Part shown: piece after piece, positions 1-64,000 of the stretch
Position numbering within the stretch: position 1 is the stretch's first letter
Layout of the letters: each line of letters opens with the position of its first letter
NCBI GenBank assembly: GCA_011772205.1
Contig: WVZY01000041.1
Coordinates: 62,001-126,000 of the forward strand
Reading direction: 5' to 3'
Length of the DNA: 64,000 bases
Source of the DNA: Candidatus Latescibacterota bacterium
Lineage (GTDB): Bacteria; Krumholzibacteriota; Krumholzibacteriia; WVZY01
Program-made: the position numbers and the translations under genes
The notes under the pieces: generated by a model
Seen by the model: the letters and a program-made list of their open reading frames with translations, nothing else
Databases searched by the model: none
Told to the model about the DNA's origin: nothing

Positions 1-667
1 AGAGCACGATAATCGGCAGGAGGATGCCCAGCGTGATTGCGTAGCCCGTGTAAGGCCCGCGGAAGGCGTAATAAAAACAGGGCGGCCAGTCGAACCAGAT
101 CCGGGGTTTGACTTCGACCTCGAGATCCGTTTCGAAACCCTGCTCGGCGAGACTCAAGCCCAGATTGAGCTTTTTATCGGGGGCCTGGAGCTTGAATTGC
201 TTTACGTCCTTGATTTCCCTTCCGAAAAACCTGTGCTTCCCGCGGATTTCGTTCAGCTTGTCCTCGATCTGACCGATGAGCTGCTCGCTCGGGCTAACCG
301 CCACAGTCTCGTTGATGCTGAGCGTCTTGCGTTTGCCGAAGTAAATCTTTCGCTGATCATCCGGGTCATCAGCTTCGATATGCATGCGCAAGTTGACACG
401 GGAAGCGAGGTAGCGAACGATGATATCGTCGTGCTCTTTGATGCCGGGCGCCGCTTTGTGGATTGGAAGCTTTGGGTTCAGGCGCACGCCGCCGTGTTCG
501 ATCAGGACGTTTTGAAATGTGGCTTCGGGATGCAACAATCCCTTTTCAACCGCCTTAGGGACGATACGTGCAAGGTTCTCCTCAATGGTGGAGTCGTCCT
601 CAAAGGTCGTGAACGCCTTCCGATCCTTCCCAGCCGCATCCCTGTATACAATCTTGTAAGTTCCCAT
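1..667 (-). CDS. Ubiquitin-fold N-terminal membrane protein (partial, C-terminus beyond window)
   Basis: Reading the minus strand from the ATG at 665-667 gives 222 open codons running off the window edge. The first ~90 residues (start MGTYKIVYRDAAGKD) and the next ~85 look like two ubiquitin-like/beta-grasp modules of the EsaB/YukD kind, with the recurrent pattern of a hydrophobic loop followed by an IKEHDDIIVR-like strand. A hydrophobic helix (GYAITLGILLPIIVL) is just being entered at the edge, so it is probably a membrane protein with a cytosolic N-terminus. It lies 29 bp downstream of the TssK-like gene on the same strand, so the two are likely co-transcribed. The ubiquitin-like assignment is inferred from pattern only. 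The function is unknown, though the neighbour suggests a secretion or contractile-injection membrane anchor. Confidence 0.6.
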   Translation of the reverse strand, partial: MGTYKIVYRDAAGKDRKAFTTFEDDSTIEENLARIVPKAVEKGLLHPEATFQNVLIEHGGVRLNPKLPIHKAAPGIKEHDDIIVRYLASRVNLRMHIEADDPDDQRKIYFGKRKTLSINETVAVSPSEQLIGQIEDKLNEIRGKHRFFGREIKDVKQFKLQAPDKKLNLGLSLAEQGFETDLEVEVKPRIWFDWPPCFYYAFRGPYTGYAITLGILLPIIVL

Positions 668-696
668 TCAGATCGATCTTGCTCTGTGGGCTGTAC

Positions 697-1770
697 CTAG
701 ATGATCTCCAAGTCCTCGATGAGTTGCCGAAGCTGTTCCATCGATCGGACGAGCAATGGTTCGGTGTTAATGCAAAGATCCTCCCAGGTCAGCCCCTTGA
801 TATCCGGCCGTCTCGCGTACAACTTTGGCAGATTTTCCTCTCCGTACGCGCGAGCGAAGTACCGCTCGTGCCAATCGGAGAGAGGGTATATCAACTCGAA
901 GAATAACGTTGCTGCGCTGATCTTCAGCAGATTCTGGATCAGCCCCAGCTTCGAGAGAAGAAAAGTTCTAAGAACCAATATGTCCATGGCCTTGAACAAG
1001 AGCTCGCCGTCGAATTCCCCAACCAGCGTCTTAGCTTGCTCCGCCCTCTTCCGCGACACCTCCGAGATGAGCGTATTGAACAACTTCGACAGGCCGTCGA
1101 TGTCGCCTCCGAACGCGCGGGCATGCTCCAGCCGCAAAACCGGAGGTATATAATCCTCACGCAGCTTCATCTCGGGTCCCGCGCTTTCGAGGAGCCCGAG
1201 TGCAATGAAATCTGCGAATGCGTTGTAGATGTTCGACTTATATTGAGACACCTCAATGAGTTCCAGTGCCACCGCCGGATAAGCGAGTTCGATTTCCTCC
1301 GAAGAGGCGGCCACACCCTCCTGCTGTAAGAACCGCCCTACCTGATAATCCACCTTTAGCCCGCGCCGAACCTCGGGCCGGGCGGCTACGACGTATTCTC
1401 CGGGTGGGAAGTTTTCCTTTTTTTGCACGACCTTGAGATGCGGCACCGGCCACCCAAGACGCCTCCCACTGCTTTCAACGCCGATGAAAAGCTGTCCGCT
1501 GGGAGTCAGCGCCTTTAGGGTCCGGGGCAGCTTGAAGGTGATTCCGACAGTCTGCTCCTGATGGTTGACCTCGAGGATCTCGATGGGCTGCATCCGAGCG
1601 CCGACAGACGTATCGACATCGATAATGCCCGGCTGGTCCATGTGGACCCGGTGTGTCTCGGCGAATAGATGGCTCGAGCGCTGGTCGGCATGCGAGAAAT
1701 GAAGTTCGTTGACCAATAGGCCGTCGTACCAGTTTACACCCAAGAGTCTTTCTATGTTATCACGAGCCAT
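697..1770 (-). CDS. TssK-like baseplate protein (T6SS or contractile-injection type)
   Basis: 357-residue protein. The N-terminus (VNWYDGLLVNELHFSHADQR) matches the TssK opening pattern of W-x-x-G-x-x-x-x-x-x-H-F, and a central DYIPPVLRL segment followed by a long helix matches the YIPP-type start of the TssK helical region. In characterised type VI systems TssK is a cytosolic trimer linking the baseplate to the TssJLM membrane complex. The usual length is about 440, so this copy is short. An AAGGGAAATC Shine-Dalgarno precedes the ATG. The downstream gene is a ubiquitin-fold membrane protein. No TssB/C, Hcp or ClpV is visible because the window ends, so membership of a T6SS, an extracellular contractile system or something divergent cannot be decided. 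The call rests on recognised motifs, not a profile search. Confidence 0.5.
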   Translation of the reverse strand: MARDNIERLLGVNWYDGLLVNELHFSHADQRSSHLFAETHRVHMDQPGIIDVDTSVGARMQPIEILEVNHQEQTVGITFKLPRTLKALTPSGQLFIGVESSGRRLGWPVPHLKVVQKKENFPPGEYVVAARPEVRRGLKVDYQVGRFLQQEGVAASSEEIELAYPAVALELIEVSQYKSNIYNAFADFIALGLLESAGPEMKLREDYIPPVLRLEHARAFGGDIDGLSKLFNTLISEVSRKRAEQAKTLVGEFDGELLFKAMDILVLRTFLLSKLGLIQNLLKISAATLFFELIYPLSDWHERYFARAYGEENLPKLYARRPDIKGLTWEDLCINTEPLLVRSMEQLRQLIEDLEII

Positions 1771-2027
1771 GATTTCCCTTCGCGGCGCTTTGACAGATAC
1801 AATACACGTTCGACGAGTCCGTTGGGGCCACGCCGAGACTTCTGGGAGCTAGCCTATAATCTAACATACGGGCTGTCAAGATTTTAGTAGCACTTACCTA
1901 TGGACTGTCAAGATTATTAGTAGCACGAGACAGGCCCTGGAGTAAAGAGAATCACATGATCGGCGATTGAATTCACAGCGGTTGTGCTGCCGCGTGAGGA
2001 ATACACCAGATGATGTGACCGGGGCCT
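1771..2027. other. Intergenic region, no gene
   Basis: About 257 bp between the TssK-like gene start and the end of the next minus-strand gene. It contains the short direct repeats described separately. No convincing ORF or hairpin terminator was seen. Confidence 0.5.
1873..1925. repeat. Pair of 21/22-bp direct repeats
   Basis: CTGTCAAGATTTTAGTAGCA(C) at 1873-1893 and CTGTCAAGATTATTAGTAGC(AC) at 1904-1925 are near-identical, differing by one inserted base, and are separated by 10 bp. Read on the minus strand the unit is GTGCTACTAA(T)AATCTTGACAG. Spaced ~20-bp repeats of this sort are found at the ends of IS21-family elements as transposase binding sites, but no istA/istB reading frame is nearby. 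It could be a solo transposon end or a regulator site. Confidence 0.6.
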
Positions 2028-2705
2028 TCAGAAACGCCACCGTATCGACAGCCCTACGGTGCCTTTCGGAGCAATGCCGAGCTGGACGTTCGACTCAGAG
2101 AGCCGGGAGCGCGCTTGGACCACTTTGAAAATGCCGTAGCTCATCAAGGCAGCGCCCACGCCGATCAGGATGTAATTGACGGCGTTGAGATGTCTGTCAT
2201 CTCCGAATCCCGCTACCGCCCCGACGCTGAGCGCAAGAAAGCCTCCCCCGGTGAGCGCGATGCCCGTCTTCTTCTCACCGCTCCTGATATTTGTCGCATG
2301 AACTTCCTCGCTTTTCAGCGGGATTCCTGCTTCGGGGAGACTGGACTCTCCCGGAGGTTCGACCGGGATCCCCTGTTGAATATTGTCACCTTGCTGGCCC
2401 TCTTTTTCCGTTTTCGCAAAGCTCTGCTGCCTAAGGCTCGCTAGATCGATGATCTGCTTAGCCTTGAATATTTCCAGAATGATCTTATCAACGTCACGCG
2501 CGTCGAACGTGACAAGCTTGGACTCGCGACTACCGACTTTCTCCAATAGTATGGTGATCTTTTCGACGCTCAGCGGATTGAGTTGGATGGTATTCCTGTT
2601 ATTGAGCTCGCCCTTGTACCTCTCGCCGTTTTTGAGGATGATGACGTCCGCACGGCAAGGTGACACTGTGAACGACAGGACGATAAGCGCTGCGATCCAT
2701 CGCAT
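2028..2705 (-). CDS. Secreted hypothetical protein with C-terminal membrane segments
   Basis: The ATG at 2705 gives 225 residues beginning MRWIAALIVLSFTVSPCRA, a clean Sec signal peptide. An upstream in-frame start would bury the signal, so it was not chosen. The mature protein opens with VIILKNGERYKGEL, a short beta-rich segment common in secreted proteins of this kind. It continues with a Gln/Glu-rich linker and then two hydrophobic stretches (TGIALTGGGFLALSVGAVAG and YILIGVGAALMSYGIF), and ends in a beta-type tail (VGLSIRWRF) resembling an outer-membrane terminus. The family is not recognised. It is probably a cell-envelope protein. Confidence 0.65.
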   Translation of the reverse strand: MRWIAALIVLSFTVSPCRADVIILKNGERYKGELNNRNTIQLNPLSVEKITILLEKVGSRESKLVTFDARDVDKIILEIFKAKQIIDLASLRQQSFAKTEKEGQQGDNIQQGIPVEPPGESSLPEAGIPLKSEEVHATNIRSGEKKTGIALTGGGFLALSVGAVAGFGDDRHLNAVNYILIGVGAALMSYGIFKVVQARSRLSESNVQLGIAPKGTVGLSIRWRF

Positions 2706-2976
2706 GGACAACCGCCTACTCCGAGTGAGGCAAGTGCTGGCCGATTCCATCACAGAAATATACCACAGATTGGACAAATACTCTCAATCAAACTACGAGA
2801 TCTCGTGATTTTTGGTGGGAGCATGGACTTGGTTGGAGGACAGTGATTGCTGTGGTGACCGGTATACGAGCTGTCCACTGTTCCATCGCTGGGCGTTTGA
2901 ATTGCTCTGTTGGTGGTCGGATCTCGAAAATCGCATTAGCAGCGTAAAGCCGCTACCGCGGTTCAGCTGCGCCAGC

Positions 2977-3579
2977 TCAGTTCTTCTTCGGCTCTTGGGG
3001 CTCCGGCTTCAGGTAAGGTATGGCTTCAACGACCAGTTTGACGTCGGCGTAGTCCCCTTTCTTATCGTCAATCCTACCGTCATAGACTGTGATAGATCCT
3101 GGTGATGGGATAAGGCTTTCAGCGATTCTTTCATGCGCAGTGCGATTCCAAATGAGTCCTTCCCAAAGCTCAAACGAACCAGACACGCTAACGATTCCTT
3201 CCTTGGTTGCCTTCATCGCGAGCAGCATGTCCAACCGCACCTCGCCGCCAACTATCTGAGTCGAACGGCTTATTTGCGCGGAGGGATGGTCCGGGATCAA
3301 GTTGATCGTGTGTTCGATCGAGAAGGACTCCTCATCATCGGCCGAGATAAAGTCTACGTCGTGAATGAATCCCGTACACTTGATCTTCACAGTCACGCCC
3401 GCAATCTCTTTCGGTAGTTCTGACTCAACCACCGGCACGGGCACCTCCTGCGGTTTCGGCGGACGAAGCAGTTGCGGAACAACCGCAGTGATAGCCGCAG
3501 CCTAGACGACAGCACAGGCGCTGACTATAGCCACTTTGAGGCGCTGAGAACTTCCCCCGCTTCCTGAATCATCGCTCAT
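2977..3579 (-). pseudogene. Membrane-anchored hypothetical protein interrupted by an amber codon
   Basis: With a good GGAGG Shine-Dalgarno, the ATG at 3577-3579 opens MSDDSGSGGSSQRLKVAIV, runs into a transmembrane helix, meets TAG at 3502-3504 (codon 26) and continues in the same frame through AAAITAVVPQLL and 155 further codons to 2977. The stop sits in the middle of the single helix, so the intact gene would encode a ~200-residue protein with a one-pass anchor and a soluble domain. A GTG at 3438 with AGGAGG five bases upstream could restart translation to give only the soluble domain. The downstream half keeps normal protein-like composition, which argues for a recent change or a base error. 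The family is not recognised. Confidence 0.65.
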
Positions 3580-3705
3580 ATAAGCCTCCGGATTCGCTCG
3601 TTAATGGTTTGGCGCTGGGCTGGGGTGCATCGCCTTCGCAAAATCCCTCTGTAAACTCCTAAGTTCACTTCGCCCCAACAAATCGAGCTTCGCCAGCTGC
3701 AACGC

Positions 3706-4287
3706 TTAGTCAGATTGCGTGTCATCCCTGCCCATCAAGTCTTCCAAAATCAAAGGCACACCTGAAGTCGTTATCTTGACACCTAAAAATCCCATATAAG
3801 GAAATAGTTTCTTCCTTAGGTACCACGCGGTTACAGCCAACACGATGATTAGAGAAAAGGAGATGACGGCCAACACAACATCTTCCGCTGTTCTTGATAA
3901 CTCTGAAACATCAATCAAAAGGCTAACAAATGACCATGCTGAGAGCAGGATGGTTCCGCTGTAACCCCATGGGTTTCGTTTCTTGATCAGGAATGCTAAA
4001 ATGATTATCCCTATTACAATTACAAGATCCTGAAGTCTTGTAATCCCGGCGACGAATACTAACAATAACATTGTCAAGATAGCGTACAACACAAAGTGGC
4101 AGAACCGATGCCTTTGGGAATGGACTGGGTCGGCAGTGAGCGATAGCAGTGTAGCTGCTGCGAGCTGATCGTCTGGATTGGAAAACTTGTTTAATATCTC
4201 CACTTGGGAACACCCATTGCGATGAGCACTTTGAACTGTAGTCACGATGCCTTCCGGAATATGTCGTATGATTTTTGTTCGCAGCAT
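3706..4287 (-). CDS. Hypothetical multi-pass membrane protein
   Basis: 193 residues with a GGAGTAAGACTG leader before ATG. A soluble N-terminal ~60 residues contains a helical segment (VEILNKFSNPDDQLAAATLL) and a basic stretch. Four hydrophobic segments follow: HFVLYAILTMLLLVFVAG, VIVIGIIILAFLI, an amphipathic one near SAWSFVSLLI, and VISFSLIIVLAVTAWYL. The C-terminus is cytosolic and acidic. No family is recognised. It lies 19 bp downstream of the next gene on the same strand, so the two may form an operon. Confidence 0.55.
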   Translation of the reverse strand: MLRTKIIRHIPEGIVTTVQSAHRNGCSQVEILNKFSNPDDQLAAATLLSLTADPVHSQRHRFCHFVLYAILTMLLLVFVAGITRLQDLVIVIGIIILAFLIKKRNPWGYSGTILLSAWSFVSLLIDVSELSRTAEDVVLAVISFSLIIVLAVTAWYLRKKLFPYMGFLGVKITTSGVPLILEDLMGRDDTQSD

Positions 4288-4306
4288 CAGTCTTACTCCT
4301 GGGGAG

Positions 4307-4768
4307 CTACGAGTGATCCATTATAAAGCCATAATGATTTGTAAAGATCCTCCGCGCCCCGCTTGCGAACCGCCACAGGGCCACCAGCCCCATGGCAAGA
4401 CCTCCTAGCGTTAATCCTGCAGCAAGCCCATCATCTTCCTCGGAGCCATATACAACTGCACCCGAGAAGAACGCAGCTAAGCCAACGAGATACAGCACGC
4501 CGCCGCTGATCTGTTTCGAGCGGTAGTTGAGATATGGCCGCGACGCTTCTTCGCTCCTCGCCTCAAGCAGCACGGACAGCTCTTGAGATGGAAACATGCT
4601 CAGCTTAGCCACCTCCTGCTCTTCCACGCCCGATACGATTTTCGCTCCGATGAGTGATGTCTTGATACGAAGGGCATCTCTGTCATAGGTGGACTGGGCG
4701 AGCGCTGATCGAAAACCCAAGGCGATCAAGAACACCAGAAACACCAAAAGAGCATTTGCGCGATGCAT
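4307..4768 (-). CDS. Small secreted/membrane hypothetical protein
   Basis: 153 residues. MHRANALLVFLVFLIALGF...ALAQ is a typical signal peptide cleaved near residue 25. A helical segment rich in Glu and Ala is followed by two hydrophobic stretches (GGVLYLVGLAAFFSGAVVYG and LAAGLTLGGLAMGLVALW). A protein of this size with an N-terminal signal and two C-terminal helices is probably an inner-membrane component. No family is recognised. It is the first gene of a likely pair with the membrane protein at 3706-4287. Confidence 0.55.
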   Translation of the reverse strand: MHRANALLVFLVFLIALGFRSALAQSTYDRDALRIKTSLIGAKIVSGVEEQEVAKLSMFPSQELSVLLEARSEEASRPYLNYRSKQISGGVLYLVGLAAFFSGAVVYGSEEDDGLAAGLTLGGLAMGLVALWRFASGARRIFTNHYGFIMDHS

Positions 4769-4844
4769 GCCCGGATGCTTGCTCGCATGCAGTGTCCGGG
4801 CGATTTATTCTATAACGCTAAACGCTCCTTCTCGAGTCCATCCT

Positions 4845-5540
4845 CTACGCAGGCCGCATAACTACCCCGCGACGATCCAGCCGAAGCAGATAATGAAAAC
4901 CCAACCCGATGAGATACACGAATCCCGCCGCCCACACTACATCGCTAAAGAAATGTGATCCCTGTATCATCCTTCCAAGGCCCATGAGCGATCCGTAGAA
5001 TAATCCCAGCGCGAGAAAAAGGATTGCCCATTTCCGCGATGACCTCCGGAGGAAAAAAAACGGCGTAAACCAGTAGAAACCCATCGACGCGTGTCCGGAT
5101 GGAAATGATTCCCCCTCCCCCGCGACTCCCTTTTCCCATACAGGAAGGTACGTTTTCTCGCCGGCGAAGACCTGGAGATCCAGCGGGCGCGGCCTTCCCC
5201 ACCGCTGCTTGAAAGTGGTGTTCACGATGAGGCCGGGCCCGATCACCATCACCAGCGCAAGAAAGATCGCGACGATCCGGTACGGCTTGATCCTTCGAAT
5301 CCAAAAGGAGCCGACGAATACTGCAAAAGACGCCCACGCCACGACCTGAGCCGGAATCGTTCCGTATTCATAGAGAAATCGCCAGGGCTGCTTCTCACCA
5401 TGAACCCAGCCTTTCGATGGATCGAAAAACCGGCCCTCGATATCCACATCAATGTTCGTGAACCGAAACAAAAGGGTCAATCCCACCAAGATCGCAAGAG
5501 GAATCAACCAATCGAGCAACACTCGTCTTTTTCTTTGCAT
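4845..5540 (-). CDS. PAP2-family phosphatase (lipid phosphatase)
   Basis: The ATG at 5540 gives 231 residues. A much longer upstream reading frame is open only because of the repeat array and was rejected. All three PAP2 signatures are visible: KQRWGRPRP (K-x6-RP), SFPSGHASMG (PSGH) and GRMIQGSHFFSD (SRx5H-like, with the catalytic His). About five or six hydrophobic segments surround them, as expected for membrane PAP2 enzymes that dephosphorylate undecaprenyl pyrophosphate, phosphatidyl-glycerophosphate or lipid A. The PSGH and final His are the catalytic pair in the family. The precise substrate cannot be told from sequence. It is transcribed away from the repeat array and the divergent propeller gene. 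Confidence 0.85.
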   Translation of the reverse strand: MQRKRRVLLDWLIPLAILVGLTLLFRFTNIDVDIEGRFFDPSKGWVHGEKQPWRFLYEYGTIPAQVVAWASFAVFVGSFWIRRIKPYRIVAIFLALVMVIGPGLIVNTTFKQRWGRPRPLDLQVFAGEKTYLPVWEKGVAGEGESFPSGHASMGFYWFTPFFFLRRSSRKWAILFLALGLFYGSLMGLGRMIQGSHFFSDVVWAAGFVYLIGLGFHYLLRLDRRGVVMRPA

Positions 5541-6175
5541 CAGGAATCTCTGTTTGTAAAAACGAAGCACGTGCAATAAGGTCCGTGCAGTATATCCCCA
5601 CCAAAGGATCCCTGCAAGCATTCTGCACGAGGAGGGTGATGAACCAGCGCACAAAGCGAGCAAGGAGTGCTGCGTGATGGGGCGAACGAATGATTGCAAG
5701 GAGCAAGTAGGAAGGCTCTGCGGGGGTGAACGAACCGTTGCGTGAAAGCAAGTAGGAAGGCTCCGTGGGGGTGAACGAACCATTGCGTGGAAGCAAGCAG
5801 GGAGGCTTCGTGGGGGTGACGAACCGTTACGCGGAGCAAGCGAGGATCCTCCGCCGCAGGCGGATAGCCGAGCGATGCGGGAGCGTGGTGAGGAATCCCC
5901 CGCGGAGCCTACCCCACAAAGAATGCTGCGTGACGGGGGTGATGAACCGTTACGCGGAGCGAGCGAGGATCCGCCGCCGGAGGCGGCTAGCCGAGCGGGA
6001 GCGTGGTGAGGAACCCCCACGGAGCCTCCCATAAGGAACGCAGCTGAGGAAACACCCCGCCCTCTTCCAGCCTTGCCTCCCCTCCACCTTGTCGAAGTAC
6101 ACCCAATCAAGGTATAATGCTTCCCAAATTTCCAAACGCATGTATCGGGATGAACGCACAAGGAGGCTCGGGAAA
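5541..6175. other. 635-bp intergenic region occupied by a repeat array
   Basis: The divergent spacer between the PAP2 gene and the propeller gene holds no convincing gene. The long open frames through it come from the repeats and have Ser/Arg/Pro-rich low-complexity products. An aaggagg ribosome site for the plus-strand gene sits at 6160-6166. Confidence 0.6.
5701..6027. repeat. Compound intergenic repeat array (45-bp units and a duplicated ~85-90-bp palindromic unit)
   Basis: Three ~45-bp units beginning GCAAGTAGGAAGGCTC(C/T) and ending GAACCGTTGCGTG(A/G)AA lie at 5701-5835. They run into a longer unit, GAACCGTTACGCGGAGC(A/G)AG...GCGGAGCCT, present twice (5821-5910 and 5944-6027). The long copies share a GC-rich dyad (CCTCCGCCGCAGGCGG and CCGCCGCCGGAGGCGG), GAGCGTGGTGAGGAA and CGGAGCCT. 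This resembles REP/MITE-like families rather than a tandem gene repeat. Whether other copies occur elsewhere in the genome is unknown. Confidence 0.75.
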
Positions 6176-8512
6176 ATGATCAAAAGGCTTCTCTTCCTTC
6201 CCGTCTTAATTGTTCTAATCGGTGCCGCCACTGCAAAAGCCGACATCTCCGTTAAAACCATCGACTTTTTAAAGATTCATGACATCTCGATAAATGCCGC
6301 CGGTCCACTGCTCGTTCAGATGGACAACGAGCGAAACCGCCTCATCGTGGCCAATACTCTCAGCTCATCATTATCGATCATCAACGGCGAAACCCATTAC
6401 GTGACGAATATCCCGCTCGAAGGACGCGCACTCCAGCATCTCAAAGCCGAAGCCATGACCTTCAGCCCAAAGACCGGCGATGTTTATCTCATCGGAGCAA
6501 AATGCATTTTTATCGTTTCTCCGGAGAACAACACAGCCAAAACAATCCCTACCGATGTCCAGTTCGAGTCCATTGCCGTGGATGAAGCATCGGGAAATGT
6601 TTTCATCACCGGACGCGAGAGCAAATCGCTGGGTTTTTACGAAGCGAGATCCGAACAGCTAAAAATGCTGAAATGGCTGGACAGGCGCGAGGACCTCATC
6701 AACCTCAACCAAACGCCCCCTCCACCGATCCGGAAGGTGATCGCTGATAATGATCTCAGGCAAATCATCGCGATCGATGGTTTCACATCCAGTCTCATAT
6801 TGTTCGACGGCGGAAGCGGCAATATCATCAAATCGCGCCAGCTGCCGCTCACCAGCGGCGGCCGGTGGCATCTGCCAGGCTACAACGAGAAGGACCACAC
6901 CCTTTTTCTCGTTACGGAGACGGACAAGAGAAAAGTGATCGAAGCGGCTAAGATCGACGTTCTCGGCGAAAACGACATTGTCATACCCCTCCCTGAATTC
7001 ACCGAGGGAGTGGGAATCATTTATAACCCGGAGAGGGACGAGGTTTATATCCCTTACGACAACTTCCCGTCCGTCCACGTGGCCGACTTCAAGGACGGGG
7101 GAACGCTTTTCGAAATCAAAATCCCGGCATACGGCAACGACGCCAGCGCTATCGACTTCGAAAAGGATCTTCTATACGTTTCGAGTTGGGCGCATGGAGA
7201 GATAGACGTTATCGATTTAAAAGAACGCACTCTGCAAAAGAGAATTACCGGCCTCGGAATCATCCCGCACATGTTCGCCATGGCGTTCAATTCCAATAAT
7301 CATCTCATCTACTTCCCCAAGGGTGCGACGGCCGTTAACGGCACGTTCGGCGCAGCCATATGCGCCCTGGATCCCGCCACCGAACACATCGGGAAAATTT
7401 ACACCGGCTGGGCACCGGTGGACTTGATCGAATTGAAAAACCGAAAGAGCTTTCTCGTGTTCAACTCGGAAGATCAATTCGCCGAAGTTCATGCGGACGG
7501 AAGCTACGAGATTCACGCGCTTCCCTACGACTATCCCGTCCAGGCAATCCACAATCCCGACGGCGACGTTTATTTATCCTACGGTCCTCATCAATCGTAC
7601 TGGCCGACCGTCTATATATGGGATGCGAAAAACGGCATACTCACCATCGACGCTAAAGATTTTAGCTGCTACGACCGACGCATCCCCCGCCAGGCCCACA
7701 AAATGGCTTTGGACAAAGACGGTGTATTGTACTTCACACAGAATAACTGGGGTAAAGAAGAACAGTATCTCGGCACGCTGATAGATCCGGTGCGCTTCTA
7801 CGAACCGGGCAAACGGCTCCGTCTCGTGGACGAAGTGGAAAGAGAGATCACACAGAGAATCCTGAAATACGATGCAGAATTGAACCGGTTGTATCTCGTT
7901 CGCACCGGAGAAAAGGACGAAGACCCCAGCCTGCTCCAGGTGATCGATCCCGTGGAGGAAAAAGTGATCCGGAAGATACCGGTGGGGGCGACGGCCGCGG
8001 ATCTCGTATTCGACGATGAGAATTTGTATATTTCGAATTTCGATTCGAGAAGCGTCTCTATCATCGGCAAAGAAGATACCGTAGCGAGCGACATGGCCAC
8101 CGAGGAAAAACCTTTGAAGCTCTGCCGCCTGAAAGACAAGGTCTACGTCATCAACCATGCCAGCAACAGCTTGCAGGCAGTAAAAGAGAAAGGCAAAGTC
8201 TATAAGATTCCGTATGAGGGGCTGCCGGATAATCTCTTCGCCTGGGGAGATGACCTCATCATTACATCGCACAGTAAGAAAGCCCTTTTCATCATTCGAT
8301 TCAACCCCGAGAAGAAATCCTTCGCCGTGCTGCACGAGGAAGCATATCCGTATGGAGACACGCGTTTCGATTCACGGAACGTGTCTTTCTATCTCAGAGG
8401 CCAATTTGGCGACGCGATATTCGAGATCACAAAAGGGAAAACAGATCAGAACGGAAGGCTCTGGGTGACGGATTTCTTGTCAGGGAAGCTGTTCATTCTC
8501 AATAAACATTAA
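6176..8512 (+). CDS. Secreted YncE-like beta-propeller protein
   Basis: The ATG at 6176 (aaggagg at 6160-6166) gives 778 residues starting MIKRLLFLPVLIVLIGAATA, a Sec signal. An upstream in-frame start at 6089 was rejected. The rest is repeats of the type hydrophobic strand, xxxxVxxDx(D/E)xNRLIVAN, VxxIxxxx, as in IVANTLSSSLSIIN, GNVFITG, DEVYIPYDN and NLYISNFDSRSVSIIG. About ten to twelve such blades can be seen, enough for one large or two smaller propellers. The protein is probably periplasmic or outer-surface, a binding protein rather than an enzyme, since no catalytic motif was found. It has no FlgD-like tail, unlike several other secreted genes here. Confidence 0.7.
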   Translation: MIKRLLFLPVLIVLIGAATAKADISVKTIDFLKIHDISINAAGPLLVQMDNERNRLIVANTLSSSLSIINGETHYVTNIPLEGRALQHLKAEAMTFSPKTGDVYLIGAKCIFIVSPENNTAKTIPTDVQFESIAVDEASGNVFITGRESKSLGFYEARSEQLKMLKWLDRREDLINLNQTPPPPIRKVIADNDLRQIIAIDGFTSSLILFDGGSGNIIKSRQLPLTSGGRWHLPGYNEKDHTLFLVTETDKRKVIEAAKIDVLGENDIVIPLPEFTEGVGIIYNPERDEVYIPYDNFPSVHVADFKDGGTLFEIKIPAYGNDASAIDFEKDLLYVSSWAHGEIDVIDLKERTLQKRITGLGIIPHMFAMAFNSNNHLIYFPKGATAVNGTFGAAICALDPATEHIGKIYTGWAPVDLIELKNRKSFLVFNSEDQFAEVHADGSYEIHALPYDYPVQAIHNPDGDVYLSYGPHQSYWPTVYIWDAKNGILTIDAKDFSCYDRRIPRQAHKMALDKDGVLYFTQNNWGKEEQYLGTLIDPVRFYEPGKRLRLVDEVEREITQRILKYDAELNRLYLVRTGEKDEDPSLLQVIDPVEEKVIRKIPVGATAADLVFDDENLYISNFDSRSVSIIGKEDTVASDMATEEKPLKLCRLKDKVYVINHASNSLQAVKEKGKVYKIPYEGLPDNLFAWGDDLIITSHSKKALFIIRFNPEKKSFAVLHEEAYPYGDTRFDSRNVSFYLRGQFGDAIFEITKGKTDQNGRLWVTDFLSGKLFILNKH

Positions 8513-8545
8513 AATTGTCAAAGCGCCGTTCCTCCGGGCACCAAT

Positions 8546-11500
8546 ATGAACAGAAAAAACAACTCCGATTGGAAAACCTGGATCGATACGGGTGGAACAT
8601 TCACAGATTGCGTGGCGCTTGACAGTTCCGGAAACCTCCATCGCGAAAAAGTGCTCAGCAGCAGCGCGCTGCGCGGTTCGATCGTTGCGGTCCTGAGCCC
8701 CAAGGTATTACAAATCGATGCGAAATGGAAGGCACCAGCGGATTTTATACGTGGTTTTAAATTTCTTTTGTTGGAGAAACATCTTCCCGAAGTACAAGTC
8801 GAAAAATATGACCCTGCCGAATCCACCATCGAGTTGAAACAACCTTTAGCGAAGGAAATAACCGCCGGTGATGCATTCGAAGTTTGCTCATCCGAAGAAG
8901 CGCCCATATTAGCGGCCCGGTTGGCCACAGCGACACCTTTGCGAATGCCGCTCCCCCCGATGTCCATGCGTTTGGGAACCACGCGTGGGACGAACGCGTT
9001 GCTCGAGCGGCGCGGGGCTCCGATCGCGCTTTTTATCACGAGAGGATTTGGGGATCTTCTCTCGATTGGAAACCAACAGCGTCCCGATCTCTTTGCACTC
9101 GGGATCCGAAAACCGGAGCCCCTTTACCAAGCGGTGATCGAGGTACCTGAGCGAATCGCCGCGGACGGTACCGTGCTGGAGCCGTTGGGCATCGACAGGG
9201 TTGCAGATGACACTTCCAGCCTCGTCAAGGCCGGCATCCGCTGCGCCGCGGTTGCGTTCATGCACAGCTATATCAATCCGGAACACGAGCAGGAACTCGC
9301 CGATTATCTTTTCAAGAACGGTTTTGATCACGTGTCCTGCTCGTCGAACCTCGCCCCTTTCATAAAAATCCTGCCGAGAGCCGAAACGGCCGTTGTGGAC
9401 GCGTACCTCGCTCCTGTCATCGATGATTACCTGGATAGAGTCCAGGAACCGATTGGAGAAGGCCGATTGCACGTGATGACCAGTGCCGGGGGCATGGTGC
9501 AACCTTCCTCTTATCATGCGAAGGACAGCCTGCTGAGCGGTCCCGCCGGAGGCGTTGTCGGCGGAGCGCTCGCAGGACGACGCTCGGATTATACAAAGGT
9601 CATCGCATTCGACATGGGCGGTACCAGTACGGACGTGGCCCGCTTCGACGGAGATTTCGATTATGTTTTCGAGCATGAGGTCGGAGACGCTCATCTGGTA
9701 GCGCCGGCCCTCGCAGTGGAAAGCGTCGCCTCGGGCGGCGGATCGATCTGCAGATTCGACGGGTTGGAACTTCATGTAGGACCTGAGAGCGCTGGCGCCA
9801 GTCCGGGTCCGGCGTGCTATGGCGCCGGGGGACCGCTGACATTGACCGACGTGAACCTGCTGTTGGGGCGGCTCGATTGCTCGAAATTCGAGATCCCCAT
9901 CGATATCGATGCCGCAGGCAAAGAGCTCGACAAGATCATAGAACACATCGAAGAGAGAAAAAATGAAAAGCCCGAGAGCGAAAAACTGCTCGAAGGATTT
10001 CTCGATATCGCCAACGAGCGGATGGCCGATGCCATACGGAGAATTTCCATACGCAAAGGGTACGACCCGAAAGATTATGCGCTCGTTGCATTCGGGGGCG
10101 CGGGAGCACAGCATGCTTGCGCCGTGGCGGAGAAACTTGGGGTCGATACGATCGTAATCCCTCAGGATGCAAGCCTCCTGAGCGCTTTGGGTCTGGGGTA
10201 CGCGGCCATCGAACGATTCGCCGAGAGGCAGGTTTTGGGGCAGCTTGCCGATGTGCACCCGAATGTGCCCAAGTGGATCGAAGAGCTTGGCGAAAATGCC
10301 ATCACGGCTCTCGAAATCGAAGGCGTTCACAGAAATCAGATCGACATTCGGCGCAGGATTGTGAGCATGCGCTTCGCCGGTCAGGATTCGGTGCTTCAAA
10401 TTGAGTTCGATGAGAAGACACCCTTGGAGAAAGCATTCGAAACGAAATACAAGACAATTTTCGGTCATTGGCAGGAAGAACGCCCGACCGAAGTGGAATC
10501 CATCCGTGTGGTGGTCGCCTCGCAGGCCGCCGATCGTGCTGAAAGTCCTCCGAAGCCGGCACCCAGCACCGTTGAGCCGGATAGATGCATGCGGGCATAC
10601 TTCGATGGCAGCTGGCAGGACGTTCCTGCATTCGAACGGGATGACCTTCCAAGGGGCGCGCAGCTAACCGGACCGGCATTGATATTCGAACAGTACACCA
10701 TGACGGTTGTGGAAACTGGCTGGTCGGCTGAAGTCGATGGCGCGGGCGCCATTGTTCTAAGAAGAGAAAAGAGCGCCAGCGGGAGAACCGATCAGCGTCA
10801 CCCGGAAATCGTGCGACTGGAGCTTTTCACAAACCGCTTCGGTACGATAGCCCGGGAGATGGGTGAAATGCTCCGCCGGACGGCCATTTCCACGAACGTG
10901 AAGGAACGTCTCGATTTTTCCTGCGCCGTGCTGGACAAGGACGGTGAGCTGGTTGTAAACGCCCCTCACATTCCCGTTCATCTCGGCGCCATTGGAATCT
11001 GCGTGCGCGCCATGCAGGAAATTTTGCCTATGGCGCCCGGTGACGTTGTTATCACCAACCATCCCAAATTCGGCGGATCGCATCTGCCCGATATAACGGT
11101 TGTAACACCGGTACATTTGCCCGGCGGCCGGCTGCTGGGCTACGTAGCCAACCGCGCCCATCATGCGGAACTTGGCGGCGCTCAGCCGGGCTCCCTCCCC
11201 CCCACAGCGTCAACGCTGGCGGACGAAGGTGTGGTGATCCCTCCGATGCATTTGTTCGAGAAAGGAAAAGCCAGATGGGAGGACATCGAACGCGTGCTCG
11301 CAACATCGCCTTTCCCTTCTCGCGCAATCCGGGAGAACCTTGCCGATCTTCGCGCCGCGGTGGCGGCCAACCGGAGCGGCGCCGGTGCCCTGTTGAAGCT
11401 CGCCGAAGAACACGGTGAGAAAGCGGTCTGGCACTACATGGAAGCACTCAAAAAGCGAGCGGAATCCAAAATCCGCGAGGCGCTTCGAAAAATTCCCGAT

Positions 11501-12343
11501 GGAACGTATGAAGCCACCGAGCAACTGGATGATGGATCGCCGCTCCGTGTGAAGATCGGCATTGCCGGAGACGAAGCGACTATCGACTTCACCGGCTCCG
11601 CTGATTTGCATCCAAAGAGCTTCAATGCGACTCCGGCCGTCGTGAACAGTGTGGTGATCTACGTGTTGCGCCTCCTGGTGGATGAACCGCTCCCTTTGAA
11701 CGAAGGGTTGATGAGGGCTATCAAAATGCACATCCCACAGGGAATGTTGAATCCGCCATTTCCCGATGACCCGGCTCTGGCGCCTGCGGTGGTCGGAGGC
11801 AACGTGGAAACCAGCCAGCGCCTCGTTGACACGCTTCTCAAAGCACTGGGGATTGTTGCATGCAGTCAAGGAACGATGAACAACGTGGTGTTCGGAACGG
11901 ACCGCTACAGCTATTACGAAACCGTCTGCGGGGGAACGGGCGCCGGACCCACCTTCGACGGGACCAGCGCCGTTCACAGCCACATGACGAACACGCGCAT
12001 CACCGATCCCGAAATTGTCGAGCACCGCTATCCCGTCCGCGTCGAACGATTCGGATTGCGTAAGGGATCCGGAGGCGCCGGAAGGCACCGTGGTGGTGAC
12101 GGTGCGGTTCGTGAAATCGCCTTTCTCGATAACATGTCGCTCTCGGTTCTCGGGCAGCATCGAGAGTCCGGTCCGTACGGACTGGCCGGAGGTGCGGCCG
12201 GCAAGTCCGCCGATCACTACGTCCTGAGAACCACAGGCGAAACCGTGACACTGGCTTCCATCGACGGCTCCGATGTCAATCCTGGAGACCGCATGATTTT
12301 GAAAACGCCGGGTGGGGGTGGCTATGGGTCGAAGGAGGACTAA
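8546..12343 (+). CDS. Fused 5-oxoprolinase / hydantoinase A-B (OPLAH-type)
   Basis: 1265 residues, close to the ~1290 of eukaryotic OPLAH. The N-terminal HyuA half opens with WIDTGGTFTDC (ATP-binding signature) and holds RLGTTRGTNALLERRG, HxH-containing AAVAFMHSYINPEHE and AFDMGGTSTDVARFDG. The HyuB half starts near residue 750 with LFTNRFGTIAREMGEML and carries SCAVLDKDGELVVNAPHIPVHLG, NHPKFGGSH and a glycine-rich end (GGGGYGS). Known members hydrolyse 5-oxoproline or hydantoins with ATP. Separate A and B subunits are usual in bacteria, so the fusion is notable. The next gene begins directly at the stop. The substrate could be 5-oxoproline, a hydantoin or a related lactam. Confidence 0.85.
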   Translation: MNRKNNSDWKTWIDTGGTFTDCVALDSSGNLHREKVLSSSALRGSIVAVLSPKVLQIDAKWKAPADFIRGFKFLLLEKHLPEVQVEKYDPAESTIELKQPLAKEITAGDAFEVCSSEEAPILAARLATATPLRMPLPPMSMRLGTTRGTNALLERRGAPIALFITRGFGDLLSIGNQQRPDLFALGIRKPEPLYQAVIEVPERIAADGTVLEPLGIDRVADDTSSLVKAGIRCAAVAFMHSYINPEHEQELADYLFKNGFDHVSCSSNLAPFIKILPRAETAVVDAYLAPVIDDYLDRVQEPIGEGRLHVMTSAGGMVQPSSYHAKDSLLSGPAGGVVGGALAGRRSDYTKVIAFDMGGTSTDVARFDGDFDYVFEHEVGDAHLVAPALAVESVASGGGSICRFDGLELHVGPESAGASPGPACYGAGGPLTLTDVNLLLGRLDCSKFEIPIDIDAAGKELDKIIEHIEERKNEKPESEKLLEGFLDIANERMADAIRRISIRKGYDPKDYALVAFGGAGAQHACAVAEKLGVDTIVIPQDASLLSALGLGYAAIERFAERQVLGQLADVHPNVPKWIEELGENAITALEIEGVHRNQIDIRRRIVSMRFAGQDSVLQIEFDEKTPLEKAFETKYKTIFGHWQEERPTEVESIRVVVASQAADRAESPPKPAPSTVEPDRCMRAYFDGSWQDVPAFERDDLPRGAQLTGPALIFEQYTMTVVETGWSAEVDGAGAIVLRREKSASGRTDQRHPEIVRLELFTNRFGTIAREMGEMLRRTAISTNVKERLDFSCAVLDKDGELVVNAPHIPVHLGAIGICVRAMQEILPMAPGDVVITNHPKFGGSHLPDITVVTPVHLPGGRLLGYVANRAHHAELGGAQPGSLPPTASTLADEGVVIPPMHLFEKGKARWEDIERVLATSPFPSRAIRENLADLRAAVAANRSGAGALLKLAEEHGEKAVWHYMEALKKRAESKIREALRKIPDGTYEATEQLDDGSPLRVKIGIAGDEATIDFTGSADLHPKSFNATPAVVNSVVIYVLRLLVDEPLPLNEGLMRAIKMHIPQGMLNPPFPDDPALAPAVVGGNVETSQRLVDTLLKALGIVACSQGTMNNVVFGTDRYSYYETVCGGTGAGPTFDGTSAVHSHMTNTRITDPEIVEHRYPVRVERFGLRKGSGGAGRHRGGDGAVREIAFLDNMSLSVLGQHRESGPYGLAGGAAGKSADHYVLRTTGETVTLASIDGSDVNPGDRMILKTPGGGGYGSKED

Positions 12344-13639
12344 ATGCAGCGCCTTCTTCAAGTACTTTTTTGGTCGGTAATTTCCGCGGCGTTCATCGGG
12401 CCCGGAACGGTCACGACGGCGGCCTCCTCCGGGGCTCATTTCGGCTATTCCCTCCTTTGGGCACTCCTCTTTTCCACGTTCGCCTGCCTCGTGCTCCAGG
12501 AAGCGAGCGCCCGTGTCACCGTCGTATCCGGCAAGAACCTTGGACAAGCCATCCGGCAACAATTTCACGGCGGCGCGTCAGGCCCGCTCGTCATGGTGCT
12601 CGTGCTCGGCGCCATCGTTCTGGGATGCGCGGCCTACGAGGCCGGAAATATTCTGGGCAGCGTCGCAGGAGCTTCCTTGCAAACGCGTCTCTCTCCAGAG
12701 ATACTCACGCTGATCATCGGCCTCGTATCGGGACTACTGCTCTATTTTGGCACAACAAAAACCGTCGCACGTATTCTGGGCGTCGTCGTGGCGTTCATGG
12801 GCGTCATGTTTCTCGTTACCGCTTTTCTCATCGAGCCGCCTGTCGGTGAACTCTTCAAAGGAACCTTTTTACCAACACTTCCCCAAGGATCGAGCCTTCT
12901 CGTCTTAGGCTTGATAGGAACCACCGTCGTGCCCTACAACCTTTTCCTCGGGTCCGGCATCGCTGCCGGCCAGAAGCTGGGAGAGCTGCGGTTTGGCTTG
13001 AGCGTTGCCATCGTGCTGGGTGGACTCATTTCCATGGGGGTTCTCGTCGCCGGCACTTCTGTCACGGACTCTTTCAGCTTCGAGGCGCTTTCGGGAGCCC
13101 TTTCCCTGCGGCTCGGTGAATGGTCCGCTCTCTTTTTCGCCCTGGGTCTGTTTGCGGCCGGGCTTTCATCGGCCATAACGGCGCCGCTCGCCGCAGCCGT
13201 TACAGCCCGAAGTCTTTTTGACAAGGAAAAAACAAACCGGTGGGACCACCGATCGTGGCGCTATCGAGCTGTATGGTTGTTTGTCTTGTTTACCGGCGTA
13301 TTCTTCGGATTAACGGAGGTCCGACCAATTCCCGCCATCATTCTTGCTCAGGCCTTGAACGGCGTCCTGCTGCCGTTCGTTGCGATATTTCTATTACTCG
13401 TTGCCAATGACCGCAAGTTGATGGGTGAAGGCGGAATGAATCGACTGTCTACGAACATATGTATGGGATTGGTTGTCGCCGTGACGATAGTGCTGGGAGT
13501 TACAAAAATAATGCAGGCCGTGACTTCCGCACTTAGCCTGCCAAAATTGGATGAAATAACGCTTTTTGCTGTCTCTACGGTCGCTACACTTATATTGGCC
13601 GTCCCAATTTATCGTCTCGCCCACGCGCGCAGGCGGTGA
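12344..13639 (+). CDS. Nramp (SLC11)-related transporter lacking canonical metal-binding motifs
   Basis: 431 residues and about eleven hydrophobic helices. The ATG follows the oxoprolinase TAA with no gap, a strong sign of translational coupling. Family pattern is clear: GPGTVTTAASSGAHFGYSLLW corresponds to Nramp TM1, where canonical transporters have DPGN, and TTVVPYNLFLGSG corresponds to TM6, where the metal-binding MPH normally sits. Here Asp is Gly, Asn is Thr, Met is Val and His is Tyr. Canonical Mn/Fe transport is therefore doubtful. B. subtilis ycsG, an Nramp homologue beside the oxoprolinase genes ycsF/kipI/kipA, gives a precedent for this pairing. A role in moving the oxoprolinase substrate is inferred, not shown. 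Confidence 0.75.
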   Translation: MQRLLQVLFWSVISAAFIGPGTVTTAASSGAHFGYSLLWALLFSTFACLVLQEASARVTVVSGKNLGQAIRQQFHGGASGPLVMVLVLGAIVLGCAAYEAGNILGSVAGASLQTRLSPEILTLIIGLVSGLLLYFGTTKTVARILGVVVAFMGVMFLVTAFLIEPPVGELFKGTFLPTLPQGSSLLVLGLIGTTVVPYNLFLGSGIAAGQKLGELRFGLSVAIVLGGLISMGVLVAGTSVTDSFSFEALSGALSLRLGEWSALFFALGLFAAGLSSAITAPLAAAVTARSLFDKEKTNRWDHRSWRYRAVWLFVLFTGVFFGLTEVRPIPAIILAQALNGVLLPFVAIFLLLVANDRKLMGEGGMNRLSTNICMGLVVAVTIVLGVTKIMQAVTSALSLPKLDEITLFAVSTVATLILAVPIYRLAHARRR

Positions 13640-13665
13640 TGGATCGCTGCCAACTCGACTATGCA

Positions 13666-15345
13666 TCAACGGATGAGGACCAGTTTGGTCGTTTTGGAAT
13701 GGTCTCCCGCTTTGATATGCGCGAAATAGACACCTGATCCGACGTGATGGCCCCTCTCATCTCGCCCATTCCACTCCACGGTGTAACTCCCGATCCCTTG
13801 CTCCCTGTTCACGAGGGAAGTGATCTTTTGCCCCAGGCTGTCATAGATATCCAATGTCACACAGCACTGCTCTGGCAGATGGTAATCGATAAATGCATGG
13901 GGATTGAAGGGATTCGGACGGCTAATGATCGTGACACCCGATCCGTAAGGGAATGTGCGGATATTATCCGATACTCCAATAACTGTTTCATCGCTTATCT
14001 TCGCGGCATAAACGTCCGGCACCTCCCCATCACGCTTGTCCTGCCACCCTATAATCACGGTACCGAGATCCACATGAGCCATTACGGTGACGTCTTGATC
14101 GCCTTCCGCCGTGCATACAGGAACACCGCAGCACGACCACTTGAAATTGCCGTCACCATCGATTCGTTGGGCGTACACGTTAAAATCGGTTACCTGCTCA
14201 TCCACCCAGGTTATGATTGCTCCGTCCTCACCGTCTTCAACGATTCGGTGGCACCGCTGGTTTCCATCCCCTCCGGAAATTTCAATGCCGTTGGCTTCCC
14301 ACAGGATGTTCCCGCCGTCATCGATTCGCTGAGCGTAAACGTCATAGTTCCCCTTGCGAAGGTCACGCCATGCGATGAAGGCCCCTTGAGCGCCGTCTGA
14401 AACAAGAAATGGGTAATCCTGGTCGTTGATATCCGTGCAAACGGCGACGCCGTTTGTTGTCCACATGACGTTCCCGAAGGAGTCGACTCTTTGGGCATAG
14501 ATATCGAAATCACCGCCCCGTTTATCCTGCCAGATGGTGATTGCGCCACCTACACCATCTGGAATTATCTGCTGCTTATCCTGCTCCCCCCCGGCCGTAC
14601 AGATAGCTACTCCATTCGCTGCCCATAGGACATCTCCGCTCGAATCTACCCTCTGCGCATAAATATCAGGAGCTCCGCGATGGTCCTGCCATACAATGAT
14701 CGCCCCCCCAGCACCGCCCAGGGCAAGCTGAGGGCGCCTCTGATACCCCGTTGCTGTGCAGATCGCGACGCCGCCCGATCCCCACAGGGCACTGCCATCG
14801 GAGCTGTCCCGCTGTGCGTAGATATCATTATACGTAGCTGGCGGCCGCCCCTCCTCCCATGCGAGAATGACACCACCCTCGCAATCAGAAGTGATCCGAG
14901 TAAAATAATGCATTCCATACAATTCACTGACCGGGAGGTCTGCCGTACTGCCGTCCGGATATATCCTCATTGCGAGAATCCGCTGCATCCCCGCACCATC
15001 GATATGGATCCAAGCGATGAAAGCGCCATCCATACCATCCGGAATCATGCAGGCTCCGACATTCAGCTCGCCGGGAGGCAGCAGGTAGATACCATTCGGA
15101 CCCCACTGGAGAACGCCTTTCGAGTCGATTTTCTGTGCTCTCAGATTGATGTGAGGGTCGTGGGGTTCGGATATCCAAGCCAGGATAGCCCCACCGGCAG
15201 TGTCAGGGACGATGCAAACCGGACTATCATAATCCGGTCCAGTGCAAATCGGGATACCGTCTCTCGGCCAAATCGCATGCGCAGATGATAGAGTCAACAA
15301 GACAATGCTCACGGAAAGGAATTCAGCGAGATTACGGGTACTCAT
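13666..15345 (-). CDS. Secreted eight-repeat propeller protein with FlgD-like C-terminal tail
   Basis: 559 residues. MSTRNLAEFLSVSIVLLTLSSAHA is a signal peptide with AAGGAGG upstream. Eight repeats of ~52 residues follow the pattern Q-x-x-x-x-x-DGxGGAIIAWxDxR, then DIYAQRVDSxGxxxWxxNGxxIC, and are likely one eight-bladed beta-propeller. The C-terminal ~90 residues carry a FlgD-type Ig/sorting module (NPFNPHAFIDY, ...DIYDSLGQKIT..., HHVGSGVYFAHIKAG, LVLIR). It closely resembles the gene at 24784-25928, which has only three repeats. It is probably exported and cell-surface associated. Binding target unknown. Confidence 0.75.
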   Translation of the reverse strand: MSTRNLAEFLSVSIVLLTLSSAHAIWPRDGIPICTGPDYDSPVCIVPDTAGGAILAWISEPHDPHINLRAQKIDSKGVLQWGPNGIYLLPPGELNVGACMIPDGMDGAFIAWIHIDGAGMQRILAMRIYPDGSTADLPVSELYGMHYFTRITSDCEGGVILAWEEGRPPATYNDIYAQRDSSDGSALWGSGGVAICTATGYQRRPQLALGGAGGAIIVWQDHRGAPDIYAQRVDSSGDVLWAANGVAICTAGGEQDKQQIIPDGVGGAITIWQDKRGGDFDIYAQRVDSFGNVMWTTNGVAVCTDINDQDYPFLVSDGAQGAFIAWRDLRKGNYDVYAQRIDDGGNILWEANGIEISGGDGNQRCHRIVEDGEDGAIITWVDEQVTDFNVYAQRIDGDGNFKWSCCGVPVCTAEGDQDVTVMAHVDLGTVIIGWQDKRDGEVPDVYAAKISDETVIGVSDNIRTFPYGSGVTIISRPNPFNPHAFIDYHLPEQCCVTLDIYDSLGQKITSLVNREQGIGSYTVEWNGRDERGHHVGSGVYFAHIKAGDHSKTTKLVLIR

Positions 15346-15561
15346 GGCAAAGCGCCTCCTTCCAGGTTAGGAGGATCAGAGGAAGCTATGTGTGTCGATT
15401 TATACAACTTCGATCAATCAGAGGAAGATCTCAGGATCCAAGATGAGCCAGGTTGCATTTGTTGCCGCATTCGTTATCCCAAACGCCATATATATTATAG
15501 CACGTTTATTACAATCAAACTAAGGGCGTGATTTTTCTACAATAAGTGCTTCGGAGAGCGC

Positions 15562-16086
15562 TCACATACCCCACAGGTGGCCGGTGTCAACCGGTTTTCC
15601 CTGCAGCTTCAGGTAATAAAACAATTGACCCTTGTGCGAGTTGAGGTGATAGACCATTTGGAGCAGGCGATGGCCCAATATCATGTCGCTCGGATCCCAA
15701 GGAGCAGGAGCCGGCTTGTGGGCGAGATCGTCTTCTGGGATTTTTGCCAGCACGTCGAGAGCCAGCTTTTTGTCTGCGGCCAAAAGTTTCTTGGCCTCCG
15801 CAACACTCTCGATCGTCGGCATCTTTTCGGCCGGCGGTAACATTTCCTCAGGGGACAATTTGCTGATATCGACTCCCTCCGGCAGGCCCCAATCTCCCGT
15901 TACGAAACCCTGAAAGCTCATGCCGCAGGATGTAATAATATGGTGGAGCAGCTGTCCTGTGGTCATCCAGTTGCTGCCCATGGAAGGTTTCCAATTGAGT
16001 GTATCTTCCTCTACGAGTTCGAGCAAACCTTCCGTCGTCTTGTATGCAGACCCGATTTCGCGTTTGAGAAGTTCCGTCCAGCTCAT
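15562..16086 (-). CDS. DinB-family four-helix protein
   Basis: 174 residues after a strong AAGGAGG site. The pattern WTELLKREIGSAYKTTEGLL, LLHHIITSCG and HLNSHKGQLFYYLK matches the DinB/YfiT-like superfamily, whose metal is held by one His in the second helix (here HH of LLHHI) and two or three in the last (HxxxH). Members are metal-dependent small-molecule modifying proteins, such as bacillithiol transferases, and the true substrate here cannot be predicted. The family name comes from a B. subtilis DNA-damage-induced gene and says nothing about this protein's function. It appears to be a single gene with no clear operon partner. Confidence 0.8.
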   Translation of the reverse strand: MSWTELLKREIGSAYKTTEGLLELVEEDTLNWKPSMGSNWMTTGQLLHHIITSCGMSFQGFVTGDWGLPEGVDISKLSPEEMLPPAEKMPTIESVAEAKKLLAADKKLALDVLAKIPEDDLAHKPAPAPWDPSDMILGHRLLQMVYHLNSHKGQLFYYLKLQGKPVDTGHLWGM

Positions 16087-16200
16087 AATGCCTCCTTTCG
16101 CTCGACTGTTGATCGATTCTACATGATTTTCACTGAAACCAGTACGATAAAAATCCGCTTACCGATCGAAGCTGCTTCGTGATTCAGCGCAAGAAACAGA

Positions 16201-16689
16201 TTAGCCGCTATCTCCCTTTTCCAAACGACACGTCATTGGAACGAAGCGAATGCCATGAAAAGTCCGCTCCGAACCGGACGGCTCGAAGCCCATTTTCTCG
16301 TAAGCCAAAACGGCATTCGGAGATGAATGCACGGTTATTCTCTCCAAACCAGGCACCTCCCGACGGCAAACTTCCACTGACTTTCGTAGCAGTTCTTTTC
16401 CAACTCCCCTTCGTTGAAAGCGCTTCTCTGCGAAAAGAAGCGATATATGGTTGCTGTTCCGGATCTCGATGACTCCGACAATCTCAGAGCCCGATTCCGC
16501 TACAAATACAAAGTGATTCTCCGCAGCGCGGCTGGCGATATCCTCCGGCTGGATATAATTGATGAACTCTTCGATGCCCTCTGGAAGATATTCGCTCGCC
16601 ACAAACTCGCTGAAAACACTGGAAACAAGAGCATATATTCGACCCTCATCCCCAGGTTTCATCTGTCTATACACAATTTTGTCATCCAT
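16201..16689 (-). CDS. GNAT-family N-acetyltransferase
   Basis: 162 residues beginning MDDKIVYRQMKPGDEGRI, the usual GNAT opening with a strand and helix. The acetyl-CoA motif A appears as RFQRRGVGKELLRKSVE (Q/RxxGxG), and motif B as SSPNAVLAYEKMGFEPSG. The length is right for a single GNAT domain. The acceptor substrate is not predictable from sequence. The UvrC/Cho-like gene lies upstream on the same strand, with 37 bp from its stop (16727) to this start, so co-transcription is possible, but no shared function is evident. Confidence 0.8.
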   Translation of the reverse strand: MDDKIVYRQMKPGDEGRIYALVSSVFSEFVASEYLPEGIEEFINYIQPEDIASRAAENHFVFVAESGSEIVGVIEIRNSNHISLLFAEKRFQRRGVGKELLRKSVEVCRREVPGLERITVHSSPNAVLAYEKMGFEPSGSERTFHGIRFVPMTCRLEKGDSG

Positions 16690-16726
16690 GATGTCTTATA
16701 TAAGCATAGGTGCCGGTATTAGCCTG

Positions 16727-17752
16727 TTAAATCTCGGGAGCCTTACGCTGCGATTCCCCGCCCTCGAAATAGTATTCACATGTATCTCGCTGCTTGCCGA
16801 GCCAATTGTAGACGATGTTTGCCCGGTCCAATAAATAGCGGGGGTCGACTCCGGAACAGCGAGCAACCTGCACGGAGGAAAGGTTTCCCGAGGCAATTGC
16901 CTCTCCAGGATTCGAGCGCCCTGCCTGTTCGCCTTTTTCGAAAACATAGACCGCCTCTGTTTCCCCGTTCTCTACGATAACGAGTTTTTCCGAACCGAAT
17001 CTATCGATGAAGCGCTGCCGAGCTCCAAAACGCTTGCAAAATTCGATTTTCTCTTTGAGTTCCGACGCTTTTTCATAATCCATAGCCTCCGCAGCCGCCT
17101 CCATCGCATTCTTCAATCCTTCCACCATCGTTGTCTCGTTCCCATTCAAAAACGCAACGACTTTGTTGACGATCTCCGCATATTCAGCCGGAGTTATTTT
17201 TTGCCGACAGGGGCCTTTGCAGTTGCCGATTTCACAATTCATGCATCGCTTGAACGGTTTCGGATCCTTGCATGCGCGCATATGGAGATGCTGCTGGATC
17301 AGGTTTAGCAGGTCATCGGCGAAATACCGATCCTTGAAAGGCCCAAATATTCTGCGGCCTTTCGATGTTTCCGAGTGATCTACCTGCACGAGCGCAGGAT
17401 AATTGTCGTCCGTCAACAGCAAATATCTGAATTCGGATAGCTCATTCTGCCTGTTATTATAGTGGGGGCCGTGCTTTTTGATCAGTTCGTCCTCGAGCAA
17501 AAGCGCAAGAAATTCCGTTCGGGTTACTTCAAATGAAAAATCCGCAATATCAAAGGCCATCCGAGCGATCCGATTCTCGACGTCGAACGGTTTCAAACGA
17601 AAATAGCTCAGCATTCTTTGCTTCAAGTTGATGGATTTACCAATGTAGATGACTTGGCCGTCAGCGTTGCGGAAAATATAAACGCCCGTTTTCGGCGGAA
17701 CCTTCTTTCGGATGGCAGAGACGATTTCTTCCTTGCGCTTCCGTTGAACCAT
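16727..17752 (-). CDS. Short UvrC/Cho-like GIY-YIG nuclease
   Basis: 341 residues. The GIY-YIG domain is complete (TGVYIF...VIYIGKSINLKQRMLSYF, with the catalytic Glu equivalent in EFLALLLEDELIKK). It is followed by a Cys cluster (MRACKDPKPFKRCMNC...NCKGPC), the UvrC iron-sulfur-type pattern, and a UVR helix pair (AMDYEKASELKEKIEFC). Full UvrC is ~600 residues and adds an RNase H-like nuclease and helix-hairpin-helix domains, which are absent here. It is thus closer to E. coli Cho, which makes only the 3' incision. It is separated by only 6 bp from the Mre11/SbcD-like gene, so the two are co-transcribed. It could act with that nuclease in damage repair. Confidence 0.8.
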   Translation of the reverse strand: MVQRKRKEEIVSAIRKKVPPKTGVYIFRNADGQVIYIGKSINLKQRMLSYFRLKPFDVENRIARMAFDIADFSFEVTRTEFLALLLEDELIKKHGPHYNNRQNELSEFRYLLLTDDNYPALVQVDHSETSKGRRIFGPFKDRYFADDLLNLIQQHLHMRACKDPKPFKRCMNCEIGNCKGPCRQKITPAEYAEIVNKVVAFLNGNETTMVEGLKNAMEAAAEAMDYEKASELKEKIEFCKRFGARQRFIDRFGSEKLVIVENGETEAVYVFEKGEQAGRSNPGEAIASGNLSSVQVARCSGVDPRYLLDRANIVYNWLGKQRDTCEYYFEGGESQRKAPEI

Positions 17753-17758
17753 CGATGT

Positions 17759-18826
17759 TTACCTGCCTGACCGTCTCTGGAAAAAACCGGAGCTGAATTG
17801 AAAATTCATTGTATCCGGAAAAATACCACGCAAAAACTCTGTCGTTAGCGTCGATCTGATCCCATCGTCGAGTTTTCCCTTGGACCTGATTCTCACGATC
17901 GCATCTTTTTCGAATCCCCCCACTCTCGATGCGATATAGAATCGAAGATTCGATCTGCTAACACTCGCGTCCAGTAACAGATCGACCATTGGGCGCGCCG
18001 GTAACGTTTTGAAATCGAGCTTGCCCATTCGCCATTGGCTCCCATCTATCCGCGTGAGGGTAATCTCGAAGAAACCCTTTTCCTCCATTTTTTCTGCGAA
18101 AGAAGTCCTCTCCGTGGACCCGGGATAAATCACCGTCACTTCGCCGCGGTTTCGGCCAGCCCGCCTCGTGAAGATCTGCTTACGATGGATATGACCTGCC
18201 AGCACCGCCATAAATTCAGCCGGCGGGTCGTCGATTTTAACAACATCCTCTCCATGGCGAAACGTATAATTCGACGGACCTACCTGCGCTCCTTCCACAG
18301 CCTGATGAATGCAAAGCAGGTTTACATCAGATTGCTCTCGATCCCACCCTGTTTGAGCGAGCACGGATCCGAAGCGGCTGCGAATATCACCTCTTTCAAA
18401 AGGAAATCCCGCAATGCCAATCTTGGCACCGGCAATGTCGAATGTGTATGTCCGCGGCCGGTTGAACACATAGATATTCGGGTGCGCTAGGTACAGAGAT
18501 GTCGGGAGCTCGGATCGCTCGTGGTTGCCGGGAACGATCAAAAAAGGGATCCCGTGCGCAGCGAACTCGAAGAGAGGACCATAGGCGAGATCGATTATCT
18601 TTTTAGGCACGCGGCTTCTAAAGAAAAAATCGCCGCCATGAATCACGAGATCCGCTCTTGTATCGATTGCATGTCCGAGAACTGCCTTATAGTTGTCATA
18701 AAAATCCCCACCCCTGCGTCTTCGAGCGACTTTCGGTCTCAGTGGATAATCAAAACCGAGGTGGGTGTCAGCGAAGAACACGATTCGAATTTTGTCGCCT
18801 TGTGGATGGATCTTCGCCTGTTGCAT
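17759..18826 (-). CDS. Mre11/SbcD-like metallophosphoesterase
   Basis: 355 residues with all calcineurin-type motifs in order: ADTHLG (DxH), HGGDFF (GD), PGNHERS (GNHE), LLCIHQ (H) and AGHIHRKQ (GHxH). The segment YPGSTERTSFAE matches the YPGSxERxSFxE element of Mre11/SbcD DNA repair nucleases. SbcD normally partners with the SMC-like ATPase SbcC, but no such gene is visible here. The next gene downstream, separated by six bases, is the short GIY-YIG nuclease, so the natural partner in this locus may be that protein. A long C-terminal region (from ~residue 250) is capping-domain-like. The start is the only ATG in context. Confidence 0.85.
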   Translation of the reverse strand: MQQAKIHPQGDKIRIVFFADTHLGFDYPLRPKVARRRRGGDFYDNYKAVLGHAIDTRADLVIHGGDFFFRSRVPKKIIDLAYGPLFEFAAHGIPFLIVPGNHERSELPTSLYLAHPNIYVFNRPRTYTFDIAGAKIGIAGFPFERGDIRSRFGSVLAQTGWDREQSDVNLLCIHQAVEGAQVGPSNYTFRHGEDVVKIDDPPAEFMAVLAGHIHRKQIFTRRAGRNRGEVTVIYPGSTERTSFAEKMEEKGFFEITLTRIDGSQWRMGKLDFKTLPARPMVDLLLDASVSRSNLRFYIASRVGGFEKDAIVRIRSKGKLDDGIRSTLTTEFLRGIFPDTMNFQFSSGFFQRRSGR

Positions 18827-18877
18827 CTGCTGTCTGCGCTTTCTCGTTTGCGTTGAAGCGGATATCGACCGCTCTTG

Positions 18878-19429
18878 TCATTCTCCCGGGATTTGCGAAT
18901 CTTTCAGTCGCGTCGTCACGTTCTTCCCCTCCAACCTCACGATCACTCCGGGCGCACCGACAACCGTGCAGTTATCGGGAACATCACGATTGATAATAAA
19001 AGTTTCAGCGCCCACTTTGACATTATCCCCTACCTTGATGGGACCGAGCAGCGTGGCGGCCGTTCCAAGCATGACATTGTTGCCGATCGTTGGATGCCGT
19101 TTCCCGACATGCTTCCCGGTCCCGCCCAGCGTCACATGATGGAACATAACGCAGTTTTCCCCGATCTCAGCCGTCTCACCGATTACGATTCCCATGCCGT
19201 GATCGATAAACAGTCCTTTTCCGATTTTCGCGCCGGGATGAATTTCTATCCCCGTGAGGAACCTGACGAGCTGCGAAATCGCACGGGCAAAAAACCTCAA
19301 TCTCAATTTATACAGCGGGTGACATACATATCGATGACAGATAATCGCATGCAAGCCAGGATATAAAAATGGGTCCAATCCCCGCCCGGCTGGATCATTT
19401 CGGTAGATCGCCTTCAAATCTTCGAACAT
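18878..19429 (-). CDS. cysE: Serine O-acetyltransferase
   Basis: The ATG at 19429 gives 183 residues (MFEDLKAIYRNDPAGRG). A longer upstream ORF overlaps cysK and was rejected. Left-handed beta-helix hexapeptide repeats and the CysE family pattern are visible: IEIHPGAKIGKGLFIDHGMGI, GENCVMFHHVTLGGTGK, RHPTIGNNVMLG, with the DHG catalytic Asp-His pair. It makes O-acetylserine from serine and acetyl-CoA. It begins one base after the cysK stop (TAATATG) and so is translationally coupled. CysK and CysE form the cysteine synthase complex, and the C-terminal tail here (DSQIPGE) lacks the usual terminal Ile, so tight complex formation is uncertain. Confidence 0.88.
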   Translation of the reverse strand: MFEDLKAIYRNDPAGRGLDPFLYPGLHAIICHRYVCHPLYKLRLRFFARAISQLVRFLTGIEIHPGAKIGKGLFIDHGMGIVIGETAEIGENCVMFHHVTLGGTGKHVGKRHPTIGNNVMLGTAATLLGPIKVGDNVKVGAETFIINRDVPDNCTVVGAPGVIVRLEGKNVTTRLKDSQIPGE

Positions 19430-19430
19430 A

Positions 19431-20327
19431 TTATTCCCCCTCGAACAGGTCGGTGGACAGATATCTCTCGCCCGTGTCGGGCAGGACGACGACGACGTTC
19501 TTACCCGGATGCCTGTCGGCGACAAGCATTGCCGCATGGAGATTGGCGCCCGAGGAGATCCCTGCGAATATGCCTTCTTTTTTAGCAAGCAGCCTTGCGG
19601 CGGCCTGCGCCGATTCCGTTTTGACCCGGATGATGTCATCGTAGATGTTCGTGTTCAGTATCTCCGGCACGAATCCCGCACCGATGCCCTGGATCTTGTG
19701 CGGGCCCGCTTCGCCGCCGGATAATACGGGTGAATCTTCCGGCTCGACAGCGATGACGATCATTTCTTTAAACTTCTGCTTTAACACTTCGCCTGCGCCG
19801 GTGATGGTGCCGCCCGTGCCCACCCCGACGACGAAAAAATCAACTCTATCGATATCATGCAGTATTTCCTGAGCAGTGGTTTTCCTGTGGATCTCGGGGT
19901 TGGCTGGATTGGCAAACTGCTGCGGCTGAAAGTAGCCGTGTTTCTTTGCCAGCAAGTCGGCTTCGGCAACGGCGCCTTTCATCCCTTTATCAGCGGGTGT
20001 TAGAACGAGTTCGGCTCCGTATGCCTTGAGGATTTTTCTCCTCTCCCCGCTCATGGATTCCGGCATGGTGAGTATTAATCTATAATCCTTCACCGCTGCA
20101 ACCATGGCGAGCCCGATGCCCGTGTTTCCGGATGTGGGTTCCACGATCGTATCGCCGGGCTTCAAAAGGCCCCTGTGCTCCGCATCTTCGATCATTGACA
20201 ATGCAATGCGATCCTTGACGCTACCCCCAGGATTGAATGCCTCCAGCTTGGCGAAAATGTTCGGATTTATCTTGCTCAACCGGACCATCGGGGTCCTGCC
20301 GATTGTTTCCAGGATGTTTTCGTACAT
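19431..20327 (-). CDS. cysK: Cysteine synthase (O-acetylserine sulfhydrylase)
   Basis: The chosen ATG at 20327 has GAAGG eight bases upstream; another ATG two codons earlier is too close. The 298-residue product starts [29 protein letters not shown] holds the PLP lysine (near residue 38), TSGNTGIG is the substrate-binding loop and [12 protein letters not shown] the phosphate-binding glycine loop. [18 protein letters not shown] is the C-terminal CysK signature. It forms cysteine from O-acetylserine and sulfide and is the first gene of an operon with cysE. The leader (20328-20517) contains a CCATGCC-GGT-GGCATGG hairpin at 20450-20466 with no poly-U. Confidence 0.9.
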
Positions 20328-20449
20328 GGACATCACCTTCTCAAGGATAAAGTGCTGAATGCAGTTCCGGTTCACCCAGAAAAATAACTGCTTTTCACCA
20401 AATTTTAAATGAGGAAGTGCAGCACTGCGGATAGGCCCTGTCCACCACC

Positions 20450-20466
20450 CCATGCCGGTGGCATGG
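20450..20466. other. Short hairpin upstream of cysK
   Basis: CCATGCC GGT GGCATGG forms a perfect 7-bp stem with a 3-base loop. It lacks a U-tract, so a regulatory role or a terminator for the upstream gene is unproven. Confidence 0.3.
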
Positions 20467-20517
20467 AGCAGGATTCACCAAAGCGAGTTTTTTCGGTAAC
20501 TGGAGATATCTATCCGA

Positions 20518-21411
20518 TTACTCTTTCACCAGCAACGCCTTGGCGAGAGCACCATGAGCGCGACCGAGAAGCTTTGCCAGATGCATTGTCACGAGGATCC
20601 ACAAGATACCGACGATAATGAACAGGGGCATCATCCAGCCAGGAGTATAAACGACATAATGAGTGGTTTCTATGAACGGAATGTCGAACACATTTTCCAT
20701 TATCGGCCAACCAATGCCGTACAAACCGAACGTCAAGAAAACCACAAACAGCGTGAAATATACAATGCCAAGAGGAAGCATTACGATCATATAGACCATC
20801 GGCGCCCACGAACGCTTATCGGAAACCAGGATTTTGAATCGTCCCCATATCCCGAGGTGCTCCGGATTGAACACCGGCCGCCTCGGCATCCGCACACCCA
20901 GGAGCGCCTCGATAATGCGTCCTTCCACCAATGCAATCCCTTGGATCGACAGAAGGAACAGGGCAAAGAAGGGCAGGCCGATGATCAGCACGGCAAATCC
21001 GGCGCAGAGCGATAAACCGGTTACGGCCCAGGTGAAATAGATGATGCCGGTGATCAGCGAGAAAAACATATAGAACAGTGCCGCGTATGCCCGTGGATCC
21101 AAAAACACGCCGAAGAAACGCTCGATGGCCGAGCGGCCGTTCGGCTTGTTGCGAGGGGCCAGGGGGGGCGCAATTCTCGCCTCGACTTCCCTGTAGGCCG
21201 AGGCGATCTCGGGAGGGGCGCCGTATTCATCCATGATGGACTTCAGCGCATCCGCCTCGGATAATTCCGGACGGTTCTTGAGCGACTGATCCAGCGCAGT
21301 CCTCAAGTGTTCCTCAGCATCGGCAAGAGCATCCCGGATGGTCGCGGAATCGCACCCGGCCAACTCTTTTCTGAGCTGCTTCAAGTATTCTTCGATACCG
21401 TTAGACATCAT
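20518..21411 (-). CDS. HAAS-domain / putative-sensor membrane protein
   Basis: 297 residues. The N-terminal ~75 form a helical HAAS-type module (MMSNGIEEYLKQLRKELAGC...), typical of proteins paired with PadR regulators. The remainder has four to five membrane helices, and the conserved phrases TWAVTGLSLCAGFAVLIIGLPFFALFLL and RIIEALLGVRMP match the putative-sensor domain family. The gene overlaps the PadR gene by 11 bp at its 5' end. It is probably a membrane sensor or effector whose amount is set by PadR. The function of the family is not biochemically defined. Confidence 0.7.
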   Translation of the reverse strand: MMSNGIEEYLKQLRKELAGCDSATIRDALADAEEHLRTALDQSLKNRPELSEADALKSIMDEYGAPPEIASAYREVEARIAPPLAPRNKPNGRSAIERFFGVFLDPRAYAALFYMFFSLITGIIYFTWAVTGLSLCAGFAVLIIGLPFFALFLLSIQGIALVEGRIIEALLGVRMPRRPVFNPEHLGIWGRFKILVSDKRSWAPMVYMIVMLPLGIVYFTLFVVFLTFGLYGIGWPIMENVFDIPFIETTHYVVYTPGWMMPLFIIVGILWILVTMHLAKLLGRAHGALAKALLVKE

Positions 21412-21781
21412 AGATTCCTTTCAATGTGTCATCCACGAAGGTCTTGGTTTGGTTCCAAAGCTCCGCCCAGCGTTCGAGGGTTTCTCTCCCTATGTCGGTG
21501 ATTGTGTAGTAACGCCTGGGCGGACCGGAGACGGAGGGCTCTACCTCGCTTTTCAGAAGACCACTATTTTCCAAAGATCTGAGAACCGGATAAAGGGCTC
21601 CCTGTTTCATCATGCGAACGTTGTCCCTGCCGCCCTCCAGGAGCTTGGTGATCTGGTAGCCGTACATCGGTTCCGTCGCGCGGGCCAAGACGCCGAGCAA
21701 GACCAGCGCAACAGTTCCGGAGTTCAGCTCTTTTTGAAATTTCTTATTCGCTGCATTTCCGTCATTCAAGGCTATCACCAT
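21401..21781 (-). CDS. PadR-family transcriptional regulator
   Basis: 126 residues with a winged-helix core: ALVLLGVLARATEPMYGYQITKLLEGG, MMKQGALYPVLRSLENSGLL, GPPRRYYTITDIGRETLERW. These are the PadR signature elements (GYxI, GxLYxxLxxLExxGL, xRxYYxIT). It ends 11 bp inside the downstream HAAS-sensor gene, showing translational coupling. A TTGAAA/17 bp/TAGTAT promoter and an overlapping dyad lie upstream (21879-21910), consistent with autoregulation. PadR proteins repress envelope-stress or small-molecule-efflux genes and respond to direct ligand binding. Confidence 0.85.
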   Translation of the reverse strand: MVIALNDGNAANKKFQKELNSGTVALVLLGVLARATEPMYGYQITKLLEGGRDNVRMMKQGALYPVLRSLENSGLLKSEVEPSVSGPPRRYYTITDIGRETLERWAELWNQTKTFVDDTLKGIYDV

Positions 21782-21881
21782 TCGCTATGGATCAGCAGGT
21801 TGTAATCGGCTGGCCGGAAGCATGAGGGGCCAGCAGACAGTCCAATCTTTCTATTATCAACTATCGACTGCTACCAATTTA

Positions 21882-21910
21882 ATACTATTAATAAGCTAAT
21901 AATGTTTCAA
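21882..21910 (-). promoter_or_regulatory. Predicted sigma-70 promoter of padR with possible operator
   Basis: On the minus strand: -35 TTGAAA (21905-21910), 17-bp spacer, -10 TAGTAT (21882-21887). A dyad TTAATA-C-TATTAA at 21879-21891 is centred on the -10, where PadR would be expected to repress. The AT content is high, so the dyad may be chance. Confidence 0.45.
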
Positions 21911-22070
21911 TAAAAACATAGTCTGGGGGAAAAAATATTGAGATGGGTGGGTGTGAGCTGGAATTTCAGGCTGGAAAAGTGTTATTATGTTAAAATGAAA
22001 TAAGTTAATGCATTGATCGTCCCTGGGCTGTTACTGTATCATAAAGAGGGGCGATCGGGACTTGGCCGGC

Positions 22071-22421
22071 TTATTCATGCTCCTTGGGAACGGCGCAAAT
22101 CATTACAAATGGATCGGTTGCCGATTTGTTTCTGTATTGGTGCGTCTCGTCCGGACGGATCAGCACGAAATCGCCCCTTTCGATCTCGATTTCCTCGCCG
22201 TCCCCGGTAACAACCGCGCCCTGCCCTTCTATGATGTAGTTTACATGTTCGTAGGGGTGGGTGTGGCAGGGCGTGTTCCCGTTCGGCTGAATAGTGAATA
22301 CGCGGAAGGAAAATGTTGGAGCGCCGTCTTCTCTGGATATGGGTACCTGCTTGAGCACGTCCTTGGCTCCTTCCATGTCCACCGGGATCTTTTCGATTCT
22401 ATCAAGGTTCGTGATCTTCAT
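22071..22421 (-). CDS. Cupin-domain protein
   Basis: 116 residues with a good ACGGAGG site. The cupin metal-binding motif is present: TPCHTHPYEHVNYIIEG (two His, Glu, with the HxH...E spacing) and a second loop LIRPDETHQYRN with its histidine. It is a single small beta-barrel, likely a dioxygenase-like or sugar/ligand-binding cupin. It is divergent to the ammonia-lyase gene at 22671, so the two may share a regulatory region and a pathway. The substrate is unknown. Confidence 0.75.
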   Translation of the reverse strand: MKITNLDRIEKIPVDMEGAKDVLKQVPISREDGAPTFSFRVFTIQPNGNTPCHTHPYEHVNYIIEGQGAVVTGDGEEIEIERGDFVLIRPDETHQYRNKSATDPFVMICAVPKEHE

Positions 22422-22670
22422 TGTGCGACCTCCGTAAAGAGCCAGTGGAACCCTTGCTATGGCTCTACCAGATATGCAAGTTGAAGGCGGTTGTCTTCTC
22501 GATTGCGCATAACCGCCTCAGCGTTTTCATCCTATACCCTTTCGCATGGAATCCTTAAGCGATTTTTGCTATCCTCATTCGATTGGAATAGGGAATGCCA
22601 CTCCCATCATACTGACGTCAATAGGCTTCAGACAGCCTGTAACATAAACATCGAAAATCGGAGGAAGCAA

Positions 22671-24200
22671 ATGCCAATTAGCATTACCGGAAAAGGGCTT
22701 ACCATCGACGATGTGGTGGCCGTCTCCCGGCGGAACGAAAAAGTCGAGCTCCACCCCGATGCAATCGCACGCATAAATAAATGCCGCGAGTTCGTCGAGG
22801 AACGGATCGAAGCTCGCGAAATCATGTACGGAGTGAACACCGGAATCGGTGAATTCTCAGAGGTCATTCTCAACGACGAGCAGGTCCGGCAATTTCAGCG
22901 CTACTTGATTTACAACCATGCGGCCGGCATCGGCGAGCCCTGCCCCATCGAACATGTCCGTGCTGCGATGCTGCTTCGTGCAAACGTCCTTGCGCTCGGC
23001 TATTCGGCCTGCCGTCTCGAAATCGCACAGACCTTCGTTGACATGCTGAACAAAGGTGTCACACCTGTCGTATGCGAAAAAGGATCGGTCGGAGCAAGTG
23101 GCGACTTGGCACCAATGAGCCAGATTGCGCTTCTAATGATGGGAGAGGGAGAAGCGTTTCTCGAAGGCAAGCGAATGCCCGGCCACAAGGCATTAGAAGA
23201 AGCCGGCATTCCCGTACCGGGTCTCGAAGCGCGGGATGGTTTGGCTGCGATCAATGGATCCAATCTTACCAACGGCATTGGTTGCCTGGTTCTTTATGAT
23301 ACCGAGCGCTGGCTCCTGCAGACCGAAATTGCAGCGGCAATGACGCTCGAGGCGCTCCAGGCAAACATGAAACCGTACGACAGGCGGCTTCATGAACTGC
23401 GAGGATTTCCTGGAGCCGTGACGTCATCGGATAACATCCGCAAGGTGATCGAGGGATCCGATCTGGTAGCCGGCAAACGGAAAGTAAAGGTCCAGGATGC
23501 TTACAGCATGCGATCCACACCCCAGGTGCTCGGTGCTGCCCGCGATCAGATGCGCTGGACACGATGGCAGCTCGAGATCGAGGCCAATGGCGTAGGTGAT
23601 AATCCGGTCTTTCTCCCCGACGACAAAGTGGTACTCACTGGCGCGAACTTTCAGGGCACGCCCATAAGCATTCCGCTCGATACGCTCGGTGGGGCAATCT
23701 GCATGGTATGCGTGATATCCGAGCGGCGGTTGAATCGGTTGACCAATCCGGCGCTCAGCATGGGGCTCCCGGCCTTTCTCACAAAGGGTGCAGGCATGTT
23801 CTCCGGCATGATGCTAAGCCAATACACGGCCGATATGCAGATCGTGGAGCAGAGGATTCTCTCCGGTCCTGCTTTCAACCAATCGATTCCGGCCGCAGCA
23901 GATCAGGAGGACTTTGTCTCGATGGGCCTGAACTCCGCACTCAAAACGCGCCAGATCCTCGAGAACGCATACGGGGTGCTTGGTATCGAGTTCATGGCAG
24001 CGGCCCAGGCGCTCGATTTCCGCGACTACACCCCAGGCAGGGGCACTCTGGCCGCCAAAGCAGAGATTCGAAAACACGTGGATTACCTCGATGAGGACCG
24101 CCCACTCTACCCGGATCACAATGCAATGAAAGCACTGGTCAAGAGCCTGGATATTCTCAAGGCCGTACAGAGCGAGACAGGAGAGCTTTCGATATATTGA
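22671..24200 (+). CDS. hutH: Histidine/aromatic amino acid ammonia-lyase family enzyme
   Basis: ATG at 22671 after GGAGGAAGCAA gives 509 residues. An upstream in-frame start was rejected. The MIO-forming Ala-Ser-Gly lies at 142-144 in GSVGASGDLAPMSQ. The YGVNTGIGEFSEV segment and the substrate-selectivity doublet N82-H83 (LIYNHAAGIG) are near the SH found in histidine ammonia-lyases, whereas tyrosine lyases have HL and phenylalanine lyases FL. A histidine-lyase or a related aminomutase is more likely than PAL/TAL. The hutH symbol is offered for the best family match only. No other hut gene is close. Deamination yields urocanate if the substrate is histidine. A flavin reductase starts 51 bp downstream. 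Confidence 0.75.
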   Translation: MPISITGKGLTIDDVVAVSRRNEKVELHPDAIARINKCREFVEERIEAREIMYGVNTGIGEFSEVILNDEQVRQFQRYLIYNHAAGIGEPCPIEHVRAAMLLRANVLALGYSACRLEIAQTFVDMLNKGVTPVVCEKGSVGASGDLAPMSQIALLMMGEGEAFLEGKRMPGHKALEEAGIPVPGLEARDGLAAINGSNLTNGIGCLVLYDTERWLLQTEIAAAMTLEALQANMKPYDRRLHELRGFPGAVTSSDNIRKVIEGSDLVAGKRKVKVQDAYSMRSTPQVLGAARDQMRWTRWQLEIEANGVGDNPVFLPDDKVVLTGANFQGTPISIPLDTLGGAICMVCVISERRLNRLTNPALSMGLPAFLTKGAGMFSGMMLSQYTADMQIVEQRILSGPAFNQSIPAAADQEDFVSMGLNSALKTRQILENAYGVLGIEFMAAAQALDFRDYTPGRGTLAAKAEIRKHVDYLDEDRPLYPDHNAMKALVKSLDILKAVQSETGELSIY

Positions 24201-24251
24201 TCAACAGATTTGCTGGTGCAGCGGTTGGAGTGCCGCGTAGAGGAGGTTTCG

Positions 24252-24743
24252 ATGACAACTTACTCCAGTCAATTTCCCGACCCGGTCGCGTTGGTCACCG
24301 TAGCAACTGAAGATGAAGCGAACGTCATGACTGTCGGCTGGGCGTCGCCGGTGTCGCACGAACCGCCGATCCTTATGGTCAGTATCGCCCCGGAGCGTTA
24401 TACGCACGATCTCGTACTCAAAGCGGGAGAGTTCGGCGTTTCGATTCTGTCGGACGATCAGAAGGAGCTCTCCACTATTGCAGGTACAGTAAGTGGAAAG
24501 GATGTCAATAAGCTCGATCAGCCGGAATTCGAGACGATCGTCGCTGAAAAAATCCGGGCTCCGCTCATTGTCGACACGCGAGCAATGTTCGAATGCAAGC
24601 TCATCTCTCATCAGACCATCGGAGACCATACGGTGTTCTTCGGCGAGGTGCTCAGATCGACCACGGACGAAACAAAATCGCCTCTCGTACTTTTCAACAG
24701 GAAATACTATACGCTGGGTAAGGAAATAGGTATCTATCCTTGA
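24252..24743 (+). CDS. Flavin reductase-like FMN-binding protein
   Basis: The ATG at 24252 with AGGAGG at 24241-24246 gives 163 residues (MTTYSSQFPDPVALVTVAT). The pattern of the flavin-reductase/flavoredoxin family is present: PVALVTVATEDEANVMTVGWASPVSHEPPILMVSIAPERYTHDLV, with a SxLS-type core and a DHTVFFGEV strand. It lies 51 bp after the ammonia-lyase, so probably a co-transcribed pair. It could supply reduced flavin to a monooxygenase or be a stand-alone FMN protein. No partner oxygenase is in the window. Confidence 0.7.
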   Translation: MTTYSSQFPDPVALVTVATEDEANVMTVGWASPVSHEPPILMVSIAPERYTHDLVLKAGEFGVSILSDDQKELSTIAGTVSGKDVNKLDQPEFETIVAEKIRAPLIVDTRAMFECKLISHQTIGDHTVFFGEVLRSTTDETKSPLVLFNRKYYTLGKEIGIYP

Positions 24744-24783
24744 TCATGCATGGGCAATGCGAGTGCGTTCATTCCCTTTCTTG

Positions 24784-25928
24784 TCAACATCGAGGGAGAC
24801 TCCACTTCAAGTGGACCATTTTCTTCATAAGTATCCGGTTCCCTGCTTTTAATCGATACAGATAAATACCCGAACCCACGGGATTTCCTTGATTGTTCCT
24901 TCCATCCCAAGTGATTTCCTTCAATCCCCCGTCCATTGATTCATTCACGAGAGTTCTGACCAGCTTCCCTTCCATGTTATAAACCGACAGATTCACTTGC
25001 GCTTTCTCAGGCAGTGTAAACGTCATTGTCGTTCCCGGATTGGAGGGATTCGGATAATTTTGATTCAGCGAGATGAACGTCACTGGTACGCATATAGGAT
25101 CTGTTTCGAACAGGAACCGCCGGGTTTCTTCATACTGCACTTCCACACGGTACAGGTAAGTGCTCCCTGGCCTGCAACTCCTGTCAGCGCAAATAAAGAA
25201 GAGGCCTGATTGTTCTATTACAGGATTTTGAATCTTGCGAAATGTTTCCTGCGGGAGCTGTTTTCTCAAAATCGAGAATCTTATTCCAACGTCGATCTCA
25301 GAGAGTGTCCAGGTGATTGTGATCGCCGGTTCTTCATATGAAGCGAAACAGCTTCGAAGAAGTGTTGGGACCAGATAATCATTGATACGGCACGCAAAAG
25401 TATCGTAATCCGCATCACTTCGATTATCCTGCCAGGTAATGATAGCTCCACCGTCACCGTCCGAAGTGATTTGTGGTTCATCTTGGTTGCCAGCAGCGGT
25501 GGATATTTCCGCCCCGTCGGACGCCCACTGAACAACGCTGTCTGCGTCGATCCTCTGGGCGTAAACGTCCCAATAGTTGCTGCGGGAGTCCTGCCACGCA
25601 ATAATGGCCCCACTAGAGCCATCTGTTGCGAGTTGCGGATCCCACTGGCTCTCATCTGCATTACAAATGGCGACCCCGTTTGAGGTCCAAAGAACATTTC
25701 CAAGCGAGTTAATTCTTTGGGCGAAGATATCGTCATTACCGTTGCGGCCATCGCGCCAGGCAATGATGGCGCCCCCCGCGCCATCCGTTGTTATCTGAGG
25801 ATCACGCTGAGCCAACGTGTCTGTGCAGACGGCGTTCCATCTCCAATCCACTGGGCTTGTGATGTGGACAAATTCGAGACAAGGAGAAGCGCACACACAA
25901 AGCAACAAAGAATGGATCGTGCCAGCAT
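24784..25928 (-). pseudogene. Secreted three-repeat propeller protein with FlgD-like tail, frameshifted after the signal peptide
   Basis: The ATG at 25926-25928 (good GGGGG-type ribosome site) encodes MLARSILCCFVCALLLVSN plus STSQAQWIGDGTP, a fine signal peptide. From there the product shifts to another frame, which reads NAVCTDTLAQRDPQITTDG and continues to 24784. Adding one base near 25831-25833 restores GDGTPVCTDT, matching RDGIPICTGPD of the paralogue at 13666-15345. The mature domain has three repeats (GGAIIAWRDGRNG, SGAIIAWQDSRS, GGAIITWQDNRSD), a middle domain and a C-terminal FlgD-type tail (NPSNPGTTMTFTL, SVYNMEGKLVRTL, GSGIYLYRLKAG). Either a real frameshift or a sequencing error. 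Confidence 0.7.
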
Positions 25929-25987
25929 GATAATTACCCCCCTTGCTCAGCCCATAAGGCATTCTTTCACTTGGGCTTCAGTATCGT

Positions 25988-27151
25988 TCAGCGCCGCGCT
26001 CCGGGCAACAGGACAACGAACGGAACACCCAAAACCATAATCACTGCGCAGATGAGAAAAGCGAAGGACAAGCCGAAGGAATCCCCCAAAGCTCCAACAA
26101 AAACCACAGCGCCCGATCGCAATCCAAAGCTGAGCGACATGTAAATGCCGTTCGCAAATGCCCGGTTCTCGGGAAAGCTCTCCTGCACCAGCGCCATGAT
26201 TACAGGCGCGATCGATAGTGCCGTGAATCCAAGTACCAGTAACAGCGCAAAGCGGATCCACCCACCCACCGCCAGGAAGACGAACATGGAAAGCGGTGAT
26301 GCAATCATCGAGATAACTAAAACGAAACGGCGGCCCAACCTGTCGCTCATCCACCCACCGCACAGCGCGCCGGCGACACCTGCTGCTTCGTATAACGACA
26401 GAGATGCTCCCGCAAGCCAGAAGCTCGCCCCCTCTTCTGTGAGGAACGTGGGGAGATAAATGATGAGTGCCGAAAGCATAAACGCCCTAACGGCGATGAT
26501 GCCTGTGAGGGGAGCCATGACAGGTTTCATTTTGTGCAGCGCTTGCTTCCACGGAAGTCCCGGCCCGGTATCCGGAGGGCGCACCGGCGCTTCCTTCAGC
26601 ATGGAATAAAGAGCAGCCGAAGCCATCACACCAAAGATGATCAACCAGGGAAGGCCCCTCAAGCTGACGAGCCCAACGACGCTCACAACTACGATCGGTC
26701 CCAGCGTGCGTCCGAGCTCACCTCCAAGCATCCAAAATCCCATTCCCCGCCCGAGGCTCCGCCCGGAAAGGGTACCGGCCATTACAGGCGCCACCGAATG
26801 AAAACCTGCCGAGCTGAAGCCCGCTATCAAAAGGAGTAAGGCGAGCATCGCATAACCCGGTGCGATACCGAGCATGCTCATCATCGTGGCCGATACCGCT
26901 GGAGCGAAGATTACGAAATATTTGAGATTGACTCGATCAGCCAGATGACCAATTGCAGGCTGCAAAAGCGATGGCGCTTGCAAAAATACAGAGAGCAAGC
27001 CGGCTTCGGTCTTTGACAGAGAGAGCTTCTCTATGAATGCAGGAAGCAGCGGCGGCAAAAAAGTAGTGTATGTATCATGAAGTGCGTGCCCGGCCGAGAT
27101 GATGATCACGCGGTTGGTTTGAAATCGCTCCCTTTCAGCCGCTTGAGTCAT
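25988..27151 (-). CDS. MFS exporter, fosmidomycin-resistance-like
   Basis: 387 residues, twelve hydrophobic segments, starting MTQAAERERFQTNRVIIISAGHALHDTYTTF. SAGHALHDTY and GHLADRVNLKYFVI between helices 2 and 3 recall the Fsr-type subfamily of major facilitator transporters, which typically efflux small drugs or metabolites. The SDRLGRRFVLV motif (DRxGRR) between helices 8 and 9 is the second MFS signature. It is on the same strand as the anti-sigma gene, 34 bp upstream of it on the map (its start faces the anti-sigma stop), so it may be co-transcribed with the ECF pair. Substrate not known. Confidence 0.75.
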   Translation of the reverse strand: MTQAAERERFQTNRVIIISAGHALHDTYTTFLPPLLPAFIEKLSLSKTEAGLLSVFLQAPSLLQPAIGHLADRVNLKYFVIFAPAVSATMMSMLGIAPGYAMLALLLLIAGFSSAGFHSVAPVMAGTLSGRSLGRGMGFWMLGGELGRTLGPIVVVSVVGLVSLRGLPWLIIFGVMASAALYSMLKEAPVRPPDTGPGLPWKQALHKMKPVMAPLTGIIAVRAFMLSALIIYLPTFLTEEGASFWLAGASLSLYEAAGVAGALCGGWMSDRLGRRFVLVISMIASPLSMFVFLAVGGWIRFALLLVLGFTALSIAPVIMALVQESFPENRAFANGIYMSLSFGLRSGAVVFVGALGDSFGLSFAFLICAVIMVLGVPFVVLLPGARR

Positions 27152-27185
27152 TCGCCTCCGGCTTATGCGTATCGAATCCTTCGCT

Positions 27186-27701
27186 CTATCTCACGGTCCT
27201 CATGAAATTGAGAACCATCAAACCGGTCCCCAGGACGATAATCGCCGTCAATCCTAAATAAACCGCCGTCAGAATCCACACGTCGCCGCCGGCGAATTGG
27301 ACGATCATCGACATCAGTCGCTCACCCGCGTTTGCGTATTCCTGTGGCATCTGGAGATCGCGGGAAAACAATGAACGAATCCAGTGGCGGTTGACAAGTA
27401 AAACCACACCGAGAATGGCGAACGAAATGCTGATGAGAAATGGCAAACTGAAGACAAGATCGAGAACTCTCTTGGTCCGGCTGATGCCCACACCGGCGAT
27501 AACCGCCTTGGCAACTTTGCCGGCCTGAGGCACTTCTTCACGCCGCTTCAAAAGCGCTCCCTCGATAAACATGAGATCCTCGAGGGCCTTGCGGCAGGCA
27601 TTGCATTTTGCAAGATGGGCCTCGGCTTTTCTCATGTCTTCGGCCGGGAGATCATTTTCCATATATGCGGAAAGAGATATCTCTATGCTTTCACAGCTCA
27701 T
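27186..27701 (-). CDS. Membrane anti-sigma factor with zinc-finger N-terminus
   Basis: 171 residues. N-terminal zf-HC2 pattern: MSCESIEISLSAYMENDL followed by HLAKCNACRKALEDL (HxxxCxxC). Two hydrophobic segments follow (LVFSLPFLISISFAILGVVLLV and IVQFAGGDVWILTAVYLGLTAIIVLG). The gene overlaps the sigma-factor gene by 4 bp and lies downstream of it, the typical order for ECF sigma/anti-sigma pairs. It holds the sigma factor inactive at the membrane until a signal releases it. The signal is unknown. Confidence 0.85.
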   Translation of the reverse strand: MSCESIEISLSAYMENDLPAEDMRKAEAHLAKCNACRKALEDLMFIEGALLKRREEVPQAGKVAKAVIAGVGISRTKRVLDLVFSLPFLISISFAILGVVLLVNRHWIRSLFSRDLQMPQEYANAGERLMSMIVQFAGGDVWILTAVYLGLTAIIVLGTGLMVLNFMRTVR

Positions 27702-28288
27702 AAGTTCCCCGTTTCTTTCTGATCGCTAAGTGATTGTGGTCTCATCATGATTCGCTTGAGTTCGATCTTTCCCCGGTGAATATGCGTCTTCACCGTCCCC
27801 ACAGGAATACCCATCGTCTCTGAAATCTCCCTGTAGGATCGATCCCCCATGTATTTGAGTTCGAGCGCAACGCGCTGCTCCTCGTCCAGATGGGAGAGCG
27901 CTTTTTCCAGGCGATGCCGGAGGAGGCGATCTCCGAGCCCAGCCTCCGGGCTTGTACTCGCCGGATCGGGTATCTCCAAATCGTCAACCGGTTCGAACTC
28001 CCTTCGAGGTTTGCTCCTCTCATTGAGGGCTTCGTTTCGGGCGATTTGATAGATCCACGTGGAGAGCTTGGATTCGCCCCGGAACTTGCGAAGTCCTCGA
28101 TAGATCTTGATAAAGACATTCTGCAGCACATCTTCGACATCCTCGCGGTTCCCGAGGATCGCGCGAACCACGGCGTATGCCATAGAGTGATGGGCTTCCA
28201 CGATCCTTCGGAAGGCCTTTTGATCACCTCCCAGCGCCTTCGAGACGAGCTCATGATCAGTTTCACCCAGCAAGGCCTTTTCTCCCAT
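27698..28288 (-). CDS. ECF RNA polymerase sigma factor
   Basis: 196 residues from the ATG at 28288; a TTG start 12 codons earlier is possible but no clear ribosome site favours either. Region 2: SMAYAVVRAILGNREDVEDVLQNVFIKIYRGLRKFRGESKLSTWIYQIARN. Region 4: LSHLDEEQRVALELKYMGDRSYREISETMGIPVGTVKTHIHRG, a helix-turn-helix. These are the standard ECF (sigma-70-like) regions. It overlaps the downstream anti-sigma gene by 4 bp. The divergently transcribed DUF6249-like membrane gene and a TGAAAC-N17-TGTC sequence (28388-28414) suggest autoregulation or regulation of that gene. Confidence 0.9.
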   Translation of the reverse strand: MGEKALLGETDHELVSKALGGDQKAFRRIVEAHHSMAYAVVRAILGNREDVEDVLQNVFIKIYRGLRKFRGESKLSTWIYQIARNEALNERSKPRREFEPVDDLEIPDPASTSPEAGLGDRLLRHRLEKALSHLDEEQRVALELKYMGDRSYREISETMGIPVGTVKTHIHRGKIELKRIMMRPQSLSDQKETGNL

Positions 28289-28387
28289 TTCGGTTAGACC
28301 GTATCCATGCGAGGGTGGTTTCAATTTTTATAGCATTCTTCCGCGAGCGGCCGCGATTGAAATATCATCTCCAACAGAACAAAAAAT

Positions 28388-28417
28388 TGAAACACGATCG
28401 CCGGACGGCCTGTCTAA
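28388..28417 (+). promoter_or_regulatory. Candidate ECF-type promoter of the divergent membrane gene
   Basis: TGAAAC (28388-28393), 17-bp spacer, TGTCTAA (28411-28417). The TGAAAC/(C/T)GTC arrangement is close to B. subtilis ECF sigma promoters. It would place the start ~75 bp before the ATG at 28492. Based on similarity only. Confidence 0.35.
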
Positions 28418-28491
28418 CCGGACGACTCAGAAAGGTAAACGGCTTCCATGTGCCAATGTAACACGACGGACCGTGCTGGAAAGGAGCTATT

Positions 28492-28875
28492 ATGATTAGC
28501 TGGATAAGTCCAAACCACATCGCGGTCATGATACCAATTCTATTCGTATGCGGAGCCATTGTGGTGGCCATCGTCGCGGTGATCATCCACGGGAGAAATA
28601 AGGATCTGGAGCACAAGGAACGCATCGCTGCAATGGAAAAGGGGATCCAGCTCCCGGAGCCGAAGATCGTAGTCAAGCCGGTTTATTCCGCCCGGCGCGC
28701 GTGGGCCCTGGTATTCCTTGGCATAGGACTGGGCCTCACGATTGGACTATGGGGGGTTCACGGCGCCCAAGGTGGCGTGTGGGGATTCTTGCCGATGTTT
28801 ATTGGTGCCGGCCTGCTCGCCGCTGCAATCCTGGACAAGAGAGAGTACGAAGAGAGGCAGCAGCGAGGAGAATAA
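28492..28875 (+). CDS. Small DUF6249-like membrane protein
   Basis: 127 residues, ribosome site AAAGGAG six bases before ATG. One N-terminal helix (IPILFVCGAIVVAIVAVIIHG), a short basic loop with KDLEHKERIAAMEKG, then two helices (ALVFLGIGLGLTIGLWGV and FLPMFIGAGLLAAAIL) and a charged C-terminus. The EHKERIAAMEKG phrase is characteristic of small membrane proteins often beside ECF sigma genes. Divergent from the sigma factor, so possibly a target or a partner. No enzymatic motif. Confidence 0.6.
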   Translation: MISWISPNHIAVMIPILFVCGAIVVAIVAVIIHGRNKDLEHKERIAAMEKGIQLPEPKIVVKPVYSARRAWALVFLGIGLGLTIGLWGVHGAQGGVWGFLPMFIGAGLLAAAILDKREYEERQQRGE

Positions 28876-28891
28876 AGAAACGAGAGGGTGT

Positions 28892-28960
28892 AATGAGTCA
28901 CAGGGGGTGACACCCGCATTCGCCAAGCGATAAATAGGGCTGAACCCCCTGTGACTCATT
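28892..28960. terminator. 17-bp perfect inverted repeat between convergent genes
   Basis: AATGAGTCACAGGGGGT (28892-28908) and ACCCCCTGTGACTCATT (28944-28960) are exact complements separated by 35 bp, lying between convergent genes. A bidirectional terminator or a mobile-element footprint is possible. No poly-U tract follows, which weakens the terminator reading. Confidence 0.5.
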
Positions 28961-29009
28961 TAAATTGACATTTGAATAGCCGCTCTTGCGTGCTCTGCGC
29001 GAATCGGAC

Positions 29010-29714
29010 TCAAGACTTCCGCGCCCGGATGGCCACGTAGTCACCGCGGTCGAATCCCTCAACCGGTTCTTCGGTGGAGTTGTTCGAATACTTTGGATGA
29101 CGTGTAAGAGTCTGCGCGTACTCGAAATTCCCAAAACCTGCGGCCCGGAGCATTTCCACCTTCTCCTCGGTGCTCCGCCAGTTGACGCCCACGGTGAACT
29201 CTACGGGATACGGGTGCTCGGGAGCGCACTTTTTGAGATATGCGTCCTCCCACGTTTTCCGAACACCGGCGAGCGCGTAGAGAAGTCCGTATGAGCTTTC
29301 CGCGGGTACATCAGCCACCACTATTCGTCCTCCCGGCTTCAACACGCGGTGCGCTTCTCTGAAAGCTCTTTCGAGATCGTCGATATAACTGGGCGTTCCG
29401 TTTAGAAGGACGGTATCGAATTCCTCCGGCTCATAGGGGAGTTCCGTGGCGACACCGCTCTTTACCGTCATGCCCCGCTTAGCTGCGACCTGGGCCATGG
29501 CCTCCGCGGGTTCCACGCCATGAAGAATGTCGATGCCGTATTGAGTACGGAGAATGTGTTCGAACAAGCCGCTCCCACAGCCGACACTCAGGGCTTTGCC
29601 ACAATCCGCCATGAAATGTTTGATGAGTAATACTTCGGACTGGAGCACAATTTCGTTCTTCATAAACCATGCATCGTACTTTTCAGCATGTTCGTCGAAT
29701 GGTGTGTCTATCAT
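29010..29714 (-). CDS. Class I SAM-dependent methyltransferase
   Basis: 234 residues. Motif I is ALSVGCGSGLFEHIL (glycine-rich AdoMet loop), motif II-like GIDILHGVEPAEAMAQVAAKRG, then FDTVLLNGTPSYIDDLERAFREAHRVLKPGGRIVVAD (motifs II/III and the post-motif). Similar to the UbiE/methyltransf_11 group. The N-terminus (PFDEHAEKYDAWF) is typical. The substrate is unpredictable. It is a single gene on this strand. Confidence 0.82.
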   Translation of the reverse strand: MIDTPFDEHAEKYDAWFMKNEIVLQSEVLLIKHFMADCGKALSVGCGSGLFEHILRTQYGIDILHGVEPAEAMAQVAAKRGMTVKSGVATELPYEPEEFDTVLLNGTPSYIDDLERAFREAHRVLKPGGRIVVADVPAESSYGLLYALAGVRKTWEDAYLKKCAPEHPYPVEFTVGVNWRSTEEKVEMLRAAGFGNFEYAQTLTRHPKYSNNSTEEPVEGFDRGDYVAIRARKS

Positions 29715-29795
29715 GATCGCTCCCCTCCTGTGAAAAAGCGAATGATAATCGAATCAACCGCAGAGGGCAAGAACAACGCGCCCTTCGCTGGGCGC

Positions 29796-32700
29796 TCATT
29801 TGAGGAGCACCATTTTCCTAGTTGCCCTGAATTTACCTGCCATCATCCTATAGAAATAAATACCGGAGGACACGGGCTGGCCGTGCTCGTTTTTCCCATC
29901 CCAGACGACAGCACTCTGCCCAGCGCCCATCATGCCTCTCTCCAGCACTCGAACACGCGCTCCTTGGACATCGAATATGTCGATTTGGACGAACTCAGGT
30001 TTTGTGAGCTCGTAACGAATTGTGGTGTTTGGATTGAAGGGATTTGGATAGTTCTGAAAAAGCCGGTAACCCTGTGCCAGATCTTTGATAGGTGTCACGC
30101 CGGCCGTGATGTCATCGGACACGCGTCTGGTGACCGCAACGTCATCGATGTAGGTGCCTTCCTCGACCTCTTCGATGTCGCTGACAAAACGGAATCTCAA
30201 CGACAGTGAAGTGCCTGCGGGATAACTCGAGAGGTCATATTTATACTCCGCCCAGTCATTAACAGTCGGAAGTAATCCCAATGCCCCACCACTCCCTATG
30301 AAATCCAACGTCACCCAGCCGGATCCATCGTTGATATCGACGTAGAATCCATCCGTTCCAAAATTCGGAAACTCATACCAGCACCAAAACGATAGTTCGG
30401 ATTTGTCGTCGATGACAAAAGGAGCAGAAACCAAGTTGGCCCGCATGGCGTGAACATACTTCCACAACACCTCGAGCCCGCTGTACCAGCTATAATTTCC
30501 GGAGCGCCTGCGATGCTCCGATAGATGCCAATAGTCATATGAACCCGAGTGCGTCCAGCCGCCTTCTCCGTTTTCCATGTCATCGAAAAAGCCGATCTCC
30601 CCTACTGACATAGAAAAGCTGTCCTCGAACTCATAGCCGCCTTTCGTTAGATAGGACACGTTTATTTGCGGGAAAGAGGGCTCCGGGCATGTAGGATCGA
30701 CTTCGACATGAAAAGGCGCCTGAGCGGTTCCGCAAGCTGGCACGCTCCAGCACACGATGGGGGAATCGAGCACAGTGAGGTAGGGGCCTGCACTGGTCAA
30801 ACTGGCCATAACGTTGTGTGCCTCACGATGGCCCGAGTTCTGAACGAGCATGTCTACGACGACGATCTCGCCCGGCTCCGCGAATCCATCCCCATCTCCA
30901 TACGCAGCGTCCGACACTAGGTAATCCGAAAAGGAAAGGACAGGGGTTGCGCATGTCACGCTTATCGAGCCGTTCCACTGATTGCCGATGGAGTCGGAAA
31001 TCTCCGAAATAAGACGAACCACCTCGCCGTCCAAAAGAGACGCGTCCGCTTCGAACGAGAAAGCACACAAAACAAGCGTCGAATCGCCTGGGGGAATGTC
31101 TCCAACCAGCTCGGTGCTGTCGACCATAGTGGCTTTCCCACTATTACATTGTAATACCGCAGTGACGTCATTCGCGATCTCACTTCCGTAGTTTTTGAAA
31201 TACGCACCAATTTGGACGTGCTTCCCGGGCTCGATGAAATTCCCGTTGGATTCCTTGGTCCCGTAAGCCGATATCTGAACGAAAGGCTCGTCGGTAACGA
31301 CTGAGATGGTATTTTCATAAGGAACAAAATTCGGAGCTGTGACGGTAATATGAATTGGCTCGGCAGGATTGGAGGTGGAGACCTCGAAAACCACGCGCCC
31401 ATCGATTCCCGTGATGCCCGCTTCATACACGGCCGTATCCTGCATCAAACAGACCATGGCTCCCTCCACAGGATCGGACGTGATATAGCTGGTCACCGTT
31501 ACCGGACACAAGCTGGCACCAACGGGCAGTTGGGGGGAGTAATCGACGGTCAGTAATTCCGGGAGATCCGTCCAAACGGGCATTTCCGGATCGCCGAGGA
31601 GATTGATCTCGTACTCACACCACCGGTACACATTTTCCGTCGATGAAAACGGTACGTAAACGGCTTTGGACGCCGCCACAGCAGTTCCCAGGTGAATACT
31701 ATTATTCACGAACAGCTGCTCGAAAAACTCCTGGTCGAAGCGATCCGAGTAACCGTACAGCGGGTTCCCCGGGCTTCCCCATCCGTATCTGGAATTTCCT
31801 ACGAACGCCACGGCCCCGCCGCCGGGATTGTTGATAAAATGCTCCGCGATGCAGTCATCATCGAACGCAGCGGGGAAGCATCCGATCGAATAGAATATGG
31901 AAAACTTCGCGTAGTTCGAAAGAGCGTCCGCATCAGCTATCATCAGAAACCCATCGCCAACTCCCATGACCTCCGTGCTAGCGTGGCCAGTATGATTGAC
32001 GATGTTTTGCCCTGAATTCAAAGCACTCATCGCTGCTGCGTAGCTTTCATTGCCCCCCGATTCATAGAGCTTCAATATTGGATCGAACTGAGATGGAACG
32101 TACAGGTTGTCGATGAGATTTTTGCTCAATCCTGAATCCGTGTAGGGCAAATCCCAGAGAATTTCCGCAAGAAACAGCATGTTCATTTCATGGCCGCTCA
32201 CATAGCGCTCGTAATCGAGGACTTTCCACACAAAAACCTGCGCCTCCCCTTCATTTTCCACGGGCGCCCTCCCCACGATTACATCGGGATACATATCGAC
32301 ACCATCATCGACTTCACCAAAGATGCCGTTCCCATTGGCATTCCAATTGCCATCCAGATCCGAATAGTAGAGATCACAGGGAATCTCATTGTGGGTTGAA
32401 GGTCCGGTTTCGCAATCCATCGCATATGCCCGGCGAGCAGGGACCACGGGAGTATCGCCACCCAGAAGAATCCATACGGTTCCCCAGTTCTGATAGGCAT
32501 CTGTTATGAAGTTTCGAACCTTTGCTGCATTGTCCACACCCGAGTAGTTGGCATAAATCCATGAGGTCGTCACGATCTCGGCGGATAAGCCTTTCTTCGA
32601 CTTCCAATCCGCCAGGGGCTGGAAACTGGAAGCGAGAAGATCTGACGTAATAATCACATAAGGATGTTCTTCATCCGGCAACGCCGAAACGCGCCGAAGC

Positions 32701-33359
32701 GGGGGTACGGAAGATCGAGATATCACCGGGGGATCCTTCGAAAGCCTTTTCAGTGTTTTTTCAAGGATGAACCGGGAATATTCCGTTGATTTGGGGGGGA
32801 TTGGTAGCTTTTCGCTCCGTTCGTAAGCGATCCGTACTTCGATTTCCGAGTGAAATACCAGTTTCTTCTGCGCGGGAATGTATTGTATCGGCGAAACAAA
32901 AATGGCGCCGAGATTGTAGCCGGAAAAATATCCATGGGGAGCAACCGAGCCGATCTCCGCTGGAAAAATTTTCGAGGATTCATAAATGCGCTCATTAGGT
33001 TGGATAAATTCATGGCGCGGGGTTGAAAGAATTCGGGGCGGCTGAACGGGAAGCACGTGGTATGAGCCTTCGAGTTCCTCGCTTTTCAAAGGAGTGAGCT
33101 CTATCCCGGAGATTCGTTTTTCAGGCGGCAATACGACATGGAGCACTTTCACGGGCAGCTGCGGCGATCCAACTTCTTGCGACAGCTCCAGATTTTCGTA
33201 CCGGATGACGTCGTAACCCGAGGACCGGGTAACTCGAAGCTTGTCTTTTTCAAAGCTGAGAAATCGGTAGCTGGAATCCGCCGACTCGATATCAGCGTGT
33301 GGCGAAGATAACAGGGCGACGAAGGCAGTTGCACAGAGAAGGATTTTAGTGACACTCAT
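29796..33359 (-). CDS. Gingipain-type (C25) secreted peptidase with FlgD-like C-terminal tail
   Basis: 1187 residues. Short signal (MSVTKILLCATAFVALLSSPHA), a propeptide of about 200 residues, then the C25 catalytic region from ~residue 230: EHPYVIITSDLL, WILLGGDTPVVPARR, PDVIVGRAPV, with His 459 (NHTGHAS) and Cys 494 (SIGCFPAAF) at the positions of the gingipain catalytic dyad. After the protease come Ig-like and immunoglobulin-fold segments, a jelly-roll-like region with WHLSEHRRRSG, and a FlgD-type tail (NPFNPNTTIRYEL, DIFDVQGARVRVL, SSGIYFYRMMAG, RKMVLLK). The terminus is like that of T9SS cargos. It is probably exported and cell-surface associated. Confidence 0.85.
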   Translation of the reverse strand: MSVTKILLCATAFVALLSSPHADIESADSSYRFLSFEKDKLRVTRSSGYDVIRYENLELSQEVGSPQLPVKVLHVVLPPEKRISGIELTPLKSEELEGSYHVLPVQPPRILSTPRHEFIQPNERIYESSKIFPAEIGSVAPHGYFSGYNLGAIFVSPIQYIPAQKKLVFHSEIEVRIAYERSEKLPIPPKSTEYSRFILEKTLKRLSKDPPVISRSSVPPLRRVSALPDEEHPYVIITSDLLASSFQPLADWKSKKGLSAEIVTTSWIYANYSGVDNAAKVRNFITDAYQNWGTVWILLGGDTPVVPARRAYAMDCETGPSTHNEIPCDLYYSDLDGNWNANGNGIFGEVDDGVDMYPDVIVGRAPVENEGEAQVFVWKVLDYERYVSGHEMNMLFLAEILWDLPYTDSGLSKNLIDNLYVPSQFDPILKLYESGGNESYAAAMSALNSGQNIVNHTGHASTEVMGVGDGFLMIADADALSNYAKFSIFYSIGCFPAAFDDDCIAEHFINNPGGGAVAFVGNSRYGWGSPGNPLYGYSDRFDQEFFEQLFVNNSIHLGTAVAASKAVYVPFSSTENVYRWCEYEINLLGDPEMPVWTDLPELLTVDYSPQLPVGASLCPVTVTSYITSDPVEGAMVCLMQDTAVYEAGITGIDGRVVFEVSTSNPAEPIHITVTAPNFVPYENTISVVTDEPFVQISAYGTKESNGNFIEPGKHVQIGAYFKNYGSEIANDVTAVLQCNSGKATMVDSTELVGDIPPGDSTLVLCAFSFEADASLLDGEVVRLISEISDSIGNQWNGSISVTCATPVLSFSDYLVSDAAYGDGDGFAEPGEIVVVDMLVQNSGHREAHNVMASLTSAGPYLTVLDSPIVCWSVPACGTAQAPFHVEVDPTCPEPSFPQINVSYLTKGGYEFEDSFSMSVGEIGFFDDMENGEGGWTHSGSYDYWHLSEHRRRSGNYSWYSGLEVLWKYVHAMRANLVSAPFVIDDKSELSFWCWYEFPNFGTDGFYVDINDGSGWVTLDFIGSGGALGLLPTVNDWAEYKYDLSSYPAGTSLSLRFRFVSDIEEVEEGTYIDDVAVTRRVSDDITAGVTPIKDLAQGYRLFQNYPNPFNPNTTIRYELTKPEFVQIDIFDVQGARVRVLERGMMGAGQSAVVWDGKNEHGQPVSSGIYFYRMMAGKFRATRKMVLLK

Positions 33360-33508
33360 CCTCCCGGCTCCTTGATCAGGGACTAAATGTGGGGGGGTAC
33401 TTTTCTTAATCGAGGATCTCCGCTCGTCTGCCGCTAACCGTGCAAGCCACTAGCCCTAATATAATTAAATCATAATGCAAGCACCACCATTGCACAATCG
33501 AATAACGC

Positions 33509-33537
33509 TTGACAGGCTATCTCGGCACTGCTACCCT
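33509..33537 (+). promoter_or_regulatory. Predicted sigma-70 promoter of the cobalamin-riboswitch operon
   Basis: -35 TTGACA (33509-33514), 17-bp spacer, -10-like TACCCT (33532-33537). The first base of the transcript would fall about ten bases upstream of the aptamer. The perfect -35 supports it; the -10 is weaker. Confidence 0.5.
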
Positions 33538-33550
33538 GCCTCCGACATAT

Positions 33551-33713
33551 GCAGGTCCAGGTGCTCGCTTTAGAGCAAAATGGGGAAGAGGGTGCAAATC
33601 CCTCACGGACCCGCCACTGTGATTGGCGAGCTGCCTGCCCGATACCACTGGCACAACCTGCCGGGAAGGGGGCAGCGGCGATCGAGCCATCAGTCAGGAC
33701 ACCCGCCTGGAGA
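33551..33713 (+). promoter_or_regulatory. Cobalamin (B12) riboswitch aptamer
   Basis: The conserved order of elements is present: GGTGCTCGC, AAAATGGGGAAGAGGGTGCA with the AATCCCTCACGGACCCGCCA block, the B12 box GCCACTGTGAT, a CGGGAAGG bulge and AGTCAGGACACCCGCCTGGA closing with GCAGGTCCAGGTG at the start. It sits directly ahead of a BtuB-like receptor and is followed by a terminator hairpin. B12 binding would be expected to favour the terminator and switch the operon off when cobalamin is plentiful. Confidence 0.93.
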
Positions 33714-33765
33714 TGTTTTTCCCATGACCTCTTCGAGGATTGAGAGTAAGGGAAACATTAGGAAT

Positions 33766-33802
33766 CCCTCCAAAATCCCCGAAAAGGGTTGGAGGGTTTT
33801 TT
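33766..33802 (+). terminator. Rho-independent terminator (riboswitch expression platform)
   Basis: CCCTCCAA (33766-33773) and TTGGAGGG (33789-33796) form an 8-bp stem around a short loop, followed by six Ts (33797-33802). It lies about 50 nt after the aptamer and 116 bp ahead of the receptor ATG, as expected for transcriptional attenuation. Confidence 0.85.
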
Positions 33803-33917
33803 CGACCTGACCTCCCCCCTTCCTTCTTCACTTCCTCAGAGGTCCAGTCAAGAACCGATATGAGCGCGCTGTTGCCCCCCTGCGGCCTCTTACTGTCGCG
33901 TTTTCGGAGTCCGAACA

Positions 33918-36071
33918 ATGAAGCGAGATAAAACGCAACGCCGCCGGCTCTTCGAACCGCTGATATTTCGATCCATTCTCCTATCGTCTCTTGCCATCCC
34001 GGCAATCCTTTCTCTTTGTCCCAATCGTGCGCAGGCGGTTTTTGTTCGGCCTCCCAAGGATGAACGGCAAATCCGGACGATCTCCTCTGACTCACCCGTT
34101 ATTCGTGACACCCTGTTCATTGCTCCAAAGATCGTTGTCGAAGCGCCGCGCCTGGGACCAGCGGAAGAGCTGTTCAACCGATCCGGCTTTGTTGCCATGA
34201 TCGATTTGGGGAAGCGCCGCGAGCGCGTTGAGGATCTCTCAGCCGTGCTCTCCAAAATGGTCGGTGTTCACGTCAAACAATACGGGGGACTGGGCAGTTT
34301 CGCCACCATGTCGATCCGAGGATCCTCACCCAACCAGGTTCAGGTGTATCTCGACGGCATCCCGCTGAACAATGCCTATACAGGAACCATCAACCTGGCG
34401 GATCTTCCCACTGGAGGTGTCGAGCGCGCGGAAATTTTCAGGGGATTTGCGCCTCCGCACCTCGGCTCATCCGCCATCGGCGGTGCAGTGAATCTGGTAA
34501 CGCTGGATACATCGAAATGGACGGAAGGAAAACACCTCTCCTGGCTCGAGGTGCGGGAATCATACGGATCGTTCGGAACTTCGAGACATCAGCTGTCGCT
34601 TTGGTCGAAGCTTTGGAAGCTCAAATGCCAGTTCCACGGCTCCTACACAACCAGCAACGGAGATTTCGTATTTGTCGATGACCAGGGAACCCCTGAAAAT
34701 CTGGCCGACGATGAAAGCGCAGTTAGAATCAACAACGAGTTCGATTCATGGAATCTTTTTGGCCGCGTACGTGCTGAGATCCCGCGCGCGGGGATCTTTA
34801 CGTTCAGCCACAGCGCAAGCCTCCGGGAGCAGGGAGTGCCTGGTTTGGGATCCTTTCAATCCGAGGTCGCCCACTCGGAACGCAACCAGCACGTCGCCTA
34901 CCTGAATTTCGATCCCAAGCCGATTCTTCCATCCCGGCTGCAGATATCGGCAACTGGATTCTATTCGAATACGCGTGACAAGTTCTATGATCCCAACGGA
35001 CAGATTGCACTCGGCAGGCAAGATACCAACAATAAGATAACGTCTTATGGCGTGACGGGACGGGCGCGGTATTTTCCGCCCTTGTTCCCCGCTTCTATTG
35101 AGACTTTTTTCGAAAAACGAAAAGAGGGGTATCACCCGGAATCTGTTTTTCCCACTCCGACATCCGGCCCCGACCGTTTGAGAAGCTCTCACTCGCTCTC
35201 CCTTGCAGGAGAGCTATACCTCATGAACCAGACGCTCGTTCTATCCGCAGCCGAGAGGTTCGAAGGTCATACCAACGAGTTCTATGACGAACCGCGATTT
35301 CCCTGGCTGCCTCCGTCCCCCCAAGGAAAAATCACGCGCAACGCACGAACTCCCCACTTGGGCTTTCGGTGGCAGCCTATGTCATTCGTTACATTCAAGG
35401 GCAACTGGGGTAAGTACTATCGGCTTCCCACTTTTCTCGAACTGTTCGGTAATCTCGGTTCGGTCACTGGAAGCTCCACACTCGAGCCCGAATGGGGGCT
35501 CAACAGGGACATTGGACTTATCATCGCCTCCGATAAGATCGGGTTCTTGCGCCGCTTGTTTTTCGAAGCCGTCTACCTCGATAACGAGGTCGATAACCTC
35601 ATATTGTTCTTTCCAAACTCTCAGCACACATCGAAGCCCGTCAACATAGGATCGGCGGTAATAAAAGGTTGGGAAATTTCCTGCTCGAGTTTTATTACCG
35701 ATCGATTCGGGCTATCAGGCAATTACACGCGCCTGGATACAGAGGACACGAGCAGCATTCCCTTTTACAAAGGCAACCAACTCGCCAGCAGGCCCGAAAA
35801 CGAATTTGCACTGTTTTTCGATTGGATTCACGCGAAATGGAAAGTCACCTACGAACTGCACTATATCGGAGCAAATTTCCTCGATCGCGCGAATCTACAA
35901 GAGGTGCCTGCGAGAGAAATCCACAATGTGGTCGTCCGCATCGATATGCCCGTCGACGGGCTTTCGATAACCGCGGAGGGACGAAATATAACCGACAATC
36001 GCGTCAGCGATGTGAGCGGATTCCCTCTGCCGGGGAGGACTCTGTATACCACGCTGAGCTACAAATATTGA
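33918..36071 (+). CDS. btuB: TonB-dependent outer-membrane receptor, BtuB-like (cobalamin)
   Basis: 717 residues. N-terminal basic region and signal (ending NRAQA), then the plug domain: VEDLSAVLSKMVGVHVKQYGG, FATMSIRGSSPNQVQVYLDGIPLN, VERAEIFRGFAPPHLGSSAIGGAVNL. The rest is a repeated barrel strand pattern ending FPLPGRTLYTTLSYKY with a terminal aromatic. The upstream cobalamin riboswitch makes cobalamin or a corrinoid the likely ligand. Receptors of this shape also serve siderophores, so the assignment relies on the riboswitch. The next gene overlaps its ribosome site with the stop codon, giving an operon. Confidence 0.85.
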   Translation: MKRDKTQRRRLFEPLIFRSILLSSLAIPAILSLCPNRAQAVFVRPPKDERQIRTISSDSPVIRDTLFIAPKIVVEAPRLGPAEELFNRSGFVAMIDLGKRRERVEDLSAVLSKMVGVHVKQYGGLGSFATMSIRGSSPNQVQVYLDGIPLNNAYTGTINLADLPTGGVERAEIFRGFAPPHLGSSAIGGAVNLVTLDTSKWTEGKHLSWLEVRESYGSFGTSRHQLSLWSKLWKLKCQFHGSYTTSNGDFVFVDDQGTPENLADDESAVRINNEFDSWNLFGRVRAEIPRAGIFTFSHSASLREQGVPGLGSFQSEVAHSERNQHVAYLNFDPKPILPSRLQISATGFYSNTRDKFYDPNGQIALGRQDTNNKITSYGVTGRARYFPPLFPASIETFFEKRKEGYHPESVFPTPTSGPDRLRSSHSLSLAGELYLMNQTLVLSAAERFEGHTNEFYDEPRFPWLPPSPQGKITRNARTPHLGFRWQPMSFVTFKGNWGKYYRLPTFLELFGNLGSVTGSSTLEPEWGLNRDIGLIIASDKIGFLRRLFFEAVYLDNEVDNLILFFPNSQHTSKPVNIGSAVIKGWEISCSSFITDRFGLSGNYTRLDTEDTSSIPFYKGNQLASRPENEFALFFDWIHAKWKVTYELHYIGANFLDRANLQEVPAREIHNVVVRIDMPVDGLSITAEGRNITDNRVSDVSGFPLPGRTLYTTLSYKY

Positions 36072-36081
36072 GGAGGCCGTG

Positions 36082-37512
36082 ATGAATGTTAACTGCGTAA
36101 GTCGTTTCATATCAATAGCTTGCATTATTGGGTGTATTATATTTTTCGCAGCCTTCGGAACCACAAGTCTTGCCGACACCGAATTTGCGTTCATTACGAC
36201 GACCGACTTCTCCTCAGGATCCGCCTCCGTCATCTGGCTGGATGGCTCCTATACCGTGGAGAAGAACGTCGTTAGCTTGCACAGTGACGCGGTGGCTCGT
36301 TATTACGACGGCCTCATTTATGCGGTAAACCGGTTAGGTGCCGACAACATTCACGTACTCGATCCGAATAACAACTTTGCGACAGTCCTTCAGTTTTCCG
36401 TTGGAAACGGCTCGAATCCGTCGGACATCGCGTTTGTCAGCAAGACGAAAGCATATGTGTCCCGATACGACAGCACCCATATATGGGTCGTCAATCCATC
36501 GACGGGAGCGAAGATCGGCTCGATCGATCTGTCGTCGCTCGCCGATGCCGACGGCCTTCCGGAGATGGACAGACTTTGCATCTTCGAAAAGCACCTTTTT
36601 ATTACCATCCAGCGACTCGACAGAAACAATTATTGGGTTCCCGTCGGCACGAGCTACATTGCCGTCGTAGATGTTGATGCCGATACACTGGTCGATACGG
36701 ATCCTGTTACTCCAGGCAAGCAGTCTATCCCGCTCGCCGGAACAAATCCGTTTTCCGACCTCAAAATCAATCCATACAAGGGCACCCTGTACGTGTCCTG
36801 TGTGGGATATTGGGGCATCCAGGACTGCGGGATTGAAATGGTAGATCCAGGCGCGTTTCATACCCTGGGGTATACGCTAACCGAAGCCTCTTCGGGCGGG
36901 GATATCAACGACATGGAAATCGTCGCGCCTGACAAGGGTTATGCAATCATTACCAACGCGAGCTTTCACAATATCTTGATCAGCTTCGATCAGGAGACGG
37001 GAATAGTGACGGACACTCTCTACGCTCCCGGCGATTACGTTCTCCATGATATAGAAAAAGCGCCGACGGGGGAGCTTTTCCTTGCAGACGGGACTCTAAC
37101 GAATCCCGGAGTTCGTGTTTATGACATCGCCACCAATATGCAAGTGCTCCCAGGTCCAATCGACGTCGGGCTCTTGCCTTTCGACATTACATTCAGCGTC
37201 AACATCCCATCCGGTATGGCAATCAACCCACCGTTCGTCGCCTCGATGGGTCAGAACTTTCCAAACCCATTCAATCCGTCGACAACGATTCCTTTCACGC
37301 TGGCCAAGGAGATCACTGTCAAACTGAGCATCTATGATGTTACGGGTCGCCACGTGCGCACGATTCTCAATGAGAGACGGCCTGCCGGAGATCACCTGGT
37401 CCATTGGGATGGCAGAGATGAGGCGTCGAGGATACTGCCGTCGGGAGTTTATTTTGCCCGCCTGGAAGCCGACGATTTCATCGCGACCAGGAAATTGTTG
37501 CTGCTGAAGTGA
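36082..37512 (+). CDS. Secreted beta-propeller protein with FlgD-like tail in the B12 operon
   Basis: ATG at 36082 with AGGAGG at 36071-36076 gives 476 residues; an in-frame GTG just before is less well placed. Signal peptide through ~residue 31 (ends TTSLA). Repeats of propeller type follow: GLIYAVNRLGADNIHVLDP, KAYVSRYDSTHIWVVNPS, KGTLYVSCVG, GYAIITNASFHNILISFD. The C-terminal ~85 residues carry the FlgD-type module (PNPFNPSTTIPFTL, SIYDVTGRHVRTIL, PSGVYFARLEAD, RKLLLLK). In Bacteroides the BtuB partner BtuG is a seven-blade surface propeller that binds B12 very tightly. This gene has the right fold, neighbour and regulation. BtuG is a lipoprotein, whereas this one would be exported by its tail. 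Confidence 0.75.
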   Translation: MNVNCVSRFISIACIIGCIIFFAAFGTTSLADTEFAFITTTDFSSGSASVIWLDGSYTVEKNVVSLHSDAVARYYDGLIYAVNRLGADNIHVLDPNNNFATVLQFSVGNGSNPSDIAFVSKTKAYVSRYDSTHIWVVNPSTGAKIGSIDLSSLADADGLPEMDRLCIFEKHLFITIQRLDRNNYWVPVGTSYIAVVDVDADTLVDTDPVTPGKQSIPLAGTNPFSDLKINPYKGTLYVSCVGYWGIQDCGIEMVDPGAFHTLGYTLTEASSGGDINDMEIVAPDKGYAIITNASFHNILISFDQETGIVTDTLYAPGDYVLHDIEKAPTGELFLADGTLTNPGVRVYDIATNMQVLPGPIDVGLLPFDITFSVNIPSGMAINPPFVASMGQNFPNPFNPSTTIPFTLAKEITVKLSIYDVTGRHVRTILNERRPAGDHLVHWDGRDEASRILPSGVYFARLEADDFIATRKLLLLK

Positions 37513-37550
37513 AGCGGAATAAGACTTCTTGATTAATAAAGTAAACACGA

Positions 37551-37644
37551 AAAGTGCCTTGATCGCCCCTCGGCTCATGGTCCTCGCGCGCGTCTAAAAT
37601 TGTAGCGCGCTGGGTAAATCGCCTCGCGGTGATCAAGGCACTTT
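37551..37644. terminator. Long-armed structured element with 14-bp perfect inverted repeat
   Basis: AAAGTGCCTTGATC (37551-37564) and GATCAAGGCACTTT (37631-37644) are exact complements enclosing 66 bp. The loop has a second hairpin around GCGCGC...GCGCGC (37586-37610). It lies between the B12 operon and the convergent msrB. A terminator or a structured small RNA are both possible. Confidence 0.5.
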
Positions 37645-37707
37645 CAATACTCGCTATCGATGTATCAGGATTAGGATCACTGCGATTTTTGAATGAGATT
37701 TCCGCCG

Positions 37708-38283
37708 CTACTCCTTCTCTTTAGCAACAAACTCAAGAGCAGCGGAATTGATGCAGTAGCGAAGCCCGGTCGGCTTCGGGCCGTCATCGAATACGTGCCC
37801 GAGATGCGCGTCGCAGCGGCTGCACGTCACCTCGATCCTCACCATACCGAGGCTGGTGTCCGTTTCCTCATCGATATTTTTCCCATCGACCGGCGCCCAA
37901 TAGCTCGGCCATCCCGTTCCTGAATCAAACTTCGTCTCCGAACTGAACAGCTCGTTGCCGCAGCACACGCACGTATATACACCTTCTCCCTTGAAGTTGT
38001 GGTATTTCCCGGAGAACGCCCTCTCCGTTCCTTTTTGACGGGCTATTCTGTACTGCTCAGGTGTGAGGAGCCGGCGCCATTCTTCGTCGGTTTTAGCGAC
38101 TTTATCAGGCATGTCTTTTCCTTTCTCGCTTATTTGCTGCTTTGCATTTCGTGTAGACTTCTGGGACTTCTTATCAGCAGTGCCCGCGTCGCTGCAAGCA
38201 AGAGAAAACAAGGCCACTAGAATAACAACCAGAAGCCTGTGGGGATTGATAATTCTGTCCAGCGGCAACTTTCTCAATAACAT
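37708..38283 (-). CDS. msrB: Lipoprotein methionine-R-sulfoxide reductase
   Basis: ATG at 38283 (GGGAGGAAATCC upstream) gives 191 residues. A longer upstream ORF was rejected. [18 protein letters not shown] is a lipoprotein signal with lipobox LAC. The MsrB domain then has two CxxC zinc pairs (CVCCGNELF and [12 protein letters not shown]), [13 protein letters not shown], and the catalytic [11 protein letters not shown]. It reduces methionine-R-sulfoxide in proteins. A membrane-attached MsrB would serve the periplasm or surface, repairing exported proteins such as the secreted cargos of this region. Confidence 0.88.
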
Positions 38284-38520
38284 TTGGATTTCCTCCCAAG
38301 CGCTCACGTATGGTTTTGCCGCTATCGCTCGATGCTCTATCGAGCACGAATGCATTTGTACCGGATGAGCGAACCGGCTGTTCCTTTTAGCTTTTAATAA
38401 TAAATGCAAGTGAGAGAACAAAAGCAAGAAGCATCGTCAGAGGAAGCAACTTTGTATGATTAATATTATGATCGGCAATCCTAATGGCGGAAAACGTCAA
38501 GAAGGCTGGTTTTCCGAATC

Positions 38521-40214
38521 TTATCTTATGATCATGAAATGAAATCGCAGTCTCGCTTCTCGAGTCCACCGCCCAAAATGATCCGTCGGGTAGACATTCA
38601 TGAGCTGCTGGATGCCATTACAAATTGCGTACTGTTCGAATTCCTCGCCCTTCTTTAGATCCCTGCCCTTTAGCGTGAAATCATAAGTTTTATTGATCCA
38701 TTGTGGCAGATTGTCGAAAACTTCATCCCCATTCCAATCGCCAAGTGGATAGACAAAGACCACCTGGAACGTATCGCTCAGCACATCAATTGAACTACCC
38801 TCGACCCAACTCCCCGAACGCGCGAATCTATTGAATGTACCACCTAAATCGCGAAAAGAGTACAACCAGCTTGTAATCCCGGATCCCAGAGGATCCTTTG
38901 GATGATCATGGCCGGATGCATTGATTGTGAAGTAGAATCTCTTCTTCTCTACGTTTTCGGGGATAACGAGCTCACTGTCTGCCGGTGCCCACCAATCCCA
39001 TACCAATGTATCGCCGTCTCCGACGATCCGTTCGTTATAGTTCTCAATCGAGTAGCTATCCAAAGTCGGATCGAAGTTCCCCACTATTTCGACTCCAGCC
39101 GGTGTTCGATCCGGACGACCGAATTGATTCACACTCCGAACACGCATTTCATATTCAACACTTCCGATGCTCAAGCTCGCCGAGTCTTCCGAACATTTCC
39201 CGCAATGAAGTATTGTAGGCTCGCCTCCACTAATGGGAAATCTCTCTGAGCGCCAAATGTAAGAGAAATCATATGTCATGCATGCAGTAGTATCTTCGCC
39301 GAAGCTTATCCTGTTGAACAGCCTATCCCACCCTCTGTTGACCACCGTTATCCAGCTGTTGTATGGCACCGTATCGGGAATTGCGTCGTTGAAATCCACG
39401 AGTTCGCTAAAGTCACTGTCTCCAATTCGATAAGTATTAATAACTCTCACGATTTCTGTTTCGGGATCGGGGCGAACCTCAACAGTCGTTCCTTCTGACC
39501 ACTCCGACATTACTCCAGGATGATCGGCGCATCTTGCCCTGCACTTGATAATATAGGTGCCCGGGATGCTCCAAGAATGCAGTCTACAACTGGAGGAGTA
39601 TACGTAGAACCAGGACGAGTAGGCATGATTCCCACCGGCGTCGAAATCCAATTGATATTCAACTGGGTGGCCTTTGCTGCTAACTGCACCGCTTGCGCAG
39701 TAGTACTCGATGTTGTGAACATCCGTTATATTTGCCCCAGAAGGTGGATCGGGTGTCGAAACCGTTTCGAAACTGGGGATCACCATGACTGCCTTACCTT
39801 CTGACCAGGGTGACATCCTGTCCTTGTGGACAGCGCATCTCGCTTGGGCTTTAATTACATAAACCCTCAAATTAGTAAAAATGTTCGAAGTGCTGGAAGA
39901 AGACTCCAATTACTGTAATTGTGATTTTCTTCTGCATCTAAATCGAAGCGATACTCGAGCCTGTGCCCCATACTGCTGACTGCTCCACCCGCAGAGTAAT
40001 TCGCTTCTTCATACCACGTCACCGTATCGGGCCCGGTGGGCATGTTCGGAACAGAGATGCTTTCCCCGGCACCCTGCAAATCATCATCTCCGCACCCGAT
40101 GAGGAAGCTCGTGCTGAATAACAACAATGTGAAAATGATGGAAAATGATCTGGCTGGAATCTGAAAAAGGGTGGGGCTCAATGTCCAGCGCCTGTGCCCT
40201 TTCTTGAGGCCCAT
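38521..40214 (-). pseudogene. Secreted lipoprotein with tandem ~85-residue repeats, frameshifted
   Basis: A start at 40212-40214 encodes MGLKKGHRRWTLS... with a lipobox (FLIGC) and the first repeat (TVTWYEEANYSAGGAVSSMG...NYSNWS). It stops at 39867. A second frame from 39909 continues SSSSTSNIFTNLRVYVIKAQARC, then a full second repeat (NITDVHNIEYYCASGAVSSKG...WFYVYSSSC...IKCRARCADHPG) and a long unique domain to 38521. Aligning the two repeats shows that a one-base deletion near 39899-39907 has split a single ~565-residue lipoprotein. Fibronectin-like repeats are probable. The unique C-terminal domain is unrecognised. A real frameshift or sequencing error. Confidence 0.72.
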
Positions 40215-40374
40215 CAGAATCCCCCCTAACTGATAGCCCGGCGATTAATAAGCACGGCTGAACCGACGCCCTAAGGATGACTGATCAATGATCTGCCATT
40301 AAAATAATAAGACCCGATGTCAAGCTGCAAGCGCCATTATCGAAAGCTCGAATTTTAGAGCTTCCATGCGATAC

Positions 40375-40399
40375 AAAAAGGAGGCTCTTCGAGCCCCCT
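40375..40399 (-). terminator. Intrinsic terminator of the aldehyde dehydrogenase operon
   Basis: On the minus strand AGGGGGCTC-GAA-GAGCCTCCT forms a 9-bp stem with one G-U pair, followed by TTTTT. It lies 35 bp after the aldehyde dehydrogenase stop. Confidence 0.85.
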
Positions 40400-40434
40400 C
40401 ATATGCGCCCCGCGTATCGTAGCTCCCGTCCAAT

Positions 40435-41847
40435 CTACAGATTGAAGCAAACGACCTTCGGCTCGGTCATCTCCTGAAGGGCAAACTTGATACCTTCCCG
40501 CCCCAGACCACTCTTCTTCACACCGCCAAACGGCATGAGATCAACTCGGTAATCCGAGGAGTCGTTGACGATGATCCCGCCAACGTCCAGCTCATATATC
40601 GCCTTGAATGCATTGTTGATATCCTGGGTGAAGATGCCGGCATGGAGACCGAAGTTGACATCGTTGGCCTTCGTGATTGCCTCGTCGAGGTTTCTTACGG
40701 GATACAAGTTCACTGTTGGCGCGAATACCTCCTCTTTGTCGATCGTGCAGCCCGGGGGAACATCGGCAAGCACGGTCGGTTGGTAAACGGCTCCTGCGCG
40801 TTCCCCGCCTGTCAGGATCCTTGCGCCCTTCTCGACCGCATCGTTGACCCACCGCTCGATCCGCTTTGCTTCCCCCTCGGTGATCATCGGCCCCATATCC
40901 GTGTCTTCATCGAGCTGGGGGCCGACCTTCATCTCCCGGGTTCTCTCAACGAAGCGTTTCTCGAACTCTTCGTATACGTCTTCTTCTATATAGATCCGTT
41001 GAACGCCGATGCAGTTCTGGCCCACGGCCCAGAACGCACCCGAGACGCTGAGTTCCACGGCTTTATCCATATCACAATCTTTGCAGACAATAACGGGCGT
41101 GTTCGAACCCAACTCCATGCCTATCTTCTTCAGCCCTGCCTTCTTGACAATCTCCTCACCCGCCTCGACACCACCGGTAAAGCTGATCATGCGAATGCGT
41201 GGATCGGTAACGAGCGCATCGCCGATTTTAGCGCCGTAACCCGTAACGATGTTCAGAACATTTGCGGGAAGCCCCGCCTCCATCAATGCTTTACCGAGCT
41301 TGATCGCCGATAACGGAGTGACGGTTGCAGGCTTCAGCACCACCGCGTTACCGCCGGCAATTGCCGGACCCAACTTGTGCGCAACAAGGTTCAATGGGTC
41401 GTTGAAAGGCGTGATGGCAGCGATAATTCCTATTGGAAACCGGTAATAATAACCAACGCGATTCTCCGAACCCGGTACTGAGTCGAATGGGAGCGTTTCA
41501 CCGACGATCCGGCGTGCCTCCTCGGCGGAAATCGTCATCGTCTGAACGGCGCGCATGACCTCCTTCCGGGCTTCGCGAATCGTCTTGCTGCCCTCGGTTG
41601 CGATGGTTCTTGCATAATCCTCCGCATTCGCATCGACGATGTCCGCGGCTTTTCTAAGGATCCGGATGCGCTCGTGGACCGGAAGGCTGCGGTTGATGCT
41701 GTACCCTTTCTCCGCCGCAGTGATCGCTTCATCCACATCTGCGGCCGTACCGCTCGGCACGGTATCCAGTAGAGAATCATCATAAGGATTCCTGACCTCG
41801 ATCTTTTCTTTTTTATCCACCCATTTCCCGGCAATCAACATTTCCAT
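40435..41847 (-). CDS. NAD(P)-dependent aldehyde dehydrogenase (lactaldehyde/GapN-like)
   Basis: 470 residues. Catalytic Cys 279 (WAVGQNCIGVQ) and general-base Glu 245 (GMELGSNTP) are present, with ITPFNDP and SFTGG as the cofactor and oxyanion elements. The C-terminal phrase MPFGGVKKSGLGREG plus EMTEPKVVCF is typical of the lactaldehyde/non-phosphorylating GAPDH subgroup. The upstream neighbours are homoserine dehydrogenase, a transsulfuration enzyme and an Lrp regulator on the same strand, so it may oxidise an amino-acid-derived aldehyde. The exact substrate is not known. Confidence 0.8.
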   Translation of the reverse strand: MEMLIAGKWVDKKEKIEVRNPYDDSLLDTVPSGTAADVDEAITAAEKGYSINRSLPVHERIRILRKAADIVDANAEDYARTIATEGSKTIREARKEVMRAVQTMTISAEEARRIVGETLPFDSVPGSENRVGYYYRFPIGIIAAITPFNDPLNLVAHKLGPAIAGGNAVVLKPATVTPLSAIKLGKALMEAGLPANVLNIVTGYGAKIGDALVTDPRIRMISFTGGVEAGEEIVKKAGLKKIGMELGSNTPVIVCKDCDMDKAVELSVSGAFWAVGQNCIGVQRIYIEEDVYEEFEKRFVERTREMKVGPQLDEDTDMGPMITEGEAKRIERWVNDAVEKGARILTGGERAGAVYQPTVLADVPPGCTIDKEEVFAPTVNLYPVRNLDEAITKANDVNFGLHAGIFTQDINNAFKAIYELDVGGIIVNDSSDYRVDLMPFGGVKKSGLGREGIKFALQEMTEPKVVCFNL

Positions 41848-41963
41848 CGTCGAACACCTTCTTTCAGCACGCAGGTATTATTTTTCCTTCACCATGCATG
41901 TTCCATGTTCTCGACCAGCAATACCAATTGAAATATCAAAAACTGCCCCGCCGGAAACCATAT

Positions 41964-42986
41964 CTAAGACATTCTGTGAATGGAGAGCAGATCCGACAGG
42001 AGCGAAAAGCCCGTTTCTTTCTTGCCGGCTCCCGCACCCACTATCGTCACCTCTCCCATGAGATCCGTCACGAAGGTGAGCGCATTCGTGGCGCCACCCA
42101 CGGAGGCGAGGGGATCGGTCAGTTCTACCTTCTCTGGCCTGACGGAGGCCCGCACACTGCCGCCTTCTTTCGTCACCTTGCCAATCAACTTCCAGCGCTT
42201 CCCTTCTTTCTTCGCTTGTTCGATATCTTGCAGCTTGATTCCCGTGATCCCCGATCGGTCCACGTCCCCGACCCCAATGTCAGCGCCCATAACGCTCTTT
42301 GCTAATATGACCACTTTCGCGAGCGCATCCCAACCCTCGACATCGGCGTCCGGTTTTGCCTCGGCATATCCAAGCTCTTGCGCCTCTTTGAGAGCCTCCT
42401 CGTAGCTCTTGCCCTTCTCCATGTTTGTCAGAATGAAGTTCGTGGTTCCGTTCAGAATACCTCGGATTTCCGTCACGTCGTTTCCCGCCAGGCATAAGTG
42501 ACAAAGATTCAATGCGGGCGTCCCACTGAGAACGGTGCCTTCAAACAGGAATCGGACGTCCTTTTTGGCAGCGAGATCGGACAGCTCTCGAAAAAATAAT
42601 GTGGTCGGCCCCTTGTTGGTCGTCACGAGATGCTTCCCCGACTCCAGGGCCGCTTTGAAGTGACTGTAAGCGGGCTCGCCGGTCTCGATATCCGTGTAGG
42701 TGGCTTCGAGGACGATGTCCGCATTCGTTTCTTTTATCGTATTCAGGGCGTCCAGCCCGGTCCGCGCTCCGGGGTACTCCGATATCTTGTTCTGCTTGGC
42801 CAGCTCGAGCAGCGTCGATAGATCGAGCCCGTCCGGGCTGTATGCCGAACCCTTGTTGAAGTCGCTGACGGCCACTACCAGATATTCGAAGCCGTAGCAG
42901 TCTTTGAGTACATTCTTCTTTTCGAGAAGAATTTCCGCAAGCCCTTGACCAACCACTCCAAAACCTATGAAAGCAAGCCGATACAT
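41964..42986 (-). CDS. hom: Homoserine dehydrogenase (short form)
   Basis: ATG at 42986 (AAGGAGG, five bases before) gives 340 residues. A GTG upstream and another ATG just before are less well spaced. NAD binding: LAFIGFGVVGQGLAEIL. Family elements: KHLVTTNKGPTTLFF, GTVLSGTPALNL, EIRGILNGTTNFILTNME (the GTTN homoserine-binding motif), ELGYAEAKPDADVEGWDAL and VGAGAG. It reduces aspartate semialdehyde to homoserine. It lacks the usual C-terminal ACT domain, so feedback inhibition by threonine may be absent. It is co-oriented with the transsulfuration enzyme. Confidence 0.88.
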   Translation of the reverse strand: MYRLAFIGFGVVGQGLAEILLEKKNVLKDCYGFEYLVVAVSDFNKGSAYSPDGLDLSTLLELAKQNKISEYPGARTGLDALNTIKETNADIVLEATYTDIETGEPAYSHFKAALESGKHLVTTNKGPTTLFFRELSDLAAKKDVRFLFEGTVLSGTPALNLCHLCLAGNDVTEIRGILNGTTNFILTNMEKGKSYEEALKEAQELGYAEAKPDADVEGWDALAKVVILAKSVMGADIGVGDVDRSGITGIKLQDIEQAKKEGKRWKLIGKVTKEGGSVRASVRPEKVELTDPLASVGGATNALTFVTDLMGEVTIVGAGAGKKETGFSLLSDLLSIHRMS

Positions 42987-43073
42987 CATTCCCTCCTTCA
43001 CGCAACTCTATTAATTTTTTTGCGATAGTATGTCCGATGCAGTGATTGCCCGCGCTGGCAAGGCTCATTGCGG

Positions 43074-44261
43074 TTATGCCGCCGACAGGGCCTTGTCGAG
43101 ATCCTCGATCAGATCGTCCGGATCTTCGAGCCCGGCCGAGTACCGGATCATATTGTCGGGAATCCCCGCTTTAGCGCGCTCCTCCGGTCCCAGCTGCCAG
43201 TGGGTCGTTGCAGCCGGCTGGATGGCCACAGTTTGAGAAGATCCCAGATGCGTCGTATGGACCGCAACACTCAGGTTATCGATAACGCTGCGCGTGGCTT
43301 CCAGCCCGCCTTTGACATTGAAGCTCATCATGGACGAATAGCCGCTCATCGTTTTCTTCGCCACGTCGTGCTGTGGATGGGAAGGCAGTCCTGGATAATT
43401 CACTGACTCGATCTTCGGATGTTCTTCCAGGAATTTCGCAACGGCCATCGCGTTATCCGAGTGTTTCTTCATACGGAGTGAGAGGCTCTCCAGGCCGAGC
43501 AGGCACAGCCATGAGTTGAAGGGAGAGATCGATGGCCCGATATTCCGGTACCCGATATGTCGCACGTGGTCTACGAACTCTTTCTTGGCAACGATTGCTC
43601 CCGATAGGCTCGTTGCGTTGCCGCTGATGTACTTCGTCGCCGAATGAATAATGATATCTGCACCCATTTCGATCGGGCGCATGAGCGCCGGAGTGCAAAT
43701 CGTGTTGTCCACCATGAGCGGAATACCTTTCGATTTGGCGAGCTCGACAATGGCTGGAATATCAGCAACAAAAAGGTTTGGATTACTCGGGGATTCTACA
43801 TGGAGGAGCTTGGTTTTTGGCGTTATCGCCTGCTCCCAGCTCTCTATCTTATCAGGTTCGAGAACCCAGTTCGTTTTGATACCCATCCTTGGCATCGACG
43901 TGTTGAACAGCTCGAACGTGCCGCCATACACCCGAATCGATGAGGTTATCTCCTCTCCCGTTTTCACCAAATGGTGGGCAACCATAAAAACAGCCGCCAT
44001 TCCGGATGCCGTGGCAAGCGCGGCTTCGCCGCCTTCCAGTAAAGCCATCCGTTTCTCGAAGATGTCGTTCGTGGGATTATTTATCCTCCCGTACGCGAAC
44101 CCTTCGATTTTGTAGCTGTAGAGATCCGCAGCATATTCGGCCGACTCATACGGAAAGACAGCGCTCTGGACGATCGGTGGGGCCATCGTACGGTATCTCA
44201 ATTGTTCATCCCAATCAAAGCCGCCTTTGACCGCAATTGTATCGAAACGCAACTTAGCCAT
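43074..44261 (-). CDS. PLP-dependent transsulfuration enzyme (O-acetylhomoserine sulfhydrylase-like)
   Basis: ATG at 44261 gives 395 residues (another ATG two codons earlier has poor spacing). Lys 210 (IIIHSATKYISG) binds PLP. Other elements: YGRINNPTNDIFEKRMALLEGGEA, VYGGTFELFNTSMPRMGI and VESPSNPNLFVADIPAI. The YGGTFxLFxxxxPRxGI pattern points to the O-acetylhomoserine sulfhydrylase branch rather than methionine gamma-lyase, but the short length is also like the latter. Together with hom it would make homocysteine/methionine. No metX acyltransferase is in the window. Confidence 0.78.
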   Translation of the reverse strand: MAKLRFDTIAVKGGFDWDEQLRYRTMAPPIVQSAVFPYESAEYAADLYSYKIEGFAYGRINNPTNDIFEKRMALLEGGEAALATASGMAAVFMVAHHLVKTGEEITSSIRVYGGTFELFNTSMPRMGIKTNWVLEPDKIESWEQAITPKTKLLHVESPSNPNLFVADIPAIVELAKSKGIPLMVDNTICTPALMRPIEMGADIIIHSATKYISGNATSLSGAIVAKKEFVDHVRHIGYRNIGPSISPFNSWLCLLGLESLSLRMKKHSDNAMAVAKFLEEHPKIESVNYPGLPSHPQHDVAKKTMSGYSSMMSFNVKGGLEATRSVIDNLSVAVHTTHLGSSQTVAIQPAATTHWQLGPEERAKAGIPDNMIRYSAGLEDPDDLIEDLDKALSAA

Positions 44262-44315
44262 ATCCATTACCTCCCATAATGGACCTCAAACGACGATAAA
44301 AATGCTTTCTCTTCT

Positions 44316-44361
44316 GCCGGCCGCCGGGTGTTCACCCAGCCGGCGCTTGTTTTGTTATTTT
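44316..44361. terminator. GC-rich hairpin between Lrp and transsulfuration genes
   Basis: GCCGGC (44316-44321) pairs with GCCGGC (44339-44344), with an inner GGGT-GTTC-ACCC. A T-rich run follows on the plus strand only. It may act as a terminator or attenuator. Confidence 0.35.
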
Positions 44362-44388
44362 TGATCGGATTAAGTCCCTTTACTTCTA

Positions 44389-44928
44389 TTACGACCGTTT
44401 TCTCTTGCCTCTCCTGTCGCCATCAATTTTCTCATTGGGGTTCAGGTTCTCCTTGACCCACTCAAGGGGCACTGCGGTTTGCTTTTTCAAAGTAGACAAC
44501 ACGAACATGGTCCGGACTTTATCTATTCCTTTTGTCCTAGTCAGCGTGTTGAGGAGAAAATCCTCGTAATCGTCGATGTCGTGCGAGTAGATCTTAAGCA
44601 GGTAGTCTTCCGCCCCGGCCAAGTGATGACACTCGAGCACGTCGCTGCAATCTCCCACGAATTTATGGAAATTTTCGATTGAATCTTTCTGATGCAGGTT
44701 GAGGGATACGGCAACGAAGGCGACGGTGCCCAGGCCGACTTTTTTATTGTCCACGAGGGCGACATATTTCTCGATGATGCCTCTTTCCTCGAGCTTGCGG
44801 ACGCGCTCGAGAACGGCGGGGGGGCTCAAACCCACTTTGGCGGCGAGCTGCACATTGGGGATACGTCCCTCCTCCTGAAGAATCTCCAGTATCTGCCTGT
44901 CGATGGGATGCAGTTTGTCAGCTGTCAT
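44389..44928 (-). CDS. Lrp/AsnC-family transcriptional regulator
   Basis: 179 residues. The N-terminal winged helix-turn-helix reads LHPIDRQILEILQEEGRIPNVQLAAKVGLSPPAVLERVRKLEERGII. The C-terminal RAM/ligand domain contains VSLNLHQKDSIENFHKFV, AGAEDYLLKIYSHDIDDYEDFLL and a basic tail. It probably senses an amino acid and controls the hom/transsulfuration/aldehyde dehydrogenase genes downstream. A strong promoter lies upstream (44984-45012). Confidence 0.9.
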   Translation of the reverse strand: MTADKLHPIDRQILEILQEEGRIPNVQLAAKVGLSPPAVLERVRKLEERGIIEKYVALVDNKKVGLGTVAFVAVSLNLHQKDSIENFHKFVGDCSDVLECHHLAGAEDYLLKIYSHDIDDYEDFLLNTLTRTKGIDKVRTMFVLSTLKKQTAVPLEWVKENLNPNEKIDGDRRGKRKRS

Positions 44929-44983
44929 AGCCGGCTACCCTTGGGGCCTTGCTTTATTAGAAAGGTAGGTCAAACCACCGAAC

Positions 44984-45012
44984 ATTATCAGGTAATCATT
45001 CGAATTTGTCAA
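44984..45012 (-). promoter_or_regulatory. Predicted sigma-70 promoter of the Lrp gene
   Basis: Minus strand: -35 TTGACA (45007-45012), 17-bp spacer, -10 GATAAT (44984-44989). Upstream are several GATAA/TTATC repeats that could be Lrp sites. Confidence 0.7.
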
Positions 45013-45097
45013 CAATTATTCTGATAAAGTGATAATTTCGATAATTTATTTACCGAGAACAGGTTCACCTCCTCTGGAGTTCGGCGGTTTTCGACCC

Positions 45098-46738
45098 TCA
45101 ATAGGGCAGCACCGCCCTCAAGGAATCCTCACCCCAATGTTCCAGTTTGAATTGTTCGGGTCGCAGTTCCAGAACGTTTCGGAGCCATGCTTCTGGATAT
45201 CCCCTTTCCTCCGGGTGCCCTTTCTCATTCTTGACATAGCCGTCGTTATATTTGGCCAGGAGATACTCCCCGAGCTCACGCCAGCGATCCACGACCAGCT
45301 CGGCATGGCTCACGGAGTAATCGGTGAGATAGCGGATCAACATTTCAGGTTTTTTCTTCGAAAGCTCCAGCGCAGTTTTTTCAACCTCCGGCTGCAACGT
45401 GATAAGCGTGCCCTCGAGTTCATCTCTTACTTTTCGTATATCTTTGATCATGTACGAGTACTTGAGGTTTGCAAAGTTTGCCACAAAGTTGAATACCCAC
45501 CAGGCGGAATCCCACGAGAACTCCCGCAGGCTGCCATATGCATAAGCTTTGGGTACTTCATTTATCCCGCAGTAGAGAGGCACATAGCATGTCGTGTAAG
45601 TATCATCCACACCATACCAAAGAACGCCGCCGATCGAATTGGGAAGCCACGACCGGGATTGCGACACAAAAGAGAATCCGGTCTGTTGAGTCGATATAGG
45701 TCTCTCCCAGGAATATTCAATTCCATCTACTTCCCAGGTCATTGGCCTCCAGCGGTTGGGGGTCCCGTATGGCCCCGCATCGACGCCTTTCGTCATATCG
45801 TAATCGGTTCCCTCATAATGATCCCGCATCAAGTCGAAGACGTCCGCCAGAGACAGCTTTTGATCAGGCTTTATCCATAACGGATAAGGATCGGCGCCTT
45901 TCACAGCTCTATGGTAGTCAGGCGGCCAATCCTTTGAGGGCGCCGCCCGACGAAATATGCTCCACACCCTGGTTGCCGTGTACCGGAGCGTTTGGGGGGT
46001 GGGCGGGTGGTACGCATCGCGGAAGCTGAACGGTTTCCCTGAGTCCGGATCGTAATATCCCTTTTCGATGGCAAATGAGATTACATTCTCGGAATACATG
46101 CAGTTATCCGGATCGTTTGTCGGAAACTCGCCGATGCGTGACATGTTGGCATGACTGCAGATATACCCGTCGGGCACCCTTCGTGCCACCCAAATGGCGC
46201 CCTTCCCACCTGGTCCGGGGCCGATCATTTCCATCAGCCAGGCTTCCTTTGGATCTGCTATCGAAAAGGACTCTCCGGTACTCGCATAGCCGCATTCCTC
46301 GACGAGGCCAGTCATCACCTTTATCGCTTCCCTTGCCGTCTTTGCCCGCTGCAGGGCAAGCCTCATGAGTACCCAGTAATGAAGCATCCCATCCGGATTT
46401 CGAAGTTCCTCCCGACCGTCGAATGTTGTCTCCCCGATCACCACTTGATGCTCGTTCATGAGATTTACGACGGCATAAGTATGGGGAACTTGCTTCACTT
46501 TCCCTCTCACTTTGCCGGACCAGTCTTTTATCTCGTAATAATCATCCGGTCCATAATCCTCGGCCCGTACGTACAGGAGATGGGGGTGAAACTCCCCATC
46601 ACAGGTGTACGTAACCATAACCGAGCCGTCTTTTGATGCGCCCCTGGTCACGATAAGATTCGTGCAGGCCAGAGAGACGTGTCCGGCAAGAATCATGGCT
46701 AATAACATTCCAAAGATGAAGACGCAGCATCTTTTCAT
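45098..46738 (-). CDS. Secreted C69-family dipeptidase/aminohydrolase
   Basis: ATG at 46738 (GGAGGGAAGAACCG upstream) gives 546 residues. Signal peptide ends SLA, and the exposed N-terminal Cys (CTNLIVTRGASKDGS) is the Ntn nucleophile typical of C69 dipeptidases. Family phrases: AVVNLMNEHQVVIGETTFDGRE, MTGLVEECGYASTGESFSIADPKEAWLMEMIG, GYICSHANMSRIG, and a region of Trp-rich segments. Such enzymes cleave dipeptides or deacylate amides. The autoprocessing site would be the Cys itself after signal cleavage. The nucleophile arrangement supports a periplasmic role. Confidence 0.85.
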   Translation of the reverse strand: MKRCCVFIFGMLLAMILAGHVSLACTNLIVTRGASKDGSVMVTYTCDGEFHPHLLYVRAEDYGPDDYYEIKDWSGKVRGKVKQVPHTYAVVNLMNEHQVVIGETTFDGREELRNPDGMLHYWVLMRLALQRAKTAREAIKVMTGLVEECGYASTGESFSIADPKEAWLMEMIGPGPGGKGAIWVARRVPDGYICSHANMSRIGEFPTNDPDNCMYSENVISFAIEKGYYDPDSGKPFSFRDAYHPPTPQTLRYTATRVWSIFRRAAPSKDWPPDYHRAVKGADPYPLWIKPDQKLSLADVFDLMRDHYEGTDYDMTKGVDAGPYGTPNRWRPMTWEVDGIEYSWERPISTQQTGFSFVSQSRSWLPNSIGGVLWYGVDDTYTTCYVPLYCGINEVPKAYAYGSLREFSWDSAWWVFNFVANFANLKYSYMIKDIRKVRDELEGTLITLQPEVEKTALELSKKKPEMLIRYLTDYSVSHAELVVDRWRELGEYLLAKYNDGYVKNEKGHPEERGYPEAWLRNVLELRPEQFKLEHWGEDSLRAVLPY

Positions 46739-46981
46739 CGGTTCTTCCCTCCGCGTTTGGTCTGGACCATGCACCGAAGGTGGAGTGATCGGCGCGCAAA
46801 AACAGCCGTCGAAGTATAACCGAAAAGGGGCCTTCTGGGATACCCCATTTCGCCGGAACTACTAGATTTTACTTGACGTTGGACCATGGATCTGATATTT
46901 CTTATATATAGAATCTTATTAGTGCAGCTCATGGCCCCACCCAACCCACTACCAGCTAACTTGACCAATAGAATGGTGATC

Positions 46982-49363
46982 ATGAAACGTTACTCCGCTC
47001 TGATCGGCGTTGGGCTTCTCTTTCTCACCGCTGTTTTAATCTCACCTTTGCATGCCCAGCCAAGCAAAACAAGATGCCTGAACATTCGTGCGCCCCAAGA
47101 AGGCCCGGCAGAACGCCTTTACTTTTACTCGGCCTCGGGAGATGTGGAGAGATTGCTCGATCTCCGCAAGCACCTGATCTCTCAAGGTGCCCGCAAAGTA
47201 AACTGCTTCGTCCCCTTCATCGTCGTTTGCGAGATGCCGGATGCTCTTCCTTATGAGACGCTCCTGTTGAATTCAGATATCACGGCGATGCGCGAAAATG
47301 AAATCAATATGGATAACCCTACTGGATTCATTTATGGGCCAAAATGGGTAAAGCAATGCTATCAGCTGGTCGATAGGGCGAAGATCGAGAATCCAAGTAT
47401 TGTGTTCGAAACAGCGAGACACGACGGATTCTCCTTTGCTCCCAGTGAAGTGTTTCGCCGCACGACAAAATCAATGCCGATTTCCTCCACGGAAGCGGAG
47501 GTTCGTAACTTCAAGCAGAACAGCGATGTCATGTTAGGAGATATCCTCGCGCAGTTCATCTATCCCGAAAGCTTGGGACCGCAGGAAAACTGGACTGATC
47601 AGGCGCTTTCCGCCGCATCAGGAGCGGCCGCCATGACGTTGATCTTCTTTCAAGAGTCTCATCCTTCTTACCCAATAGACTTCCTCATCAGAAACATTAC
47701 CAGATCGCCGACGAGTACCGAGCCGATCGGTTTCGTACGAGAAGATAAAGCTATTTGGATTACCGATGTGATGAACAATATGGGGTATATGGGTGACCAA
47801 TCGGAATTCCTCCAGCTGGTGCACCAATTCAACGAGGAATGGCGCCAGCGATGGCACACCGACTGGGCATTTACTGCGTTTGTTGTAAACAGCGCAAACG
47901 ACTTTGATCACCGATTTGGACCCGGCCTGACAAGGTATTACGCTTTTGGCGAGCATGGCGGACCCTGTCTGGCAATACCGTACCCCGCTGGGAATCCGGG
48001 TACGTGGACGTTTCGGCAGGTTCTAAAGCACGAGATAGGTTTGGTTTTCTGGGGTATGTATGAGGAACCTACACAGACAACCTCGTGCGATGACTACTCG
48101 GGCTACCTAAGATACCGGAATTGGAACAAAACAGTAAAATACGGTCCGATTCCTGGTAGTAAGGAGGGGTGCAGTACATCCATTATTCCCGCCTTTTGCA
48201 TAATGAATATAGATGACGTCGTCGAATGGTGGTACGACGGCCCCCCCTGCAGACACACCGACGGCATGTTCGGCCTTGCTGATGACAATGACAACGGCGT
48301 TCCCGATGCCGTGGACGAGGCACCGGTCGTCGAGTTCGAAACCGCCGCTCTGGAGAGCATTCTAACGGACGAGTTCGAGCTCAGATTTCAGGCGATATCA
48401 TATGGAGTCCCAAATCGGAATCCTTACCAAAATCCAGCTATTCGCATAAACTATGCCGTGCCTGTGAAGGATGTAAGCTACAAAGTGAACGGAGTCGGTC
48501 CGATCCGTCTTCTCCCAGCCGACGGTGAATCGGATGAAACCACTGAAGAGTTCGTCGGACAGCTCGCAGAACTCATCCCGGGTCTTACGGAGATTGAAGT
48601 AGTTTCCCGCAACACGATGGGAGCAATCTCCGACCCGTTCCTCAAGCGTCTTTACTATCTCGGATTGCTCTATGCTCACTTTAGATTTGGATTCGATAAA
48701 GATGGAATTGGGATTTCATGGAACATGCTTGGAGACACATTCGGTGCCATATTTGATCTTCATCGCATAGGGACGGATCCAGAACCGTATGACTCCCTTA
48801 TCATCGCTGATGTGCAGCCATCCAGTACTTCGAATGGATACTTTACTCCCTATGCCTGTGTGGATCAGTCCGTCGTTCCGGGGGCAAAATATCGTTACTA
48901 CGTAGAAGGTACTTTCTCGGTTATGTACCATGGCGAAGAAATCACCATTACGAAGAGGTCAAAAGAGTTTGAAATCATCGCCACGCTTCCAATAAGCAAA
49001 GGGAGTTTTATCTCAGCCCCTGCTCCAAATCCCTTCCGCGATGAAACCTGGATTTCCATAATCGTTCCCCCAACATTCAGAGAACTAGGCGCGCAAAGCC
49101 CCACTCCGAACGGCATTCCGGGAGGAAAGCAAAAAACCCCGGCGTTTCAGCAGGAAGTTCCTACGGTCGTAAACGTCACAATTTACGACGCCTTCGGCAG
49201 GAAGGTTAAGAATCTCCACTCCGGCAGCGTTCTTTCTACGGTTCTTACCATCCGCTGGACTGGCACCAATAACAACAACCAACGAGTCCCCTCCGGCGTG
49301 TACTTCATCAAGGCCAGAGCAGGCGATTGGACTCAAGCCGAAAAGGTATTGCTCCTCCGATAA
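46982..49363 (+). CDS. Large secreted protein with degenerate HExxH-like site and FlgD-like tail
   Basis: ATG at 46982 gives 793 residues, with signal MKRYSALIGVGLLFLTAVL...LHA. In the middle RQVLKHEIGLVFWGMYEEP looks like the HExGH...E signature of zincin metalloproteases, but the second His is Leu, so zinc-dependent catalysis is doubtful. A calcium-type motif DDNDNGVPDAVDE follows. The C-terminus is a FlgD-type module (TIYDAFGRKVKNL, VPSGVYFIKARAG, VLLLR). It could be an inactive surface protein or a protease with a different metal ligand. The ATG is supported by the signal. Confidence 0.7.
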   Translation: MKRYSALIGVGLLFLTAVLISPLHAQPSKTRCLNIRAPQEGPAERLYFYSASGDVERLLDLRKHLISQGARKVNCFVPFIVVCEMPDALPYETLLLNSDITAMRENEINMDNPTGFIYGPKWVKQCYQLVDRAKIENPSIVFETARHDGFSFAPSEVFRRTTKSMPISSTEAEVRNFKQNSDVMLGDILAQFIYPESLGPQENWTDQALSAASGAAAMTLIFFQESHPSYPIDFLIRNITRSPTSTEPIGFVREDKAIWITDVMNNMGYMGDQSEFLQLVHQFNEEWRQRWHTDWAFTAFVVNSANDFDHRFGPGLTRYYAFGEHGGPCLAIPYPAGNPGTWTFRQVLKHEIGLVFWGMYEEPTQTTSCDDYSGYLRYRNWNKTVKYGPIPGSKEGCSTSIIPAFCIMNIDDVVEWWYDGPPCRHTDGMFGLADDNDNGVPDAVDEAPVVEFETAALESILTDEFELRFQAISYGVPNRNPYQNPAIRINYAVPVKDVSYKVNGVGPIRLLPADGESDETTEEFVGQLAELIPGLTEIEVVSRNTMGAISDPFLKRLYYLGLLYAHFRFGFDKDGIGISWNMLGDTFGAIFDLHRIGTDPEPYDSLIIADVQPSSTSNGYFTPYACVDQSVVPGAKYRYYVEGTFSVMYHGEEITITKRSKEFEIIATLPISKGSFISAPAPNPFRDETWISIIVPPTFRELGAQSPTPNGIPGGKQKTPAFQQEVPTVVNVTIYDAFGRKVKNLHSGSVLSTVLTIRWTGTNNNNQRVPSGVYFIKARAGDWTQAEKVLLLR

Positions 49364-49462
49364 CCGGTCCATCCTCAACTTTACCGAATACATGCAGAGA
49401 AGCAAACGGTAGGCTTCTTAAGGGGATAAAAGTATGAAGCAACAGTTCGTGTAGAAGAGGTG

Positions 49463-50545
49463 CTATGGGTATATCTGCAAGGTATCCTGATCCATCACTC
49501 TTGTATCCCAAAACAACTCTACGAGAAACTGACAGCCCGGCTCGGCTTCTTCACCCTCATCATCCCTGAGATCCCATGTAACCATGTGGACACCAGGCGT
49601 AAAATAGCCGTTTACCAGCTTCCTGAAGGGACGCCATTGCGTTGAATACCATCGAAGCAAAACATTTATGATGACAATCGAATCGGAAGCCTTGAAATAG
49701 ACATCCACTTCTCCGCCGGTTTGCACCGACCTCGGGGTAGGATCGAGGTAAACATAATAGCCCAGCCCTCGGGTTATATTCGATAGCTGCGACCAATTCG
49801 GCACCTCATCGGCCGTTTTCATTGCGAAATAATAGCCTCTATTGGGTGATATCCCCGTCACGAAAAAGCTGTCTTGCTCGCCGCCAGGTTTCGGGGGCGG
49901 CTCACCGCTCAATTGAGCAGCCGTATCCCAGGTCTGATCGTTGAGGGTCCATCTGGAGTAGCGAATGTCATATTGCGAGGCCGTACCGACTCCCCCATCA
50001 TCCCCCGGGGCCGTCCACGTAAGAAGAAACAAGGATTCACTGAATCCGACGGCTTTCAGGTCGGTCACAGGAGCAGGAGGAATGTACTCCTGATTGGTCG
50101 TGCCCTCCGCGCAATTCGATATTCCGGACTCGTTCGGCACTTCATCACGAGTCTTGATGGCGAAATAGTAGGTCTCCAGCGAAGCCAGCCCCGTTACTAC
50201 CACCGTTTCGATCTGGCCTGCAGGCTTGGGCTCAGGCACAGCTCCTATCTTTGAAGCTGAATCCCAATTTTGCTGGGTGATGAGAGCGAGAGAATATCGA
50301 ATATCATACTCCGATGCCGTACCCGTCATGCCGTCATCACCAGGAGCAATCCAAACAAGCGCGAGCGAACTTGTCGTTGGAGTTTTTACGGTGAGATCTG
50401 TTATCGTAGCCGGAGGGATCGTATCAATGGTGGGACCTATTATATCTACGGGATTATCGGCTTTATCTTCATTGCAACCAGCTAAAAACGTGAAGGCGAA
50501 GCTGCTCAATAAGAGTGCAGAAGCAATCAGAATCCTTCTCAACAC
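49463..50545 (-). CDS. Lipoprotein with two fibronectin type III-like domains
   Basis: The GTG at 50545 (AAAGGTAGG upstream) gives 360 residues, MLRRILIASALLLSSFAF then lipobox LAGC. An ATG at 50608 is possible but extends the signal awkwardly. Two similar ~100-residue domains follow (PPATITDLTVKT...LALVWIAPGDDG...YYFAIKTRDEVPN and APVTDLKAVG...LLTWTAPGDDG...YYFAMKTADEVPN), the FN3 pattern. A C-terminal Ig-like domain (TGGEVDVYFKAS...GYFTPGVHMVTWDLRDDEG) ends the protein. Surface-exposed and binding rather than enzymatic. Confidence 0.72.
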   Translation of the reverse strand: MLRRILIASALLLSSFAFTFLAGCNEDKADNPVDIIGPTIDTIPPATITDLTVKTPTTSSLALVWIAPGDDGMTGTASEYDIRYSLALITQQNWDSASKIGAVPEPKPAGQIETVVVTGLASLETYYFAIKTRDEVPNESGISNCAEGTTNQEYIPPAPVTDLKAVGFSESLFLLTWTAPGDDGGVGTASQYDIRYSRWTLNDQTWDTAAQLSGEPPPKPGGEQDSFFVTGISPNRGYYFAMKTADEVPNWSQLSNITRGLGYYVYLDPTPRSVQTGGEVDVYFKASDSIVIINVLLRWYSTQWRPFRKLVNGYFTPGVHMVTWDLRDDEGEEAEPGCQFLVELFWDTRVMDQDTLQIYP

Positions 50546-50783
50546 AGCAGGCCTACCTTTTGCTCTGCCTGCCACGCTCCAGTTCGGGAAGCTGTCAAAG
50601 GCCCACATCGGATCCGCTTCGAGGTTGGAGCCATAGAAGCTCCCAAATGCCGGCCTCCGACGAGCAGGACAACGGTCTATACCGATCGAGCTGCGATGGG
50701 ATGTCGTCCGCTCCAATCGCCATATGTAACGCCGCTGTAAATCGGCGTTGTATATGTTAAATGATATCACAAATTTTGGATAT

Positions 50784-50812
50784 TTGACAACCCGGCATTC
50801 AGGTTTTAAACT
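50784..50812 (+). promoter_or_regulatory. Predicted sigma-70 promoter P1 of the RNA-binding protein gene
   Basis: TTGACA (50784-50789), 17-bp spacer, TAAACT (50807-50812). Perfect -35, moderate -10. Confidence 0.45.
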
Positions 50813-50831
50813 ACATATTTGCTAATAATGC

Positions 50832-50860
50832 TTGAATCGGCGTTTTAAATCTGGTATGAT
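50832..50860 (+). promoter_or_regulatory. Predicted sigma-70 promoter P2 of the RNA-binding protein gene
   Basis: TTGAAT (50832-50837), 17-bp spacer, TATGAT (50855-50860). Predicted start ~50867, giving a leader of about 208 nt. Confidence 0.6.
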
Positions 50861-51074
50861 ATTTTAACTTCAGGGCATCTCCTACCGCATCGATTCGCCG
50901 TTTTCGCCTCCGCCGTATCGAGAGCTGGTTTCGGAGCTCTGTTCCCAAACATGCAAAGCGCCATGAAGACGCATCACGTGCACGATTTCTTTAGCGAAAG
51001 CCTGGGATGAGGACTACTGTACCTCTTGCCTTTTTAGCAGAGTTTGTATTTGAGGCGAACAAGGAGTTTTGAGT

Positions 51075-51350
51075 ATGCGCAAAAAGCTATATGTCGGCAA
51101 CCTGCCATTTAGCGCCACCGAAAACGAAATTCGCGAGCTGTTCGAGAAGCACGGTACGGTTCATTCGGTGAATTTGATCACCGACCGCGAAACCGGCCGC
51201 CCGCGCGGATTCGGGTTTGTCGAGATGGAGCAAGAGGAAGCAAATGCGGCTAAAGATGCTCTCAACGGCGCTCTTTTTGGCGAGCGCAGCCTTCGCGTGA
51301 ACGAAGCTCACGAACCCAGATGGAAAGGCCAGAACCGGGGACGGAGATAG
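51075..51350 (+). CDS. RNA-binding protein with one RRM domain
   Basis: ATG at 51075 (AAGGAG at 51061-51066) gives 91 residues. RNP2 is KLYVGNLPF and RNP1 is RGFGFVEM, with the usual fold around them and a basic C-terminus (RWKGQNRGRR). Small RRM proteins of this size (Rbp type) are common in cyanobacteria and other groups and often have long regulated leaders. Likely an RNA chaperone. It is a single-gene transcript with a terminator at 51366-51401. Confidence 0.92.
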   Translation: MRKKLYVGNLPFSATENEIRELFEKHGTVHSVNLITDRETGRPRGFGFVEMEQEEANAAKDALNGALFGERSLRVNEAHEPRWKGQNRGRR

Positions 51351-51365
51351 AGCAGCTAATTGAAG

Positions 51366-51401
51366 AGGCCGCCGCAATCCCAGTGCGGGGGCCTTTTTTT
51401 T
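51366..51401 (+). terminator. Intrinsic terminator of the RNA-binding protein gene
   Basis: AGGCC-GCCGCA and TGCGG-GGGCCT form a GC stem followed by eight Ts, right after the gene. Confidence 0.9.
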
Positions 51402-51514
51402 CAATTCAGCATATTCCTTTATACTTCTACGAAGTGGGTCCGAGGGATCCCCGGCTCCAGCCTGTGTTGGGCTCGTGATGGTATGTTTCCCGCAGCAGCC
51501 TGACATGCGTCGGG

Positions 51515-52354
51515 CTAGACCAGCTCTCGAGTCGCTTGATCCGGCTGCTCGATATGAAAACGCACTAAGGCCAGCTCAGGCCCATCGTGAGCTCCTGATA
51601 GGCAGATTGTCCTGCCTATAGAATCCCGCCATGCACCCGAGAGCCTGGCCGATTCATGCACGTGTCCGTGCAATGTCATCATCGGCTGCCGTGCCTCGAT
51701 GAAATTCCTAATAGCAATGCTGCCTACGTGCTCCTCACCCATTTCCCCGCCAGAAGCGACATAGTCCAGCTTCGTCCGATGCGGAGGCGCATGGAAAAGA
51801 AACACCGCTTTTTCGAGGTTGTCTTCCCCCGCTATTTGTTCGAGATCTTCTTTAATAGTAGCACTCATTATGTCGTCGTCAGGAAGCTGAATAGATCGAT
51901 GGCCTTCCTCGAGCGGAACGCACCCCGGATTGACGCTGCGCGAGACATCATACCTTTCCCAGTCTTTTAAATGAAACGGGGTCGGAGGTACATATGAATA
52001 ACCGTAAATTGGGTATTCCCCGAGGTTGGTGCGCCGGTCGTGAATGTAATTCCACAGTCCCCGGTTCGAAGCTTTTTGAATGGCTGCTTCTTCAAAGCGC
52101 CCGTCATCGTTACCGAGAATCATAAAGATCTGCGGGTACTCATCTGCAAGCTTTTTGCGCAGGATTTTAAACTCTTCGATTAGAAACTTTGCAACGAAAT
52201 CTCTATGCGCGCTGTCTGTCGATGAGATCCCCGACAGTAGGATATCTCCCCCCAAAAAGATCGCCTTTGGTCTCTCGAGCATAGCAAGATCGAAAAGCTT
52301 CTCGTAGCGATCCACGTCGCCGTGCAGGTCAGATACAAAGAAACACTTAGTCAC
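51515..52354 (-). CDS. Metallophosphoesterase
   Basis: 279 residues starting at a GTG (AAAGGA upstream). Motifs in order: VSDLHGDVDRY (DxH), FLGGDILLSG (GD), ILGNDDGRFEE (GND), FLFHAPPH (H), LHGHVHES (GHxH). The GND in place of GNHE matches a distinct calcineurin-like subgroup. It may act on a nucleotide, phosphoprotein or phosphodiester; the substrate is unknown. The start lies 51 bp from the end of the large FG-GAP gene upstream on the same strand. Confidence 0.82.
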   Translation of the reverse strand: MTKCFFVSDLHGDVDRYEKLFDLAMLERPKAIFLGGDILLSGISSTDSAHRDFVAKFLIEEFKILRKKLADEYPQIFMILGNDDGRFEEAAIQKASNRGLWNYIHDRRTNLGEYPIYGYSYVPPTPFHLKDWERYDVSRSVNPGCVPLEEGHRSIQLPDDDIMSATIKEDLEQIAGEDNLEKAVFLFHAPPHRTKLDYVASGGEMGEEHVGSIAIRNFIEARQPMMTLHGHVHESARLSGAWRDSIGRTICLSGAHDGPELALVRFHIEQPDQATRELV

Positions 52355-52405
52355 CGGTGATTCCTTTCGGAACGGTTGCGGCTTCCATATATAGCACGAC
52401 AGAAG

Positions 52406-55400
52406 TTACTTTAGTAGTAACATTTTTCGTGTTGCCCGGAATCCCGAGCTCGTTTCCATCATACAAAAATATATTCCTGAAGAGACTCGTTGACCACCCT
52501 CATTATCCCCATCCCAACCCACTTCGTATCGTCCTGGATTTTTGTAGGTTACCAATAAGATCTTCACCAGGCTTCCCCGCACGTCGTAGATCTTGACGGC
52601 AACATTCCCCGCGCGGGCAACATCGTAACGGATGGCCGTTGAGGGATTAAAAGGATTTGGGTAGTTCTGGTAAAGGGCGGTTTCCGTGGGAAGTTCCGGT
52701 AGCTGATCTCTTTTCGATTCGATGAACTCTTCGCTCCCTACGAGGAGCACAAAGCGGGCGTCATCTTCTTTGGAAATGAAGGCCTTTTTCTTTTCGAAAA
52801 ATGTGTATTGGCCCTCTTCCCTGAGGTCGATTGCATGCTGCAAGCGGCGATCGATCAGATACAGCTTTGCGCTCGAGGGCGCCCGTTGGATTCCCTGGAA
52901 TTCGAGGACTACTTCGTCGCCGGCTGGCTCATCCGAGAAGCTTTTCGCCACGTCGAATTGCCAGATGTGGCCCCAAAGATCCCCGTTTTCGGAAGCGAGT
53001 GCTGTCAGCGCCTTGTCCAACCCAACATACTGCCCCCTGATGTCAACCGTGTAGTGGTCCGGGTGCTGCTTCCAGCTCACATGCGGGAAATAGAGCGAAA
53101 TTGCCTTCCCAGGGCTCAAAGGGGGCTCCGAGCGGTCGTGTTTGTCCCATTCCGTGGCAGCGCCTTGCGCCATGCCAATGACGTTGTGCCCATCCGCCAA
53201 TCCGCAGGAGAATGCGTGAATCTCGATCTGCCAGCAGCCGTCTGGCAAACCGGCAAAGATAACGGGAATTGTCTCGGCCATCACTGCCGGATCCTCCCTA
53301 GGCGGAAGCTTCAATGTGACAATTGTATCAGTGAGATTTTTTACCCAATAACCGTCGAAGGGCTCCAACGTCCCAACATCATATTGGTAGCTGCTACCGA
53401 TCCACCTCACCGGCGGTTCCACCACGATTCCCTCCGCATTCGCCATTGCGAGCGTATCCACCACACACGAATCCCATGCAATCGCAAAGGCGAATGGATC
53501 CCCGATCATGTTCCACCCTGGATGCAGCGTTACGGCGAAAAAGCTATCCGTCGGGGTTGATCGCCCCCTCGCGGGCCCCGTGTCGAGCCAGTGGGGATCC
53601 TTTGTGATCAACCAGTACCCTCTCCCTTGCTCGAAGGAGAATACAGTATCATTTGGCACTTCGACATATGCTGAGTCGTCCACATCGTAGGTAAACATGC
53701 GCCACCGAGTCTTATCCTGCCCACCGATGTTGTCCGTTAGAGCGCCGTTGATCGTGCCCTCCATCGCGAGAGGAATCGACATCATTCGATACTGCGCGGC
53801 CGAATGCTTTCTTGCCTCTTTGAGATCTTGCACCAACACACGGATCGTTCGAGGAGATTGATCGGGCTGGGATGGAGGATCGCACAGCGTATCCGTCAGC
53901 GTTACCACCTTCACCCAGTACTCGACTCCCCTCGCGCCAACGAGTGTGTCCGGTATCATAGCAAAGGGCAGCGGATCCCCAAGCTGGAGGCTCGCGCTAT
54001 CACCGGTTTCCTCCCCACCTTGGCGGAAGTGAAGCGAGCCTTCTTGAAAAATAGCCCCAACTGCTAGAGATACCTGCACTCGGATATCGAGGCCTTCGAG
54101 ATAATCAGGGCCCTCGTTTGGAATAGGTGTTGAAGATATGGAGGTTGGAGATTCTACTGCTTGAAAGAACACGGAGTCATCCGGTGCTCCGGGAGGATCT
54201 GTCGCATAGACGCCGCTGTTTTCGACTTTGACGTAATAGTCTACCCCGCCCTCGACGACATGATTGCCTGGAATTATGGCGATGAAATCATCCGCCGATT
54301 TGTGGAGAGAAACACTATCCACGAAAGTTCCGCCAATAATACTCGGCCGATGGTATAAAAAGCCACTCTCAACGTGAACCTCTGGAGCAGCCGTAATTAT
54401 GACGGTGAGGGCATCCCCTAACGGTACTTCCGGTGCAGGAGCAAGCAAGCGAGTTGACACCTCGAGAGCACGAATATCGGTACTCAGGGGAATAAATGTA
54501 AAAAGATTCTGCGGATCGTTGCTTTCGATCACAAGATCACCAGAAATAGAAGTTTGCAAACGGGGTTCGAGAAATACGGTGATATTCACGCTATCTCCAG
54601 GATCGATACTAAACGGAGCACTTAAATCGAGCCTCATTTCTGCTGATGGTAGAGTAATGTTCGAAATGTTCAGTAGCAAATTACCATCATTCGAAAACGT
54701 TAGTACAAGTGGTATCGTATCACCGACTGTGACAGTTGGGAATGAAAGCGTGGCCAGCGATAGTTCGATCATTGGTCTGAAGACTTCTATAGGTCCAACG
54801 TCTTTGTGATAGTTGGAAGCATGCTGAATCAAGGCCACTCGGCGCGGATTAGAGACGGTACGAAGCCGAAGGATTACATTACGCCTGTCGAAAAGCAGAA
54901 GAGAAGAAGTACCCCAATCAAATTGATGCTCGATGCCGTCGGGGGATGATGGCAAAGGACCGATTTTGGTCTGCTGACCCACAATATCAACAGGATTCCA
55001 GTCCAAGGCCCCTTCGTATTTGTATTCCGGAATAATCCATACCGAGTCAGACTCCAAGTCAACTACTGTTGCGCTGATACGATGAACATTGACAGCTGTT
55101 TGCTGAACATTGACAAATCTCAAATAAGCACCGTTATTGGGAAGATGATTCGTGGGCACAAGTGGATCGCCCTTATATGGAGGATTCTTCGGTGATTCAT
55201 ATAGAGTAGTATTTTGAAGATCATTGCCAACCACAAGATCTAAATCTCCATCTCCTTCCACATCGCCCAAGGCTACGCTAAAAGTGTGATAACCAGGCCC
55301 GGACCAAAAAGGAGTCGATGAGAATGCGCCGTTTTCATTCAAAAGGATTGTGTTGCTTTCACCGCCATTACTATTCCCACACACCAGATCGAGATCTCCG

Positions 55401-57424
55401 TCCCTATCCATATCCCCAAGTGCGATGCTTCGAGTATAGTTCGTCGGCCCCGACCAATCAGGTAATATCGAAAAAACCCCGCCCTGGTTCAGGTACATTG
55501 TTTTACTCACACTATAGTTCCCACACACAAGATCTGGATCCCCATCCCCATCAATATCTCCCAAGGCCACGCTATGTGTAGCATTCCCTGGTCCTGACGA
55601 CCAATCCGGAGTCGCTGATAACACACCCCCTGCATTTAGATAGAGTGTATTGCTACCCCAATTTCCGCAGACAAGGTCAAGATCCCCATCATCATCGACG
55701 TCTCCCAATTCTACGCTACGCGTATCATTCGCCGGGTCCGATAACCACGTTGGAATTGTTGAAAAAAGCGCGCCATCATTTAGGTAGAGCGTATTTCTAC
55801 CGCTGTTACCACACACGAGATCGAGATCCCCATCGCCATCGACGTCTCCCAATTCCACGCTATGCGTATCATTTGCCGGATCCGATAACCATGCTGGAGT
55901 CGTCGAAAAAAGCATCCCACCATTTAGGTAGAGCGTATTTTTACCGCTGTTACCACATACGAGATCGAGATCCCCATCACCATCGACATCCCCAAAACCC
56001 AAATCATTCGTGCTGTTCGCAGGTCCAGACGACCACGCCGGAGGAGTAATAAAAACTCCATTTTGATTCAAATAGAGAGCGTTGTTCTGACCATTGCTCC
56101 CACAAATCAAATCGACATCCCTATCGCCATCGACATCTTCGAGCGCAACACTTTGAGTGATGTTCCCTGCGACTGTCCACACAGGGACTGTCGTCAGAAT
56201 TTTCCCAAGATTTAGATAACATGTGTTGCTTTGAACATAGTTGCCGCAAACCAGATCTAGACCGCCATCCCCATTTACATCCGCTAACGCTATACCCATA
56301 GTGCTATTTGCTAATCCCGACGACCAATCTGGTGTCGTGGAGAAAATCCCGCCTATGTTCATATATACGGTATTGTTTTGACCGTAGTTGTTTCCGCAAA
56401 GGAAGTCGAGATCTCCATCCCCGTCTATATCTCCTAAGGCTATGCCGCTTGTAGAATTGGATGGCACTGATGACCAGATCGGAGATGAAGCAAAAATGCC
56501 TCCTTCGTTGAGATAGAGGGTGTTTACGCCGCTGTTTCCGCATACAAGATCGAGATCCCCGTCCCCATCCACATCTCCCAAGGCAACCGCCGTGGTGGTG
56601 TTCCCTGGTCCCGAGACCCAAGCTGGAGTCGTCGAAAAAAGGCCGCTTTGATTCAAATAGAGAGTATTGCTGCCCCCATTTCCGCAAACGAGATCGAGAT
56701 CACCATCCCCATTCACATCCCCTAAGGCAACACTATTCGTAAAATTTAACGGCCCCGACGACCAAACCGGAGTCGTTGAAAAAATACCACCTTCATTCAA
56801 ATAGAGGGTGTTGTTGTGTCCATCCGGAAACTGATCGCTATTTCCACAAACGAGATCGAGATCGCCATCTCCATCCACATCCCCGAGCGCTAAGCTCCGG
56901 GTATAATTTTGAGGTTCTGATGACCAGTCTGGCGTAGACGAGAAAATCCCTCGATCATTGAGATGAAGGGTATTCCTCCTTCCAGTTGCGCCATCGTAAC
57001 CATTTCCACACACGAGATCGAGATCGCCATCCCCATCCACATCTCCCAATGCGACGCTATACGCCACAAAATCTTGTTGCGCTTGCCAATACGGCAGCGT
57101 TGAAAACGTGCTCCCTTCGTTCGAGTAAAGGGAGTTACCGTCCATGTAATCATTTCCGCAAACGAGGTCAAGATACCCGTCTCCGTTTACGTCGCCAATT
57201 GCTAAGCTGAAGGTGTAACTCGATGGTCCGGAAGACCAGACAGGAAGGGTAGTAAGCAAGCTATCTTGTGCACTGCTTGGCATGGCATAAGCCGATAAAA
57301 CAAGCAGAGCCGAGAATAAATATAATATCTTTGAGCTGGGATAATGACGGTGACTGAGTTTAATCCGCGGGCGTTCCAGACACCTATTCTTGGGTGCGCT
57401 GAAGTATATGACTCGAACATGCAT
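52406..57424 (-). CDS. Giant secreted FG-GAP/VCBS double-propeller protein with FlgD-like tail
   Basis: ATG at 57424 gives 1672 residues; a TTG upstream is less likely. A positively charged N-terminal region and hydrophobic signal (SSKILYLFSALLVLSAYAM) come first. Fourteen tandem repeats of ~48 residues follow (WSSGPxNxTxSVALGDVDGDGDLDLVCGNxGxNTLYLNxGGxFSTTP), each with a DxDGDGDLD calcium-type motif: enough for two seven-blade FG-GAP propellers. Ig-like and bacterial-repeat domains follow, then a FlgD-type tail (NPFNPSTAIRYDV, KIYDVRGSLVKIL, VSSGIYFCMMETS, RKMLLLK). It is probably an adhesin or surface binder. Confidence 0.8.
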   Translation of the reverse strand: MHVRVIYFSAPKNRCLERPRIKLSHRHYPSSKILYLFSALLVLSAYAMPSSAQDSLLTTLPVWSSGPSSYTFSLAIGDVNGDGYLDLVCGNDYMDGNSLYSNEGSTFSTLPYWQAQQDFVAYSVALGDVDGDGDLDLVCGNGYDGATGRRNTLHLNDRGIFSSTPDWSSEPQNYTRSLALGDVDGDGDLDLVCGNSDQFPDGHNNTLYLNEGGIFSTTPVWSSGPLNFTNSVALGDVNGDGDLDLVCGNGGSNTLYLNQSGLFSTTPAWVSGPGNTTTAVALGDVDGDGDLDLVCGNSGVNTLYLNEGGIFASSPIWSSVPSNSTSGIALGDIDGDGDLDFLCGNNYGQNNTVYMNIGGIFSTTPDWSSGLANSTMGIALADVNGDGGLDLVCGNYVQSNTCYLNLGKILTTVPVWTVAGNITQSVALEDVDGDRDVDLICGSNGQNNALYLNQNGVFITPPAWSSGPANSTNDLGFGDVDGDGDLDLVCGNSGKNTLYLNGGMLFSTTPAWLSDPANDTHSVELGDVDGDGDLDLVCGNSGRNTLYLNDGALFSTIPTWLSDPANDTRSVELGDVDDDGDLDLVCGNWGSNTLYLNAGGVLSATPDWSSGPGNATHSVALGDIDGDGDPDLVCGNYSVSKTMYLNQGGVFSILPDWSGPTNYTRSIALGDMDRDGDLDLVCGNSNGGESNTILLNENGAFSSTPFWSGPGYHTFSVALGDVEGDGDLDLVVGNDLQNTTLYESPKNPPYKGDPLVPTNHLPNNGAYLRFVNVQQTAVNVHRISATVVDLESDSVWIIPEYKYEGALDWNPVDIVGQQTKIGPLPSSPDGIEHQFDWGTSSLLLFDRRNVILRLRTVSNPRRVALIQHASNYHKDVGPIEVFRPMIELSLATLSFPTVTVGDTIPLVLTFSNDGNLLLNISNITLPSAEMRLDLSAPFSIDPGDSVNITVFLEPRLQTSISGDLVIESNDPQNLFTFIPLSTDIRALEVSTRLLAPAPEVPLGDALTVIITAAPEVHVESGFLYHRPSIIGGTFVDSVSLHKSADDFIAIIPGNHVVEGGVDYYVKVENSGVYATDPPGAPDDSVFFQAVESPTSISSTPIPNEGPDYLEGLDIRVQVSLAVGAIFQEGSLHFRQGGEETGDSASLQLGDPLPFAMIPDTLVGARGVEYWVKVVTLTDTLCDPPSQPDQSPRTIRVLVQDLKEARKHSAAQYRMMSIPLAMEGTINGALTDNIGGQDKTRWRMFTYDVDDSAYVEVPNDTVFSFEQGRGYWLITKDPHWLDTGPARGRSTPTDSFFAVTLHPGWNMIGDPFAFAIAWDSCVVDTLAMANAEGIVVEPPVRWIGSSYQYDVGTLEPFDGYWVKNLTDTIVTLKLPPREDPAVMAETIPVIFAGLPDGCWQIEIHAFSCGLADGHNVIGMAQGAATEWDKHDRSEPPLSPGKAISLYFPHVSWKQHPDHYTVDIRGQYVGLDKALTALASENGDLWGHIWQFDVAKSFSDEPAGDEVVLEFQGIQRAPSSAKLYLIDRRLQHAIDLREEGQYTFFEKKKAFISKEDDARFVLLVGSEEFIESKRDQLPELPTETALYQNYPNPFNPSTAIRYDVARAGNVAVKIYDVRGSLVKILLVTYKNPGRYEVGWDGDNEGGQRVSSGIYFCMMETSSGFRATRKMLLLK
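55200..57245 (-). repeat. Fourteen ~144-150-bp tandem repeats inside the FG-GAP gene
   Basis: The repeats encode the propeller blades. Units nine to eleven (55660-56040) are unusually alike, for example ACCACATACGAGATCGAGAT and related phrases recur with few changes, which suggests recent duplication. In coding DNA these are prone to slip and to be misassembled. Confidence 0.8.
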
Positions 57425-57552
57425 GGCCAACGCCTTTTTAAAACAACACAATCACTAGGCAACATTTTATCGGCAGCTTCTGTATTGCCTTCATGAAATC
57501 CAAGTTAACCATTGAGGCTGTTCCTCATTTCAATAGTGAAATTCCTAACGCC

Positions 57553-59514
57553 TCACTTTCCCTTTCCCCTCTTTCCAAAAATCGCCGAAAACACCGACTT
57601 CTTCTCCCCGCTCCTCTCCATCTCCTGCAGGACAAAATCCTTGAACGACGATGAACAAACAGCCAGCTCTCCATTCGATTCGTGAAGGTACCCACGACGA
57701 ACGAGCTCCTCATTCACATAGTGGAATTTCTTGTTGATCGGCTTCGCATTGGCGATGCGACCGAGATTATCTTTCTCCACATCTTCCATTCTATCCCATA
57801 CAAAGCTGTAATGAGGCAGCAGCTCATCCATCATCGTCTTTGATATTTGGCTCCAGTCCGGCTCCGAATCTGGATTATCAACTAAATATTCGAAAACGCT
57901 CGAGCACGTCACTTGAAGATAAAACGGGAAGTTACCCGCTATCTCGATAATCTTATTCGCATAAGGCTCCAGCGGTACGCTCTCTGTTTTCGATGGCACT
58001 GTGATGAGCTCGAGCGCCTCCTCTCGACTGAAAGGACGAAGTGGAAGATTCGAAAAAATATTGAAAAACGGCGAATCGGAGATGTCTTTGTTGTGACACA
58101 TGAGCTGCAGTTCCTCAAACGATGATGTGACATAAGCAACTCTGAAGCTATTCGCAAGCGAGCGCAAAAATGAAAAAAACTCTTCGCCAAATTTTTCGTT
58201 TCGAGTTATGGACTCGAACTCATCCATTAGAACGATGATCCTCTTTCCTGCTTCGTGAATTGACTGGACAACCTGCTTGAGCTGATCCAGGCTTTTCTCT
58301 CGGGATGCATATTCGCCGCCGTCTTTTATTTCATAACTGAACACATTGAAGAGAAAATCGATGAACTTTGACACATCGAAATCGACGTCCCTCTGAAAGT
58401 CCAGGTAAACGAATATAGAGCTGCTGTAATTCTGCATGTGCTGCTTTCGGTTCCTCTTATGGTAGATGTAATTCAGCAAGGAAGACTTCCCGATACGCCG
58501 ATCCCCAACAATGGATATCGACTGCGGATGCGGGGCATCCAAGCGTGAGTAAATTTTGCGAATCTCTCTCTGTCTTCCAAAGAAGTCCGAGGGATTTTTG
58601 ATCATGACTCGGTTGAGATATGGATTTCTCTTACTGCTTCGATCTGTGAGTTCACCGACGCTCGAGATCGATACGGAAGTACTCTTTTCCATAGTGGCGT
58701 AGCTTTTCAACAGCATTTCGAACTCTTTGGCCAATTCGGAGAAATCCCTGGGCCTATTCCGCGGATCTTTTTCCAGGCATCTCAATAAAATGTTCTTCAA
58801 ATCCTCGGGAACTCCGTCGGCGAATTGGATGCTGGTCTCGTTTACGATCAAATACATGAGCGCTGTGGGATGTTCTGCTTCAAAGGGAAACCTGCCATTG
58901 ACAAGCCGAAACATACCCACACCAAATGAAAATATATCCGCCCTCTCATCGACTGGTTCTCCCCTGACTTGCTCCGGAGACATGTAATAAGGGGTTCCCA
59001 TCATAGCTTTTCCGGATGTGTGCGCATCTTCATCCAAGAGCTTTGCAAGGCCAAAATCCATTATTTTCACTTGCGCACTTTCTTCACCAACCTTATCCAC
59101 CATGATATTTTTCAATGTGAGATCCCGATGGATAATCTTTTGGGAATGGGCGTAAGCCATAGCGCTGCATACTTGAAATGCAAAAGTGCAGATCTGCTGG
59201 AGCGTTAGCGTCGTTTTGTTTATCAGCTCTCTCAAAGAAGGCCCGTTCACGAATTCCATCACAAGGTAAGGGCACGCCATGTGCTCACCACAATCGAAGA
59301 CTGTTACGATATTTGGGTGATTCATCTTCGCCATCGATTCTGACTCACGCATAAAGCGTTTCTCGAACGATCCCCCAAGACAGAACTCCTTGAGCATCTT
59401 TACGGCAACAGGTCGTTTGAGCTTCAGATCAAATCCGAGATAAACACTGCCAAATCCACCCTCACCGATTTTTTTCTCGATCTTGTATTTGCCTGCTATT
59501 ACCGTCCCTATCAT
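57553..59514 (-). CDS. Ser/Thr protein kinase fused to an AAA/STAND-like ATPase and winged helix
   Basis: 653 residues. Kinase domain at 1-265: GEGGFG loop 17-22, VAVK Lys39, FMRESE helix Glu, HRD 129-131, DFG 153-155, TPYYMSPE. The catalytic loop is unusual: HRDLTLKN replaces HRDLKPxN, with Thr for the usual Lys. The region 295-600 holds an ATPase with FFGRQREI, Walker A GDRRIGKS (337-344) and Walker B IIVLMDEF (431-432 DE). A helical/winged end follows. No membrane segment, so cytosolic. It overlaps the ATPase-PEGA gene's end (59517) by its ribosome site (GAGGAG). The natural partner is that protein, which carries a homologous ATPase. Confidence 0.85.
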   Translation of the reverse strand: MIGTVIAGKYKIEKKIGEGGFGSVYLGFDLKLKRPVAVKMLKEFCLGGSFEKRFMRESESMAKMNHPNIVTVFDCGEHMACPYLVMEFVNGPSLRELINKTTLTLQQICTFAFQVCSAMAYAHSQKIIHRDLTLKNIMVDKVGEESAQVKIMDFGLAKLLDEDAHTSGKAMMGTPYYMSPEQVRGEPVDERADIFSFGVGMFRLVNGRFPFEAEHPTALMYLIVNETSIQFADGVPEDLKNILLRCLEKDPRNRPRDFSELAKEFEMLLKSYATMEKSTSVSISSVGELTDRSSKRNPYLNRVMIKNPSDFFGRQREIRKIYSRLDAPHPQSISIVGDRRIGKSSLLNYIYHKRNRKQHMQNYSSSIFVYLDFQRDVDFDVSKFIDFLFNVFSYEIKDGGEYASREKSLDQLKQVVQSIHEAGKRIIVLMDEFESITRNEKFGEEFFSFLRSLANSFRVAYVTSSFEELQLMCHNKDISDSPFFNIFSNLPLRPFSREEALELITVPSKTESVPLEPYANKIIEIAGNFPFYLQVTCSSVFEYLVDNPDSEPDWSQISKTMMDELLPHYSFVWDRMEDVEKDNLGRIANAKPINKKFHYVNEELVRRGYLHESNGELAVCSSSFKDFVLQEMERSGEKKSVFSAIFGKRGKGK

Positions 59515-59516
59515 CG

Positions 59517-61721
59517 TTACTCCTCGTTAGCCAAGAAATCGTGTTGGACATTCAATGTCTCGCCCGACTTGAGCTCGACTGTTCTACGCACAGTTTCAAA
59601 TTGTGGATGTCGCAATTCGATTTCATATGTGCCCGGATCGAGCTCTATGGGAAAGTGAACGGCGTATTCATTTTTTAGCTCCCCATTGATCCAGAGCTCG
59701 GCATATGGATTTATCCGGAAAATCAATTTGCCCGGCGGGAGCTTCGTAAGTGTTTTCTCTATGAGATTATTAGGTACTGGAACGACAATCCTTTGCCGAA
59801 CCGAGCTGAATCCATTTTTTTGCAGTTCTAATCGGTGTTCCCCCTGCGTTACCGAAGGAAGACTTTTGGGAGTTTCTCCCAGATATGCGCCATCCAGATA
59901 AACCCTTGCCGCCGCTGGATCGGTTACAATGGTGAGAGGCGATGTGGCCTTGGAAAAATCGTGGTGAACGACAACTGCTGAATCCTCGTAAACTTCGACA
60001 CTCTGATATACGCCATCACTATATTCGGAAAGTCTTACGACGATTTGATGAGGCTCGTTGACAGAAAGGCTATCGACCGCGGCTGGAGTCGCAAGGCCGG
60101 TATCTTCTTCATCCACGAATATTCGCGCTCCAGGAGGAGACGAGGTAACAGAAACGCTGCCGGTTTGCTCTTCGAGGGATATTGTTCTGTTCACTGGAAC
60201 ATCTTTCTCGAACTCCAATGTATCCATATAATCGATGTATCCGGTATGTTCGACTCTAAGAACGAGTTGACCTAACGGAACCGCTGCACCTTGAAGGGGC
60301 GACTTGCCGATCCATTTCCCCCCCAAAAATACATTCGCCTCGGAGGGCTCCGTATTGAGTGTGAGGGATGTGGAATCGGCCCATAACGACGCCAGCGGAA
60401 GTGGCGCTCCTCCTTGCATGAAGCTTCTCAAGGTCAAAAAAGCTACTATGGCGAGAACTGCTCCGCCAACTCCCAGATACACCCATCCTCGCCTGCTCCG
60501 AGGTCTGCTGATACTGATTCCCTCTCCGAGCTCGCGGCCTTCGCTGGTGATCTCATCGATCACCTGCCAGATGGAATGCATTCGCATGGCCCATTGTCGC
60601 CATAAATCCATCTTGAAGCTGTAGCGCTCACCCTCGCTGTCCTTATTCAGAAGGTCATGGTGAAAGAGCTTTTCCGCGGTTTCATTCAGTTTGTTTGCGT
60701 CGATCCGGTAACCAATGTCTTCGTCCGAAGCAAAAGCAATGATTTCCCTCGTGGGAACAGGTCGTACCTCCCGTTTGTTGAGTTCCGCAATGATGGAAAG
60801 GCTGAGCTTTTCGAGGCCCGTGAGAGACGTCCAGGCGAAGATCATCTGCGGCAGCGGATTTTCGATTATTTCATCAACAACTTGTTGGACATCTTCAACA
60901 CCCACGTCATGCTTTTGGCTTTCATTCAGGTGGTCAACAAGCGACTGGCACAAAACCTGAGCATAGAAAGGCTGCCCCGCAGTGAGTCCATATATCATCC
61001 CAGGGACGTTTTCTTCATACTGAACCAGACCACTAACCGGCTCATGAATCAACCGAAGCGTGTCGGTATTGCTCAAGAAACTGATCCTGCGGTGAAGCGC
61101 CTTGCCAAGAAAATGTCCCCAGTAGCGAGAACTCCTGGACTCCAATTTGTCGGAACCCGTGAAGACCATAAACACGCCTTCTTTGTGCTCCATCCAGTTC
61201 GCCAGCAGGTTGAGAACATCCAAGCTGATCAACTGCTTCTCGATTAGAGATTCGATAATTTCATATTCGTCGAACATCAGGATAATTTTCTTCCCCTGCA
61301 TGATCGAACTGATCTTGCGAACGAGTTTTTCGAATGCCGTATAAGGATTCTCGCCCGCCTCGGCTTCGTAATCTCGCTCGAATGATATTTCTGGTTTTTC
61401 GATGGCGGATACTATCTCTTGAGCCAACTTTCCTAGAAAATCCCGGTCACTCTGAATCGTCATCGATTGCATATCGATGAGAACAGGAACGAAATCTTCT
61501 CCTAGCCGCCCATTTTGAATCTGAAACAAGATGGACGTCTTCCCGCTCCTGCGCGCCCCACAGAGAACCAGCAAACCGCCTTTCTCGCCGCCGGTGACCT
61601 TTTTTCGGATATACGCAAAATCGTCCTGCCGGCCGAAAAACATCTTACGGTCTTTGATGGGATTGCCAACAATATAAGGGTTAGGGATCGGTTTGAAATT
61701 ATCGTTGCCTGCAGCACACAT
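59517..61721 (-). CDS. Membrane-spanning AAA/STAND-like ATPase with four PEGA domains
   Basis: 734 residues. NPYIVGNPI...MFFGRQDD precedes Walker A GARRSGKT (55-62) and Walker B ILMFDEYE (151-152). The ATPase reaches to about 390, with C-terminal winged-helix-like segments. One transmembrane helix is at 413-434. Four PEGA-type repeats then fill 453-731 (GGKWIGKSPLQGA, VDEEDTGLATPAA, DGAYLGETPKSLP, and a final NPYAELWINGELK). So the ATPase is cytosolic and the PEGA array is outside. The first gene of the operon encodes another PEGA protein and the last the kinase with the same type of ATPase (FFGR signature). Function unknown; likely signal transduction across the membrane. Confidence 0.85.
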   Translation of the reverse strand: MCAAGNDNFKPIPNPYIVGNPIKDRKMFFGRQDDFAYIRKKVTGGEKGGLLVLCGARRSGKTSILFQIQNGRLGEDFVPVLIDMQSMTIQSDRDFLGKLAQEIVSAIEKPEISFERDYEAEAGENPYTAFEKLVRKISSIMQGKKIILMFDEYEIIESLIEKQLISLDVLNLLANWMEHKEGVFMVFTGSDKLESRSSRYWGHFLGKALHRRISFLSNTDTLRLIHEPVSGLVQYEENVPGMIYGLTAGQPFYAQVLCQSLVDHLNESQKHDVGVEDVQQVVDEIIENPLPQMIFAWTSLTGLEKLSLSIIAELNKREVRPVPTREIIAFASDEDIGYRIDANKLNETAEKLFHHDLLNKDSEGERYSFKMDLWRQWAMRMHSIWQVIDEITSEGRELGEGISISRPRSRRGWVYLGVGGAVLAIVAFLTLRSFMQGGAPLPLASLWADSTSLTLNTEPSEANVFLGGKWIGKSPLQGAAVPLGQLVLRVEHTGYIDYMDTLEFEKDVPVNRTISLEEQTGSVSVTSSPPGARIFVDEEDTGLATPAAVDSLSVNEPHQIVVRLSEYSDGVYQSVEVYEDSAVVVHHDFSKATSPLTIVTDPAAARVYLDGAYLGETPKSLPSVTQGEHRLELQKNGFSSVRQRIVVPVPNNLIEKTLTKLPPGKLIFRINPYAELWINGELKNEYAVHFPIELDPGTYEIELRHPQFETVRRTVELKSGETLNVQHDFLANEE

Positions 61722-61792
61722 TTGATATCCTCATGGAATTCGCACCGGCTAATCTCGCCGGTCCGGAGCACCAAGCCGCAATCGAAATGGTT

Positions 61793-62551
61793 TCATTGTG
61801 TGGGGGGTGGCGGCGGCAGCGGCAGCGGTTGCTCCTCGGCCGGCTGCCCCTCTTCACCGGCGATACTCAAGCCAACAGCAAGTAGAACCCCCGTGAGGAC
61901 AGCGGGACCTATTCTATAGAGCCACCACCTCTTGTTGCGCTGCCGGTCCATTGACACTTCCAAATTTAGCTTGGCGTTTGGGTCCACGTGAATGCTCTCT
62001 GAATAATCGTGATACCCCGATTTTGTTACCATGAGATTGTATTCACCGGCCCGCACCAGCTCGAGATGCAGAGGAGTCTCGCCCTTGAAATCATCGTCTA
62101 GAAATATCCGGCACTCCTTTGGCTTAGTGATGGTTAAGGACCCATACAATTCGCTTCTCAGTTGGGCGTACATCTCATTCATCCTGGGAGGGAAACTAAT
62201 CGGATCGGCCTCCAAATCCGGAAATATCAAGACAGCCTCCTGAGCTTTTTCACCAGCGTTTTCCTCGTCCCCTTTCAAAAGGAGCGTGGATACGAGCTGA
62301 TTATAGGCATGCCTTAGAATCTCCTCCGAATTGCTGTATTCCTCGATGATCTGGTTGAGAATCTCGATTGCACGATCGTACTCGCCATTCAGACGAAGAG
62401 AGCTGACCTCATCCCATTTCTGAACGATCGATTCCTCTTGATCTGCACCGAAAACGAAGGAGGGGAATACGAGAGTAACTGCGAGGACAATCGACAGCAG
62501 CCGCTGGCAAGGCACTTGAAAATCGCCTCCACCGCGTGATATGAAGGTCAT
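61793..62551 (-). CDS. Exported TPR-like/PEGA protein with a C-terminal membrane helix
   Basis: 252 residues starting MTFISRGGGDFQV. A signal peptide ends near residue 35 (SFVFGADQ). Residues 40-130 are helical repeats of TPR type (NGEYDRAIEILNQIIEEY, GDEENAGEKAQEAVLIF). A PEGA domain lies at ~138-200 (KECRIFLDDDFKGETPLHLELVRAGEY). A transmembrane helix (212-231) and a proline-rich tail follow. A GGGAGG ribosome site and a promoter-like sequence (62622-62651) are upstream. It is the first gene of the three-gene operon. Confidence 0.8.
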   Translation of the reverse strand: MTFISRGGGDFQVPCQRLLSIVLAVTLVFPSFVFGADQEESIVQKWDEVSSLRLNGEYDRAIEILNQIIEEYSNSEEILRHAYNQLVSTLLLKGDEENAGEKAQEAVLIFPDLEADPISFPPRMNEMYAQLRSELYGSLTITKPKECRIFLDDDFKGETPLHLELVRAGEYNLMVTKSGYHDYSESIHVDPNAKLNLEVSMDRQRNKRWWLYRIGPAVLTGVLLAVGLSIAGEEGQPAEEQPLPLPPPPPTQ

Positions 62552-62621
62552 CCATCTACCTCCCTTACAGTGAAGGAGTATAGTGGGCGCACGATCACTA
62601 ATTGCCGAGTGATTGCATCTT

Positions 62622-62651
62622 AGTCTAGCGCGATAATATATTGAATTTCAA
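62622..62651 (-). promoter_or_regulatory. Predicted promoter of the PEGA/kinase operon
   Basis: Minus strand -35 TTGAAA (62646-62651), 18-bp spacer, -10 TAGACT (62622-62627). It lies 71 bp or more before the first gene's ATG. Confidence 0.4.
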
Positions 62652-62696
62652 GAGGTTTTTGCATCGAGGAACGGCCGGTTTCCAGCACAACAGCGA

Positions 62697-63989
62697 TCAC
62701 GATATCACTTTTCTCGCTCTCTCGAAGGTCATGTACTCCTTGCGCTCCATAATTTCCTTCAAGAACTGTACAACCTGCCACACTTCAATATACGACGTAT
62801 AAAGCGGTGCCGGGGCAATGCGTATCACGTTTGGCGGCCTGAAATCCACAACAACATCTCTCGCATTGAGCGCTTCGCAAATTCGGAATGCTTCATCGGG
62901 ATGCTCCAGCGACACATGCCCGCCGCGCCGGGAGGCGTCAAGAGGCGTGCCGATGCAAAAATTGTAAGGGTCTCCACAGAGAAGTTCCTCAACTAGATAA
63001 ATGAGATAGGAGGTAATGCGGATCGATTTATCTCGAATCGCTTCAACACCTGCATCCAGGATGATAGCCAGGGACCCTTCAAGAGAGGCCGCGCTAAGTA
63101 TGCTGGGTGAAGATATCTGTAACCCACCGGCGCACGGCGCATGCTCGAACTCTAGTAGCAGATCGAATTGTTTCTCTTTCACATACCCGAACCATCCGGC
63201 AAGCCCCGGAACGCGATGGAAATGCTTTTTGTTCAAAAATAAAAAAGCAACTCCTCCCGGCCCGGCGTTTAGATATTTATAACCGCACCAAACGCCGAAA
63301 TCGACGCCCCACTCGTCGAAGAAATGCGGGACAACTCCTGCGGAATGCGAGCAGTCGAATCCGATAAGGATTCCCCGATCGTGTGCTTCTTTGGTAAGGA
63401 AAGGCATATCGAGAAGCTGTCCGCTTCTGTAGAGAACGGCAGGTAACAGCACCAGAGCCACTTCATTGGTCATTTTTTCCACGATCTGTTGTTCATCGAG
63501 AATCCGCCCATCACCGCTCCGGACGAGAATGAGGTGTTCCCGGGGATCGAAGCCTTTGAGCCGTAGTTGGCTTCTCAGTGCATAGATATCCGTGGGAAAA
63601 TTGAGTTGATCAGCGAGTATCTTGGTTCGTCGTCCTTCAAGCTCATACAATGTGCTGACAAGTGAGTGGATGTTCATCGTAGTAGACCCAGTAGCCACCA
63701 CTTCTTCCGGCTCCGCACCGACCAAAGCGGCCGCCCTGGCTCCCAGCATCTCCGCAAAATAAAACCACGGCTGCTCACCGCCCAGCCACCCTTGAATTCC
63801 CATCGACTTCCATTCTTCGAGGACGCGCATGAGACTTCTCTCCGCGTCCTGTGAAAGAAGCCCCAGCGAGTTCCCGAGCATATAAATGGATCCTTGTGGA
63901 ATATAAAAACGGCATCTGTACTTTGATAGCGGATCCTCTCGATCCAACCGTTCCGCACAGTCTCTTTCGGTTGAAAAGTCAGATTCCAT
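62697..63989 (-). CDS. kynU: Kynureninase
   Basis: 430 residues from the ATG at 63989 (AGAGGA upstream). PLP lysine 238 is in VWCGYKYLNAGPG. Other family motifs: NFPTDIYALRSQLRL, GFDCSHSAG, VVDFRPPNVIRIAPAPLYTSY and the C-terminal EVWQVVQFLKEI. It splits kynurenine into anthranilate and alanine in tryptophan degradation. The length matches the family. No other kynurenine-pathway gene is visible up to the window edge, 11 bp beyond. It ends 145 bp ahead of the PEGA/kinase operon. Confidence 0.92.
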   Translation of the reverse strand: MESDFSTERDCAERLDREDPLSKYRCRFYIPQGSIYMLGNSLGLLSQDAERSLMRVLEEWKSMGIQGWLGGEQPWFYFAEMLGARAAALVGAEPEEVVATGSTTMNIHSLVSTLYELEGRRTKILADQLNFPTDIYALRSQLRLKGFDPREHLILVRSGDGRILDEQQIVEKMTNEVALVLLPAVLYRSGQLLDMPFLTKEAHDRGILIGFDCSHSAGVVPHFFDEWGVDFGVWCGYKYLNAGPGGVAFLFLNKKHFHRVPGLAGWFGYVKEKQFDLLLEFEHAPCAGGLQISSPSILSAASLEGSLAIILDAGVEAIRDKSIRITSYLIYLVEELLCGDPYNFCIGTPLDASRRGGHVSLEHPDEAFRICEALNARDVVVDFRPPNVIRIAPAPLYTSYIEVWQVVQFLKEIMERKEYMTFERARKVIS

Positions 63990-64000
63990 TCCATTCCTCT

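Follow-up and report, generated by a model that had tools for sequence, protein, structure and literature searches.

Three genes on the minus strand of the window (the whole 64,000-nucleotide stretch of DNA analysed here) form a same-strand cluster, and all features described below lie on that strand. Gene A (61793-62551; 252 aa) encodes an exported TPR and PEGA protein; gene B (59517-61721; 734 aa) encodes an N-terminal STAND-type ATPase followed by one transmembrane (TM) helix and four PEGA stretches; and gene C (57553-59514; 653 aa) encodes a Hanks-type protein kinase fused to an nSTAND2 ATPase. The gap between A and B is 71 bp and that between B and C is 2 bp, the latter in agreement with an earlier, sequence-only reading of this DNA. 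Gene F (52406-57451; 1681 aa) lies 101 bp downstream of C and encodes a large exported beta-propeller protein of FG-GAP/VCBS-type repeats, with a C-terminus resembling FlgD_ig and Por_Secre_tail domains in Pfam. Scans for promoters and terminators returned about as many sites as shuffled sequence does.

The ATPase domain of B spans residues 14-387 (60561-61682), with Walker A GARRSGKT, Walker B LMFDEYE and a TAGQP motif. Its closest Pfam family, ATPase_2/AAA_22, matches residues 28-251 at 32.6 bits, just under the cut-off of 33.2; PDB sequence searches with the B protein and with a B profile gave zero matches; and no nSTAND2 match was found in B at E values up to 0.1, its relation to nSTAND2 appearing only in profile-profile comparison with C. 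Hydropathy predicts one TM helix at residues 413-431 (60429-60485), beyond which a domain scan places the four PEGA stretches (60168-60371, 59955-60161, 59781-59939 and 59541-59645; 59541-60371 overall), totalling 138.9 bits in Pfam. Because basic residues occupy the N-terminal, cytosolic flank of the helix, the PEGA domains are placed outside, and the trans-envelope topology previously proposed for B is thereby supported.

Gene A carries one PEGA domain (61946-62128, or G000:C6:123946-124128; 43.4 bits in Pfam) and weak Pfam matches to TPR_6/TPR_14 (E 6e-4 to 2.5e-3). Hydropathy marks a signal-like N-terminus (residues 11-29) and a C-terminal helix (residues 214-232), after which the protein ends in an acidic and proline-rich tail, PLPLPPPPPTQ. 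Orthologues of A stand in the matching position at eight other loci, and the tail region (61793-61870), consisting of the helix and PLPxPPxPP, is conserved among them; its topology is puzzling, as basic residues precede the helix, and it may be a sorting signal. The same genome holds two tandem paralogues of A at L051:4776-7516 (G000:C33), homologous to it by hhalign (100%, E 1.5e-41), and the C-termini of these paralogues resemble the ends of outer-membrane barrels.

The C protein, in which hydropathy finds no TM helix, matches Pkinase at 193 bits and nSTAND2 at 137.7 bits (against a cut-off of 24) in Pfam. Its kinase domain (58747-59487; residues 10-256) contains the VAVK form of the VAxK lysine motif, HRD, DFG and an APE-like SPE, and its ATPase domain (57685-58626; residues 297-610) has Walker A GDRRIGKS and Walker B VLMDEFE; compared with PDB, a profile of C finds an archaeal ATPase (2fna, E 1.6e-8) and, weakly, TnsC. 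The catalytic loop (59107-59130) reads HRDLTLKN, so that the threonine noted earlier at position 133 is real, and the lysine of HRDxKxxN is missing: the loop is HRDL[TS]L[KR]N in all seven orthologues that cover it. The 26 other kinases that were read from this genome all have that lysine, which leaves C as the exception among 27, and the kinases of distant C-type proteins retain it. Kinase activity is consequently not assured, and the change may affect specificity or regulation, or mean that activity is lost. Ser/Thr kinases have the loop HRDxKxxN, as against the tyrosine-kinase loop HRDLAARN, with its basic residue two places further on (PMC4771162). The tyrosine-kinase-like spacing of the loop in C could indicate an unusual substrate preference, but the segment GTPYYMSPE (GTPxYMSPE) is of the Ser/Thr type. 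PADLOC matches of C to PD-T4-6 and mad6 were considered as a sign of a defence gene and set aside, since they span the generic kinase domain and reflect how common it is. Hanks-type kinases are numerous in the genome (G000, 4.1 Mb), where Pkinase (PF00069) has 35 matches, about 29 of them full-length (L130-L159); the genome also encodes a single-protein receptor with a kinase, a TM helix and two PEGA domains (L050:6433-8238, G000:C14), possibly a simple counterpart of the operon.

Homology between the ATPases of B and C extends along their length (hhalign 99.9%, E 9.6e-33; 319 columns at 24% identity), which makes them paralogues, as the sequence-only reading had supposed, and not members of unrelated families. 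That reading also described intact Walker A and B motifs in both, which is borne out in B, in C and in each of their full orthologues; erosion is seen only in some distant C-type proteins (for example, GELRSGRS in L052 and DHF in L046). STAND NTPases carry a GxP-type motif and, C-terminal to the NTPase core, a helical region; here B has TAGQP and C has AGx[FH]P, offset by one residue, and structure models are too poor for judging the fold (AlphaFold of the B and C ATPase domains from two-row alignments, the window and one other sequence, gave pLDDT 48 and 45). C and distant B-type proteins retain an arginine beyond Walker B (FLRSL); the B family of the window has LANW/LAYW in its place, an asymmetry that may matter. 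Across 23 B/C pairs the distances of the two ATPases correlate with r 0.93, and with r 0.88 across the 18 pairs that remain once the window family is thinned (Mantel p 1e-4), species ancestry not having been removed; the two ATPases appear to coevolve, with part of the correlation reflecting shared species ancestry.

The order A-B-C is found in seven genomes: the window, G028, G053, G013, G033, G024 and L055 (the public contig JAUWTE010000313, with a B orthologue), although in G033, G024 and L055 an outer gene of the three runs into the contig end. B-C stands without A in G004, and A-B is seen at contig ends in G001 and G026. Nearly full-length orthologues of B are present in G028, G004, G033, G053, G013 and G024; G001 has a fragment, and so has G026, there at a contig end. 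Identities are about 50-57% for B and 55-63% for C, and across relatives B and C are separated by 2 bp or overlap slightly. The upstream flanks differ: the window has a kynureninase-like gene there, G028 a regulator-propeller protein, and G033 and G024 papain-like proteases; those proteases, which carry lectin-like and sorting-tail-like domains, lie directly upstream of A in the two genomes (L041:6237-8303 and L044:7585-9861). Since the order recurs in seven genomes with different flanks, the cluster is more than chance, and the proposal of a real operon, which rarity of these neighbours in related genomes would have undone, is upheld. The cluster is patchy, being present in 11 of the 78 genomes of the class sample.

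That reading had also described a three-gene system with no obvious substrate gene; the A-B-C cluster stands, but the description is incomplete, as F is a fourth member in most relatives. An F orthologue directly follows C at five of the seven loci with a readable downstream side: after 101 bp in the window, with a 4-bp overlap in G028, after a 1-bp gap in G053, and with overlaps in G035 and G024. In G004 and G013 it does not adjoin C and is found elsewhere in the genome. Long copies of F are 42-52% identical outside the repeats, and therefore make up one family and are not merely repeat proteins. Of the 78 genomes, 9 of the 11 that have the cluster contain F (E<1e-28), as do 2 of the 67 that lack it (Fisher p 1.6e-8), and within family f4 (E<1e-100) the counts are 6 of 7 against 0 of 13 (p 1.8e-4), these p values being inflated by shared ancestry, which the tests leave in. 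Copies of F also lie away from the cluster, and these genomes hold many FG-GAP repeats; despite that abundance, the whole-genome occurrence test makes it unlikely that F adjoins C by chance only.

When 387 genomes were scanned with a profile for each ATPase type, the B-type profile (A1) matched 46 of them and the C-type profile (A2) 31 (E<=1e-8); in a second phylum A1 matches were found in 19 of 82 genomes (E<=1e-15). The 23 pairs compared, which were selected because both partners were seen, are all on the same strand, and the partners are mostly less than 120 bp apart or overlapping. By domain scans the extra domains on the B side are PEGA, TPR, GAF, WD40 and HEAT. On the C side a kinase is N-terminal in the window, L052 and L166 and C-terminal in L047 and L160; TIR is C-terminal in L048 and N-terminal in L173; CHAT is N-terminal in L094 and C-terminal in L163; and L046, L095, L097, L164 and L170 have no recognised effector. 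That the effector sits at either end of C points to repeated independent fusions around a constant ATPase pair. The operon appears to be the trans-envelope form of a broader group of paired-ATPase receptors, with variable sensor-like domains on one partner and an interchangeable output enzyme on the other.

Not every relative is a simple pair. Strong B-type matches stand without a C-type neighbour in L098 and L108, and a C-type gene with a truncated kinase and no adjoining B (L104:7593-9035, G005) may be decaying or carry a sequence error; at L047:3087-6332 (G183:C40) an insertion that weakly matches a response regulator splits the B-type ATPase. Genome G343 encodes a 1757-aa protein with two such ATPases and beta-propellers; its two loci (L099:7334-12607 and L100:1774-7131) specify chains of about 1760-1785 aa, with two ATPases per chain and the propellers on the first, and a further ATPase gene adjoins each. 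A pattern scan of viral contigs found no relatives, and a plasmid search gave one weak match (25% identity).

The second phylum also holds operons close in plan to that of the window. In G465 (L166) and G466 (L167) a PEGA-TM-B gene is followed by an exported gene of 312-347 aa and then by a kinase-nSTAND2 gene, Pfam having been run on B, the middle gene and C of L166 and on B and the middle gene of L167; G460 (L168) shows the matching layout by profile and similarity. Identity to the window is about 40% for B and 35% for C. The end of the middle gene (RKWF) resembles that of an outer-membrane barrel, although its putative barrel, like that of the L051 paralogues, is read solely from the tails. 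From the layout, A was suspected to be homologous to this exported gene, which hhalign does not support (probability 7.9). In G465 a cyclase-like gene directly follows the kinase-nSTAND2 gene (L166:9000-10823).

The system had been called undescribed, and that description fails: the ATPase of C is Pfam nSTAND2, and a two-gene operon with nSTAND2-family STAND NTPases has been reported, in which each gene encodes a related STAND NTPase, one of them inactive, with GT4 or HEPN effectors, and which is predicted to act against invaders (Kaur et al. 2021, eLife 10:e70394, Fig. 6C, PMC8195603). Besides that paper, whose own source data may list further architectures, the literature searched contained no relevant paper using the name nSTAND2. 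Our operon shares with the published one two adjacent, co-directional genes (2 bp apart here) with a STAND NTPase core in each, a predicted hetero-multimer and variable effectors on one protein. It differs in that both ATP sites are intact, whereas one is eroded in the published form; in having a Hanks-type kinase as output, whereas the published effector, usually GT4 or HEPN, sits on the inactive NTPase; in that B is transmembrane, carries PEGA domains and lacks an nSTAND2 match, whereas both published NTPases are nSTAND2; and in the additional genes A and F. A conserved arginine finger is a trait of both published proteins; here a possible counterpart, the FLRSL arginine, is present in C and replaced by LANW/LAYW in B. 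With a common plan but several defining features failing, the operon is set apart as a variant and not a member.

Other known systems resemble the operon in part. The iSTAND ternary (MoxR-vWA) conflict systems include TM-PEGA proteins (Kaur et al. 2020, eLife 9:e52696) and so combine, as here, a STAND-like core with TM-PEGA parts near the envelope, but our cluster has no MoxR/vWA gene, its ATP-site motifs are intact and its output is a kinase. PASTA kinases (PknB/Stk1), like the L050 receptor, couple extracytoplasmic repeat domains to a cytosolic Hanks kinase; here, by contrast with both, sensor and kinase are on separate proteins joined via two ATPases, and C, unlike the PASTA kinases, has no PASTA repeats (NF033483 294 bits against a cut-off of 450). 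Single-chain STAND/NLR proteins (NACHT, AP-ATPase, Avs) likewise have sensor, STAND ATPase and effector parts, whereas in our operon these are split across two ATPase subunits and the sensor is outside the membrane.

On balance we lean towards a receptor of the envelope in which a hetero-STAND ATPase switch governs the kinase. B would be an inner-membrane protein with the ATPase on the inside and the string of PEGA domains on the outside, A and the secreted F would probably be outside alongside the PEGA arms of B, and C would be cytosolic, a fusion of the partner ATPase and a protein kinase. The PEGA arms would sense a change at the envelope or the surface, and this would alter the ATPase of B; the B and C ATPases would form a single hetero-oligomeric, nucleotide-controlled switch; and assembly or opening of that switch would activate, cluster or release the kinase. 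We infer the physical complex of B and C, the direction of the signal, the roles of A and F, and the activity and substrate of the kinase. The coupling of surface binding through paired ATPases to the kinase, already suggested by the sequence-only reading, is favoured by domain swapping and by the apparent coevolution of the pair. Counted against this receptor are the score of B below the cut-off of its nearest Pfam ATPase family, the basic residues N-terminal to the last helix of A (a poor fit, under the positive-inside rule, with an exported N-terminal part), the absence of A beside B-C in G004, the location of F elsewhere in G004 and G013, the missing catalytic-loop lysine of the kinase, the poor AlphaFold models of the ATPase domains (pLDDT 48 and 45), and the shared species ancestry that underlies part of the correlated distances and of the co-occurrence of F. 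More tentatively, and with somewhat less confidence than disbelief, we suggest a split membrane-spanning STAND receptor, in which an external signal passes to one ATPase subunit, then to a second, different ATPase subunit and on to a kinase, as one of a general two-ATPase class with freely exchanged sensor domains (PEGA, TPR, HEAT, GAF, WD40) and outputs (kinase, TIR, CHAT).

A less favoured account makes the operon an envelope machine: the paired ATPases would drive, or set the timing of, F's export, its folding or its placement on the surface, A would act as an adaptor in the periplasm, and the kinase would set activity. What is established for STAND-type ATPases, though, is that they work as switches and not as motors. 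In favour of such a machine, no other fourth gene is linked as often as F, which accompanies the cluster even where the two are not linked; several PEGA domains are present in A and B; and exported or beta-barrel-like genes recur in other B-C clusters (L166-L168, L170). Against it, the distant TIR and CHAT pairs are without such cargo, and F is itself equipped with a signal-like N-terminus and a domain resembling a sorting tail, so that we regard this account as improbable. Functional independence of genes that are merely neighbours is more improbable by far: A and F are sometimes missing from the cluster (G004, G013), but the order is conserved with different flanks, genes overlap, B and C evolve in a correlated manner, the ATPases are fused in G343, and a matching architecture exists in a second phylum. 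The strongest competitor, although we still think it unlikely, is a conflict system for anti-phage defence or self-killing, with the ATPase pair as an NLR-like alarm, the kinase as a toxic or shut-down effector and PEGA as a mere envelope tether. nSTAND2 two-gene operons are predicted to counter invaders (Kaur 2021), TM-PEGA proteins occur in iSTAND conflict systems (Kaur 2020), the TIR and CHAT domains of relatives are typical conflict effectors, and the distribution is patchy (11/78 genomes); yet sensor and effector are unchanged across widely diverged orthologues, where rapid swapping within the clade would be expected, the linkage is to a structural secreted protein, F, and not to defence genes, the viral-contig and plasmid searches yielded next to nothing, and the PADLOC matches cover a generic domain.

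If the envelope receptor that we favour is real, sensor and effector would be divided between two ATPases, with the sensor outside, and bacterial Hanks-kinase signalling would be linked to NLR-like switching. Most of what is understood of STAND proteins (NLRs, the apoptosome, Avs) concerns receptors made of a single chain in the cytosol, and this small operon would allow a test of whether a STAND pair carries a signal across a membrane. It would also suggest a possible role for PEGA domains, as well as one for a family of large secreted FG-GAP proteins.
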